This document shows, one piece after another, positions 1 to 64,000 of a DNA stretch of 64,000 nucleotides. A program made the position numbers and the translations under genes. Origin of the DNA: Selaginella tamariscina (taxonomy: Eukaryota > Streptophyta > Lycopodiopsida > Selaginellales > Selaginellaceae); contig PUQB01000196.1 in NCBI GenBank assembly GCA_003024785.1, positions 1-64,000 on the forward strand, in the 5' to 3' direction. The stretch's first letter is position 1; each line of letters begins with the position of its first letter. Below the pieces are notes generated by a model, which was given only the letters and a program-made list of their open reading frames with translations, did not search any database and was not told where the DNA came from.

Positions 1-640
1 GATTCGCCTGAGCGATCAGCATTGCACCGGCCCCACGAGGGAAATCCAACTATTAAAACCTATAAGGCTTAGGTGTTGACTGTGGTATTCATTGGATTCT
101 GCCTTGGTGAGTCAACCCCTTTAGGGCGACAAGGGGTACCTTGAACCATGACTAACCCTTAAGGGTTCGAGTGGCTAAGTCATACCCTCGCAAGGTCATG
201 TACTTAGGGTTTTTCAAACCTAGCCTTAGGGAGTTTGCTTAGTAAAACACTCGTGTTCGCCTACGGCGCACGCTCGTGTCCTCACTAAGTACTAGCTCTA
301 AAGGGGTTGTACTCCCGGATGAGGGTGATTCCTCAAGGGGTAAGTGACGATGCCTTAGCTCTATCACGGGGTATGTGTGGGACACATCTCCTTTGTGGGG
401 TTAGGGCATGAGCTTGTTTAGGTCTACTAGGACAGGATCTAAAGTCTACTCGGGTTATCCTTTAGGGTTTAGGAGATGGTCATTCTAGGGGACTTAGAGT
501 AGGACTCTAAGTCTTTTGCCTAATTGGGCCCTTGAGTCAGACTCTTAGGGTTATCTGGAAGACTTAGCGTTGCTCACACATGGTGATGATGCCGAATGGC
601 CACTTGGCAGCCACATGTTGCCACGTGTTGGTCCTTTGGG
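1..640 (+). repeat. Dispersed repeat R1, copy 1
   Basis: This stretch is clearly similar to 37.4-38.26 kb, and in reverse orientation to 46.05-46.64 kb and to 63.02-63.42 kb inside the copia relic. Shared blocks include the phrases around 205-300 (cctagccttagggagtttg, ctcactaagtacta) and 325-420 (gtgattcctcaaggggtaag, gttagggcatgagc). The segment near 100-180 lies in the opposite orientation to its counterpart at 38.01-38.08 kb, so this copy is internally rearranged. There is no coding potential. It is probably retroelement leader or LTR-type DNA, because one copy lies between the primer-binding site and gag of the copia relic. Confidence 0.65.
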
Positions 641-1715
641 TTAAAACTTTGACAATTAGTACCGGAGCTATTTTTACAATCAATAGGACTGCCTAAAGTG
701 TGGTGCATTTTAGGGTTTAATTAGTTCTAAATTCTTGAAGTACTCTATCACTTGTAGCTAACGTCTGAATTCAGCATGGAGAGATGGTTCTGAGATCTAT
801 AACTCTTCAGAGTACACCTACTCCACAAGTGAGTGTGGATTATGGACTTCAATGTTGAAGGTACCACTTGGAAGGCAACTTCCAAGTTGTAGACCTGTTC
901 AAGTTACTTTACCAACTTCCCAAGACGTGGCATGTTAGTTTGTTTTGGTTACAAACTAGATGGGTCTTGTAATATACACATTATTGAAAATTTTCTTTTT
1001 CTTTAAAATGTTTGAATTTGGGATAACACATGATTTGAGAACGTGACTATCATATCGAAATTTACTATGACAAGGAATGAAATCTCCTTATTTGATTTCT
1101 TTTTCCCTATCCTTGGGCCTTTGTCGATGAAGCAGAACACATTGACATCCAATAACACAATATGGCCATGGGTAACATGGGGTAGTGTTGCCTCTTGAAT
1201 ACTTTGCAACTCACTTGTTTGCTCCCTTTCACATTTATCTGTTGACACTATATCATTGGCTATCCCTTTATCATTTAATTGTACATCATCCTTACAAGAT
1301 TTAGATATTGCAGGTGCTAAAGAAAGTGATTTCGGAACTGAAGCCAATAGAAATGGTGATGAAAAATTGAAGTGATCCCTATGGTAATGATGTTTTGAGC
1401 TGCATTATTATCCATTTCCTACATGAACTCTGTCATTCTGACATGTGCACAAGAAATTTTTGCCAAACCCCTCTCTTACCTCATGGTAATGCTGAAAATC
1501 CATGTTCTCAACTGTTTCATTATATCTGCAAAATGATAGTTAGATGACCTTATAATTATCAAGGTATATTATTTACCTTGTTAATGTGTGACCCATGTTT
1601 GAACTAAAAGCTTCATTAATCCTTGAAAATTTATTTTCTGTACAAATATAAACGAAATATACAAAAATGCTCTATGTTACACTCATTTACAACTATTCGT
1701 CACTCTAAGAACTCA
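641..1715. other. Intergenic, no supported gene
   Basis: Moderately AT-rich sequence. A 114-codon open frame lies on the minus strand at 1003-1347, with a charged middle and a hydrophobic tail. It has no recognisable domain and no splice support. It might be a terminal exon of the decayed gene that follows, but I cannot show this. Confidence 0.4.
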
Positions 1716-4624
1716 TTAATAATTCTTTTTTGCTATTACCTTCTGAGTGAGGCGAAGAAGGTCTAGGTCGCTTGTGAGATGGTTCATGATCTTCCGTATC
1801 TTCTGTTGATGTTTCCATGGGTAATGGAGGTGTGAATGATCTGTACTCCTCGAGATAACTTCTAGTCTAATATCTGATTGAAGTTTGTCCTCAGACTCCG
1901 ACATTGAACCAGATTCATCTTCAAAGTTATCGCACTTCTGGGGAGGGAACTTTCCCAAATACTTCCTGTATGGGTTTGTTGCTCTGTGCTGCTTGACTTG
2001 TAATGTTTGGATAACGTACATTGCCGAATACGTCCCTCTCAATTATCGGTGTATCGGATGGAGGTTCAGGCCCATTGGAGTGCAAACAGATGCTTGGCCA
2101 GTCATTTGGAAGTTTAAAATTGTTTGGCGCATTCCTAACAACCAAGTGAACAACCGTATCAATGCACTTCGGATCAGCATCATTCATATAAAATCCTATC
2201 TAACGATGTTTATTCTTCTTGGCGAAGGCAAAAGTATTGGTGACATGAGCAAGAATCAAGAAATAAATACCTGAAAACGTAGGTATCAGTGAAGAGTGCA
2301 AGCATGAATTCAATAATAAATACCTTCTTTGTACATGCTTGCACGGCTAAGTTTCTCCACCAAATCCTCTAGTGTCCTGTCTATCGAAGGATTTTTTGAC
2401 ACCCGATCCATCACGAATAATTGAAACGGTTTCCTACAAGCAGTGATGTTACCCCATAAAGTCTCCGAATCCAACAACAAACATCTGTAGGGCTTGTCGT
2501 GATTCGTAGCATTCTCCTTTATAAGGTTCAACTCGGTTCTCCGCTGCTGAAGGACTGCCATAAGAGAAGGCGTCATTGCAATGTTTTCCTTTTTAGCGTT
2601 GGCGTGCAATAGATTCTTGCCTAGATCTTCCGATTGATTCACCCATTGGACAAGCATATCATCGTTTGTCACATGCAAATATTTGTTGACCTCTTCATAT
2701 GTTGAAGCCGAGGTCCAACCCAGTTTGTGGCAGTGTATTCCCAACCACTCCTTGAAGTGCCTGACTGTCTTCAACTCCATTGCCTTATGAAAAGGAGAGG
2801 TGGGGCTGTTGTTAATCTATAGTTTGCCATCAATCACCAAATCAGCCAAGACTTCCATCTCCTCCATCGTTGTTCCATTTAAAGGCTTCAACCATGTGAG
2901 CTTGAAATCGTTGTCTACATCCTTTAGATTGAACAGACTTAGCCTTTGGCGTTTATGGGTTTCTTTGCAGACTTCTTGAGGGCTCCCTTCACTTGTCTGC
3001 TTCTTCTTCAGTGTTCCTTTTGAAAAGGATTCCATAATCCCCAACCATTTGGCAAAGATCCTATCCTTGGGACAAGAAATCAACATCATCAAAAAGGATG
3101 TTTCCTTCCGCCCACCTGGGCAAAATCAACTACTACAATTTCTTCAACTCTCTGAAAAAAAAGAGACAGATTAATATACCACGAGATAAATCCCGCCCAG
3201 ACAATTTACTTACCCGGTACATCACACATTGTGTATTCCCTGCAGTAGCTCTTTGTGGTCACTGAAGAGATTCCCACACGGCTCGTGTGTGTTTGAACTT
3301 CTCCCATATTTTGCTGTTGTAGTGGTTGGTGTCGACAGCGTCCCATTCCGCTGATAACTTGTGGGTACTGCTCGATTGTGAGATTCGGCTTAGCTAAAAA
3401 CACCGATCTTTTCATCAGCTTTTCATGGGTATGCTCAAAAAATTTTGTTGCCATCGTTCCTTTGTTGTGTTCATCGATAAGTCGTTGGGCTGCCGTTATT
3501 GTGTGCTAGCCACTAATGATGTAATACTTGATTGAGTTTTTTATTCTCCGTCTGAATTTTCATGATTTGTTTTGGTGTTGTGATCCACACTTTGTCAGCG
3601 CCTTTGTTTCTTTCGTACTATGGGCACAAAAACAGCATTATGTGGAATAGTGTAAGAATTGTAGTCCTTCATCTTCTCCATGAGATCGGCTACACGTTCT
3701 TGGTTGAGTGGCCTGTAATTGAAGTTTGGGTTAACGCTGCAATACTTAACCCTACACTCATAAATCCTATCATCCAACATCATTTCCTTGTGGCTTATTG
3801 CAGCATGGGATGCCACAGGTGCAACTGACAAAACGACTATGATTTTCTTCTATGATCCGAATCAACATGTGTGATCCCCGATTGATGCTGTTCTAATGTT
3901 CTTGGCACACTCTTCCAGCTCCTGAAGTTTTCTAAGCAAATTGAACGTGATCTGTAAAGAACCTGAGACCAAGCCACCCTCTCAATCTCCCTTATGATGT
4001 CGCTGTGTTCTTCTTCAATGTGAAGAGGGATGATTGCTCCACTTGTGGATGTTTATATTGTGAAGCAATCTTTGCTGAGAGTACACCTACTCGATGAGTC
4101 TGAAGATCTTTGAAGTAGACATCTAATTGGATCCCCTTCCATAGATGGGCTTTCGTTGAGTTGAAGAAGAACTCCACGGTCAACATCATTAGTGAACATG
4201 TGAACATCATTATCCACAAGTCGACAAGACCACCCAAGATTAATGTTGTAATTGGCGACCTCTGGATCCAAGAACATGACATTAGATGAAATAAGGCATA
4301 TGTGTCGAGCATCGTTCAATCTCGGTTCGTAGCATGCTTTCGGATGCTTGACTAGCACATCTACTTTCCATTGTTTTACTTGTCCATGCGATGTGACAAA
4401 GGTTAGTTTGACAGCAACCATGGTTGTTCCAATGCGCTTCCCGTTTAGTTTGAAATACGGCCAAGTTGATTCCAGAATCCCCCTGCCCATCTCTTCTCTT
4501 GCTCTCGTCTTCAATGTCACCTCAATTCCACATCTGAATACAAAAATGATTAGTTCTTTAAGCACATATCCGAATATAACAGATTTTATTTTAATTCTTA
4601 CCCAGAATTTGACGACGACTCCAT
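1716..4624 (-). pseudogene. Decayed multi-exon gene of unknown family with a ParB/sulfiredoxin-like stretch
   Basis: Read on the minus strand, a start at 4624 gives a 23-nt exon (4602-4624), then a 68-bp GT-AG intron, then an open frame to about 4053 with a regular soluble-protein composition. Frames then alternate: 4053-4150 reads best in a second frame (3992-4312), and returns to the first frame near 4040, past a TAA. Further open blocks in the same direction lie at 3595-3831, 3206-3454, 2817-3092, 2310-2780, 1927-2187 and 1716-2042. The 3595-3831 block contains NYRPLNQERVADLMEKMK, which resembles the start of ParB/sulfiredoxin-like nuclease folds (arginine, leucine and RV-x-x-L spacing). 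I do not recognise the family. Frameshifts could be true decay or the assembly indels seen elsewhere. It may be transposon-associated; no terminal repeats are visible. Confidence 0.4.
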
Positions 4625-4993
4625 ACTAATGACTGAATCTCCTTGCTTGATCAAATCGTCCTTCTACAAAATAATACATTATGAATACAAATCATATAAA
4701 CATGCACACACACTTGTATAAACCCGAATATACAAAAATAATACACTGATAAATTAACATACACCTTGCTTTGTCTCAGAAAAAGTGGACGGGATTAACT
4801 GTCCAAAGCTCATGTTTGTGATAGTGCAAAAGACAGATAACATTTGGTTTTAAAACCATCACAAATGTGAGCTTTGGATAGTTTTACAGAGTTTACTGGC
4901 TTTTACTCGAAATATTATGATAAGATGATAAAAGTAAATAATATGCAACTTATGCGACTTATATATACTAATACACATATATATTTACATATA
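4625..4993. other. Intergenic, nothing seen
   Basis: AT-rich spacer between the decayed minus-strand gene and the first palindrome array. No open frame with coding character and no repeat is evident. Confidence 0.5.
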
Positions 4994-5833
4994 AGGTGGG
5001 CGGGATTTATCCCGCCACCCCTTCTATGCCTCATGAAATGGTGGGCAGGATTAATCTTGTCACCTTTCTAGAGCCCCTGAATGGGTGTGCAGGATTAATC
5101 CTGCCACCCTTCTCGGTCTCAGAGAGAACTAGGCATGATTTATTTGGCACACCCCTTCAGTGACTCCAAAAAGGTGGCGAGATTAATCTCGCCCACCATG
5201 TAAGGGATGGTGAAATGAATCTCGCCACCCTCTCAGTCCCCTCAATTGGTATGTTGTAAACCTTCTACGTCTCAGACAGAGATGTTTGGGATTGGTTCGA
5301 CTCACCAATGGAAGAAAAAAGAAGGGTGGCGGGATTCATCCCTCCACCAGGCATAAAAGGGTCAGCAAGATTAATCCCGCCTCCCAGGCCCTTCCCACAA
5401 GCCATGGGCAACAAGATTAATCTCGCCGCACGCTCATGCCCTGTGTGGAATGTGGCGGGATTAATCCCACCGCCTAGGCCCATCACACAGGCCATGGGCG
5501 GCGAGATTAATCCCGCCGCACGCCCATGCTCTATGCAGAATCCGGCGGGATTAATCCCACCGCCTAGGCCCTTCTGACAGGCCATTGGCGGTGGAATAAA
5601 TCCTGTTGGATTCCATGCAAGGCATGCGTAAGCGACGGGATTAATTCCGCTGCCTAGGCCCAGCACGTAGGCCATGGGCGGTGGAATTAATCCTGTTGCT
5701 CATGAGGCTAACCGAATAGCCTGCCTGAAGGGCGGCGGGATTAATTCCGCCACTGAGGCTTTAACCATATAGCAGCGGGATTAATCCCACCGCTCACGGG
5801 GCTAACCAAAGAGCAGCGGGATTAATCCCGCTG

Positions 5834-5836
<3 letters not shown>
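4994..5836. repeat. Palindrome array A, about 18 units
   Basis: An imperfect palindrome with core GGCGGGATTAATCCCGCC recurs roughly every 40-48 bp, with poorly conserved spacers. Clear units are at 4995-5020, 5089-5104, 5176-5193, near 5450, 5498, 5541, 5632, 5730 and 5772, and at 5812-5835; others are eroded. Several variants keep perfect dyad symmetry through matching changes on both arms (GCAGGATTAATCCTGC at 5089, GGCGAGATTAATCTCGCC at 5176, AGCAGCGGGATTAATCCC with its matching arm at 5812). The array ends directly at a (CA)n tract. The overlapping open frames on both strands come from the palindrome and are not genes. Confidence 0.9.
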
Positions 5837-5874
<38 letters not shown>

Positions 5875-6194
5875 ACACATATATATAATATATATATATT
5901 ATATATATATATATATATAATTATATATATATATATAGGAGTGTGCGTGTGTGTGCGAGAGATAAAATTAATAATCAATAAAATTATACAGATACACACA
6001 CACATATATATATATATACTGGTACACATAATATATAGATACTGGTATACATAATATATGTATGTATATTTGTGTATATATATATCTTGTGTATGCTTGT
6101 GTGAGTGAAACAAATAAAATCATACAGATAAACAGGAGTGTGCATGTGTGTGCAAGAGATAAAATTAATAAATTAATAAAACTATACAGATACA

Positions 6195-6271
<77 letters not shown>

Positions 6272-6330
6272 AGGAGTGTGCATGTGTGTGCAAGAGATAT
6301 ATAAATAAATTATATTATTAAGATACACAC
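5837..6330. repeat. Compound (CA)n/(TA)n microsatellites
   Basis: (CA)n at 5837-5872 is followed by long (TA)n to about 5936. A second (CA)n-(TA)n block lies at 6193-6262. The flank 'gtgtgcatgtgtgtgcaagagat' type phrase recurs near 5940, 6137 and 6275, so the block was duplicated as a unit. Open frames here encode only valine-cysteine or tyrosine-isoleucine runs. Confidence 0.9.
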
Positions 6331-7480
6331 ACATATAAATGTATATGTGAATAAAAATAAATAAATAAACCCAGGAGTGTGCATGTGAGAGAGAGAGAGA
6401 GATATCTCACGTGTATGAGAGAGGGAGATTTCACAGTCGCCGCTGCCACCTTGCTTCTTGAAACCCTAAGAATATACCTAAACCCTAAAAGGAATAGAAT
6501 ATATATTAACCCTAATTGAATATTTCTTTTAAGAATATATTTAAACCTTAAAAAGAATAAAAGATAGATTCGCTCTAAATGATATTCTTTCATTATATTA
6601 TCAGCGTGTGCGTGGGTGTATCACATACACCCCAAAAATAAAAATCATGTAGGGGTTTAACATGTGTGTGTCCATGAGAGTGTTAAAGTTTCACGTGTAG
6701 CAATACATATATACACACAGTATTATACACATAGACATACATACATATTAGTACATAATATTACAAACAAAGTACATATTATGGATGCATAGTGTGTATG
6801 TATGAGAGAAGAGAGATATACATATTATGAATCATGCATGGTGTGTATATTTGAGAAAAGAGAGATACTACATATTAATATGGATCATGCATGGTGTGTA
6901 TGTATGAAAGAAGAGAGAGAGTGTTAATAAATTAAATTCATATACATTGCATATATTAATACACATATATACATACACACGTGTATATACACAGACATAC
7001 ATACATATTACATGTGTAAATTCAATGTGTTACATAGGGTTTAGGGTTTAAGTTTAGGGTTTAGGATGGATCATGCATGGTGTGTATGTATGAGAGAAGA
7101 GAAAGTGTTAAAAAATTAATTTTGTACGCATTGCATATATTAGTACACATATATACATACACATATTATACACAGATAACATACATAATACATAATATTG
7201 TAACATCAGTACATATTATGGATCATGCATGGTGTGTATGTATGAGAGAAAGAGACATGCTACATATTATGGATCATAATCATGCATGGTGTATATGTAT
7301 GAGAGAAGGGATTATGCATGGTGACAATATGTATGTATGAGAGAAGAGAGAGAGTGTTAACAAATTAAAATCGTACACATTGCATATATTAGTACATATA
7401 TATACACACACGTGTATACACATAGACATACTATATATATATATGTAAATTCAATGTGTTACATACCAGACAGACTGAGT
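6331..7480. repeat. Minisatellite with interstitial telomere-like motif
   Basis: A phrase close to ggatcatgcatggtgtgtat followed by gtatgagagaagag recurs near 6825, 6883, 7066, 7216, 7268 and 7312. It alternates with an acacatatatacatacacac-type phrase near 6700, 6961, 7145 and 7390, giving a loose higher-order unit of roughly 150-200 bp. At about 7037-7065 there are three TTTAGGG-type plant telomere units. No gene is seen. Confidence 0.7.
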
Positions 7481-8639
7481 ATATATAAATCATACATGTG
7501 TTGAACATGATGTTTTTCAATAAAGAAGCAACATGTTTCTCAAGTTTGATTTAGGGCAATGTGCATGTGTGTGCATATGTGTCTCTGTAAGTGCTTTTAA
7601 TGCGTGTGCACATGTATATATAAATTTATGATTGTGTTTATATATGTGTGCAAAACAAACAATGAATAATTAAGAAAATAATATTAATAAACACACTATG
7701 AACATATTTTAAATTATACATAATATATATGATTTTATCTAATATATAGCCATATATAGTTTTAATAATATATATTAATTTAATATTAATAATAAGGTTT
7801 AACACTGGAATATTCTTGAAATAATAAGAATTTAATTGAGAAAATCCCATTAATATATACAAATGTAGAAATTATTGAAAATTAAGAATAAGACTAATTT
7901 AATTATGATAATGAAGTTTAATATTGGAATATTCTTTCAATATTAAGAAAATAATAAAGATATCCCATTAATAATAGGAAATGTAATTAATTACTCGAGT
8001 AATTAAGAAAATATATATAAACAGACTATAAATATATTTTAAATAATACATAATAATATATCAATTTATTTATTGTATAGTATATATATATATAATATAT
8101 ATAATATATAAATATAAACTTAATAATATATACTTGAATATTAAGAATGTAGAAATTACTAAAATTTCATAATATTAAACAGCTTGAATCACTTGAATAA
8201 CATTAAATACAATTTAAACACTCATTGAAATTGAAGAGTATATATGTCAGAGTTCAGTTATTTGTGTCAACTCATATTAAATTTTATTTTCTGTTCTTTC
8301 CAAAACTTTTGAATTTCTGACATAAGTATTGTCGGTCTGACATGTAAATTTTGAAAATGTATTTAATTTCTCACTCAAATTCAAATTTGGTTCTTTCTTC
8401 GACAAGGTTTTTCTTTATTTATTTTTTTCACTTTTCAGATTTTCTTTTTTCTTTATAATGATCAGTTCAGGAGCGACATTAAATTGGATGTGTTATTGTT
8501 TATAGGAAACCACAGCGCCTTCAGTGCTATTTACAAATAAGTATTATAAACAAATTTAGATATAATTATAAAAATTCACTCTCTTACATTCTCTCTTAAA
8601 ATTAGAATTTAGGGGTTTAAAATGCATTAGGATTACAAT
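7481..8639. other. Very AT-rich spacer
   Basis: Long AT-rich DNA with short internal repeats, for example 'tttaa(c/t)a(c/t)tggaatattctt' near 7797 and 7918 and (TA)n near 8081. No coding sequence is supported. Confidence 0.6.
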
Positions 8640-9862
8640 ATATTCCGTTAGGGATTTATCCCGTTTAAATATCCTTCTAACTTAATATTCTCGGCTAGCC
8701 GGGGCAGCAGAATTAATCCGGCCATTTCTTTTTCGCCTCTTAGAAGAGGTGGCGGGATTAATCCCACCACCATCTTTTAATAGCCATGGCAGAATTAGTC
8801 AGGACAATACTTCTCCGCCTTTGAAAAAGAACGGCGAGATTAATCCCGTTAATAACTCTCTCAATTGATAAAGAGTTACCTGAATTTATTAGAAAGAGTT
8901 ATCAGTGGGATTAATCCCGCCAACCATTTTAGAAAACAGAGAAAGGGTGCCAGGATTAATATCACCACTACTTCCCTATTTTAAATATTTGTGGGCAGGA
9001 TTTATCTCGAGATCTCTTTAAAATCATAATTCGAAAAGAGTTGTGGGCGGGATTAATTCCGCCGCCTATTCCCGGTCATTAGAGTTGTGGGCGGATTAAT
9101 CCCGCCGCCTATTCCCCGTCATTAGAGTTGTGAGCGGGATTAATCCCGCCGCCTATTCCCCGTCATTAGAGTTGTGGGCGGGATTAATCCGTCGACTCAC
9201 TCCGAATGGGTAAAGTCAGCAGCGGGATTAATCCCGCTGCCTCTCTCCGACGAGGAAGATCTGGCGACGGAATTAATCCCGCCACCTCTTCCTCATCGGA
9301 GGGAATTGTGGTGGGATTAATCCCGCCGCCTATTCCTCGTCATTAGAGTTGTGAGAGGGATTAATCCCTGCCTATTCCCCGTCATTAGAGTTGTGGGCGG
9401 GATTAATCCCGTCGACTCACTCCGAAGGGGTAAAGTCGGCAGCGGGATTAATCCCGCCGCCTCTCTCCGACGAGGAAGATCTGGCGACGGAATTAATCCC
9501 GCCACCTCTTCCTCATCGGAGGGAATTGTGGTGGGATTAATCCCGCCGCCTTCTTCGACGAGGAAGATCCGGCAGCAGGATTAATCCTGCCGCTTTTCCT
9601 CGTCAGAGAGAGTCCATGGCGAGATTAATCATGCTGCCTCTCTCCGACGAGGAAGATCCGGCGGCAAGATTAATCCCGCTGACTCTCTCTGATGGGTTAG
9701 AGTCGACGGCGGGATTAATCTCATCACTCTCTCCGAAGGGGTAGATTCGTCGACGAGATTAATCCTACCAACTCACTCCGAAGGGGTAGAGTCGGCAACG
9801 GATTAATCCGCCCACCGTTCCTCATCAGAGGGAGTCATAGACGGGATTAATCCCGCCCATCA
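8640..9862. repeat. Palindrome array B, about 27 units
   Basis: This is the second and denser array of the motif in array A, with core GGCGGGATTAATCCCGCC and a spacing of about 42-46 bp. Units lie near 8650, 8701, 8750, 8787, 8830, 8900, 8947, 8990, 9044, 9086, 9129, 9174, 9219-9240, 9260, 9308, 9350, 9393, 9439, 9482, 9528, 9575-9590, 9616, 9658, 9703, 9745, 9790 and 9836. Spacers are partly conserved here (tccgacgaggaagatc, cattagagttgtg), unlike array A. Units at the left edge are the most eroded. Arms sometimes change together (GCAGGATTAATCCTGC at 9575). Confidence 0.92.
9120..9552. repeat. Higher-order tandem duplication inside array B
   Basis: About 210 bp starting near 9120 are repeated at an offset of 219 bp, covering five palindrome units and their spacers with few differences. 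This shows that array B grew recently by unequal exchange or slippage of multi-unit blocks, not one unit at a time. Confidence 0.85.
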
Positions 9863-9881
9863 GTTGTATTAATGAAGCATC

Positions 9882-10340
9882 TAGAACATGTGGCTCTTAC
9901 CAATGAGATATCTACTTTGGTGTTGAACAAAAGAGCAAGAATCGCTGAGTGTATTGTAGAGCAAAAATATGATCTAGAATGGATTAGGCACACGACGATT
10001 GCTAATCTTAAGGAGTGCCACTTTTGTATATACCAAGAGTTCTAAAGAAAAAGGCGCTTGTTTCACATTTGCTCTAAAGTCTGGAACTTTTAGTGATTTC
10101 CCCTTCAGTAGAATAGGTAACAAACTTAACTCTCTTTCTCTCTCACACATAGAGTTCCATCTTTCTAACGCAAATTGTATGTCAAATAATGGATTCAAAA
10201 CTAAGAAGTGGGAAGGTGGAATGTTCTATAAACAGTGTCAATTGAAGATTAAAGTGAATCTAATAGAGTTTGAGGTTTTTGTGGCTTTGTGGGGGTGCAT
10301 GTGTATGTGTTTGAGTGGTCATGGCGAATGTCAAGGTTTA
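9882..10340 (+). pseudogene. Gene fragment A (coiled-coil-like family F)
   Basis: The frame from 9882 reads as a charged, probably helical stretch (…STLVLNKRARI…VEQKYDLEWIRH…), clearly homologous to fragment B at 15698. A second homologous block follows at about 10040-10110 in another frame (SGTFSDFPFSRIGNKL), and a third near 10230-10290. Frames are broken between blocks. Nucleotide similarity to 15.68-16.2 kb is continuous, so this is one side of a diverged segmental duplication. The function of family F is unknown. Confidence 0.6.
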
Positions 10341-10349
10341 TTGTTGATG

Positions 10350-11621
10350 TAAATAAAATACATTATAATGATATTGTATTTACTTATTATGTTTAAATAT
10401 AGTTATTTAATAAATATATATTAAAGCTTTAAAATAAATCCGTTATTAAAAAACTAAAAGGTGTTATGAACTCTAGTTACAAGAGCTTAAAATGCAAGCA
10501 TATTAGCATTAAATTTCTCACACATTAGAAGATGTAATCATTGTAAGATTAATCCATTACAATCTTCACATGCATGTGTGTCTGCTGGCTGTGAGTGATT
10601 GTGTGTTGGACAAGTACACAACTTTAACAACTCATATAACAAGCACATACATGTGCAGAGTATAAGTATATACAGAATTACTAGCTTCATAGTGTTATGT
10701 TAAATGAAGATGGACATATAATACCATCTAATTTTGGACGTGTGCTAAATGCAGATGGACATAAGAGCACATTAAGTATTAGGCTTTATATAATGTATGT
10801 GTATGCGTGAGAGGGTACATTTTTACATTAAAAGAACATCAAATATTATTCATCCTTCAACAGGTGTATATATTTATTAAACATATATTACAAAAAACAA
10901 AACATAATTTATTATGTGGCTGGATGCGTTTGGACCACACTTCGTTAACACAGTCTCCCATATTATATTACCTATTCGGCTTCATAGAAAGAGAATTCAC
11001 TTTGTTGGAAAACCTGGGGTAACACTGTGCACTTTGCATACATGACACAATATAGAACCCTGCATAAGATATTGTGTAAACCCTAGGTGTAAGAAGAGTA
11101 TTAATAAAAACCATTTTTCATGTTTTGCACACAAAGATATTTAAATGTATAATGTGCCAAATGAATGTACATCAAATCTCAGAAATAATCTCCTCAAAAA
11201 AAAAAAAAAATTAAAGCTCTTACCATGATATCAATTTAACTTACCATGATACAAATTTAACTATGTTCTAGAGATTACTTATAAAAATTAAAATGTATGG
11301 TATGTTATGATAGAATAGATTGTTAAACATTTACAAGGGGAACAAATTCATAAATTAAGCCCTAACCAATTTTTATATGTAGATTTATTATATACACATG
11401 TTTTCGTAGGTCCTTGGAAGATCAAAGTTTCTTGCATTACAAAAGATGGATCCCTTCTAGATATGACTATTGGAATGACAAACCATTGGATGTTTGTTAT
11501 GAAGCATTACACACGTAATATTTCAGCACGTGAAAATTATTTTTAGACACTGAGGTCTTGCCACGTGTATATAAGGGGTTTGAGGGTTCATTAGAACCCT
11601 ATATTCTCCTTAGTTCTTGGG
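10350..11621. other. Spacer, right part of segmental duplication
   Basis: AT-rich. The stretch 10985-11015 (agagaattcactttgttgga) matches 17198-17220, so the duplication shared with 15.7-17.26 kb extends to here. No gene is seen. A short A-tract lies near 11196. Confidence 0.5.
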
Positions 11622-14126
11622 ATGGAGGATGATGCTTTTGAAGGGGATTTCACTATCGGTGAGGAGTACTTAAACTCCTCCAACGAGGAGCTTACAGAGG
11701 AAGAGTATGGGGTCTTCTTTGACTCCATAATCAATATTGAAGAGATCACGGTGCGTAAATTTAGGTTTCTATAAACACATGGTACTTTTAAGTTTTTATA
11801 AACACATGATACTAGTTAAACGAGTAACATATACGTTTGCCAGCATATATAGTCATTTTCAGTTGCTAATGCTATATTCGTGCATCTACTAAATGAATTA
11901 CTTATTATAAAAGGGAATTTAAAAAATATTAAAATAATCAACCTAAAAGTAGTGTTATAGCCTAGGCATGTAGAAAAATATAGTCTTAATTTATATAATT
12001 TACCTACTCTACTTGTTAATATATGTACTTCACAATTAAAAAGCTACCCTCTAATCCTCCTACAGGAAGATACACTAACTGGAAAGGTGGCGGAGACGTC
12101 CACTAATGAGGTATAATAAATATCAATAATATTCTTAGAGAATAATAGTGCATTATTAGCATAAATTATAGGAGTAATAACAATGCTATTCACTTCAGGC
12201 ATATTCAGTGATTCATTTAGCATGTCTTCTATTATTTTAAAATTAACATGCCAAGTTTCCTTTTCTTTTTTTCCCCTTTAAGACAAGCTTAATTAAAATT
12301 CTATGTGTATAAAGTATCAAATATACATGTACACAGACAACTTAGTGACCTTTAATTCTATTGGTTAATATTATATACTTGACAACATCTTTTGAGCCCT
12401 CTAATTTTCCTCCTCCAGGAAGAGACGATTGCAAAGGTGGCAAAGACGTCCACTACCGAGGTAGAAAACTATAATAAATATTAATAATATTCTTAAGAGA
12501 ATAAGAGTATGTTAATACAGTCTATAGCATAGATTATATGAGTAATAGTGGTGTTATTCAGTTTTGTACACACTCCACGTATTCACTAGTTCATCACTAT
12601 GTCTACAGTGGGTAGATTAGATTCTTGGAATCTCTGCCATTGTAATGTGCACAAACTTAGCAGTAAAACAATGTATTAATCTCAAATATGCATAGTGGCT
12701 TATTACATAGAAAGCAATAACAAATTCATATAGTGATGTTGTTCAACTTCTACGCCCATGCATTTTCTTATTTATTAGTATATTCTACATCTAAGTGAAT
12801 TAGATATCTGAATTTAAAATTAATGTGCCATGTTTTTCTTTCTTTAATACATGCTTAATTAAAATCTAACATGTGTAACAAATTTGTTTCATTGTATCAA
12901 CTATACATAGAAAACTTATTGACTCTTGTTACCCTAAATAATGTAAAGCATAGGTTTAGGTTTAAACCCGCTCATGAATGCTAGGGCTGCGTTCGATAGA
13001 TACATGAAATACAAACCATGCACTCCTTACATATAATATACATAGAAATTAAGCTAGTTGTAAACCCTTCTAATTTTGCACATGTTTAATTTGAATTACA
13101 CAATCACACAAATATACCAAGTGTACATGAAACCTTATCAAAATATAAAACTTAATATAAGTAGTACATTACTGCATGATGTATAGAAACTCACTATATA
13201 TTTGCTTTATCATTTGATTTTTTATTACTTAAAACATTTCTTTGTTTTTCTTCATGCATGCCATTTAGAATGGAACGCCCCAGGAGCATGAGAAATCACA
13301 AAAGAGGGAATTAGAGTCTCGTAGTGACATTGCAAAAAGGTAATTTATCTTCACATTTGTTTGCTCTTGTTTTAAAAGATTCTCTTTATCATATCAGGCA
13401 GAAACGAGACAAGGGCGGTAGGTTTGTTCGTCATGAGGAGGATGTAAACAGGAGGTATGTTTTCAAACTAATTATTACTCATAATATACTTATATTTTTC
13501 AGGTACATTATACATTACTTAGCTATTATTCATCATAGTACATTAATATGATACATTATACATTATCTAAGTACGGTTTGAATGCTATAAATGTTAATCT
13601 GATGCAGATGTAGTAATGTGGTGGAACTAGTACACATTGGAGAAGAGGGCCAGAGGGCCCTAAAACACTCTGTAATCCATGTGGAATTAAATGGGGCCGA
13701 GAGGTACGAGTTAGACAAACACTAATACACATACACATATATTATGTTATTTGTCATATACATGCTGAGGTGCATGTGCAATATTCAATTTACAGAATCG
13801 AATGGAAAAGACAAAGAAAGCAAGGTTAATTAAGTCGTTAGCATTGAGAATACATTTATTTAAATTGGGCAATTCTACTACATTTTATACTTACCACACG
13901 ATGTGTATATAAATGTCTTCATAAATAAAATTGAAATTAGACAACTAAGTTAAACTAGACTACATGTTTTAGGTCTCTTAGTCAACCAATACTATGGCAA
14001 TGTGCATGAAAGAAATGTAGACCACTACTTATACTAAATAAGTTTAAGCAAGAGTATCTATACACATTCTAACCTACACACATATATAAGCAATACATAT
14101 ATATTTGCAGGTTCATGGTAGATTAA
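11622..14126 (+). CDS. Small GATA-type zinc-finger protein, eight exons, one base missing in the finger exon
   Basis: Exons by GT-AG and phase: 11622-11750, 12066-12110, 12419-12460, 13269-13339, 13398-13454, 13608-13703, 13796-13824 and 14111-14126, giving about 161 residues. The N-terminus is acidic (MEDDAFEGDF start). Exons 2 and 3 encode near-identical short peptides (VAETSTNE, VAKTSTTE), so one exon was duplicated. A basic region (QKRDKGGRFVRH) precedes the finger. Exon 6 encodes RRGPEGPKTLCNPCGIKW, a plant GATA finger half. The first Cys pair (CSN then C) lies one base out of frame at about 13615-13618 (aatgtgg where aattgtgg is expected), and all later phases fit if one T is missing. 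Spacing between Cys pairs would be 17 residues; most plant GATA factors have 18. Such factors bind GATA sites in the nucleus. The basic tail after the finger is short. Confidence 0.72.
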
Positions 14127-15697
14127 ATTTGTTTGCATTAAACACAAATGGGATGACTATTCATTTGACAGGGATGATTCAAGAAAACTCCCTCTTAAAC
14201 AAGGAATTATCGTCTCATTACAATCATCAAAGGTGGTTAAATGTGTGTTTTTGAGTTTGGAAGAAGGGGCATATTCAAAAAGAGTGAACACTACAATTTA
14301 ATAGAAGAAGGGGCATATTCAAACATAAGAGTAAACACAACATTTTGACAGAATGTGTAAAATAAGTTCTCATTATAATGCATGTTTTCGAAAGTGTAAC
14401 TCAAAAAGCAAACTATGTGATGAATTTATAATATAACGGAAAGTCAAATATTAACATATGGTGAATATGTTAAGGAATTGGTTTAAGATCTAATATAATT
14501 AAAATATTATTCGTTGTTTGCAATATTTTAACGATGGTAATTATAAGTAATACTAAGTGGAATAATTACTAAGTTCAAGTGACATGATTTGAACATGTAT
14601 AACTTGAAATTTTAGTTAGTTATAAGAACACACTTTGTATTCAAGTTATTTAATTTGACTAACTTATTATGAAGTTGTCTCATGTGGGATCATGAGAATG
14701 AAATAACATAATAACTTTTGGTAATAAATGAATTTAATATTATATTCTTATCAATGTAGTTTTAGTGTATATGGCACGATTTTAAAAAAAAAATGTTGGA
14801 AACATACACTTACATTTTTGGTTTATTGAGTATAAAAAAACTTGTATAATGAAGGCGTTTGGCGCACGCTTGTACATTTCATTATTAACTCTTTAAACTT
14901 GAAATTTATAACTTTTTTACAACATGGAGATTGATTAGTTTAATCTTTAAACAAGGTTGATTCCTTGGTTAATGAAAGCATTAATTTGAAGATCTCCATT
15001 TTGCTTAAAACACTAGACAATATGCAAGAACGTTTGAGTATATATAAGTTTTGGTGCATATACCTCTTTAGAAAAGTTATTATCTAGTGGGATTTTAAGT
15101 TGATTTTTGAAATCAACTTCAAATATAATTATTCAAAAAATAAAAAATAAATAAATTCTTGACTCTACATCACGGTCGTAAATGTGGTATTCATAAAATA
15201 TATAAACTATGTATATTCAGTCATCTAGAATATAGGAAAGTGAGACTTTTTGTTTTAATTAAGGTTCAATGGTGTTTCTTGAGTTTAATTCAATATTCAA
15301 AACAGTATGATATATCGAGTAGCGACATTAGTTCAATAAGTTTGTGTCCCTTGGTAATCATAATTCAAAGTTCTTAATGTATGGTTCAATTTTGTACTCA
15401 TTCTTATAAATTTCTTTTGTGAATCCACTTGTTATCTCATTGCGGTACTCATTCTTATAAATTTCTTTTGTGAATCCACTTGTTATCTCATTGCGGCCTA
15501 GGTCGGTGTTTGTTATGTGTATCCCTGGTTTGTTAATTTGCCTCTGAGGTAATCTCTCTCTCTCACTCTCCCCCTAGTGCTGTGTACTCTCCCTCTGCTC
15601 CATGTTTTTGAATTTATTCTTAATGAGTTTATCAGCTTTTGTTAGATATCACAAGTTATAAACTAGTGAGAAATGCTATCTTGGTACATATCGGACT
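14127..15697. other. Intergenic spacer
   Basis: AT-rich, no coding sequence supported. It contains the 51-bp tandem duplication listed separately. Confidence 0.5.
15394..15495. repeat. 51-bp perfect tandem duplication
   Basis: The sequence beginning gtactcattcttataaattt at 15394 is repeated without change from 15445. Perfect identity implies a recent event or an assembly stutter. Confidence 0.92.
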
Positions 15698-16140
15698 TTG
15701 GAAGATGTGGCTCTTGCCAAGGAGATAGCTAGTTTGGTGCTGAACAGAAGATCAAGATTAATCAAACGTACTGTAGAGCAGAGAGATGAGCTAGAACGGA
15801 TTAGACACGCGATGATTAATAGTCTTAAGAAGCGCCTCTCTAAACTTCATTACTTTTGGCATAGTTCAAGAGAAAATGGTGCTTATTTTACGCATGCTTA
15901 ACGGTCTGAAACGTTTAGTTATTTCCCATTCAGTAGAACTGGTAACAAACTTATCTGTCTCTCTCTCTCTCACACACAGAGTCTCGTACTTCTAACGCAA
16001 ATATGTATGTCGAAGACTAGATTCATTTACTTACCTCAGCTCTCAAAACTGAGGGGGGCAGGTGGAATATCTTGTAAATGGTGATGTTGCAACTCAATTG
16101 AAGCTTAAAGCGGACCCAGTAGAGCTTGAGGTTTTAAGGT
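15698..16140 (+). pseudogene. Gene fragment B (coiled-coil-like family F)
   Basis: A 67-codon frame (15698-15901) with LVLNRRSRLIKRTVEQRDEL looks like an amphipathic, charged helix. Downstream blocks near 15905-15950 (FPFSRTGNKL) and 16060-16130 (VNGDVATQLKLKADPVELEV) lie in different frames. They correspond to blocks of fragment A. This copy is less eroded than A, yet no full gene with start and stop can be assembled. Related pieces lie on the minus strand near 45.6 kb and possibly 18.1 kb. Confidence 0.6.
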
Positions 16141-16441
16141 CTTGGGTGCTTGTGTTGCTACTTGTAAGTTCTTTTGAATATTCTAGTGTATTATGGTAAA
16201 TATTGAGGTTTATTTTACTGATGTAAATATAATAAATTATAAAAACAATATGACTATAAGTCCATAAAATACATATTAATATCATATAGTCACATGTATA
16301 TGTATGCATGAGATATTGTTTTAGGCCTTTGTTTGTGTGTGTGCACCTGATGTTACCGATTTACATTTGGTAAGTGTATAACATAACACATAATTAGTAT
16401 ATTTATTATGCTTAATATATTACAAACATATGTTGTATGAC

Positions 16442-17143
16442 ATATAACATAATCACCATATTTGCTATGTAAATAACAACATATACTTTGTTTACTCACA
16501 TACTACATGATATATACGACTCATATATACGTGTATGTATATTTATGTATTACCTTCCCGGTGGTGACATACCCTACTACCTCTTCACTAACAACGTGCC
16601 CACTTATTTGCATATTCTTATTGACATTTGTATTCATACAATATACTATATTTATACATATATATATATGGAAGTTTATAAATCACGTGTGTATAAAATA
16701 ATACGTAGTAAAATTTATGCGTGTATGTCTTAAATATGAATGTAGTTCATTGTTTAGATATGATACACATACCACAAGGAGCTATGGAGCATATAACACA
16801 TAATCACCATATTTGCTATGTAAATAACAACATATAGTCTTGTTTACTCACATACTACATGATATATACGACTCATATATACGTGTATGTATATTTATGT
16901 ATTACCTCCCCGGTGGTGACATACCCCTACTACCTCTTCACTAACAACGTGCCCACTTATTTGCATATTCTTATTGACATTTGTATTCATACAATATACT
17001 ATATTTATACATATATATATGGAAGTTTATAAATCACGTGTGTATAAAATAATATGTAGTAAAATTTATGCGTGTATGTCTTAAATATGAATGTAGTTCA
17101 TTGTTTAGATATGATACACATACCACAAGGAGCTATGGAGCAA
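16442..17143. repeat. 351-bp tandem duplication
   Basis: About 16442-16792 and 16793-17143 are almost identical, including the phrase ggtggtgacataccc and the final caaggagctatggag. Differences are a handful of single bases and small indels. This is a young duplication inside the right arm of the larger segmental duplication. Confidence 0.9.
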
Positions 17144-17676
17144 ATATATACTATACAGATATCTCATTATCCATGTCCATGATCATTAGATTTGTAAAGG
17201 AGAATTCACTCTGTTGGAAAACTGTGGTGGATGCAAGAGATACTCTATAGAACCTATTAGCATAGTTATAATTACATATACAAGTTGATGGAGATTTAGA
17301 TATTCATATATGTACAATATATTGCCTATGTGTAAGAAAGAGGAAGAGAATATAGTTATGTATGGTCTTACAATAAATAATAGTACGTAAGTATGTTGTT
17401 ATTATCACAACCTATTTAAAATTAATTATAAATAAGCATATTTTACATCAAACAAACAAATCCGATTTATAAACTTTTTTAATTAAACTTATTTTAAAAT
17501 ATTTAATAATTAATTGATTATATTAAGTAAATAATAATTTTTTTAACTACATTTAATAGATTTTAAAACATCACCCAAATGAAAGTCTTAGAGCTAAGCC
17601 TTTGATAGCTACACAGAGTGTGGTATGGGTAGGAATCCAGGTTATAGTTGTTTCTTTGTATGCTGGATTCTGCAGC
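17144..17676. other. AT-rich spacer, end of segmental duplication
   Basis: The similarity to 10.98-11.02 kb ends near 17260. The rest is AT-rich with no coding potential. Confidence 0.45.
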
Positions 17677-17795
17677 CTAGAATATGAACGAATACAATAA
17701 ACAACTTAGCTCTCGTACCACGGTAGAATACAAAGTAATGAGAGATATATCGCTCAGTACCCACTGGCTTGTCATTGTGATATATATCTGTGTAC

Positions 17796-17927
17796 CCTCC
17801 TTAATCCATGCCTGAATATTCGGCAGTCCATGCAACTCAATCCTGGCCTTCCAATAATGCATTTCCTCAATGATAGCAAAAGCATGGGATGCTGTAATAA
17901 ACATCTGTTCAGCATCAGTAAGATAAG

Positions 17928-17973
<46 letters not shown>

Positions 17974-18143
17974 ACACCCACAAATCAATTTTAAAAAATG
18001 AAATTGTTACGTTGGTGACACGGATGACTGAATGGAACAAGGACTTCAGGATTCTTGACAGACTTACAGCCAATTCCATCTTCTGTTCATTTTTCTTTTT
18101 ATCCTTCTCGCGGTTAGAATAGTGAGATTGCTTCAATTTTAAA
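17796..18143 (-). pseudogene. Gene fragment D, two exon-like blocks
   Basis: On the minus strand, 17796-17904 is a 109-nt open exon-like block (starts MFITASHAFAIIEEMHYW) between a good acceptor (tgctgaacag) and a donor (gtacac). An upstream charged block ends at 18068 at a GTAAGT donor, and its coding side reads REKDKKKNEQKMELA. The intron carries (CA)n/(CT)n at 17936-17973. The composition is protein-like but I do not recognise the family, and no start or terminal exon is visible. The region around 18.0-18.2 kb is similar at nucleotide level to 45.3-45.7 kb. Confidence 0.45.
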
Positions 18144-18199
18144 TTACAATGGATTAGATATATACTCATGATTAACATTTGATAAATATTTTGAGTTAA

Positions 18200-19083
18200 A
18201 TAAAAATCTGATGTTTGAGACGGGGATTGTCTACGGACTGCAGCCGGATGCGTTGCTTATGATACTTCTAGCGCTTGTAATGCCTTCTAAGATTGCGGTG
18301 GTCATGTGTGTGTGAAAGAGAGTCCGTGCTAATTAGTTCTCTCCGTTGTGTGTTTGGTGCGTGTGAGAGAGATCCATATCATTCACAATGAAAAACAACA
18401 GATACGATAGCGCAAACCATGGATTAAACAGGACAAACACTTCAGTTTTAAAAAAGGGATTGACAAAGATGCCAGGATATATACAGATACAGAAAATGAG
18501 GTGAATCGAGCATGGATCGAGATTTGACACCCATGTATAATAGTGATGTATAGTGGTGATATCGATGAGGCATATCATTTGCGTATGGATCTTTGGTTGA
18601 GAATTGCAATTTTAATTAAGATGAAGAAGAAATTTTAGCTAATGTGTATTAAATAATAAATTAGGAACGAGGGATGCATTTTAGAGTTTGGTAAGAAAGG
18701 AGTATGTGTGCTAGGGTTAACACACCTGTGAGGACAACTACGTGGCTTTAAAGAAGGGAAATCTATGAAAGGAAAAGATCAAAGTCAGTGGGTTTTAGAG
18801 TTTGGAACAGTAAACAACTATTTGGCATGCGTGTCCTCAGTGTACGGGTGATTATAACTCAGATTAAGCTGTAATTTTGATCGATGTAATAGTTAATTAA
18901 ACATTTTTACAGCGTGGATCCTTATAAAAAATTTGACGTAATATAGTCCAGCGAAAACACCGAAATGCCATAAAATATTTATTTTAAAATATGTACAATG
19001 TTCACATAACTTGTATGTGTAAACATCCCATTAACGAAGATTTGTTACTAAAAGTTTCTTAAACTATGATCAAATATTATATA

Positions 19084-19139
<56 letters not shown>

Positions 19140-19793
19140 AATAGATACATGAAAGAAATAATACCTGTATACAACTTGTGTAATCATTCCATAATCATCA
19201 TATGTGTGTAGATAGACAGATAAATAGATAGATAGCACACTTTAAAACTATTTTGATTATAGCTAGTTTTCCAGTTTTGTACTGCACACTTTGTATATTA
19301 CCCCATTTTACTATACCTAAGTTGTAGACATGCAATATTTATATTGAATTTAATCCTATTACAGCATAGTGAACATGTGATATAATAATGCCTTAAACAC
19401 AGCTAAATATTACATTAATTATTATTATTATATATTTCTATATTATATATGTGTACACACACACACACACACATATACACTTAGAAATATCAATTTTAAG
19501 TGTTTGATTGAAAACAGAAGTTCTGTTGTAGGAGCCATCTGTACAAATTTTTAACTTAATTTTTAAGTAATGAATGAAGTAAAATTCATTCACACTAACT
19601 TTTAACTTAAATCAAGTAAGTGCGAGGATTCACTCTTTATCTTTTTAAGTGATTTTAATTGACCTTCGGAAGTCACTTACAAATATTTTCGCAAATATTT
19701 TCATTATAAAAAAATATTTAAAAAGTAAGTAGTGCAGACAGCATTAGTTTCGAGACATGTCGTGAAACCTTTGAAGATACATACATTCTCACA

Positions 19794-19849
<56 letters not shown>

Positions 19850-20557
19850 GACACATACACACACGTATATTATTAGTAGGAAAGTTAATGGGATCTTGGC
19901 AAGTTTATAAAGAGTTTAGACTGTAAAAATTAAAAGAGTATGAAAACGAGTTAAGGGTGAGTGAACTCAGTTAAATGCATAGAAAATTGTCAGAAATAGC
20001 GGTTTTAGATAAAATATGATGTTTTAAATTCATTTACAAATTCTAAATTTAATTGTAATATGGTGTATACACAGGTGTATATCAAAAGAGAGAGAGAGAA
20101 AATTTTAAAATGAAATAATATTTATAAAGAATTTAAAAACGTGATGTGAAACTTCACTCTTGCTTATCACAAACACGCATGCACAAAGTTTATAACATAT
20201 GTAACATTTTCAAAACTTAGTATGAATTAGATTAATTTGAATTAAATATGTGGTTAATATATGACTTGTTTGTTAAAAAATTTACTTAAAGATATAGGGG
20301 ATTATATGTAAATAATATGCTCTTAACTTAATTTTAAACCTACTTAATTAATGTAAAACTTAAGAGTTTGTGTCACCCCAATTTATTAACGTTGTCATAC
20401 TTCTTTACGACTAGAGAGTAGATATTAATATTTTTGCCGACAAACTTGTATCAAATATTATACGCGTATATGTGGCTTCTATTTAATATCAATTAATTTA
20501 GCATATAAACTTAATTAACAGTATATATAAAACTTATACAGAGATACATTACTGGCT
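18200..20557. other. Gene-poor spacer with two compound microsatellites
   Basis: AT-rich DNA. Compound tracts lie at 19083-19136, (TA)n(GA)n, and 19799-19850, (CT)n(TA)n. The stretch near 18780-18960 resembles 46.02-46.75 kb, apart from the R1 insertion there. No gene is supported. Confidence 0.55.
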
Positions 20558-23500
20558 ATGGCGGCAGCACTCATCCAGCAGTCGATGACATTACGATTCT
20601 CAATACCATGTACACAAAGAAGGCCACTATACGGTTGCCTAACAGGTCCCAGGTTCGATTCTAGCAACTCGTCAGCGGCACTCTCGTTATCTGGAGATGA
20701 AGCACTTGAGGCCCAGGTTCGATCTGAGAATGCTCAGTCTTCTGCGTTTGTTCGAATATCTGAAGGTATATTGGAATCTTCCGAGAGTGATATTGAAGAA
20801 TCTTCAACAATTACACAGGATTTCCGTGACGGTGGTGCTAATGAGGCTCCCTCTCTTGTAAGATATAAATATACGTATATGCATATTAATATGTGTATTA
20901 TATGCGTGTTTATACATGTGTATGTGCCCGTTCAATATATAATTATGAATATATATGCACATGTGCATATGTGAGAGACAGACAGACAGACAGACGCATC
21001 CTTGTGTAAGCACGTAACCTTCATGAAAGGAGAGCATGAGCTACTCTCTCACTCTCTTTCGTGTGTGTAGAAGATATATACACATACATATAACACATGC
21101 CTAACGGAATACAGACACATACATACACAAGGTGAACAAATATTAAGATTAGGTTCTGTTTATGTCATAAGGTGCCTGGAAGAGCTTATGGGAGGCTGAA
21201 GATAAACCTGGAACTTTTACTCTACAAAGCAAAACGTGGACAAAGATTTAGGAAAAAAAATATAGCAGAAGCCATATACAGAGAGGTAAGCATTTTAATT
21301 ATACTTTATATATTTACTATTGTTTATTTATCTGTTATTTATGTTGTTAATATGCTTAGTGCATCAGAGACTGGCCAGACGATGGTAGAGCATATGTTGC
21401 ATTTGGAAAGCTGCTTGAAAAATATGGTAAAATCCAGCAAGCAAGGAAGCTCTATGAAGATGCGTGTCAAGTTGCTCGTGGTGAAAACCCATATATATGG
21501 CAGGTCACTAGTTTGTGTGTGTGTGTGTGTGAGAGAGAGAGAGCACTCACATCTGTATAGTGTATTCCTGTAGGCTTGTATTTCATGTACATATAAACTT
21601 ATCATTGTCAAATGAGAAGAGTATACATATGCACGCACACACACACAAGCACAAAGACAACATTAACGTTTAAACAGGTGTGGGCCGTGCTTGAGGAGAA
21701 AACGGGGAATCTTGCAAGGGCAAGGTCTCTCTTCGATGCAGCGACAGTGGCAGATAAGACGCATGCAGCAGCTTGGCATGGTTGGGCAGTTCTTGAGCTT
21801 CGAAACGGAAACCTCAGGAAAGCTAAAAACTTGCTACTTAAGGGGCTTAAAAACTGTGGACAAAACGAGTATCTTTACCAAACACTTGCCATTATCGAAG
21901 CCAGAGAAGGTATGTGTCTACATTTTATTCATACACGTAATTATTGATCTATATATTTAAATACTTATGTATATGTCTGTACATGTTCTTGTTATTTTTC
22001 TAGGTAACATCGACCAAGCCAGATCTTATTTTGCAAAATCCACTCAAGTTAATCCCAAAAGTGCTGCCTGTTGGCTGGTAAGCTTGTGCGTAAATGTACG
22101 TTCTGTAGTAGACATATATACACGTATCTATGTATGTGTGTGTACATACGTACGGAAGATAAGTACAGGATGTAATCGTATTTCTTATTGCTAATAATTA
22201 TTATATTCATCCAGTTGAGGTTTATAATTAGATTCTGTCACGAGTTATGCATATTATTATACGTACACGTACCAATTATATACGGACACACCAGCAAAAC
22301 ATTGCATATGTAAATGTATATATATTCGATTTATCATTGATGTACACATGTAGATGTGGACGTACCTGAAAGCATGTTACATAGTAGATACATACGGTTA
22401 CAGTACATTTAGCTTTCTGGTTGTTAATGCTAATCAGTCACTACTAACAAAAAATAATTAAGCTTAATAAACTGTGCATGATAACAGAATACACTTGACA
22501 TAAACATGGAGGGTATCTGTACTAGATAACTATATGTATTCATTGTGTTTGGGAGGGGGGTTGGGTACGTACATACATGTTAAGTAACCGGGTTATAACA
22601 GGCTTGGGCACTGATGGAAGCAGAATGTGGAGTCAAGGATTCAGTTAGAAGGTTGTTTCAGGTATATAATTCTAACCATGGTTATGCAAATCTAGATGGG
22701 TTTAAGGTGTTCCTTCATAGTGGACACATACAACAAGCTATATTTAATTGAACACACACACGCACACAAGGTTTAATCATGGTTTTATACAAACCAGAGG
22801 GGTTTACAAGCATTCCCTCGTAGTGGACACATATGGCAAGCTTGGGCACGGTTTGAGGCCAAAGAGGGGAACCGTGGACGTGCGAGGGAGCTATTCCAGC
22901 GTGGAATGGAGCTTAACGCACAGGACGTGGTCATATTACAAGCATATGCACTCTTCGAGTACGACTGTGGCCAGCCGGATATTGCACGGAGGTACTTCAG
23001 GCGTGCTGTTTTAATTGATGCAAAACATCAACCACTATGGCTGGTACATCTCTCTCCATATACACACACGTGTATATATTTAAGAGACACATTTTGACTG
23101 TACTTACAAACAGACACAATACACAAAGAACGAGAAACATTAACACACCACACACCACACACACACACACAATCTGGTTTACAGGCATGGGGTTGGGTGG
23201 AATGGAAAGAAGGCAATCTCGATGCTGCTCGCGACTACTATCAGAAGTCTTTAACAATAAGCAACAGGAACACAAATGCAGTCTGGACATATCAGGTATA
23301 CTGCAGAATATCACATTTTATTTGGTAATAATAATTAGTTTTACTTAATGGGATGTTTTAGGCATGGGGAGTGTTGGAAAGCAAGGCTGGAAACTATGGT
23401 GCAGCAAGAGCATTATTCAGGAGTTCATTAAGATTAGATTCCCAGAATATGCCAACCTGGCTCTCCTGGGCAACCATGGAAGAGGAATGCGGTAACTCAG

Positions 23501-23902
23501 TTCGAGCCGATGAGTTAAGAAACCAATGCCTCCAACAGGTAATAATACATCAAACATTACTATATATATATATATATATATATAATATAATAATATAAGT
23601 TAATTAAACTTAATATACAGAGGACGGAGGTGGTGGAAGGAGTAACATGGGACATGAACATATCGGAGTTTTTTGCACCAACTATTGAAGGTTTAACAGG
23701 TTTTCTAGATAAAGATAAAGCAAGGCAAAACAAGGAGATTAACACTAATAACTTGATTAACGTGGATGAATATGGGGAAAGCACTAACTGGGGTACAGGA
23801 CATAACTTCGATGTTGATTCATTCTTGCAAGAAAATTTCCCACGGAGGTATAGAAAGACTAAACCCAGTAATACAAAGGCAAATGTAGCATCCAGAACTT
23901 AG
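20558..23902 (+). CDS. HCF107: HCF107/MBB1-like chloroplast RNA-binding HAT-repeat protein
   Basis: Ten exons: 20558-20857, 21172-21285, 21360-21503, 21678-21909, 22004-22077, 22602-22661, 22798-23043, 23185-23295, 23362-23538 and 23621-23902. All joins keep frame and give 579 residues. The N-terminus (MAAALIQQSMTLRFSIPC) is Ser/Arg/hydroxyl-rich, with no early acidic residues, as expected of a plastid transit peptide. From about residue 100 there is an array of roughly ten HAT/TPR-like helical repeats with the signature W-x-x-W-x-x-x-E-x-x-x-G-N (AWGWVEWKEGNLDAAR, WLSWATMEEECGNSVRA). The segment after the repeats (QQRTEVVEGVTWDMN) and the tail match the HCF107 family, which binds the psbH 5' leader and is needed for psbH processing and psbB translation. 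The family is usually about 650 residues; the shorter length here comes mainly from the N-terminus. No frameshift is seen. The gene converges on the IDD gene. Confidence 0.9.
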
Positions 23903-24169
23903 TGTCTAATGTTAATATACTGTTTTCAATTTGAGAATGGCTGCTCTCTCTCTCTACACACACACGTCTTGGAGATAAGCAAACAAAGCACGCACGCCCG
24001 CACGAGTAGCAATGAATGGCTAAGTCTATAGAGGTTTATTAAGCCATCAGAATGGATAGCCCAACAAATGTTACAAATGGCACCATGCTGGCAGTAATAT
24101 ACACACTTCTCCATGCTCATCCCTGCAAAACTACAGCTTACCCGTCACCTAGTAAGCACCACCATCTTT

Positions 24170-26803
24170 TTAAACAAAGAAGCAAAAGAGAATCCATACT
24201 CCCCTCAAGACGCATCCCATGACTTCCTCAGACACTTGCTCACTCCCCCCAATCTCCCCAATATTCTCTTCATCCCCCTGGTTTCCCATCAAGCTCGCTA
24301 TATCCCTCCCGTGTGGCATTGCCCCGCTTACTCCCAAGAAATCTCTCGTTAACCCGTGCTCATCCCCTTCTTCACTCTTGGGGACAACCGAAACAAACCC
24401 CTGTAATCCCGTCTCCGCCGTTCTTCCCATATCCAAACTGTTACCATCGTTTACAAGGCTTGTCAAGGGTCCACCTGTTCCCACGTCCCCAAACATGGGA
24501 GGATATGTGTTGATTCCAAACGGACCATACATGGAGTTTGTAAAATCATGCATACTGAAATCTGGTTGCTCCGTCCTTGTTGCTTGTGTTCTCCCCCTGT
24601 TATCTCCTCCCAGTATAACGAGCTCGTATCAAGGCCGAAGCCTCTCAAGAGAGAGCTGTTCCCTGTGGTTGCACCCATCTGTGCTGCCTTCTGGAGAAGC
24701 GCAGTTGCAGACATCTGAGGTGCCTGCTGCTGGCCACCAAAGCTAGTTGACCCGTTACTTGCCGGTGCAGGCACAGTAGCATTGTTACTGCTGGTTAACC
24801 CCATGAGTTCGGAGAACGTCCCACCACCGGCTCCAAACGGACCGGGTACAAGGAAGCCGGAGGAAGTGTCCGAGAATTGGCCAAGGAGTCCTTGCATCCC
24901 CTTCGGTGGGATGAACAAGGGTGCCGGTCCTGCTCCCGAAGGATCCATATGTATGGGCAGCTGTGAAAGCTCGTCCCCTGATTGCATCTGCTGGATCATG
25001 TTCTGGGGAGGACCAGGTCCAGGACCGAGCACGAGCTGTAAACTCTTGGGTGCACCTGGCCATCCTCTACCGAGTAAAGAGAAGTCTTCGTAGTTTCCAC
25101 TTACTCCTGTGTGCTCTGTGTTTTGTGGGTCTAAGCTGCTGCCTGACATGCCTACCCTGTATGGCGAGCTTGGAACTCCCCCTTCGGCTGCTGCTACGTC
25201 CCAGCTGGATTCAGCTGAGGAGCTGCTCCTCCCCCCGGTTTGATTCTCGCACTCTCCTCCGCGAGTGCGTCGCAGAATGCTCTGTGCGTGATGAAACTGT
25301 CCCTCCTGATAATGCAACACGGTGTGTTTGAAGTATGTATATCCGCGTGCATGCATGCAGATATATATTACACACAATAATCATATATATGCTCAAGTTC
25401 GTTTCTATATATAACCTCCAAGTTCTTATCTTAAACCAGTATATACGACCCAATATAGGTATAAACGACTGTACATCATAGATAAGAACTAGAACCTACG
25501 TATTCTATATATATACGAAGTTCTTAGTTGCTTTTACATACATGTACTCTATATATATACATATAATTGTATATGTCTCAAACGTGTGAAATTTTTACTG
25601 ACCTGGGAGAAGAGAGTACCACAGTCACAGCGATACTCACGAGTCCCACAAGTCTTGGAGTGTGCCTTCCAGTCTGATTGCACAGCATACCTCTTGTTGC
25701 ACTTATCACATTTCCACTTCTTCTCCCCATGCTTCCTACAGAAGTTTTCTTGATACCCGTAAGATCTCCAAGAGCCCGAGAAGCATCATGGTGTACGCAC
25801 GACGCCTCTGGGCACACATACACACGCTTTCTTGGCTCCTTGCTCGTTCTCTGTCTGAGCTTCCATGGTAGATTGTGTCCCCTCCTGTGCAACTGCAGAT
25901 TCTGGTCCCTTTGAAATCCTTTCCCGCATATCTCACATACGAATCTGTTGGTTGCCATCAGTGTCTTTGGTGAGAGTGCTATCACTTCCGCATCCGGGTC
26001 TGTAAAAATTGAATAACTGTGTGTGTATGTGTACATGTGATAGTTCATCACTGTAAGTTCATGAACTGTATAACAGAACATATATAAGCATGCTCAACGA
26101 GATTCCGATCCAATCATGCACATATGTGTCCATGATACATCAGAAATATATGCACGCGAGTACGCCCACAGACATATGTGTATATCTGCTATCACTGTAA
26201 TGACCCACTAGAAAGCATGCTCATCATTGTGAGACTGTGAAGCAAGACAAACCTAACAGAAGCATGATGTAACTTCGTATATATGGAAGAATTCATGCCA
26301 GCTTCGTGAGTATGTATATAAGCGCAAGAATTTATCTCTGTATGAACAAGAGAAACAAGAAACATAGGAGAATTCATCACTGTAACACTATGAAAGCCGA
26401 CGAACATGAGGCATGAACAGTTTGAAGATGTTATACGATGGAATTTATGAAGATGAACAGTTTGATGATAAAATTCAGAGAGCCAAGTGATGAAAACCAT
26501 GGGGTTACCTGGTGTTCCTGGCAAATTCCTCTTCTTCTTAGCAGGAGGAGGCTGACCAGCATTCCCGGCTGCAGAAACGCCGGAAGCAGGCTGCTGCGGC
26601 TGTATAGTGGTGCCCGAGCTATCCCCACCTCGGTTGCCCGAAGAAACACTGGCTTCACCAGACGCACTCGTCAAGTTAGATGTTGTCATGGGGAAATTCT
26701 CCTCCTGTACCTGTTCTTCCTGCAGTAGCCTCTTCTTAGACGAGCAATTCTGTGTGCCCGTCACCGAATTGCTCATAAGCAGGCTAACAAAATCCGGTGG
26801 CAT
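24170..26803 (-). CDS. IDD/BIRD-family C2H2 zinc-finger transcription factor, interrupted by several 1-nt indels
   Basis: Minus strand, three exons: 26509-26803, 25603-25999, and 25305 down to about 24170. The start at 26803 (MPPDFVSLLMSN) precedes a Ser/Gln-rich leader and the nuclear signal KKKRNLPG. The ID domain follows: finger 1 CEICGKGFQRDQNLQLHRR, finger 2 starting CPEASCVHHDASRALG, then two C2HC fingers. The C-terminus has MSATALLQKAAQMGAT and LTRDFLG, the family's two hallmark motifs. IDD proteins bind DNA in the nucleus and often pair with GRAS/DELLA factors. Reading the whole family sequence needs frame changes near 25750 (one base short before finger 3), near 25609 (one extra C at the exon 2 end), near 25232 (six Cs where seven fit) and near 24590. 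Indel noise is more likely than four separate inactivations, but a pseudogene is possible. The open frame upstream of the start is probably 5' UTR. Confidence 0.88.
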
Positions 26804-27004
26804 CCCATAAACATCCAGACGATCACACACAAGATACGAACACTGTGACTGTTCTTCTGCAGTCCTTGTTTCTTCACAAGCACACCATTTCCTGTCGAAC
26901 TCCTGAATTCCTCCTTTGTGAAGAAAACAGTACACAGAACCAATGGGACAATGAATCAGTCCCCACCTGCACTGTCCACACTCCCGTTTGGATCCATCCC
27001 CCAT

Positions 27005-29091
27005 ATGATTGAGAAGAAAATTTTGCTAAGTATCTGCGCATACCACCATGGAAATCTCAAGCACCCACAAGACAAAACACGAGATTTAAGGGGCTCGATC
27101 AAGGAGAGCAGCCTTTTCAGAATGAAGGATGAGAAGGGAAAAAATGGGACCACAAATGTAAAACCAAGGAACAGTAGAGATGTGTCCGTCAGACAGACAT
27201 GTGTGTATAGTGTAAGGCGTATACAGAGCGAATACGGAGAGAGATCTCTCGGGACCACTGTGAAGTGGGCGTTTTGGACACCCGAAAGAGAGTGTCCAGC
27301 GGAGCAAAAAGAAAAGAAAAGCTTTGTCAAAGGGACCACATCACTAATTACTACCAAGTAGTTCTACCCCTTCTCTTCTTCTACGATTATGACCCCGAGA
27401 ATGAACTATTTGGGATAATTTCTTGCGTGTGTGTTATTAAACTACTCTGTTAAACATGCTCTTTTCCCAACGCTGTGAACAGTAATGCCACATTATGAGT
27501 CTCGAGCTCGGATCTGCCTCCCATTTAACTATTCTCCGGTCAATACACGCAAGTGACGAGACAGAACAGTGGCTCGATGATGCATTGGGTCGTCGCCAAA
27601 TGATGAACTGAGTACAGATTCCGATACCCTTTGCCCTTATTTCTCAATCCACATGTCGATCGGATGACAATTTCACTACCCGGAATCCGCACATAATTCA
27701 TGTGAGGCCTGAACAAAAGGTTTAAGGGTTTAACTACTGAGAAAAGGGGGAAAAGGGTATTTGACTGCCCTTTTGCCCTTTTGCCCTTTTGGTTATCCAA
27801 TTCAAAGCTCACGGGTTGACTAGTGGAGGGAAATATGAATGAAAACACGGCGGCTGCAGAGATAAGTATTTTTAGGGTTCTAATTTTAAGTGTATTTATG
27901 TGTATTTGCACGCTTTGGCCGCACCAGATACGATTCCAATCGGTCAATCACGCAATATATTCAGTCGTTCAGCCAAATGTGGTAAGACAACCACTACTAC
28001 TGGAAGATTTCCTTGTATTAACTAATAAAGAATACTAATAATTCATACTGCGAACTGCAATGTGTGTAGCCCTTTGTTGAGGAGTTACTCAACAAAATAG
28101 TAACATGCCTGACACCGAGAATCCGGCTTAAACAGAAATACAGAATGTGCCCCCTTAGAGCCGCCTTAATTCCCTTAAACAACCCCTCTTAACCTCCTTG
28201 CATTTACTATATGGTGTTCGTATATAGTTTATTTAATTCACATATATGCACGCAAGCATTGCTTACAAGCTTACACATATACGAACATCTCTTGAACATT
28301 TCAGAGGTGCTTGTGTTGTGAGCTTCTGCAAAAAGCAGCCTGACTATATTCATTTATAGAGTGTGCTCCTTAAGTACTTTAGACTTCAGCCCTAGAAAAG
28401 GTGGCGGAATTAGGACCTGTTGCGTGTTTACTAAGGAATTGCGGGAATATTGACTAGACTATGTCATGTAATAGGTCTGTTTACTTGACTTAGAGCAAAA
28501 GGTTGCATGCCGTGTTGACGCACACACACGCTCACGTGTATATGTAAGGGTGTAACTAGGGTTGTTTTACACATTGGAAATGTCATGCATGGGGATGATA
28601 AGGAAATGAATGGCACATCATGGCACATGGGGTAGTCCGCTGGAAAACGAATTTCTTATATATTTTGAAGGGGTTAGAAAGAGACGTATACAAAAGGGTG
28701 TGGTGGATCATCACATCATGATAACATGTAAAGGTTTATTCTGTACATTTTTTGCATTGTTTTTATAACCCCTGTGTTTGAAAAGCATAAAACTATATAT
28801 AAAAAGAATATAAACTTTATTACTAAAACCATGTAAAAAATTCTAAACACGTAATATTCAGTCATCCTCGTTCGTCCTGTCCAAGTACACTTCACAGTGT
28901 TGATCCTCTTCTTAGACGAAATCTCTGGTACGCCTCTACTAAAAGTCTTTTACAAATACACGACTATTCACGTAATGGGACCCAAACCTTTAATCTTTTT
29001 AACTACCCTTCATGTATTATTATTATTAAACATTTGTTTACAATTTCCTCTCATGCACGTACTTGGAATTGTATATTGACATCTATAGTGC

Positions 29092-29122
<31 letters not shown>

Positions 29123-32100
29123 TAGAGAGAGAGAGAGAGAGAGATGTACACATGCAAAATATTGTGAGGTTGCTTGAGGACAAAAGAGATGATATGATCT
29201 TCCTACGAGATGTCGTTAAAGCTTTGTACCAAACAAATGATTGACAATGGGGGTGTTGTTTTGTACGTAGACAACTTATATACGTATAATTGTCATTAAT
29301 TAAGGAAAGTATGGAGATTAAGGTAAAACGACTGACTACCAACATATTCTAAGAGTGTTAAATTATACGAGTTAATGAAAGATATATATGACAAGTCCAT
29401 GTGATTTCAAATCCAGATCACATGAATCCGTGACGACAATGTTTAGTGTATTTTATGTACTGACCCCAACCCTTCAGATTCCACGAATACAAATTTATAT
29501 ATATTTATACATACATACATATATATATATATATAATACATTCCTTTATGATTTGCTGGCAACTTGACGTAACATGCACGACGATAGACAATGAAAGACA
29601 ACATGTTCATACAAGCAAATACAAGTCTTATCCTCAATACAGGTCATCACGTCAACTTTTGGACGTTACCATGCTTCAAACTTATTTGGAGTTCAATCTT
29701 TAACTTTACTATATAGTTAGTCAACCTGTGTTTTACCTAGTTAAGTTATGTAGCAGACCATTAAGAACTCCCTCGGTTGTGTTGCAATATATGAAGTCTT
29801 TCATTTATTGTATAATTGTCAAACTAGGTAATATACTGTTAAATAGTGTGTTAATGGTGTTGCCAAGGTAAATGCAGAACTAAGAGAGAAGCTTCTATCA
29901 TGGGGCTTCCCCACTTTCTATATATCCCGAAGTTTACCTTCTTCTCTCTCTCTCTCTCTGCGTGCGTGCGTGTGATTGTCTATATCAACAGATACCATCG
30001 GTCGATAAGGCTAGGCAACTTCGAGTATAAAGGTAATAGTGAATCTCTTTTCCTCTAACACCGGTACTCTTTGTTAATGCCTGTTACTGACATTGAAATA
30101 TATGTGTGTTATGTATATACAGACATATATACGTATTATCTGGCGATGATAATAGACAAGCAGGAACAGCCTTATGGTGAAATGGACGTGGGTAAAAACA
30201 ATAACTAAAAGCTTTGAATACTTGTACTTAGGCTTGAAACAGACAAAGCTGCGATAATAATGCTAATTCATGTTCAGAAGATTCTCTACTCACACACATA
30301 TATACCATATATACATTAGATGAACATGACCAACAACAGACCCAATTCATGGGCCAACAATTAAGGAAGCTTGAAATCAGAAACATACACATACATATCG
30401 CAATCATAAGTCTTTGGGTGTTTTTGTTGTTTAGTGGCGTGTGTGTATTCGTGGCAATGTGTGTGCGTGTGTATATATGCATCTATCAAAGGAGCAGTAT
30501 GAACAGGAGGCACAGTGCCAATACTTTTTCATATATAAATTCAAAGACAGTATAGTTGGTGAGGCAAGAATGGACCATGGGTCCACGTCACTGCCAGATA
30601 TACAAGGGATGATTTCATGCCTATTAGCTGTAATTTATACAATTTGTTAAATATAATGGACAATGACATAATATGTATACACATATATCCTGTGTGAATG
30701 TAAGAAATTACTTCATTATGTTACTACTAATCATGCGATTTAAATATTAGTAAATTGTAAAAGGAGTCAGCCATCGCATGTGCTTACAAACATTGGAACA
30801 ACGTTACTGCTTGAAAGTGATGAAAATGTCCAGGATATTAAAAGGGTATATTAAGATGCTTATTAATTACCTTTGTTAAACACTATGCAGAATTGTACTG
30901 CTACTAAACTTACGAGTAATTATGTGATTTCTATTAATTTATTCATATAGTGGAGTGGGAATTGAACGCAGGCCCACTTGGGCGTGTAGCACACAATTAA
31001 ATTATACCTAGGTATATATATACCTAGAGCAGTAGTATGCTACATGTATGACCGAGCAGAAAGAATTGAATGTGGTGCAGAAGCACAGAAGCTCACGTGC
31101 ACAATCTGGAGCGAAAGGACTGAGGGAGACAAAGACAAGCGTTTGCATAAATGGCAGTGAAGCATGTGAGGAAAACGGGATGATATGAATGAATCTAAAT
31201 TAGAACAAGGAATAGAAATTGCACCTCTTATTTTAGTGCGTAGAAGTTAGGAAGAGACAAAGGGATAGATATAACTAACTCAGACTAGCCAAACACACAT
31301 AACAGGGTTGTTAGAATGCTGTTCATGTGTACTCTTTCTGTATACGTACATCGAACTATTTGTAACTAGAAATATCGTGTGATTCATTGGTTGGATGGTT
31401 GATGTTAGGTGACTAGTTCTCTCTCTCTCTCTCTCTCTTTAATATAAAACTGCAGTTTGTTTTATATACTTTTTGCAATTCAACACTAAGAATGAACTGC
31501 ATTTAACGTCCCTTTATAACAAATATACTCACTTATAAACCCAGGATTCTCGGCAGCAGATACTCCAAAAATATCAATAGTTATCCTATATAACGTCGTT
31601 TGAATAGGAACTATCACAAGTATAACAAGCGTACTTAAGTAAACAATCCTTATCTTTAACATTTATAAACAAATCATTTGGTAGACAAAGGATTCTTCGG
31701 CGGACCCTCTGCTTGCGTTCTGTGGGCCACTTGTAAGTCGGTTTCAGCCTTGGACAGGGAGAAATCAGTCTCTCAGTATAACTTGTTTGCTATATATGTA
31801 TATTAAATTATATGTTTGAAACTGTGCGCGTGTGTGTGTGTGTGTGAAGATTACAGTCTCAATCAATCACAACAATAATGCGTGCACCAAACAAGAAGAT
31901 CCCGAGGGACTTCATACAGATGTGAAACAAAGCTTGTTCATAGTAAGCTTGTATATATATAAATTTTTAATTCAGGATTCTACGTACCGCCTCTCAGATT
32001 TCATGAAAAGTCTACTATGTAAGAATTTAATCTATCTATTTATTTATTTATATAGCTTAGCTATATTTGAATCAACAGAGACATGTTCCCTTTTACCCTT

Positions 32101-32817
32101 GTGCATGCAGAAAAGTTGGTCTCTGGCAAAAGCTCCGTGTTCCAGGTGGGATGTGAAAACAGCTGAAAATATGTAAATAAGAACAATAGTTTAATTAAAT
32201 TTCCATACGGATCCATAACTGAGGAACACCGATTTACAGCAACATTCTTTAACAAATCGTAAACATGACAGTGAAAGCTTACGATCACGGATCATACAGA
32301 AAAGCCCTAATATTATATAATTACTACCATGTACGTGAAAACACTTTTCGATTTCACTCTATACGTGTTTTATAATACTTTCAATGAATTCGAGGCAAAT
32401 ACTGTGTTAAACACATGTTTGTCTTGGGCAAACCTCTGCAGTTTAACATTTGTTATGTACGTCAAAGCTACGATAACACATATGTACGTACGTGACGTGC
32501 ATACACACACAGATGTAGTAGTATTGTTTAAAGTCGTGTGTCGGCGACAGTAAGGACATATAACACACACGTACACACATGCTCACACACATATAATGTA
32601 TGTGTGTACTTGTCAGAAGCTTTCGCTTTCTAGTTTTCCACAAATCTATATTATTTTAAAAAACTTTGGATTTTAACATTAGAAAATCACAAGAAATGGC
32701 GGAATGCAGCATTATTGGAGTGTGAACAGAGCCTACCCCAGTCTACGACAAGAACAGGGAAACAGTACTGCTCCTTTTTGTTTGTATATGAGCTTTCTCT
32801 TTCCTGTGGGAAAATTT

Positions 32818-32853
<36 letters not shown>

Positions 32854-35800
32854 GTTTATATATTTAGTTTTGCTAACACATGCTGCAATTCAAAATTAGG
32901 GTTACCATTTTCAATTTTGTTTTTATTTAGAGGGAAACCTGTATCAGGTTGGTGGTGTGCTCTGGCAATGCCATACGTGGTGCAGATGAGCTTTCCTTTC
33001 TCGGTTAGACTCTAAGTTCCATAATCAAGCGCGATTCGCATTCAAAAACTGCTCAATCATTAAAAATAATTAGCAATCATTAAATTCCAGATTTTAAATT
33101 ATTTCAAAGACAAAAATTACATTATTAAAATTTAAACTTTTGACTAAAATAGCAAAAACTTGATGGTTTCTAATATATATTAACTAGTTATCATTTAAAT
33201 GAAGATAACTCCCCAACACACACACACACACACACAAGAATAAGCATATCTATATGGGTCTTCATCACCCTGCAAAACACACACACACACGCATCATTGC
33301 ATGCATCTTTCTGCAGAAGCTACAACTTGCTATTTAGAAAGTGATATATAATACTACATACATATCATTGGTGTTAAATTACTGCCTTGAGGAAGGGACT
33401 ATTAGCAATATAGCAGTAGAAAAATATCTTCATTTACTAATAAACTATGTATATATCGATATATATATATGTGTGCAGATGACATGTGTTGTGTATAAAA
33501 TATATATTTCATTTATTTTGAATGGAATGATACGTTCCTGCCCACAAGTCACCATCATTAAGAGAATGACCCCACTTTTGCTGTCACCATGCACTCTATT
33601 TAGCAGATATTAAACTTCTTTTGAACTGTTTCATGCCGTGAATCCTTGTTCATAACCTATACTTACATATACGCGCACGCACACACATGTGTGTGTATCA
33701 TGTGTTATACAGTACATTTATACAAAAATATAGCTTAATTAAAAATCATTTTATTTGTAATCTAGCTGTACGATCGACCTGGCACGTTAGAAATAAAAAG
33801 GAGAAAGAGCACACGACTAATCTGCATCAATCATGACAATATAAAAAAAAAAAACGGTACAAAACGGAGAATATTCTTTGAGCATCTTCTTATCTTTGAC
33901 TAGTCTGGTCAATGGTAGCAATCCTGTTTAAACATATATGAAATACGCACACATATACACATATACACATTTATGTGTATGATAGAAAGACGACGAGCAT
34001 TGTTCTAACGTCACAATCTTACATGCCTGACCCAAGAATATGGTCGATTGCTTATATTTTTAAATAGTGCAAAAGGCCAAGGAGTTCAAAGACGACATGG
34101 ATGAACATGTTTTGTTTCTACTATGTTCTTCAACAAAACACACACCAGTGTGTATGTATTATACAAAGACAAAACAGCGTGGGTGTTATTTGATTGTTTT
34201 TCTCGTACGTACTATCCATAGAGGAAGGGAAACATCCAAATTTTAGTAAATTAATAATTTAGAGTATTCAATTTTTAGAACTCTTATGTAAGTTGATTGA
34301 GGCATATGAACCAATAAAGGTGGTATCATGCATCTCTTGAGCTTCTAGAACTCGCTAAACTTAATATATAAAATAGTTTATTTGGTTGCCTGTTAAAAGA
34401 AATCTCTTGGAAGGTCAAGATTCATCTTACCTGACTATGCCATTACAAACACTTCAAACAACATAACAGTGTCGTTTGAAAGCTTCTCAAGGATCTCCAA
34501 ATGCAAAAGATTCCTACAGTATGCTTTATAATTAATCTTCGGTTGGCACCAAATCCATGAAGAAGCCATACCAACTTCTAGGACACACGCGCACACACGC
34601 GCCGCGCGCGCACGCAGAGAAATGCTTGTTAGGCAGACTAGATAATACTGACCGTATATGTCATATACTTCATGTAAACCCTGTATTAGTAGGTTTTTGT
34701 GCAGAAACTGAAACTTACGACGGAATTAGTGTCCATTCTGGACAAGTACATCGGCAGTTTAATTAATAAAACGCTGTGTGTGCTCTCAGGTATATTATAG
34801 ACACTTGTGTATGTATACATAGATCTCTTAAATGCACAGATATGTTTCTGTGCAAGCACTGTGTACGTGAATCAATCCACTATTCAAGGCTTCTGTGATG
34901 GAGTACCAACTTGAGAAAATTCCATTATACAATCTCCTCTTTATATTAATTATATTTATTTAAACCTTGATAAGTTAGCAAATACTAAAAACCAATGATA
35001 TGCTGTAATCGTGTGTGTAGTGCTAATAGATTACCGGAGCACAAGGCAAATGTTTTTACCAAATGAAACTAAACATTACCAGGCATGTTACCATCATGCA
35101 CATAAACAAACAACAAACACCCCCAAGAATGATCATAATACACACATTGTGTATATGTAACAATGGGTAGCAATCCTACACAGGCACAAACAAATAATTA
35201 GGGTCACTTTATATTTTGTTTGCAACTATACTGTAGAGGCCACCCAGCAAGAAAATGGACCTAAGAGCCATGCAGATAATACTGAAGTATAGGCAACTAG
35301 AGGTAGAGAGCTGTTCAGAGAATATTGTACAGCTTAATTTATGGTGGTACATGACTCATTGAAACTTTTTACAAAATCATATCTTAGCAGTAATGGTAAT
35401 AATGAATGTGTTCTTCTTACTATATAAATGAAAGTTTTATATAGCAAATGGCTCTCTCTCTCACACACAGACACAGGCAAATGTGCATGTTTGTATATCT
35501 ACATGCACATTACATATGCAAACATAAATATATCAATCACAAAACAATACTTCACAAAGCTTGCTAGTTAGTACAAAAGCATTTGTATGCTATTATAGAT
35601 TGCAGTGAATAGCCTAACCCAAAACATTGATGACTTCATATGCCTGAGTTATGAATTCTGTATGTGATTTATATATCCGTCTATAACACACACACGCAGG
35701 ACATGAATACATATACCATGAACAATGACACACATGATTATGTATTGGTACTTACATCAAAAGTTAACAGTAATTTTTGTTGCGTTTTGTTAAGTTCTGT

Positions 35801-35900
35801 TGTCGAATTAAGACATATTTTCACCAAGATGCAATATATATATATATACAGAGTTCAAACATCATATAATACAGTATATACGACTTAGTATACAAGCATG
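27005..35900. other. Gene-poor region, no supported gene
   Basis: Nearly 9 kb of AT-rich DNA. Near 27765-27790 a gcccttttgcccttttg stutter occurs. Compound (GT)n(GA)n lies at 29091-29145, (CT)n near 29943 and 31418, and (TA)n at 32818-32852. A CG-alternating tract near 34582-34614 (cgcgccgcgcgcgcacgc) could adopt Z-form. All open frames are short, lack splice support and show no protein-like composition. The IDD 5' UTR probably occupies the left few hundred bases. Confidence 0.55.
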
Positions 35901-37400
35901 AGTGCGGCGAGATGAGGTGAGTTGCAGTGAGGTGAGTTGGTGAGTTCAGTAGTCTTGTCAAAAGAAGTTTACAACAGTCAAAGTCAACTAAGGCGGCAAA
36001 CTTGAACTAAAGGAGAAGGCAAAGGTTCACGGCCAACTCAAGTTGGGTTCATGATGAACCAATGTTGGCTTTGCGGCAAACCAATTGAGTCCTTAAAAGC
36101 TCATGTAGATACACACACTGTGTTAATCTGGAGAGGATACTTCAATTAAGTTCACTGCAAACCAATCACGATTTTGTAAAGTACGGATAGCCACAAAAAA
36201 CGTGTTAATAGTAATATGTATACGTTTGCAGTGAACAAATGAGTTTTCTATAAGGTTCTTGTAGCAAACACACAATGTGTTACTCGTAAACGGAATCCAT
36301 ATGTAGTTTGCTACAAACTAGTGTTTCCTGTAGCATTAGACATTGTGTCAGTCGGGGAAGAGTTGTTTTGAGCAGCTTGATTGCTTTATCTTTTGCAAAC
36401 CGACGCACTTTTAGGATGAAAGCGTGGATTCATCGCTATTATTCCTTTTTAAACAAAGAACTCCCAGTCAATATAGGATATTTAACGGTTCCTACCTTTT
36501 GAAGTTTCATCACATCAGACTCATGATCATGTGAGGACATTCAATGTATTTAGAATGCATGCCTATGATTATCAATGCAAGTGTGCAGTGTTTATTGTGT
36601 TGGCACGTGCTCATAGACACCAACACTTTGTATTTGTGCATTCCTATGTTGTTAGAAACGTCTAGTAAACCTCATAGAGAAGAAATTTAGAAAATATCCT
36701 TTTGCAGTACCAAGGCTAGTGAAGGATACTTACACTAAGCAACACAATATTAATGTAGTTTTATGGGAGCCATCACTTGCCTAGGGATTTAGTGTCCTTC
36801 TTTTTGAATAGAAAGCATTAAATGATCATCGTTAGAAAAGCACATTTAATATCATAATTTTTATTACGACTCTTCTTTACTTTGGACGTTGACTGTTGTT
36901 ACCTATTGTACTATATTGATGAACCCTAGATGTAACAAGAAACAAGCTTATTTAGTGTACTTGAGTATCCAATTGGGTGTTATTAGGTATTTACAGAAAA
37001 CTTTAAACAAAACTAAATTTACCTTCTAGAAAACTCATTTCAAATTTTAAAATTCCAATTAGGTTTTTTAGTTAATGTAGATAATTTTGATATGTTAAAT
37101 AGGGTTATAAGCACCCCTAGGGTTTCTCTAACCCTCATCCTAAATCCCCACCATTTCGAGTAGGGTTTAAGTGTGAGAGTTAAGTTAATTAACATTCACT
37201 AAAGGGATTGGCATTACTTACATATATGGGAAAAGAGGGGGCTCTGTCACATAAATAAGGTAGTCTAAGAGTATATAGAGTGAAGGTTCTTTGGGTTCAC
37301 GATTGAGTTCATTACTTTTCTCCTGGTGCAAGCTTTAGCTTATGTCGTTAAGGCATAACCCTTTATTATGCTACCTCAACTTTTAATAATAAGGTTATGT
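35901..37400. other. Possible eroded repeat, no gene
   Basis: Composition is less AT-rich than the neighbours, with internal similarity (gtttgcagtgaacaaa, cactgcaaaccaa and gtttgctacaaactag phrases between 36150 and 36330). This could be an old LTR or other element, but no termini are visible. Confidence 0.3.
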
Positions 37401-38260
37401 CCCATCTTTAGGGTAACCTACCCTTAACGTTAGTAAATTCATACATAAGGTCTTGTCAAACTACACGTTCCAAGAGTCAAACATTGAGGCATGTCTCCAA
37501 CCTCCTTAAGCTAAAAAACATTAAGCTAAGAGCAAGCACTTATATCTAAGCAAGACACATTCATGTCCTTGTTTAATTGTGGGTGTGATCTTGACTAACA
37601 TGGTTTCTTTATCAAGTTCTTGAGGGATCTTATATTGGTGCAACTCTTGATTTTAAGAAGCTATGACATGATAATCATATTTGGGAAACAGTGTTAATGC
37701 TTAAAACACATCTTTTAGGGAAGTTAATGCCAAAGAGTTAATACTTTAGTAAGCAAACGTACTTGTGCTCACATCATGGTACTAACAATTAAAGGGAAGT
37801 TAGGTCTCATAACTAGGTGTGCTTTTGGCACACTTGGCTAGAGGGTGTTTTTTTTAGGATTCAGGGGTTTAACAACCTAAGCTCATTAGTACATTGTAAA
37901 GTTGTGTACTTAAGGTTTTATCCAAACCTAGCCTTTGGGAGTTTACTTAATAAAACACTTATGTTCACATACAGTGCACACTCATGTCCTTCCTAAGTAT
38001 TAGTCCTAGGCCTAGGGTATAACTTGGCCACTCAAACCCTTATGGGTTAGTCATGGTTCAAACTCCTTGTCACTCTATAGGCTGAATAAGAGTGATTCCT
38101 CATGGGTAAGTGATGATGCCTTAACTCTGCCAAGAGGGTATGTGAGAGACATATCCTTTAATAAGGTTAGGGCATGAGCATGTCTATATCTATTGGGGAC
38201 ATTATCCTAAAGTCTAGTTAAGGTTTAAGGGGACTTAGACTAGGGTTCTAGATCCAAATG
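37400..38260 (+). repeat. Dispersed repeat R1, copy 2
   Basis: This is homologous to copy 1 (1-640) from about 37840 (tccaaacctagcctttggga, gtgattcctcatgggtaag). It is homologous to the reverse complement of 46.05-46.64 kb from about 37550 (tgtccttgtttaattgtggg, ctcataactaggtgtgcttt). It is the longest visible copy. No terminal repeats or open frame are seen. Confidence 0.65.
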
Positions 38261-38845
38261 AAGCCATCACTAACCACCATCCATGTACTTTAATCCTCCC
38301 CTTTCTCTCCACTTGATCTCCACTTCCACCTACCTAGTCTTCACCTCCTTGCTCAACCACTTCTTCTCGTCTAAAACACTGTTCTTGAACTAATCACTAG
38401 CTTGCCATCAACATCTACTTCATGTTCCACAATTGGCTTAGATGTCTGCAAGGTCGTCCATCACCTTATGAATTTCTTTCAAGCTTGGAAATTTAGATTG
38501 TGATGGATGGACCTAGCAAAAGCAACTAAAGTCCTCTTGAGTTGCTTGCATATATTTGAAAGAACAGAAAACCACCCTAGACCTCAATAATTCGTGCACC
38601 ATCTCTCAAAATCTATTACATCCTGCATAACAACAAAAATTGGCCAACAAGAGTCAGTGTATGTTCAAACGAGAAGGATTTTCCAATAAGCAACCAAACA
38701 CCACCAACAAAGCCAAACCCAGCAACACGACCGAACCAAACTTCTATGTCATATATATGTGTGCATTACACACACACATATTGAATGATTGATTCTGTGA
38801 ATATATGCTCAAAAACACCAAAAATATAGATAGATAGATAGATAG

Positions 38846-39315
38846 GGAATTGATATTGCCACCACACCACATAGCAATTCACACTACACTAGACCATGTG
38901 GTACACTGCGAATTCTACATGTTTACCATGTTGCTCCATGCCACAAGATCAAACGTTGACCGTGGCTGGGTGTTAGTGCTATCACTCCTGTGCTGTTCTT
39001 AAAATGTTCTTGATGCTAGAGTGTGTTGTCTTAGCAAGTTTACAAGTTGTGTGTGGTGGTTGCGCAGCACCATGCAGCACATCGTGGGTGGGGAAGTGGA
39101 TTTATATGCGAATCGAAACAAAGAAAATTTGGGATTGTTGCGATCCACCAAGAAAGGATTAGCCATTAGGCATCTTCCCTACGCAGTCCCTACTCAATTG
39201 TAGTCAACCGTGAAGAGATTTGCATAATCCATGTAAACGATAGCCATTGGCAGGTCGGCCAGCTGCGCACCAATTGTTGTAGTGTACCATGTGGTGTGAT
39301 GGCAATCTCAATTCC
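38846..39315. mobile_element. Foldback/MITE-like element, 470 bp
   Basis: The left end ggaattgatattgccaccac (38846-38872) and the right end (39289-39315) are near-perfect inverted repeats, about 25 of 27 bases matching, and the arms show weaker complementarity further in (accatgtggtacac on both sides). The interior has no credible gene. No target-site duplication is clear, because both flanks are (TAGA)n/(TA)n-rich, so the superfamily is undetermined. Confidence 0.6.
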
Positions 39316-42117
39316 TTATTTATATATATATATTCATGTTTGGTTACATTAGGGATTTCATGATAGTGTGTAACACATGTCCACGTGTTGTCGAAGAAGG
39401 GAGTTTAACTAGTGAAATTTTGTAACACAACTGAAGCGTTGCATGTAAAGAAATGCAGTTTTTCAAAACTATAATGCATGTGAAGTTTTTCACCTGTGCA
39501 TGTCTGTGTGTGGTCTTAGTTAGATGACTATAGTACATAGGCAAAGTTTTGGTAATTAATGACGTTACTTTTTACATAAAATATATGACTTCTAGCGAAT
39601 TAATTATTAAAATATAATATTTCACATTACAACAAGTTAATAAATATATTACATTGTTGCTTTAATAGGTTTACTTTTAAATTGATATGCATATTTTGAA
39701 ATGTTTATATTTTACAAATAACATAAATTCTTATAAATTTAAGTTAAAAGACTGGCGGAACCATATATATGTACGCATAGCAAATATATAATCACAAGTT
39801 GTATGTCTGTATTATTTTGTTGCATGTGTGTATAATTAAATAAGATTAAAATTCTACAAGTATATGGTGTGTGTGTATATGTATATATGTATGTATATGT
39901 GTGTGTAGATTAACCATCCTCAAGATATTTTTAAATTTGTACGTGTGAGACTCCAAAGAAGAGCCTTAATATTCTTTTAGTAATGCATATTTATTCACGA
40001 TACACAGTACTATTCTTGTATATGTAAATATATTATTAATGAAGATTTGTTTCAACGTCCATATGTTTAGTGGTGCTGTGAACTTTTCTTAAACTATGAT
40101 TTAAATATTGTAAATGTTATACACAATATGGGTTATAAATATGGGTCATGGATAGATTATGAAACTCCATCAGTAATTTTTAAGAAATTCATGTTGGATT
40201 TCGTGAATGGGCATTTGGATTTATGAATTAGACCTACTTGGATTTTTTACACAAACACACCATGTCACATCATGTTTGATTCAATTTTATACAGGTACAC
40301 ACATTTATATATTACACATGAATCAGATAAGTATTAACAATGGTGCTGCTAGACAAAACCTATGACAATACATATAGTTTTTAGTTCTTCTATTGTCATC
40401 TTAATGCCAACCACATTAGTGTTTCTATTCATCTTCATCACATTGTGAACACTTGATAATCTATGTCCATTAGTTTCATTAAAGAAATGTTTGTCCAAGC
40501 CGTGACTAAATCTTATAAAAGGTTAAGAAAGAGGTTTGTAAGAGATCTTAGGAGGTCAACGTGAGAATCGAAAAATCGATAGGAGATCCATAAGATTTTT
40601 GCCACAGTGTTGAACATAAAATTTAAATTGTTTGGTCCCGTGTTCTTGCTGTCTTTGATTGACCCCCAAAAACCCACCTACGATGCTCCCGGTGCAGACC
40701 GCACCCCGTGTAGCAGGGGAACCAAGCCAGGTGTAAGCCAGCGATAGCGCGGTCCCTCACGGACATCACAATGCTAATTAAATCCACACCCTTTCCCTAA
40801 TCTTTTTTGGTTTTTCTATTCTCTACTACATTCATTTAACACTTATTTGAATGGTTCAAGAGTTCTAAATTGTAAAGGGAAATCAAACATGCCCTATAAA
40901 CAATAGTAAATACAACAGGTTATTAAACTTGAAACAGTTGGATTTCTCATTATATTTTCCTTATAGTAATTTTCAAATCAAATACATGTGTATTTCACAT
41001 TAAATTAAGATTTATATTTAAAACCCTAAACAAGATCTTCTAGAGGGTAAATTTAACTATATATATATATATAAATGTTATGTAAGAACAGAAGAATTTT
41101 GAATACGTTATTATGCCATATTTAAAAATAGTTTATACTATATTAACACAATAATATTTGTATAAGATTTGTTAAATACAATACAATAACTATTTTTGTT
41201 AAGTACATTCCTTAAACATTTATAACTAATGTGTATTAAAGCATTACTAGACAACCAATGTAAGTAAATTAATGTGATAAAACTTATTAAATTATAATTA
41301 AGTTTGATTACAATTTGATTATACCTTTAAATTTGATATAATATTTAAAAGATGAATTTGATGAGAAAACTATAATGCAATGAAAAAAATAAAAATAAAA
41401 AATAGTTTTGATCCTCGTAACATAATTAATCATATCCATTCAACTCAGATTTCATGTTCAAATAAGGAACATATTTTTGAATTGTAAACCGTTTATTCTA
41501 AGGTTTCAATCTTGATCATTATAATAACATAATGAATCATTGGGTTTCAATCTCAATAGTTGAAAGTCTTGTCAGTTATGTAGATTATATAAAATGTTAT
41601 ATGAGAGACAGTGATTAAAGATTACTAAAATAATGCCAATGATTAGACTCAGCATGCCTCGCCTTTAACGACTTTTGTACCCTTCACGAAGCTTTTAAAC
41701 TTTCATAAAATGGCAATGTTCAATCAAGGCTTTCAAAAGAAATGTTGTGTTTAAAATAAAAACTTTCATAAAAAATAGCATTAAAATATATAAACCTTAA
41801 AAGAAAGGCAACATTATTATAAAAAACTTTCAATTTGAAGTTAGTGCAATAATTTTTAATGGGTTTTGAACACTAGCGGGTACATTAATAGCAATAGTGA
41901 CTTGCAAAAATTTTAATTTTTGATGGGTTTTGAACCCTAGTGGGGGGACATTAGTCGACAGTGACCCACTAGCACTGATTACTTACGGACGGTGCACAAT
42001 TCCAAGATGGAACAGCCCAAAAAGGACAATTAACAAACAAATTTGGGTACTTTTTTATCCATTTCAAGTAGTAGTACTTCTAAGGTAGATTTAGATCAAA
42101 GCAAACAGGGTGGAGTG
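39316..42117. other. AT-rich intergenic region
   Basis: No gene is supported. A GC-rich island at 40680-40790 stands out against the AT-rich surroundings, with no identifiable Pol III boxes. A short direct repeat (gatgggttttgaaccctag type) occurs near 41858 and 41925. Confidence 0.5.
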
Positions 42118-42270
42118 TTATAGTTCTAACGTGGTGGGTTGACTACTTGGGTAAAGATTGTGAGATATATGAGTAAAAAAGACTCAAGCATAACTGGGTC
42201 ATCACGACCAGGGGCCCTCTCATAAACACCAATTAGCCCTTTGCTTAGTTGGCATAAAGAGGAGAGGAAA
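42118..42270. repeat. Repeat shared with the copia relic leader
   Basis: Closely similar in the same orientation to 63418-63570 (gggttgactac, gtaaagatt, tcacgaccaggggcc, attagccctttg). In the copia relic this sequence lies just inside the 5' LTR. Here it is an isolated scrap next to the hAT-like ORF. Confidence 0.75.
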
Positions 42271-42359
42271 AGGTTGTGACATAGGGGAACTGCACGATGA
42301 TTCAAGGAGGATTGGCAATTGGTGTATCCTTAGCTTCTTAGAGCAGGTGTCTACCCAAA

Positions 42360-44175
42360 TGAGAGAAAGTGTCCTATTGCATTAAGTTTAGAAAGAAGAA
42401 TGTCTTTACTACAAGAGGCTGTACAACCTTGCAAAAAGGAGCCATTAAGACTCATGCAAAATTTGATGATCATCTTGTAGCTGAAAAAGATCAAAAGAGA
42501 AGAGTGCACCATCGCAATAGCGAGCAATACTTGAACATCTGGAGATTATAAATTTCAAGAGCAGCAACGAGTGATGACATTGATGAAGATAGCTTACCAG
42601 ATTGCACAAAAGAGGGATTATTGAGAAGTTTGAAGTGGACTTGCATTTCACAGGTTCATGGGGACTCCTTACATGCCACAACAAGATGGATATGTAGCTT
42701 ACAAATGCAAAGGCTTGTAAGTCTTTTCTCTTTGCTGCTCATCAAGCTTATTATCATGTTCTCAAAAAGGAGCTCCTTGCAAGTCCTTTTACAGCATTTT
42801 GCTTGACGAATCTATAGACAATACCATCTCATCATCTATGTGAAGTTCCGTTAGTAGCGAGCCTGTAACAAGGTACCTAAAGCTAATCTCCATCAAAACG
42901 GATTGGCAAACACTCTATTTGAAGTAGTTACTACATTCTTAGAAGAGATTGGATTGCTATTGGAGAGGTTGATAGGAGTTGCTACAGATGGATGTAGCAC
43001 TATGCAAGGTTGGCGATCAAGCTTAGTTGTACGACTGAAGCAAATTGTCCCTCATATTGTACTAATACATTGTGTGGCTCACAAACAGGCTTTGGCAGCA
43101 AACAATTCCTTTAACTATTTTCCAGTGTTTAAGGAGCTTGAAGCACTTGGAAAACATGTTGGTGGCTAGGTTGGATGCTCTTCTCAACGACTACAGCTTT
43201 TACATAAAGCTCAAGGGATTATGAAATTGAAGAAGCTCAACTTACTTCGGATTCACAATGTTCGTTGGTTGTTTCAAGGCAAGGTGATCTTACGTCTTGT
43301 TGAAGTGATGCCAACTCTTTTACGCTTGTGGGAGAGAACTAATGAGATAGAGCTTTTTGGAGAGTTTAATAGATTTGAAGTATAGTTTTTTTTTTCACTT
43401 TCTAACGGATGTACTCAATGAATTGAGTATGTTAAACAAGAGGTTTCAAAGTAGGGACTTGGAGCTTTCAACAATCTCCTCAATGGTCACAAGGACAATC
43501 AACATTCTAAGGATCCAGTTTTTAAGAGTTGAGTTTGGAGTTGGAGCACCAAATCTCACAGTTTTCTAGAAGATGATTGTTGAGAATAAAGGAGGTCTTC
43601 GTTACGAAGATGATGCTAGGTTTGTTCATCTTTACCATTTAGATTGGACAGCCAACACACTAGATGATTGTTTAGCAATTGGGTGGGATTGTTGAGAAGG
43701 TAATTCAATGTTTAGAGGACAGATTCTTGCAGGATAGCTCCTCAGTATTAGAAGCTTCAAAGTTTTTCAACACCACGCTTTATGGCTAAAGTTGCTTGTG
43801 AGGTTACTTCTCAGGCAACTCTTCTCTCGACATAGTTTGGAGGGAAGTTCTACAATGCTAAAGAGTTTGCAACTCATGTGTCCACTTTTTCTGTAAGACT
43901 TATTAGCGACTTTGAATGACTACTTTATGGAGCATTTGCAAGGTACATTCTTTTTAATATTCTTGTTTTTTGAGCTATATAACTCTATATTTTACAGCTA
44001 CTATACCCAAGCTTACAAAGAGATCATAAAAGTTGTAGGGGTTGTGATGGTGATACCATCTAGCACTGTAGAATGTAAGGCAAAACGACATCAAAGATGG
44101 AGAAAGAGCATGTTTAAAGTTGAAAACTTTAAATATGTTAATGTTCCTTTCAAATTTAAACCTTGCATTTGAAAC
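42360..44175 (+). pseudogene. Degenerate hAT-like transposase (ZNF862/DUF4371-type)
   Basis: Successive plus-strand blocks match the order of this family. A TTF-type zinc-finger tail (GCTTLQKGAIKTHAKFDDHL) is at 42369-42551. A helical part is at 42560-42800 in broken frames. The catalytic-core region, with GVATDGCSTMQGWRSSL then HCVAHKQAL, is at 42903-43169. Then follow RWLFQGKVILRLVEVMPTL (about 43262) and FLTDVLNELSMLNKRFQSRD (43399-43460). Stops and frame changes separate the blocks and no terminal inverted repeats are seen, so this is an inactive remnant. Domesticated copies of this family exist, but the breaks argue against one here. Confidence 0.75.
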
Positions 44176-45290
44176 TTAATTTTTTTTTTTTTAACTTTTA
44201 AGTGAAATATAGATCCAAAATAAACCTTTCAAAAGAAGAAAAGAAGGTGTCTTTCAAATTCTAGGCATGGATTAAAGAAGCCAATTTTACAAGAATGCCA
44301 AGTTAGATTTGTGTAGCATGGTGATGGTCAATGATGCTTTTAAAAATATTTGTTAACAGGGAATTAAAAGTGACTAAGAGGAGGATGACTTAAGGTCATA
44401 ACGCTTATGAAACTAGTTTCTAATGAACCTATTAACTAATTTAGTTCATTTTTGGTTAAATTTAACGTTTTTTAACCTTAAACTTAAAATTGGGCATGAC
44501 ATGTCAAAATACGAATATAAAGTAAATTATTATTAATAAAACATTAATTATTAGCTTGCATTGGCTATTCATGTGGAAAAATATAATAAAATAATCACAT
44601 TTATTATTTTTGCAAAATATTCTTTAACAATCATTAATAAATCAATAATTAAAATGCTAATTGGGACATTGGCCTTTCCCATTTGTACTTTATAACTTCA
44701 ATCGCTGTAAATTAAAGATTTAGGATAAGTAAAACCTATGACACCCAAGATAAGTAAATTAACATTATAAAGCTTGATAAATTAGTCATTAACTTGAAAT
44801 ATAATTAAGTTTGCTTATAATTAATTATACTTTTGAAAGGTTGAGAGGGATTATTGGAAAGAAATCAAAGGAGGAGTCTCGGACCTAATAAACTTTTATA
44901 CACATGTTACATACATAACTCACATAAAAAGGATGACACACACAAATCGAGAAATGGTTCTAAATTTTTACTTTGGGCATCTGCTGCAGAATGGTTTGGC
45001 TTCGTTGTTGTGCTTTAGCTTTGGTGTGTGCTTGTGAGCTATGGTTTGGAGATTGAAGCTTGAGACAGTATCCGGGTGAGAAACTAGACCTGTAAAGGTT
45101 TGAATCGATCACTTTCTTCTTCGGACACTCATCGATGCTTGGGTCTTAACGGGATGGGAATAAGAGTAGGTTTATATGAAATCCCTTAGGATGTTTTGAT
45201 GTACACTTATATTTAGCCCCATGAATAAACTTCTAAAAAGCAATTAATAGATTAAAATTTGAATTTGTTTTCTCTGGTCTTATTGGTGAT
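44176..45290. other. Intergenic, nothing supported
   Basis: AT-rich spacer with a T-tract near 44180. No coding sequence or clear repeat is seen. Confidence 0.45.
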
Positions 45291-45700
45291 TCTAATGCAG
45301 CAGGATAACTGAATGGGAATACAACCATGACTTCTAGGTTTTTTGACAAACTTATAGCAAACAAAGTTTCAAAGATCATACTCATACGCTTTGTCAAACT
45401 TACATGCGTCATAGAGGCAAGACAATATTAACTTGAATACCTGAAATAGTAATCAGATGAAGAAAAGGTTTGTTAGTGTTTGTTGTTGGGATCATAGGTA
45501 GAACTTTCTTGTTTCTTCTTTCTATCCATAACGAGATTACTTGAGGTTCTTTAAAAACTTTTTTCTCAAGTGTTCCATTTGATCTTTCTTCTAGAGAATA
45601 CAATCTTGGGAGCTCCCATTCAAAGCAAGAGCTGCTAGTTCTTGTATAAGATCTTTGTCTTCTAGGTACGCTCTGTTTAAATTACAATAATATATTTAGT
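45290..45700 (-). pseudogene. Gene fragment C (family F)
   Basis: Minus-strand reading from about 45668 gives a block (AYLEDKDLIQELAALALNG) whose pattern matches fragment B (LED, spaced L, ALxLN, then D-x-x-E/H-x-x-R and LK). It is interrupted by a TAG. A second block near 45300-45370 (SLSKNLEVMVVFPFSYPAAL) follows. At nucleotide level the region resembles 18.0-18.2 kb. The fragment is not functional. Confidence 0.45.
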
Positions 45701-46049
45701 TAGATATCATGATTAATATTTGATTTAATATTAAAATTAAATTATCTTGTGTTGTGTGAGAGAGAAGAGACAGAGAGAGTATTAAAAAATGAACCATTTT
45801 AAATATAAGTTTGTCTATATACATTCGTAAAAGTCAAATTAAATTTAATTTCAGGAATGTGTATATCCAGCCGACGGGATTTTTGTTAAAAAATTTATAA
45901 TATATTAATTAGTTTTCTGTGTTGTGTGAGAGGTATCAATGTATTTTACCTCACAAGTGAAGTCAAAAAAGAAACAGATATAACAGAACAAATGTTGGAT
46001 CTACCCTGTTAAAATGTTGACGAGGATTGTGTTTTGGAGTTTGGAATAC

Positions 46050-46640
46050 AACTAACCCCTAACGGTTTAAGTGGTCAAGTCATACCTTATACCTAAGGTT
46101 AGTACTTAGTGAGGACACGAGTGTTCTACTAAACAAACTCCCTAAGGCTAGGTTTGGATAATCTTAAATACACGACCTTACGAGTGCCTCATGAAAGGGC
46201 TCATGCTAACAAGTTTAGGTCCTAGCCAAGTATACTAAAGCACACTTAGTTATGAGACTGAACCTCCCTTAAGTCAATGCCCAAGGCTTAACACCCTAAT
46301 GCAAACACAAGCATGCATGTTTACCAGAGTATCCAACCTTTGGCGACAAACCCACAACACAGCCCCAAAGGGCATGCCTCGGACATTGTATCGCATGATG
46401 TCTAGCCCAGTGTCACATCTTCATATGATACTGCTTTCCACAATGTGGGCTATCATGCCATAACCCTTAAATTTAAAAATTGCACTAAGTGCCAACTAGA
46501 ACCCTTTAGTAAACCCTCAAGAAATATGTAACGTAAATCTATCAAACAAGATCCCATACCCACAATTGAATAAGGACATAGATGTACATTGCTTAGTCGT
46601 GAGTGCTACACCTACTTTATATGGAGGAGGAAACTGGAGT
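46050..46640 (-). repeat. Dispersed repeat R1, copy 3 (inserted)
   Basis: The reverse complement aligns with 37.55-38.06 kb and 0.17-0.30 kb. Its flanks (gttttggagtttggaata on the left, agattaagctgtaattttga on the right) correspond to neighbouring sequence at 18.79-18.88 kb, where R1 is absent. This approximates an empty site and shows that R1 inserted, or replaced sequence, here. Confidence 0.65.
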
Positions 46641-47249
46641 CTCTGAAAAGTAGATTAAGCTGTAATTTTGAACCTTAATATATATTATTGAAACACAAAA
46701 TGTAATAAAATATCATTATTTTAAACTACAGCAATTATTTTATGATAGATATTCTTCTCAAACCATTTCAATATATCAAATCCCCACCACACACACACAC
46801 ACAAAATTTCAATATCTCAAAATCCCATTCAGTTAAAAAACACACGCGCGGAAGAACTTCTTGCAGGGAGCAATTATAGTAACGCATATAACACTGGTGT
46901 TCAAAGAAATTATTTTTTTATTAAAGAAATTATATTTTTTACTCATGAATTTATTAAAAATGTAAGTTCTTAATTACATAAAATGTTAAATATATTTATT
47001 ATATAACACACTGCAATAAAAGTAAAAAGAATATAGAAAACATTTAAAACTTTTTAGCTATAAAAATCCTGAATATATTATTTATTTATTTATAATAATA
47101 ATAATTATCTAAGTCTATTTTTATTTAATCTTATACTACCTCACCAATATAATATAAATATATATAACATATGTAATGTACCCTTTTGGAGTAAAGCAAA
47201 ACTTCATTAAAATCGTCCAATGTAATATAAATTAAAATCGTTACCCACG
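46641..47249. other. AT-rich spacer before the NDPK 3' end
   Basis: Nothing but AT-rich sequence and a (CA)n tract near 46790. It probably includes the NDPK 3' UTR and downstream region. Confidence 0.45.
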
Positions 47250-48086
47250 CTACTCATAGATCCAAGGATGCATGTTGCTCTGCCACTCCCAACACCATCG
47301 GGGAACCACAGGGCAATCTCCTTCTTGGCACTCTCCACAGAGTCACTTCCATGGATCACATTTCTGTGTAAAACAAATGTCATATATAGCCCACACATTA
47401 AGGCCGTCTGTGACTCTGTCTCTCTGCACACACACACTCACACCCACTAAAACTGTTTAATACGGACCTGCCAACCTCAATGGCAAAGTCACCACGGATG
47501 GTACCGGGAGCAGAAGCAGCAGGGTTGGTAGCTCCAATGATCTTACGTCCAGTCTCAACCACGCCCTTTCCTTGCCACACCATCGCAACAACGGGGCCAG
47601 AAGTCACGTATTCAACAAGGCCTCCAAAAAAAGGCTTCGATGAAAGGTCCTCATAATGCTTCTCAGCAAATGATCGCTCAATGTGTACCAGCTTCAAACC
47701 TTCATAAAATCAATAAACAGAAACATTAGCCCGGACATGATAACTTGTATATATATTTATACCTGCCAGTTTAAAGCCCTTCTTCTCAAACCTGATAATA
47801 ATTTCCCCAACCTGCAAAAGCCAGTATTATCAAAGAGAGCATTTGACACAGTAAAATAACATTCACTATAATTAAATGGGCTCTCTAAAATCAATATCTG
47901 CCCCAAGAACAAAGATAACAGATAAGAATAAAAACCACTGCATCTGAAGAGAAGGGCAATGTGTGTTAAGATTGTATATACATTATACATACATCAAAAG
48001 CACCCTACAAATCAGATTTTCTTAATTAGACTTACGAGGCCGCGCTGAACGCCATCCGGCTTGATCATGATGAAGCTCTGCTCCAT
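47250..48086 (-). CDS. NDPK1: Nucleoside diphosphate kinase (type 1)
   Basis: Four exons on the minus strand: 48036-48086, 47763-47811, 47468-47699 and 47250-47363. The protein starts [17 protein letters not shown] and includes [42 protein letters not shown] and the active-site histidine in [12 protein letters not shown]. It lacks a transit peptide, so it is the cytosolic type that moves phosphate from ATP to other NDPs. Length would be 148 residues, the family norm. The last exon is one base short: near 47283-47290 the frame slips, so the usual [11 protein letters not shown] end and its TAG at 47250 are read only after a skipped base. As given, translation runs on into an unrelated tail. Every other residue is highly conserved, so a sequencing error is the likelier cause. 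Confidence 0.94.
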
Positions 48087-49109
48087 CGCCATAGATTTCT
48101 CGCACAGCCGCTCCACAAACCCTAGAAAACCCTAGCTCATCCACAAATACACAACGAGCGGCCAGGAATAGCCAGCCGTTGGATGCCATTCTGAAGGCAC
48201 AATGTTCGAATCCTGCAAACGGTAGTGGGCACATTTTGGACGCTTATACTCTTCACGTGGTATGAAAAAACAATATCTACACCTTGGTTAATGTAATGTA
48301 CAATTTTATGTAATTAAATTAGTTAGAGACACATGCTTGCACACGCATGCATACACATACGCATAGAAGATCTAGCATTAAAAAAGCTTAATCTTGTGGA
48401 CTAAGATGGTCCAGCAAGATACAGAGATCATGTACGTTACAGAAAAGTGTTTATATTCTTTACTTTATATAAATATATATACACATACATACAAATATAT
48501 GTATAAACTAGTTAAGTGGCAGGACTTGTGAAGGCTGGAATCCGTACTGCAGATGATCTTGACCTGTTCCTGTGTTGTTCATATCCAGATGTAATAACTT
48601 TCTTCTTTTACACACACATATGTATATTTAAGTAGATTTATATACATTTATATATGAAGCATGTCCCCTTATGAACAGCACGCGAAAGTTGATCATATGT
48701 GTTTATATGAGCTCGTTAAGTTTGATGGAACAATAGCTTGGCTTATTATAGAACGTAATAAACATTATTATATTAAAAATATCATGCATTTTAATAATAC
48801 GAGGTTTGTCTGTTTGTCTGAATGGATGGAATGGAATATATTTCACGAGTTACCAGAGATTAGAAAGACTATATATACCAAATGTGGAAAAGGAAAAGAA
48901 GCATATATGTAAAATGCAAAAATTAATTTATATATGTATTCTTCTGTCACGCACCATCGCTGTCAACAGTATATTGCGGCTCCTTCTCTTTCCGGCACCG
49001 GCAGTTTACAGCCGGTAACTAGTGTTTATGTTTCTATAGCTGTTTCATATACTTCAATCTGTGTTCTTGATCGGTTTCTTCCTTAGTTTTAAAATATATT
49101 TCAGGGACC
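48087..49109. promoter_or_regulatory. Divergent intergenic region between NDPK and the NRL gene
   Basis: About 1.0 kb separates two start codons on opposite strands, so it must hold both promoters. The first 150 bp left of the NDPK start is GC-richer and looks like its 5' UTR. Specific TATA or factor sites cannot be assigned with confidence. Confidence 0.5.
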
Positions 49110-51645
49110 ATGACGATAATGGGGAAGGTTGACAAGTTCTCGTCCATGAAGAGGTCCACGGCTGCAAAACGGACAGCAGAGTGGTATATAAGCTTTTATC
49201 TTCTCTCTATATGTTCTGCATTTTCATTCATTCACCTATCCCAGCTGCACCATGAAGCTTATTTCATGTCTTATGTAATTGCAGTTGAATTCTGGGGTAC
49301 CTCAGATGCACATAGCATATGTGTTTCAGTGTTTGATGAGCAAACTAGTAAGTTTTCGTTTTGCAGGGTCATGTCTACAGATGTTCCGACTGATGTCCTT
49401 GTGGAAGCTGGAGGTGTGAGTTTTGCTCTTCACAAGGTGCGTTAAACTTGGCTTCAACCGTAAGTCTGTCACACAAAGCACGAGGATTACATTTATGAAT
49501 TGTTTTACATGTTCCATATACATTCAAATGCTAAAGATCTCGATTTGGGAGATTGTGTACTGTTTCCTTAAATAACACGCTCCCGTGTCTCGATACACAT
49601 GTATGTACAGGAGACATGCATACATAAACCTTTGTATATGTAGTTTCCTTTGGTGTCAAGGAGCGGGAAGATTCGCAAGCTGGTTGCAGGGGAAGTGCGG
49701 GATTTGGATGTCCAATATGTAAAAATCCCTGATCTTCCAGGAGGAGCTGAAGCATTTGAGTTGGCTGCAAAGTTCTGTTATGGGATAAACTTTGAGATAA
49801 CAGTGACAAATGTTGCAACCCTCCGTTGTACAGCTGAGTACCTGGAAATGACCGAGGACTACGGTGGAGAAGGGAATCTTGTGTCTCGAACCGAAGCTTT
49901 TCTTAATGAGGTTGCCACACAGAACCTCTCAAATGCTGTGGCTGTTCTCCATAGCTGCGAAAGCTTGCTTCCCCTTGCCGAGGAGATCAGGATTGTTAAT
50001 AGGTGTGTGGATGCTATTGCCACTGAAGTATGCAGGTAAGTTACTTAAGTTAGCTGTGTCATATACATGTAATGAGAACCACCTACATGCATCACAGACG
50101 CACCGAAAGGAAATAAGATTCTACACACACCGTTGATAAGAGTGTAATCTTTATAGGGAGCAGCTGTCGAGCATGTCGGCCCATACAGATTTCAGCGGCT
50201 CAGACAGGATAGACAGTGTGCAACAGAGGAGTGCGGTCGACTGGTGGCGGACGACCTGTCAGTTCTGCGCATTGACTTTTACCAGCGTGTTTCTAGCAGC
50301 GATGCTGTCCCGTGGTCTCCGACATGAGACCATCGGAGCAGCTCTCATGCACTATGCACACCGTGCTCTCAAAGGTACGTCTCTCTCTCTCACACGCACA
50401 CGCACACACATGCACGACTTCTGACCGTGTTAATGACAGGATTCAACAGAAAACAAGCTCCTTTATCACGTACCAAGCTCAAGGTACACGACAGTGCCAC
50501 AGCAATCGAACATGAACAACGCATACTCGTGGAGACAATTGTAAGCATGCTTCCAAGGGACCGGAATGCTATCTCTTGCAGCTTCCTGTTTGGCCTCCTG
50601 AGAACTGCAATCATGCTCGACACAACCATGGCTTGCAGGTTGGATCTGGAACAGCGAATTGGCATGCAGCTAGAAAGAGCTACTCTAGATGACATACTTG
50701 TCCCGGCTTTCTCCTACTCTGGAGATTCACTCTTCGACGTTGATATAGTTCACAGGATCGTCATCAACTTCCTGAAACAAGTATGCATGTGTGCGTGTGC
50801 GTGCGTGCGTATCAATGGAGTTTGACATAGCATGGATAAACTAGGATACCAGCAACGATGAGAGCAAGTTAATGTGTGACTCTGATGAAGGAGGTGCTTC
50901 ACCTTCTCAAAGTGCACTCATGAGAGTGGCAAAGCTCATGGACGGATACCTTGCAGAGATTGCACCCGATCCAAACCTCAAAGTCAGCAAGTTTGTTGCC
51001 CTTGCCGAGCTCTTTCCTGATCATGCTCGACTGGTGGACGATAGTCTTTATCGTGCCATTGACATTTACCTCAAGGTAATGTACACACGTACACACGCGT
51101 ATACATAATGAAGCTGTCAACTACAGGCACATCCTACACTGACTGAGTTGGAGAGGAAGAAGTTATGTAAGCTTCTGGACGTGCAGAAGCTGTCACAAGA
51201 GGCGTGTCAGCATGCAGCACAGAATGAGAGGCTCCCGGTGCAAATGGTGGTACAGGTGCTTTACCATGAACAAATGAGGCTCAGAACAGCCATGACAAGT
51301 TCATACGTGGATGGGGAACAAGTGGGACCTTCTTATTCACACAAGGCAGCAGGACATGGAGGAATCAATGCTGCAGTCTCCCCCAGGGACCACTATTCAT
51401 CCATTCGGCGCGAGAACAGGGAACTTAAACTCGAGGTTGCGCGGATGAGGATGCGTCTCACTGACCTTGAGAAGGACCATGTGCATATGAAGGAGGGCAT
51501 CCAGAAGACCGGCTCAGGAAGCAAGTTCTTGTCATCGTTTACAAAGACTCTGAGTAAGTTGAATCCTTTCAGGAAGGACTCGGCTAATGTGTCGGCCTCC
51601 AAAGGAAACCTCAACGGCAAGCGAAGAAGGCACTCCATCTCTTAA
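49110..51645 (+). CDS. NPH3/RPT2-like (NRL) BTB protein
   Basis: Seven exons: 49110-49183, 49367-49436, 49644-50035, 50157-50374, 50440-50780, 50845-51075 and 51127-51645, giving 614 residues in frame. An N-terminal BTB/POZ domain (about residues 25-125: [20 protein letters not shown], then [18 protein letters not shown]) is followed by the NPH3 domain (DWW at about 207, [28 protein letters not shown]) and a coiled coil near 520-550 ([20 protein letters not shown]). NRL proteins are CUL3 substrate adaptors in phototropin and auxin signalling at the plasma membrane. The C-terminus RRRHSIS places a serine third from the end in an R-x-S context, like the 14-3-3 site of NPH3. Residues about 210-224 are out of register: a G is missing near 50248 and a T is extra near 50290, so an expected [21 protein letters not shown] core reads differently. 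The 5' end could include an earlier in-frame exon. Confidence 0.93.
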
Positions 51646-51752
51646 ATGCTGTCTTGTTATATCTGAAGTGTGCTTGTAAGTAATCTCAGTCTTAACAGAT
51701 TATTGTGAAGCTTAGCAATGTGTGTTATAAAGATCGACTTATACTCATTTTT

Positions 51753-51758
51753 AATAAA
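51753..51758 (+). terminator. Candidate polyadenylation signal of the NRL gene
   Basis: AATAAA, about 108 nt after the stop codon. Plant poly(A) signals are loose, so this is only a position-based call. Confidence 0.35.
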
Positions 51759-52031
51759 AACATAAATGAAATGTTTTAATGGAAAAAACAATAAAAAAAA
51801 CAAGCACAAAAAGTTATTCAGAGTGGACCTCACCACGTGGATCGTCAGAAAAGGACTAAATGTATGCTGCTATGTGTAATATCATATGGGCCCAAGTACC
51901 TGATCAATGCATATCAGAGACCTTACAAGTTGGAAACATCATAAGTGGAACCTTCGTGATTTAAAAACTAATACAAGCTACACGCGTGTGCGTGCGTACG
52001 TACGTATTATTAGATGAAGAGATGATAATGT

Positions 52032-52193
52032 TTAAGGACCAGTTGAGTCATCGTCCGATTCATATCCAGTTCCAAGCTCCTCTCCACGCAGCACTTTCTT
52101 GCCAGACTCTCTGCGCTGCAACTCTTCCTAAACACAAAATTAATTAAACTAGAACACGTGGAGAGACACAGAGATAAGCATACATCGTGTGCG

Positions 52194-52230
<37 letters not shown>

Positions 52231-53256
52231 TCTATCATTAATATTATTATGTTTACTTCTGATGAAGACCCGCCCGTTGTTATTTCCTGAGTGCCTCCAG
52301 CACTTTGCCTGATATTAGAGAGCTTCGAGTTTTGGAAGGCTTCCTGTATCAACAACATGTTATGTGCGTGGATGTGTGTACACTAGAGCTATACTTATCA
52401 CTACATATATACACAGAAAATGTCGAAAACGTTATGATAATTTACATATATTCTTACTTCTGAAGGAGGTCCTTTCTCCTGGCTGCCTCCAGCACTTTGC
52501 CTGATATTAGAGAGCTTCAAGTTTTGGAAGGCTTCCTGTATATAATGAAAGCATCACTGACATTAATATGTGCATGCATGTGTGTACTTATCTCTACATA
52601 TACACAGAAACGTGTATGTCAAAAACGTTATGTATATTCTTACTTCTGAAGGAGGTCCTTTCTCCTGGCTGCCTCCAGCACTTTGCCTGATATTAGAGAG
52701 CCTCGAGTTTAGGAAGGCTTCCTGTATATAATGAAAGCATTAACAACATTGATATGTGCGAGCATGTGTGTACTTATACACAGAAACGCGTATGTTAAAA
52801 ACGTTATGATAATTTACATATATTCTTACTTCTGAAGGAGGTCCTTTCTCCTGGCTGCCTCCAGCACTTTGCCTCAGGTTTGTAAGCTTTGAATTTGTCA
52901 CAGATTCCTGGATTCCTGTCGAATATTAATGATACACACCACACGTGCACACACACACACATACACTGTTGGCATACACTACACACATGTATCCATGTAC
53001 TATACATGACAGTATAGGAGTCATATGTACACATTAAAGACTTGCCTGAGAAGGTGGAGTATCCTCCTCAATGCTATAAGTCACTTTCACATCCCCAGTA
53101 TCATCTACAATAGCCTCATTTGTTTTCTGACTCCAGGAGATCGATTTTTTTGCTCTAAAAGCAAAAATTATATACATATTGAAGAAATACTATATAAATA
53201 CCTTGGCCAGTGCGATTCTCTCCTTCAACATGCTGATCTACAACAACACCCGCCAT
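52032..53256 (-). CDS. Small acidic protein built from four tandemly duplicated exons
   Basis: Minus strand, seven exons: 53202-53256, 53046-53152, 52830-52907, 52644-52721, 52458-52535, 52257-52343 and 52032-52127, giving 192 residues with every phase closed. Exons 1-2 encode MAGVVVDQHVEGENRTG and a segment with KKSISWSQKTNEAIVDD. Exons 3-6 are copies of one 78-nt phase-0 exon (26 residues with NIRQSAGGSQEKGPPSE; the last is 29). The final exon encodes a charged end, GYESDDDSTGP. Intron 2 uses a GC donor (GCAAGT). I do not recognise the family. It has no signal peptide or membrane segment and looks disordered, so it is probably soluble. The gene lies only about 160 bp downstream of the NAC stop and converges on the NRL gene. 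The start sits in a typical plant context (gctATGGCG). Confidence 0.8.
52257..52907 (-). repeat. Tandem exon array, period about 186 bp
   Basis: Exon starts fall at 52907, 52721, 52535 and 52343. The introns are also alike (donor, agaatatatg, catgcacat phrases, and tatatacag-type acceptors near the first two joins). Whole exon-plus-intron blocks were therefore duplicated. Exons 4 and 5 differ by very few bases; exon 3 is the most divergent and exon 6 has a replaced 3' third. Confidence 0.9.
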
Positions 53257-53413
53257 AGCTGCTGCCTTAAAACCCTAATCGGAATGTTTGGATTCATTCA
53301 ACACGTGCTAATATACGCGCGAGACATGTGTCAAAATAATTTTAATTACATAAGTACATTTTTTTTAAACACGTGGTAACCTCTTACAGGTCCACGTGTC
53401 AAGGGGTTTAACA

Positions 53414-54638
53414 TTAGTTTGAGAAGATTGCAGAGAGATCCAAGACATGTGGGAGTTCCCATTGGTGCAGTGGGGGCATTCCAGAAGGGCTGTCGAATGA
53501 AAGGTTCAACTCAGGCTTTCCAGGCGAGATTGCCATGCTCTTGCTTGAACTGGCAGTGGAATTTGTGGATTGCGATTCCTCAGAGCTGCACAGATTCGGC
53601 GGCTGTGTCTGGATGGTCCTTTGGGCAGGTGAGGTTTTCTTGAAAATCTTGCACACGGTCCAGCATTCCTGCATAATGTGTGTATATACTACATAAGTGT
53701 GTGTTCAACATGTTGCATTTGGTTCAGCATGTGTTAGTAAGCTAACATCAACAAAACAGTACAATTCTAATGCTGTTTAAAGTTCTCGTGCGTGCGTGCA
53801 TGCGTGTGTGTGCTAAAGGCTGTGTACCTCTGGAGATTGTGTCAGGAAATCGTCACACTTAGTGGGCAATCTGAACTCGTGCATCATCCAGTCAGTCTTG
53901 ACGGGCCTTGATGCTCGGCCTTTGTAGAACACGAGAGATTTCTTCAGTCCAATGCACTTTTGTCTGTTGGAAGATGGATATACCGGCCTGTCTGTACCGG
54001 TTGCTTTCCAGAATCCACCCGAGGTCACCCTGTTTGGCCTGTTGCTGTTTCGGTACTTCCTGTCTCGTGGGCAGAAAAAATACCATTCACGCTCTCCAGC
54101 AGCTGCCATCCCTGTAAGTAAAATGCTTGTTAGAATATGACTTGTATATACATATAACATTTAGTTTTTATATATTAATAAATATTATGCTACTGAATTT
54201 CATCGGGGTCGATCTTTTGAATCGAATCTGAGCCGTAGATATAGAGTATACAGTTATTACTATGTTATATGTTGCACTAAAGCTCAGAATTACTGCTCGC
54301 AACTATGTTTGCTCCTTCATAGGATACTATATAAGTACTAGTGGGACTTTCTCTCTCGTGCACACGCACACCAACTATAATATTACGTTGCTTGAGTGTT
54401 TAATTCTGACATGTACATTCACAGCATTTTGTTATGATTCAGGTATATACACACACACTATACCTGGAAGCTCCCAAGGATCGAATTTGTAGATATCAAG
54501 CTGATTAATGACTTCGATAGCCAGAGGCTTATTCTTAACCTTCCTGTGTAAATAAAAGCCGATTAATTCTTCCTCTGTGGGATGAAATCTGAACCCCGGA
54601 AGTATGACATCGTCCTCAAGCATATGCAGCTTCTCCAT
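53414..54638 (-). CDS. NAC-domain transcription factor (FEZ/JUB1-like group)
   Basis: Three exons on the minus strand: 54464-54638, 53828-54111 and 53414-53668, with the usual NAC intron positions, giving 237 residues and no frame problem. NAC subdomains are all present: A ([18 protein letters not shown]), B ([13 protein letters not shown]), C ([15 protein letters not shown] with [18 protein letters not shown]), D ([22 protein letters not shown]) and E ([10 protein letters not shown]). The C-terminal activation region is short, Ser-rich and ends [13 protein letters not shown]. The [13 protein letters not shown] start and the IxxLDIYKxDPWELP block resemble the FEZ, NAC042/JUB1 and NAC035 clade, which bind DNA as dimers in the nucleus. 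The orthologue cannot be fixed from sequence alone. The short tail is compact for this clade. Confidence 0.93.
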
Positions 54639-54738
54639 TGTAGGAATTCTTTTTATGATGTCCTCAGCTATGTGGAACTACGATACATATATATCCCTGG
54701 CAAATACCGTAGAATAAATCTGTACGAAACGCGCCTTG

Positions 54739-54747
54739 ACTATATAG
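54739..54747 (-). promoter_or_regulatory. Possible TATA box of the NAC gene
   Basis: ACTATATAG reads as CTATATAGT on the minus strand, about 100 bp upstream of the NAC start codon. The spacing suits a 60-70 nt leader. No other support. Confidence 0.35.
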
Positions 54748-54990
54748 TCTGTCAGTCAAGTTCACTCCTATGGTCTAGGTGATATTCTGGATACGTCAGT
54801 CAAGTAAAAGTCGTTATATAGTCTATAGTCTTGTTAAACCGTGTTTATCTCCAGTGCTTGACATGACTATTCTCTTGGAATTTTCTCCCTGTGTTTTCCG
54901 ATTGTTGTTAGCGTGATGTTATGCATTACTTTTACATAATTAGTGCAGTTTAAGTATGCTCAAGTCAAAGTCTATTCGTATGTATGTCGA

Positions 54991-57128
54991 TTAATAAGCT
55001 CTGTAATATACACATGTGAATCCGGGGACCACTATATGATACGTGTTTGTTTCTTCGTGCAGGACGATTCCTGCAAGGTGGCTGCTATACTGTTGAGGTG
55101 TATATACTTGCAAGCAAATCAAATGGGCCCCTGAAATGTAATCCATCTGCATGAGTTTCTTTGCTAAGGGTAACGAGAGGTGAACATTTCTTTGGACTTT
55201 GCATGCGGAGAGTAGAGACTTTAGAGTGATAGGTTTGGCTTCGAAAGGCATGTTTTTCACTAGCTCATCACAGGTAGAGAGTTTCCCTGACCTAGCCAGG
55301 ACATCAACCATTGTGTAGAAATGCTCACCCAGGATATCCACCCCGTGGTCGATATGCATGCTTCTCAAGTATGAGACACTCTGATCTACCATTCCACTGT
55401 GACTGCATGCATTTAAGAGGCTTGCAAATGATAGCTCATTAGGTTGGATACTGTTAAGATTCATCTCTTGAAGGAGAGTTACGGCTTTCATGCCATTAAC
55501 TGTTGCACCCAACATACAGTTCCATGATGCAGAGTTTCGTTCTGGCATTTTACAGAAGAAAGCTTGGGCTCCTACTGTATTGCCGACTCTGGCATATGCA
55601 GCAAGCATAATGTTCCAAGTTACTATATCTTTCTCAGGGATAATGTAGAACAAACCTTTTACTTCTTCTATATGGCCATTGCGGGAATAGCAAGTTATAA
55701 TTGTATTGAAAGCTACTGTATCGCACTCTGGCATTTGAGAAAACAACTTGTTAACAGTGTACATGTCTTGAAAATGCATGAGAAGCATTGTTGTCCATGA
55801 AATGGTGGTGCACTCTGGCATTTGATCGAAAACTACTTGGGCTTGCTCGATGTGTCCGGCTTTTGCATATGCCACAAGAAGTCCATTATAAGAACTAGAG
55901 TTCACTTCACCCATTGTGTGGAACAAGTGTAGAGCTTCATTAATATGCCCCTTTTGTGCATATGCTGCAATCATCATGTTGCATGAAACAAGGTCTCGCT
56001 CGGGAATCATATCAAAAGTTGTCCTAGCTTGACTTAAGCTTCCACATGTAAGGAAACCAGAGAGGAGAGTGTTCCATGAAGCCATATTCCGTGTTGGCAT
56101 TGCATCAAACACAGCCTTTGCCATTTCAATATGCCCAAGGTGGGCATATGTCCATATCATTGCGTTCCACAATACTATGTTGTGAGTCTTCGTTGCATGA
56201 AACACTTGCTCAGCTTTCTCTAGATGCCCACCTTGAGCATATGTTCTGAGGACTGCTTTCCAGGTTACTACATCATGCTCGGGCATCATATTGTAGACTT
56301 GTTCAATGGCTTGCACATCATCTAATTACGACAATATAACTGAAGCATTGTATTGATTGAAACCATGTCGTGCTCAGGCATCTGTTTAAAGAGAGATTCT
56401 GCTTCCTTAACATCTAGAAAGCCTGAGAGTACCGAGTTCCATGAGACAACGTTAGTTTCAGGCATCATTTTGAGCATTTTCATTGCCTCCTGCATATCCC
56501 CACTTTGGGCATATGCTACAAGTAAGGTGTTCCAAGAAATTATGTCCCGATCAGGCATCTCATCGAACAGTAACCTTGCACTGATCAAGTCTCCGGATAT
56601 GACATAACCTTTGATGAGGATGTTGTATGAAGCAACTGACTTATTGCGCATTTGTTCAAATGCACTTCGGGCTTTAGAAAGATATCCTTCTTCAACGTAC
56701 TTGGAGATCATTATATTCCAAGTCATTGAACTCTTCTCAGTTACGTTAGAGAAGGTGGATTCAACCTCTTCTAAACTTCCATATTGTGCAAGGCCGGACA
56801 AGAGTGAGTTCCATGCAACAGGTCCTCGTTCTGGCATTTTGTCAAAGATCTCCTTTGCTTGCAGCAGATGCCCGTTCTGGGCATATGCATTGAGCATTAT
56901 TGTCCATGAGAAAGCGTTTAGATGGTTTATCAATTCGAATGTCCTCTTTGCTTCTTTGAGGTCTCCACATTTTCCGTACATTTCAATGAGCAGATTTCTC
57001 AGGTACCTGTCTTGTCTCAAGTGATTGCTCCTGGATATCTGCTCATTGATCTGCCTGCCTTTGGAGAGATTTCTTGTGTCACCACAGAGGCGGATAGCTG
57101 CTGCTAACCTCCGCTTCTCGGTTTCCAT
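54991..57128 (-). CDS. PLS-class pentatricopeptide repeat protein with E-type end, frame broken once or twice
   Basis: Intronless on the minus strand. It starts METEKRRLAAAIRLCGDT at 57128 and carries about eighteen tandem 31-35-residue PPR motifs (for example MPERGPVAWNSLLSGLAQYG, MPDRDIISWNTLLVAYAQSG), with P, L and S variants alternating. The tail (SYLRSMHIDHGV, ITLKSLLSACKVQRNVHL, AKKLMQMD) is an E-type region; no DYW domain is present. PLS proteins direct C-to-U RNA editing in mitochondria or chloroplasts by binding sites upstream of the edited base. A TAG at 56322-56324 comes where the motif pattern continues one base out of register (aattag where aatttag would stay open), and downstream repeats are intact to the E region. 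A second slip near 55108-55118 would give an LLASIYTSTV-like end at a stop near 55092. RNA editing cannot repair a missing base, so this is an assembly error or a young pseudogene. Confidence 0.85.
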
Positions 57129-58365
57129 TAGTTGTGTTTAGGTTAAGGACATAGGTGGTATATATTACTTAGCAGAATACCAATGACTTCTCTCTCTATC
57201 TACAACTACCATCGTATATACACGATACATGTGTGTGTAGATTTCTAGATGATACGATTTATGAGAGAGAGTGAGCTCAAGTTTGAGAATTTTGATTAGA
57301 GAAGTTTCTAAATCCAACGGCTGATTGGTCAATTAGAAATTGAGTATATAAACCAAGAAAAAAGTGATTCTGTTCGAGGAAAAAAGTTTATCACGATTAA
57401 TCAGAATTAATTAAAATTAATTTTTTTACTTATTGTAATTCAATTAATAAAGAATATTTCACTGTTTTTTTTGTCAAACTCAATTTTTATTTTTTCAGAT
57501 TTTTTTTTGATATTTTTCTAATATAGTGAAAGTGAAGCTTGTGAGTGAGACTATGAGAATGATGGACAGTAATATTAATGTAAGACAATATTGTGTATTT
57601 AAGAATAATACTTACTATTGTAAGCAATTAATTTACACAATGGAACCCTTTTAATTCCAATGTTTTTTAAAATGGATTTAATATGTATTACTGTTATGAC
57701 ATAGGGAGGAAAATACAAATTAAATATGAATTCTATAGGTTAAAATGTAAATTTTTTTAGGGTTAATATATTTTTAAATTAATATATTTTCTTATTTAAA
57801 TGCATATGTGAATGGGTTTTCGTGCATGTTAATTAAAAAAAATTTAAAATTATACTCAAAAAACCCTTGAAAACCCCTTTAAAATGAAGGAAAATATTAA
57901 TTTTCTTTTAATTTCTTATACTAAGGCCCCATTTTGCAAGTGTCCATTAGAAGCATTACGATCGCTGTTATGATCAACATTTTAATCCTCAGTAAGTAAT
58001 TAAACACATCTTGAAAATTCATTCATCTGAGTAGTAGAACTTAAAACTTTACAGGAGCAGCTTAAACAAAATCCAGGGTTAAAACGGTCCACAAAGCCAT
58101 CTAAAAACGTAAACTTTTTTAAATATGTTTGTAATTTCATTTATAATTTAATTATTAAAAATTGATCACTTACACTAAAATATTTAATTATTCTTTATAG
58201 AATATAATAAAGAATCTAATATAGTATAAAATATTCTATAATAAATTACTTAATAATATGAAAACAAATTTACTTTTAAAAATCATATTCAATTACAAAT
58301 TTAATTACAACTGAATTCACTAAAAACTATGGAGTGAGCAGTTGCATAGTGGTAATAAATTCATC
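57129..58365. other. AT-rich intergenic region
   Basis: It includes the presumed PPR promoter side. No coding sequence is seen, and there are poly-T tracts at 57420-57510. Confidence 0.5.
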
Positions 58366-58630
58366 ATGGCTCGTTCTTCATACATGGGTTTGTCGTTCTG
58401 ATGCTGCTCCTTAGTGCATGCTTTATCAACTATGCGAATGCAGCAACTACAGCTGCGGCAAAGGAAACAAATGTGAAGGATGCAAAGAAACTATGGTAAA
58501 TGCCAGAAGCGCTGCAAACTGTATGGATATCATTGCTGTTACGGCAGTGATCTGTCAAAGTACAAGAACAAGTGCTGCTGCAAATGGTCCTATCCTTGTA
58601 GTAGCAGTAATGCAGGGAGGCTGCTGCTAA
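58366..58630 (+). CDS. Candidate secreted cysteine-rich peptide, frames broken
   Basis: From ATG at 58366 the DNA reads MARSSYMG, then one base out of register FVVLMLLLSACFINYANA, a good signal peptide. Further on, the frame from 58480 encodes a Cys-rich basic block (YGKCQKRCKLYGYHCCYG, then NKCCCKWSYPC), nine cysteines in about 35 residues. Another Cys-rich frame overlaps at 58418 (CECSNYSCGKGNKCEGC). One or two single-base shifts are needed to join signal and Cys-rich block, in line with indels elsewhere in the window. If real, it would be an apoplastic defence- or signalling-type peptide. The family is not recognised. It may equally be a relic. Confidence 0.35.
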
Positions 58631-59575
58631 TACTAGATTCTGTTTCCAATTTACATGTAAGCATGTGTAAATATAACCAAGTCTAATGTATGTTCATGAA
58701 TAAAAAGGTTTGTCAATTGAAAATTTCAGTTTGATTCTTTCACTCTCTACAACAGATATGTATAAATAATTGTATATGCCAGAGCATGGAATACATGAGA
58801 GTGACAGCTCGGACGATGCTAAGGGAATTTACAATGTCATCAAAGAGAGCACAGCAGCAAACGTGTATGCAAAAATTTTACAATGAAAATAAAACAGGAA
58901 TAGATTAATTATGCCCCGAAACTGTTGTGATTTTCTTCGCTTCAGCATGGACAAAAGATCACAAGGAATATCGCTCTCAACAGGTTTGCAAAGGATCAGA
59001 TCCTTCAACTTTAGATGTCATACTCACAGCATCAATGTAAAATCTATATAAAATTGCATATCTTTAACACAGGTAAATATTGTCATACTTGTCCGTTTTG
59101 CTATTCACTGACTTAGCATATGTATGCATTTGCTGGCAAACTAAGTATCTGACGTTTGCTTACGTGTATGACGATATTTGGTCACTTTTAATCTCGTTCA
59201 AATTCAAAAAACTTAGTGTATGTAAGTAATAAACGTTTATCACATATACAAAACAACTTAATTAATTCAAGTAACCTTGAAAAGTTGATAAAACAAATAT
59301 TCATGTTCAATGACTGTTCCATCTTTCAAATAAACAAGGAGACGTATCCGTGTGTATGTTTGTGGGCAACGATGTTTGGTCACATTCAAAACATTTACAG
59401 TGTATATTTATATATAAACTAATAAATGTTTATCACGTATACATGTCAGTTTAAACGTATGTCATTCCTGCATATTTCAAGTGACATTCTCAACTTAATT
59501 AATTCAGGTACCTTTAACGTTTGTGTTAAAGCTGATATTAACCTAGTTTGTTTTATTTATATTTTTATTAATTTT
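58631..59575. other. Intergenic region with one short ORF
   Basis: A 37-codon open frame starts at about 58778 (MPEHGIHESDSSDDAKG). It is acidic, then helical, and might be an isolated exon, but nothing nearby extends it. The rest is AT-rich. Confidence 0.35.
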
Positions 59576-60157
59576 TTAACACTTAAAGACATTACTAATT
59601 GTCCAGGCATTACTAATTGCAACATCGGGTGAGAGCATGTAATAGTCAAACTTGGTGGGTCGGCAGGGATAAGCGGTATCCCCGTAAACAAACCGGTACC
59701 ACATCCTGACCATTCCGTTATTCCGAGTTGCATCGTTGACCACTCTCTCCACGTCACTTGCGTAAGTACCACGGTTGAAATTACGTTTTTGTGGGAATAT
59801 GTTCCATTTGTCCTTTCCCGAACCCCCTTGGTTCTTCCCAATAATGTGTCCCGCATCGTCCCCCTTCTTTCCGATGCTTCTTACCCATGTGAACGTTATG
59901 GGCACTGTACAGAGAGTTTGATTGGGAAATATTACATTAAATACAGATGCAGCATATAGTTTGTGTGGTGTTGAGAATCCTATTATCTATACATCCTGTT
60001 CTGCATAAGTGTTTTAAATTTGCATAAATATGCAACTCAAGGGGACGTGATAGATTATTTACATATAAATACGTTCTACAATCGCTTGAAAGTCTATAAT
60101 ATCCTTTACGCTAGAAGAAACGTGCTACAGAAACCAACTAATGTCAACATCAGAATA

Positions 60158-60203
<46 letters not shown>

Positions 60204-60489
60204 TGATGGCTGGAGTTGTGTCGTTACCGTTTCCTAGGTGGCGACGCTGTACTTCAGCATAGAGATACTCTACTACATTCTCATTTGTTCTGCATGTATG
60301 GTAGTTAACCTCGAGGACAGGTTGATCACCTCCTGGAACAAACTCCCCCCCTCTCGGCATGGAATTGAGCCAATCTGCACCCATGGGCACACTTGGAGGA
60401 CGGTGGGTGATGGCAATGACAGGGAGATGGCCATAAGATAGAAGCACTAACATGAAGGCTGCAATGTGAGCATTTGAGATGAATGCCAT
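59576..60489 (-). CDS. Secreted DNA/RNA non-specific endonuclease-like protein (Endonuclea_NS_2-like)
   Basis: Two exons on the minus strand, 60228-60489 and 59576-59904, joined G|TG in frame, give 196 residues. An N-terminal signal peptide (hydrophobic core AAFMLVLLSYGHLPVIAI) predicts secretion or vacuolar delivery. The second exon holds the nuclease core: GDDAGHIIGKNQGGSG, with the DxGH catalytic histidine, followed by NIFPQKRNFNRGTY, with the N-x(8)-N-R element that holds the metal ion. A later YRFVYGDTAYPCRPTKFDYY matches the strand region where the family has R-P. This architecture is best known from bacterial secreted nucleases and some animal and fungal proteins. In plants it would probably act in the apoplast on extracellular nucleic acid. 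The intron begins with a (GT)n(GA)n tract. No frame problems. Assignment rests on motif recall, not a search. Confidence 0.75.
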
Positions 60490-60532
60490 TCTTGTACTAT
60501 CGATGTGTGAGTCCTAGCCTTGAATGGGGCAA

Positions 60533-60540
60533 CTATATAC
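60533..60540 (-). promoter_or_regulatory. Possible TATA box of the endonuclease gene
   Basis: ctatatac reads GTATATAG on the minus strand, about 45 bp upstream of the start codon. A short leader would result. Position-based only. Confidence 0.35.
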
Positions 60541-60982
60541 TGTATCTATCAACTTAAAATTGGACATTTCAGCATTTTATTTTGACCCGTGTCAGCATTT
60601 TATTTTGACCCGCAACTAGAAGTGGCCTTGTCAGCATTTTATTTTGATCCGCATCTAAAAGAACATTGTATTATAAAAGACCTTCTTAAATATATTGCTT
60701 GGAAATGGATTAATATACTATATTATAATCAAGCCTGGCTACAAATCATGTTATTATAATGCTCCATATTTTGAATATGTAAGGATTCTCTCGTAACTCA
60801 GAAAGCATATTAATGAATAAAACATAATTAACATAGAGTGGATGACAGTTCAGAGTGGCGTTTAGAGTTCGTTTAGAGGTCAAATAAGCAATCCAATGGA
60901 AAATTTATATAGTGCTACAAAAAAGAAAGAAAATTCCAAGAAGGAAGATTTTTTTTTTCCCATAAAAAAAATTGTCAAATCT
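60541..60982. repeat. Three copies of a 22-bp direct repeat in the endonuclease upstream region
   Basis: The phrase tcagcattttattttgaccc occurs at about 60569 and 60592, and with one change at about 60632. It lies directly upstream of the endonuclease promoter candidate. The rest is AT-rich with no gene, ending at the copia LTR. Confidence 0.7.
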
Positions 60983-61144
60983 TGTTAGTTTTTCTGTAAC
61001 TGCCACTTTGTTTATGTGAAAATGTATGTACAGATGAACTGCCCTGGTACTAACGGACACTTAATCCAACGCCCAGCTGCATCCCCATGCTTGTGTGGCG
61101 TTGCCACCGTGACCTCCAGGCTGGCCGGGTTACCTCTCTCAACA
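60983..61144 (-). repeat. 3' LTR of the copia relic
   Basis: Starts tgttag and ends caaca on the plus strand (TG…CA on the minus strand). About 80% similar to 63606-63765. Confidence 0.85.
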
Positions 61145-63592
61145 CTCTCACTCAGCCGCAAGAGTTTAATATCTGCATCTCATCATGATGCTTTGTGAAC
61201 TTTCTTCACCAAGTGGCTCGGTCACGATATCAGTTACCATTTCTTGAGTTGAAATGTAGCTCAGGAGCACCTTCCAAGACTTGTTCACAAATAAAGTGCA
61301 CTTTGCTTAGTCCTTTTAAAAGCTTGATTGCATTCCTATTATCACATAACAATGTCATTGGCAACTGCAATGAAACACATATTTGCTCCATAAAATCTTG
61401 CAACCACATGGCTTCCTGTGCTGCTATATAGTCTACCTCTATGGATGAAAGTGCTGTAACGACTTGTCTCTTCCAGCTTACAAATCCACCATCCAGGAAA
61501 AACAAGTATCCAAACGTTGATTTTATGGTATCTTTATCCCTGGCTCAGTCTGAGTCAGTGTAGCCAACCAACTCCATCTCTCCCCACTGTTCTGGTTTAC
61601 TACTAGAATTCCCACTGCCTCTAAGCATATTTTGGTGTGGTGTTGATAGCCTCTGTCTAAAAGGATAATGGCATTCCTACATGAATTAGCATGTTGCAAG
61701 CATTCTCCGTTAGTGTTTGATTCATCCTTTCAGCGACACCATTCTAGGCAGGACTGTCAAGGGGTGTAAATTAATGTTAAATTTCATTGTTGTTACACAA
61801 CTTAATCAAATCTTTTGACTTATATTTTCCACCATGTCACTACAAAGAGTTTTGAGTTGCTTCCTAAAAAGATTTTCAATTAAAATCTTGTATAGCTGAA
61901 AATGATTAAGCACCTTAGATTTTAATAAAGATTAAAAAATGTTTTTTGTTTGGATGACTCTGAATATGCATTGGTCCACACACATTTGTGTGAACAAGTT
62001 CAAGAGGTTGATTGCTCTTTGACTTTGTGTGCTTTAGAAAAAACTCTTGTGCTTGCTTCCCCAACACACATGCCACATAGAATTCCAAGTTGTCTATGGG
62101 CTCAAGCTACTTGACTTGTGGTTGATCTCACAAGACTGCTCTAACAACATCTTTATGAAGATGTCTTAGTTGCTCATGCCATAATTAAATATTGTAGTTC
62201 AAATTGAAAGTGCCAATTCTAGCTGCTTATATGGGATTACCATGCTAGCATTCAACTTGTATAATCCAAAATATCTTTGTCCATACACCATTGGTTCATG
62301 ACTTCTTTTATAAATAATGATAGCCTTCTTATCATCAAATAAAAAACTAAAAGCCACTGTTGATTGCTATTGTAACAAAGAAGAGATTATAAAATATATG
62401 TTCCTAAGTTACCAAGACGCCAGTTTCACATAAATTGTGTCAACAATTTCGACTGGGAGAAGATGATTATCTTCCATCCTAACATGCCTACTAGCATGAA
62501 TTTTTTGGAGGTTCAGAAAGGTCTCCCTCCTACCGGTCATGTGCATGTTTGCTGCCGTGTCCAACTAGATCACATCATGATCTTGCTCTTGAACAAACAC
62601 ATGCCCTAAAGTAGCTTGCACCATGAGAACCCTTAACTGGCTTGTGTTTCCATTCTTAGCATTCTTTCTCCCTAATCCTCAAGGATGCCCTATTTGCTTA
62701 TCTCGACAATCTCTAGCATAGTGATTAATTTACTTATAATAATTGCACTCACCTTTCCTCTCTCATGAGTTACCAACAATGCTAACCTTGAAACTACTAG
62801 CATTGTTGTTTACAATGGCCTTAAAACTGCTAGCACTATCTCCTTGTGTTAGAGAATTCTCTAGTACTCTTTATCATTTCTTTTATGATTTCAAGGATGC
62901 TTTAACCCTATTGTTGAATAAATTCCTCAATAGCACGAAGCTTGCTCCTCCTTTTTCTTTGCTATAGCTAAGATGCACCGCAGCATCACCTAGCCCCACT
63001 TCTCACTAAATTTTTTCATTTTACCCGGTTATCATGTGGCTGCCAAGTGACCATCCAATGTCATTACCATGTGTGAGCACGCTAAGTCTTTCCAAGACAA
63101 CCCTAAGAATTTGACTTAAATGAAGTCTCTTAGAATGACTATTTCTTGAACCTTATAAGACAACTCGAGCAGACTTTAGGATTCTGCCCCATGAGACTTA
63201 TACAGAGTTAAGGCATCGTCTCTTACCTTTAAGGAATCTCATTTGGGAGTGCAAGCATAGCCATGCGGTCAAATGTAAATTACCTCTAAGCTGGTGCGAG
63301 ACATGTAGGATCACTTCTGAGTTGTGTTACCTATCATGAGTGACCTTTGGAGGAAGGCATAGTAGCAACCCTTAAGTCTGCAAATGAGGGCATCCACTCT
63401 CTTAAAAGGTTGATGAGTGTCATAGTTCTAGCCTAATGGGTTGACTACCTAGGTAAAGATTATGAGATATGTGGGATATGTGAGAAAAAAACCCAAATGG
63501 ACATGGGTTATCGTGACCAGGGGCCTTTCATAAACATTAATTAGCCCTTTGTCGAAGAGGGAAATGTTGTGACAATTGTCATATTCTCTCGT

Positions 63593-63605
63593 GGCTATGA
63601 TACCA
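63593..63605 (-). other. Primer-binding site of the copia relic
   Basis: The minus strand reads TGGTATCATAGCC, one change from the usual start of the initiator-Met tRNA complement (TGGTATCAGAGC), and abuts the 5' LTR. This fixes the element's orientation. Confidence 0.8.
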
Positions 63606-63765
63606 TGTTAATTTTTTTGTAACTTCCACTTTATTCATGTGAAAATGTATGTAAAAATGAATTGCCTTGATACTAGGGGACACAATCCAATGCCCAGTTA
63701 TGTCCCCATCAATGTGTGACATTGCCACCCTAGACTTCATGTAGTCGAGTTACCTCTCTCCAACA
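63606..63765 (-). repeat. 5' LTR of the copia relic
   Basis: 160 bp, TG…CA ended on the minus strand. Divergence from the 3' LTR of roughly one base in five implies an old insertion. Confidence 0.85.
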
Positions 63766-64000
63766 GTGTGTCCTTCTCAAATGCCATTAAATAATTGCAA
63801 CTACTGTCATGTCCATTAAATCTCCTATAGTGCCATAAATAATGAGTTCGACCAGCTTTAAAAAATAATTATGATTTCCATTATTAAAGATGAAGGTTTA
63901 ACATTTTAGTTTTTTTAATTAATGTTGTTGAAGATTCAATGTTCAATCTTCAATATTAATGGTTATGATTTTCTAAAAAAGGTATGATTGATTTTTGATG
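63766..64000. other. Sequence right of the copia relic
   Basis: AT-rich, no features seen. Confidence 0.4.

Follow-up and report, generated by a model that had tools for sequence, protein, structure and literature searches.

The two palindrome arrays of the 64-kb window (the whole stretch of DNA analysed here) are internal parts of a dispersed DNA transposon of ~14.8 kb with terminal inverted repeats (TIRs). We consider it probable, at roughly 60%, that they are promoter-proximal arrays of putative binding sites for a dimeric factor controlling the transposon's own genes. In the copies compared, each array sits directly upstream of one of two diverging gene blocks, with an AT-rich centre on its other side, and the palindrome is kept while the spacers drift in most arrays. 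A homodimeric DNA-binding protein would occupy many sites 44-46 bp apart, and its occupancy would keep the element promoters active, either by activation or by protection from silencing, comparable to what VANC proteins, which are encoded by VANDAL elements and remove silent marks, do on their target arrays. The least certain part of this reading is that the putative factor may be a product of the element or serve it alone.

The two repeat clusters of the original prediction proved to be real. Array A (positions 4996..5835) holds 19 units and array B (8645..9860) holds 27, two being degenerate in each. An iterative matrix scan identified 42 units within both arrays and two weak matches elsewhere in the window, and the four degenerate units were placed by hand from the spacing, giving a total of 46. 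Steps of 40-46 bp account for 37 of the 44 within-array steps. The sequence GGGATTAATCCC was matched 27 times in the window at ≤1 mismatch, as against 0.08 matches expected from shuffles. The core proposed originally is correct as a consensus, but the exact 18-bp sequence occurs in no window unit; it is present in 23 of the 47 units of the copy on contig C80. A single isolated unit was detected by the matrix scan within the left gene block (3177..3200), and its equivalent in C80, at element position 3471 with 2 mismatches, lies between two long coding frames, probably in an intron. An inverted repeat with arms of ~25 bp (4796..4885) separates array A from the left gene block; it was read by eye, as was the same repeat in the C80 copy.

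The element is ordered as TIR, leftward genes, array A, AT-rich centre, array B, rightward DUF7869 gene and TIR. Its 27-bp TIR reads ATGCA-N-GTTGTAACTAAA-N-TGGGCATG, and at ≤3 mismatches 4,496 matches were obtained (2,310 forward and 2,186 reverse), while the control gave 0. An exact 4-bp target site duplication (TSD) was found in 8 of 17 end pairs, compared with a mis-paired rate of 0.4% at this length. It was absent from the other nine pairs and, as judged by eye, from copy e, and a 5-bp TSD was found in none of the 17. The inverted repeats at both ends and the target duplication of fixed length mark the element as a TIR DNA transposon. A second TIR type (ATGCAT) was also encountered, and at one adjoining locus array B still precedes the DUF7869 match. 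The original prediction had named the repeat unit of a known satellite or transposon as one case that would speak against its structural-selection idea. The arrays do turn out to be internal to a dispersed transposon, of which no printed account was found in the accessible portions of the literature containing GGATTAATCC; nor did a literature search return any paper naming DUF7869.

The window copy is a dead, damaged fragment of this element. BLAST of window positions 1-16000 against the fetched loci matched 1048-1981 and 1980-4988 to eight places at 90-94% identity, and together with the broken reading frames this delimits a degenerate left half, the leftward gene block, at 1048..4988 on the minus strand. 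Neither the left TIR nor the rest of the element's initial ~1.07 kb was detected in the window. The centre (5836..8640), which is AT-rich (GC 26%) and carries microsatellites, shares ~81-82% identity by BLAST with the centres of copies a, c and g along most of its extent. Comparison with other copies places the break of the element at 9861..9885, ~25 bp past array B. Beyond array B, neither the DUF7869 gene nor the right terminal repeat was found in the window, and the same BLAST query gave no match to another locus.

In C80, array A starts at 5248 and array B ends at 11116. By conceptual translation, the leftward gene of this copy has its first likely ATG near 4777, ~470 bp from the near edge of array A, and the DUF7869 gene has its likely ATG at 11269, 153 bp past array B. 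The arrays being directly upstream of both gene blocks, the element might have recruited a host dimeric factor of the GARP, homeodomain or E2F-like kind, with no factor of its own; the half-sites GGATT and GGCGGGA, which we take to resemble known plant half-sites, would fit this. We regard this reading as possible but doubtful. In the 300.7-Mb assembly 59,903 motif places were counted at ≤2 mismatches (0 for the reversed control), and so many long sites, in the tens of thousands, would presumably titrate a host factor heavily. Moreover, among the 100 matches listed, all exact and on contigs C1-C3, 99 have another listed place ≤1 kb away and the remaining one is inside an already mapped array, so that all 100 are in arrays; being exact matches and 100 of 59,903 places, they leave room for isolated sites in host genes. 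Alternatively, the DUF7869 protein could bind the palindromes during transposition, in the manner of the subterminal repeats of CACTA elements. The presence of arrays in both halves of the element agrees with such a role, but in C80 the arrays are found at gene starts, with ~5.2 kb separating them from the left end of the element and ~3.8 kb from the right, and we consider this role unlikely.

To characterize the proteins of the element, ORF pieces were scanned against Pfam, ten from copy h, five from C80 and one from L063. Two families, DUF7869 and NIF, exceeded the cut-off in these pieces; no DNA-binding domain did, and no MULE family was matched, PF03017 appearing only at E=0.14. The DUF7869 gene is open in C80 and encodes 1,021 aa. 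The left gene frame is broken in C80 and open in L063 at the same point, and a search for relatives of its first exon gave no match at E≤0.001 among 2,796 candidates. By eye, the leftward protein looks like a DNA amino-methyltransferase core, an idea that was set aside since Pfam gave no recognition at E≤10. Likewise, its segment YRPLNQERV...SGQHTITAAQ, which we took to be ParB-like, led nowhere: ParB_N (PF02195) gave 0 candidates in the genome search, and the Pfam scans offered no support. The predicted structure of P0121, a truncated DUF7869 relative, has a mean pLDDT of 64 and no PDB match at E≤0.001. Its C-terminal part resembles BAH domains (best Foldseek E 0.01, none at 0.001; profile search E 0.3), and this model of a truncated protein lends no clear support to an RNase H fold of DUF7869. 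The two named DUF7869 relatives are from the liverworts Calypogeia fissa and Riccia sorocarpa. The best PPR matches were Gb_31440, whose prefix is presumably of the Ginkgo type, and a Cryptomeria sequence, with 37% and 32% identity, respectively.

We compared the conservation of motif and spacers in 20 arrays. Information per position was 1.31-1.79 bits in the motif as against 0.18-0.60 bits in the spacers. For 12 of these arrays, units with homologous spacers were used to determine the ratio of motif to spacer divergence. The motif diverged less than the spacer in nine of the 12, with a ratio of 0.10-0.41 in seven and 0.76-0.77 in two further arrays, although these values are lowered by the choice of units for their likeness to the motif, and the 12 arrays are not independent, since copies h and e share 99% identity in their coding halves by BLAST. 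In the other three, array A1 of copy g and both window arrays, the ratio was ≥1.07 (1.10 and 1.42 in the window). Arm changes in the window are mostly C>T/G>A (0.67 at CpG sites and 0.81 at other G/C arm sites), and the ATTAAT centre changed at 0.030, no more than in C80 (0.032). In view of this bias, the high window ratio may in part reflect faster decay of the GC-rich motif, besides loss of constraint.

Of 2,300 spacer pairs, 267 were homologous in direct and 187 in inverted orientation, with 2.3 false pairs expected. The original view that the spacers of array A are not conserved is therefore about half right, since many spacers fall into a few families present in both orientations. The symmetry of the motif would explain this, as duplication or inversion of a spacer between two symmetric sites would harm neither site. 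A neutral minisatellite that grows by slippage, the palindrome being merely its repeat unit, could account for the tandem periods of 44-45, 87-90 and 220 bp in the arrays, for one stretch that is 95% alike, and for the finding that in g A1 and the window copy the motif is no better kept than the spacer. We consider it highly improbable, given that the motif is kept in 9 of 12 arrays despite the divergence of homologous spacers and that spacers occur in both orientations.

The palindrome had been proposed to stay symmetric through paired changes on both arms. In the 46 window units, 152 of 230 positions were paired over k4-8 (142.8 expected, sd 4.7, p=0.035) and 240 of 414 over k4-12 (222.3, sd 7.5, p=0.012). 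This modest excess persisted over k4-12 after near-duplicates were removed (43 units, p=0.016), with p=0.057 for array A alone and 0.12 for array B alone. Paired change was not confirmed as a rule when 461 units were drawn from 11 sources and reduced to 157 by de-duplication. There, the core arms appear to vary independently, which the original prediction had named as an outcome against structural selection: over k4-9, 664 of 942 were paired versus 656.4 expected (sd 7.7, p=0.17-0.18). Single-arm changes over k4-9 numbered 261, distributed about equally between left (127) and right (134), whereas 35 changes affected both arms (32.0 expected), 18 of them complementary. A weak excess appeared in the outer arms (k10-12, 194 of 471 versus 173.0, sd 9.2, p=0.0145) and when these were added (k4-12, 858 of 1,413 versus 829.3, sd 12.6, p=0.0143). 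Values below p=0.05 were obtained in 1, 2 and 3 of the 11 sources for k4-9, k10-12 and k4-12, respectively, and all these tests ignore the relatedness of units.

A cruciform or hairpin under selection, or copying from arm to arm, would maintain arm symmetry and could produce the excess in the outer arms and in the partly hand-placed window set. Since this option was based on paired arm changes, which find no support in the core arms, it is weakened, and we consider it very unlikely. No RNA family reached the gathering score in the window or in L061. Of the three options offered originally, a binding site for a dimeric protein fits best; the palindrome resembles a conserved protein-binding site more closely than a DNA hairpin.

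A bolder version of the binding-site reading, which we put forward tentatively and with doubt, is that a dimer of the orphan leftward protein, with its methyltransferase look-alike and a NIF-type phosphatase exon, would act on the arrays as the element's own sequence-specific epigenetic switch, evolved independently of VANDAL and keeping thousands of copies unsilenced, while the symmetry of the site would let the arrays grow in either orientation. If the main binding-site reading is true, the element would be a clear case of a symmetric binding site shaping array evolution, its spacers flipping freely. For annotation, the element accounts for seemingly most of the ~60,000 palindrome copies in one plant genome.

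Exact matches to the motif were also found in seven stretches of viral contigs, with one site each, and in 49 stretches of bacterial and archaeal genomes, one with two sites; these were taken as unrelated. CACTA/En-Spm elements are large plant DNA transposons in which an element protein binds repeated subterminal motifs; they are defined by CACTA ends and a 3-bp TSD. In contrast, the element described here has ATGCA ends, a 4-bp TSD and internal arrays at gene starts. In its ends and size it resembles the Sola superfamily, which has a 4-bp TSD (PMC10741241) and includes some members over 15 kb and a report from a moss (PMC10741241, PMC3627910); its TIR length is within the reported range. The palindrome arrays are a difference, being not mentioned for Sola in the accessible parts of these two papers.

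The closest parallel in function would be the VANDAL/VANC system of Arabidopsis, in which, according to the parts available of PMC5735166 and PMC10398659, a short motif forms tandem non-coding arrays upstream of genes and in introns, the VANC21 motifs being arrayed in the same orientation. Unlike VANDAL, the present element has TIRs with a 4-bp TSD, a DUF7869 gene, an 18-bp palindrome and spacers in both orientations, and its scanned ORF pieces matched no MULE family in Pfam. Like the VANC target arrays, its arrays consist of a short, densely repeated, non-coding motif next to gene starts, and the element as a whole is motif-dense. If our reading is true, a high-copy plant transposon outside VANDAL has reached the same device of dense arrays of its own control sites, and self-made escape from silencing would become testable as a convergent strategy.

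The two palindrome arrays of the original prediction were recovered in the window at the proposed positions (array A, 4994-5836; array B, 8640-9862), where a matrix scan detected 42 units within the arrays, a total that rose to 46 once four degenerate units had been placed by spacing. With no more than one mismatch, GGGATTAATCCC matched 27 times in the window versus 0.08 expected, and the exact 18-bp core was absent from the window units. IDD zinc-finger and PPR frames, along with an NPH3 match that is weak at 22.4 bits against a cut-off of 27, mark the window as plant DNA. It also contains a 351-bp tandem duplication with 97% matches (16447-17146).

The motif was then located in the assembly (G000; 300.7 Mb, 1,391 contigs), with 59,903 places at two mismatches or fewer and none for the reversed control. 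The fetched stretches share a common order of a left half (∼5.1 kb), array A, a centre (∼3.6 kb), array B and a right half (∼3.8 kb). Copies a, e, h, C80 and one g copy display this order in full, or lack just an end that lies beyond the fetched sequence; it is partial in copies b, c, d (which includes a 2,500 N run) and f. A 27-bp inverted repeat with 4,496 matches lies at the outer ends. Identical 4-bp flanks were observed in 8 of 17 end pairs (5 in the first 10 alone; mis-paired rate, 0.4%) and identical 5-bp flanks in none of the 17. The inverted-repeat ends and the 4-bp flank duplications therefore identify the element as a TIR DNA transposon. The TIR counts suggest roughly 2,250 full-length equivalents, a rough value since many copies are partial, and perhaps a tenth of the assembly, likewise a rough estimate.

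The protein of the right half carries Pfam DUF7869. In G000 a first look gave 4,250 candidates for this domain, of which the 150 that were scored yielded at least 300 matches; the 14 control genomes yielded no match. In the C80 copy (TSD ATAA), conceptual translation, on which all start codons and exons of the element genes are based, gives a DUF7869 gene that is interrupted by a single 54-bp intron, codes for 1,021 aa and has a predicted ATG 153 bp past array B. Its position within the element suggests that the DUF7869 protein is the transposase. In a low-confidence model, residues ∼270-350 of P0121, in the C-terminal part of this truncated DUF7869 relative, appear to resemble a BAH domain. 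The left half codes on the opposite strand. Its first long frame (424 aa of it, L063) had no relatives among 2,796 candidates and is disrupted in C80, and later frames match the NIF phosphatase family. A lone motif unit sits between two frames of the left gene, and an inverted repeat with ∼25-bp arms lies between this gene and array A in the window (4796-4885) and in C80. A degenerate methyltransferase-core look-alike, WVFDYCTRGSVLKECYLRHTCVFAVEKD, was spotted by eye in the left gene (L061, 2066-2485, minus strand), a region in which Pfam did not recognise a methyltransferase. A separate repeat family (four places read, L065-L068) bears a DNA amino-methyltransferase exon, PF01555, with at least 150 matches in G000 from the best 150 of 739 candidates.

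The window copy is a fragment extending from about 1048 to 9880; no trace was detected of its left 1.07 kb, its right half or either TIR, and its left frames are disrupted.

The original prediction also held that many variants stay symmetric by paired arm changes, and offered a hairpin or cruciform, arm-to-arm conversion or a dimer site as options. In 157 units, de-duplicated from 461, the core arms (k4-9) gave no clear excess of pairing, as 664 of 942 positions were paired versus 656.4 (sd 7.7) and 261 single-arm changes stood beside 35 both-arm changes (32.0 expected), 18 of them complementary. A weak excess was present in the outer arms (k10-12; 194/471 versus 173.0, sd 9.2, p = 0.0145) and for k4-12 combined (858/1,413 versus 829.3, sd 12.6, p = 0.0143), with p-values that tend to be too small as relatedness among units is ignored; the flanks (k13-21) showed no excess (p = 0.31). 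A small structural or copying effect may act in the outer arms. Because the core is symmetric yet its arms vary independently, two half-sites read by a dimer would fit better than a hairpin.

Across 20 arrays, information per position was 1.31-1.79 bits in the motif and 0.18-0.60 in the spacers. Since units had been picked by motif similarity, a second comparison was limited to units with homologous spacers (12 of 20 arrays). The motif/spacer divergence ratios were 0.17 (A) and 0.77 (B) in C80, 0.34 and 0.10 in h, 0.39 and 0.14 in e, 1.07 (A1) and 0.24 (A3) in g, 0.76 and 0.41 in a, and 1.10 and 1.42 in the window copy. These ratios would fit constraint in an active family, lost in the dead window copy, with intactness among the compared copies established for the DUF7869 gene of C80 alone. 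Against this reading, the coding halves of h and e are 99% alike, and the g A1 ratio likewise exceeds 1. Moreover, arm changes in the window are predominantly C>T/G>A, and faster decay of the GC-rich motif may therefore explain part of the contrast. Homologous spacer pairs (267 direct and 187 inverted of 2,300; 2.3 expected false) were near equal in orientation in C80, h and e, with direct pairs prevailing in the window copy as well as in a and g A1.

The exact 18-bp core also occurs once in each of five short MAG contigs of Prevotellaceae and Bacteroidales (L095, L101, L105, L107, L117), ∼50 bp or less from the contig end, perhaps as an unrelated bacterial repeat.

In the openly accessible journal literature searched, we found no mention of DUF7869 and, in the parts of the sources available, no description of an element with the palindrome GGATTAATCC. 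This covers work on liverwort transposons, VANDAL/VANC, Sola, N4-methylcytosine, palindromic arrays and Spm TnpA, including PMC5735166, PMC10398659, PMC10741241, PMC3627910, PMC13182070 and PMC8885841. Because the palindrome is located at both gene starts and is dense, constrained and symmetric, the arrays point to putative control sites for a dimeric factor. By TSD and size the element would stand nearest to the Sola class (PMC10741241, PMC3627910). The nearest described device, in the portions available, is the VANC target arrays of VANDAL elements (PMC5735166, PMC10398659); Pfam scans of its ORF pieces gave no MULE family, which places the element itself outside VANDAL, and the likeness would lie in the way of working.
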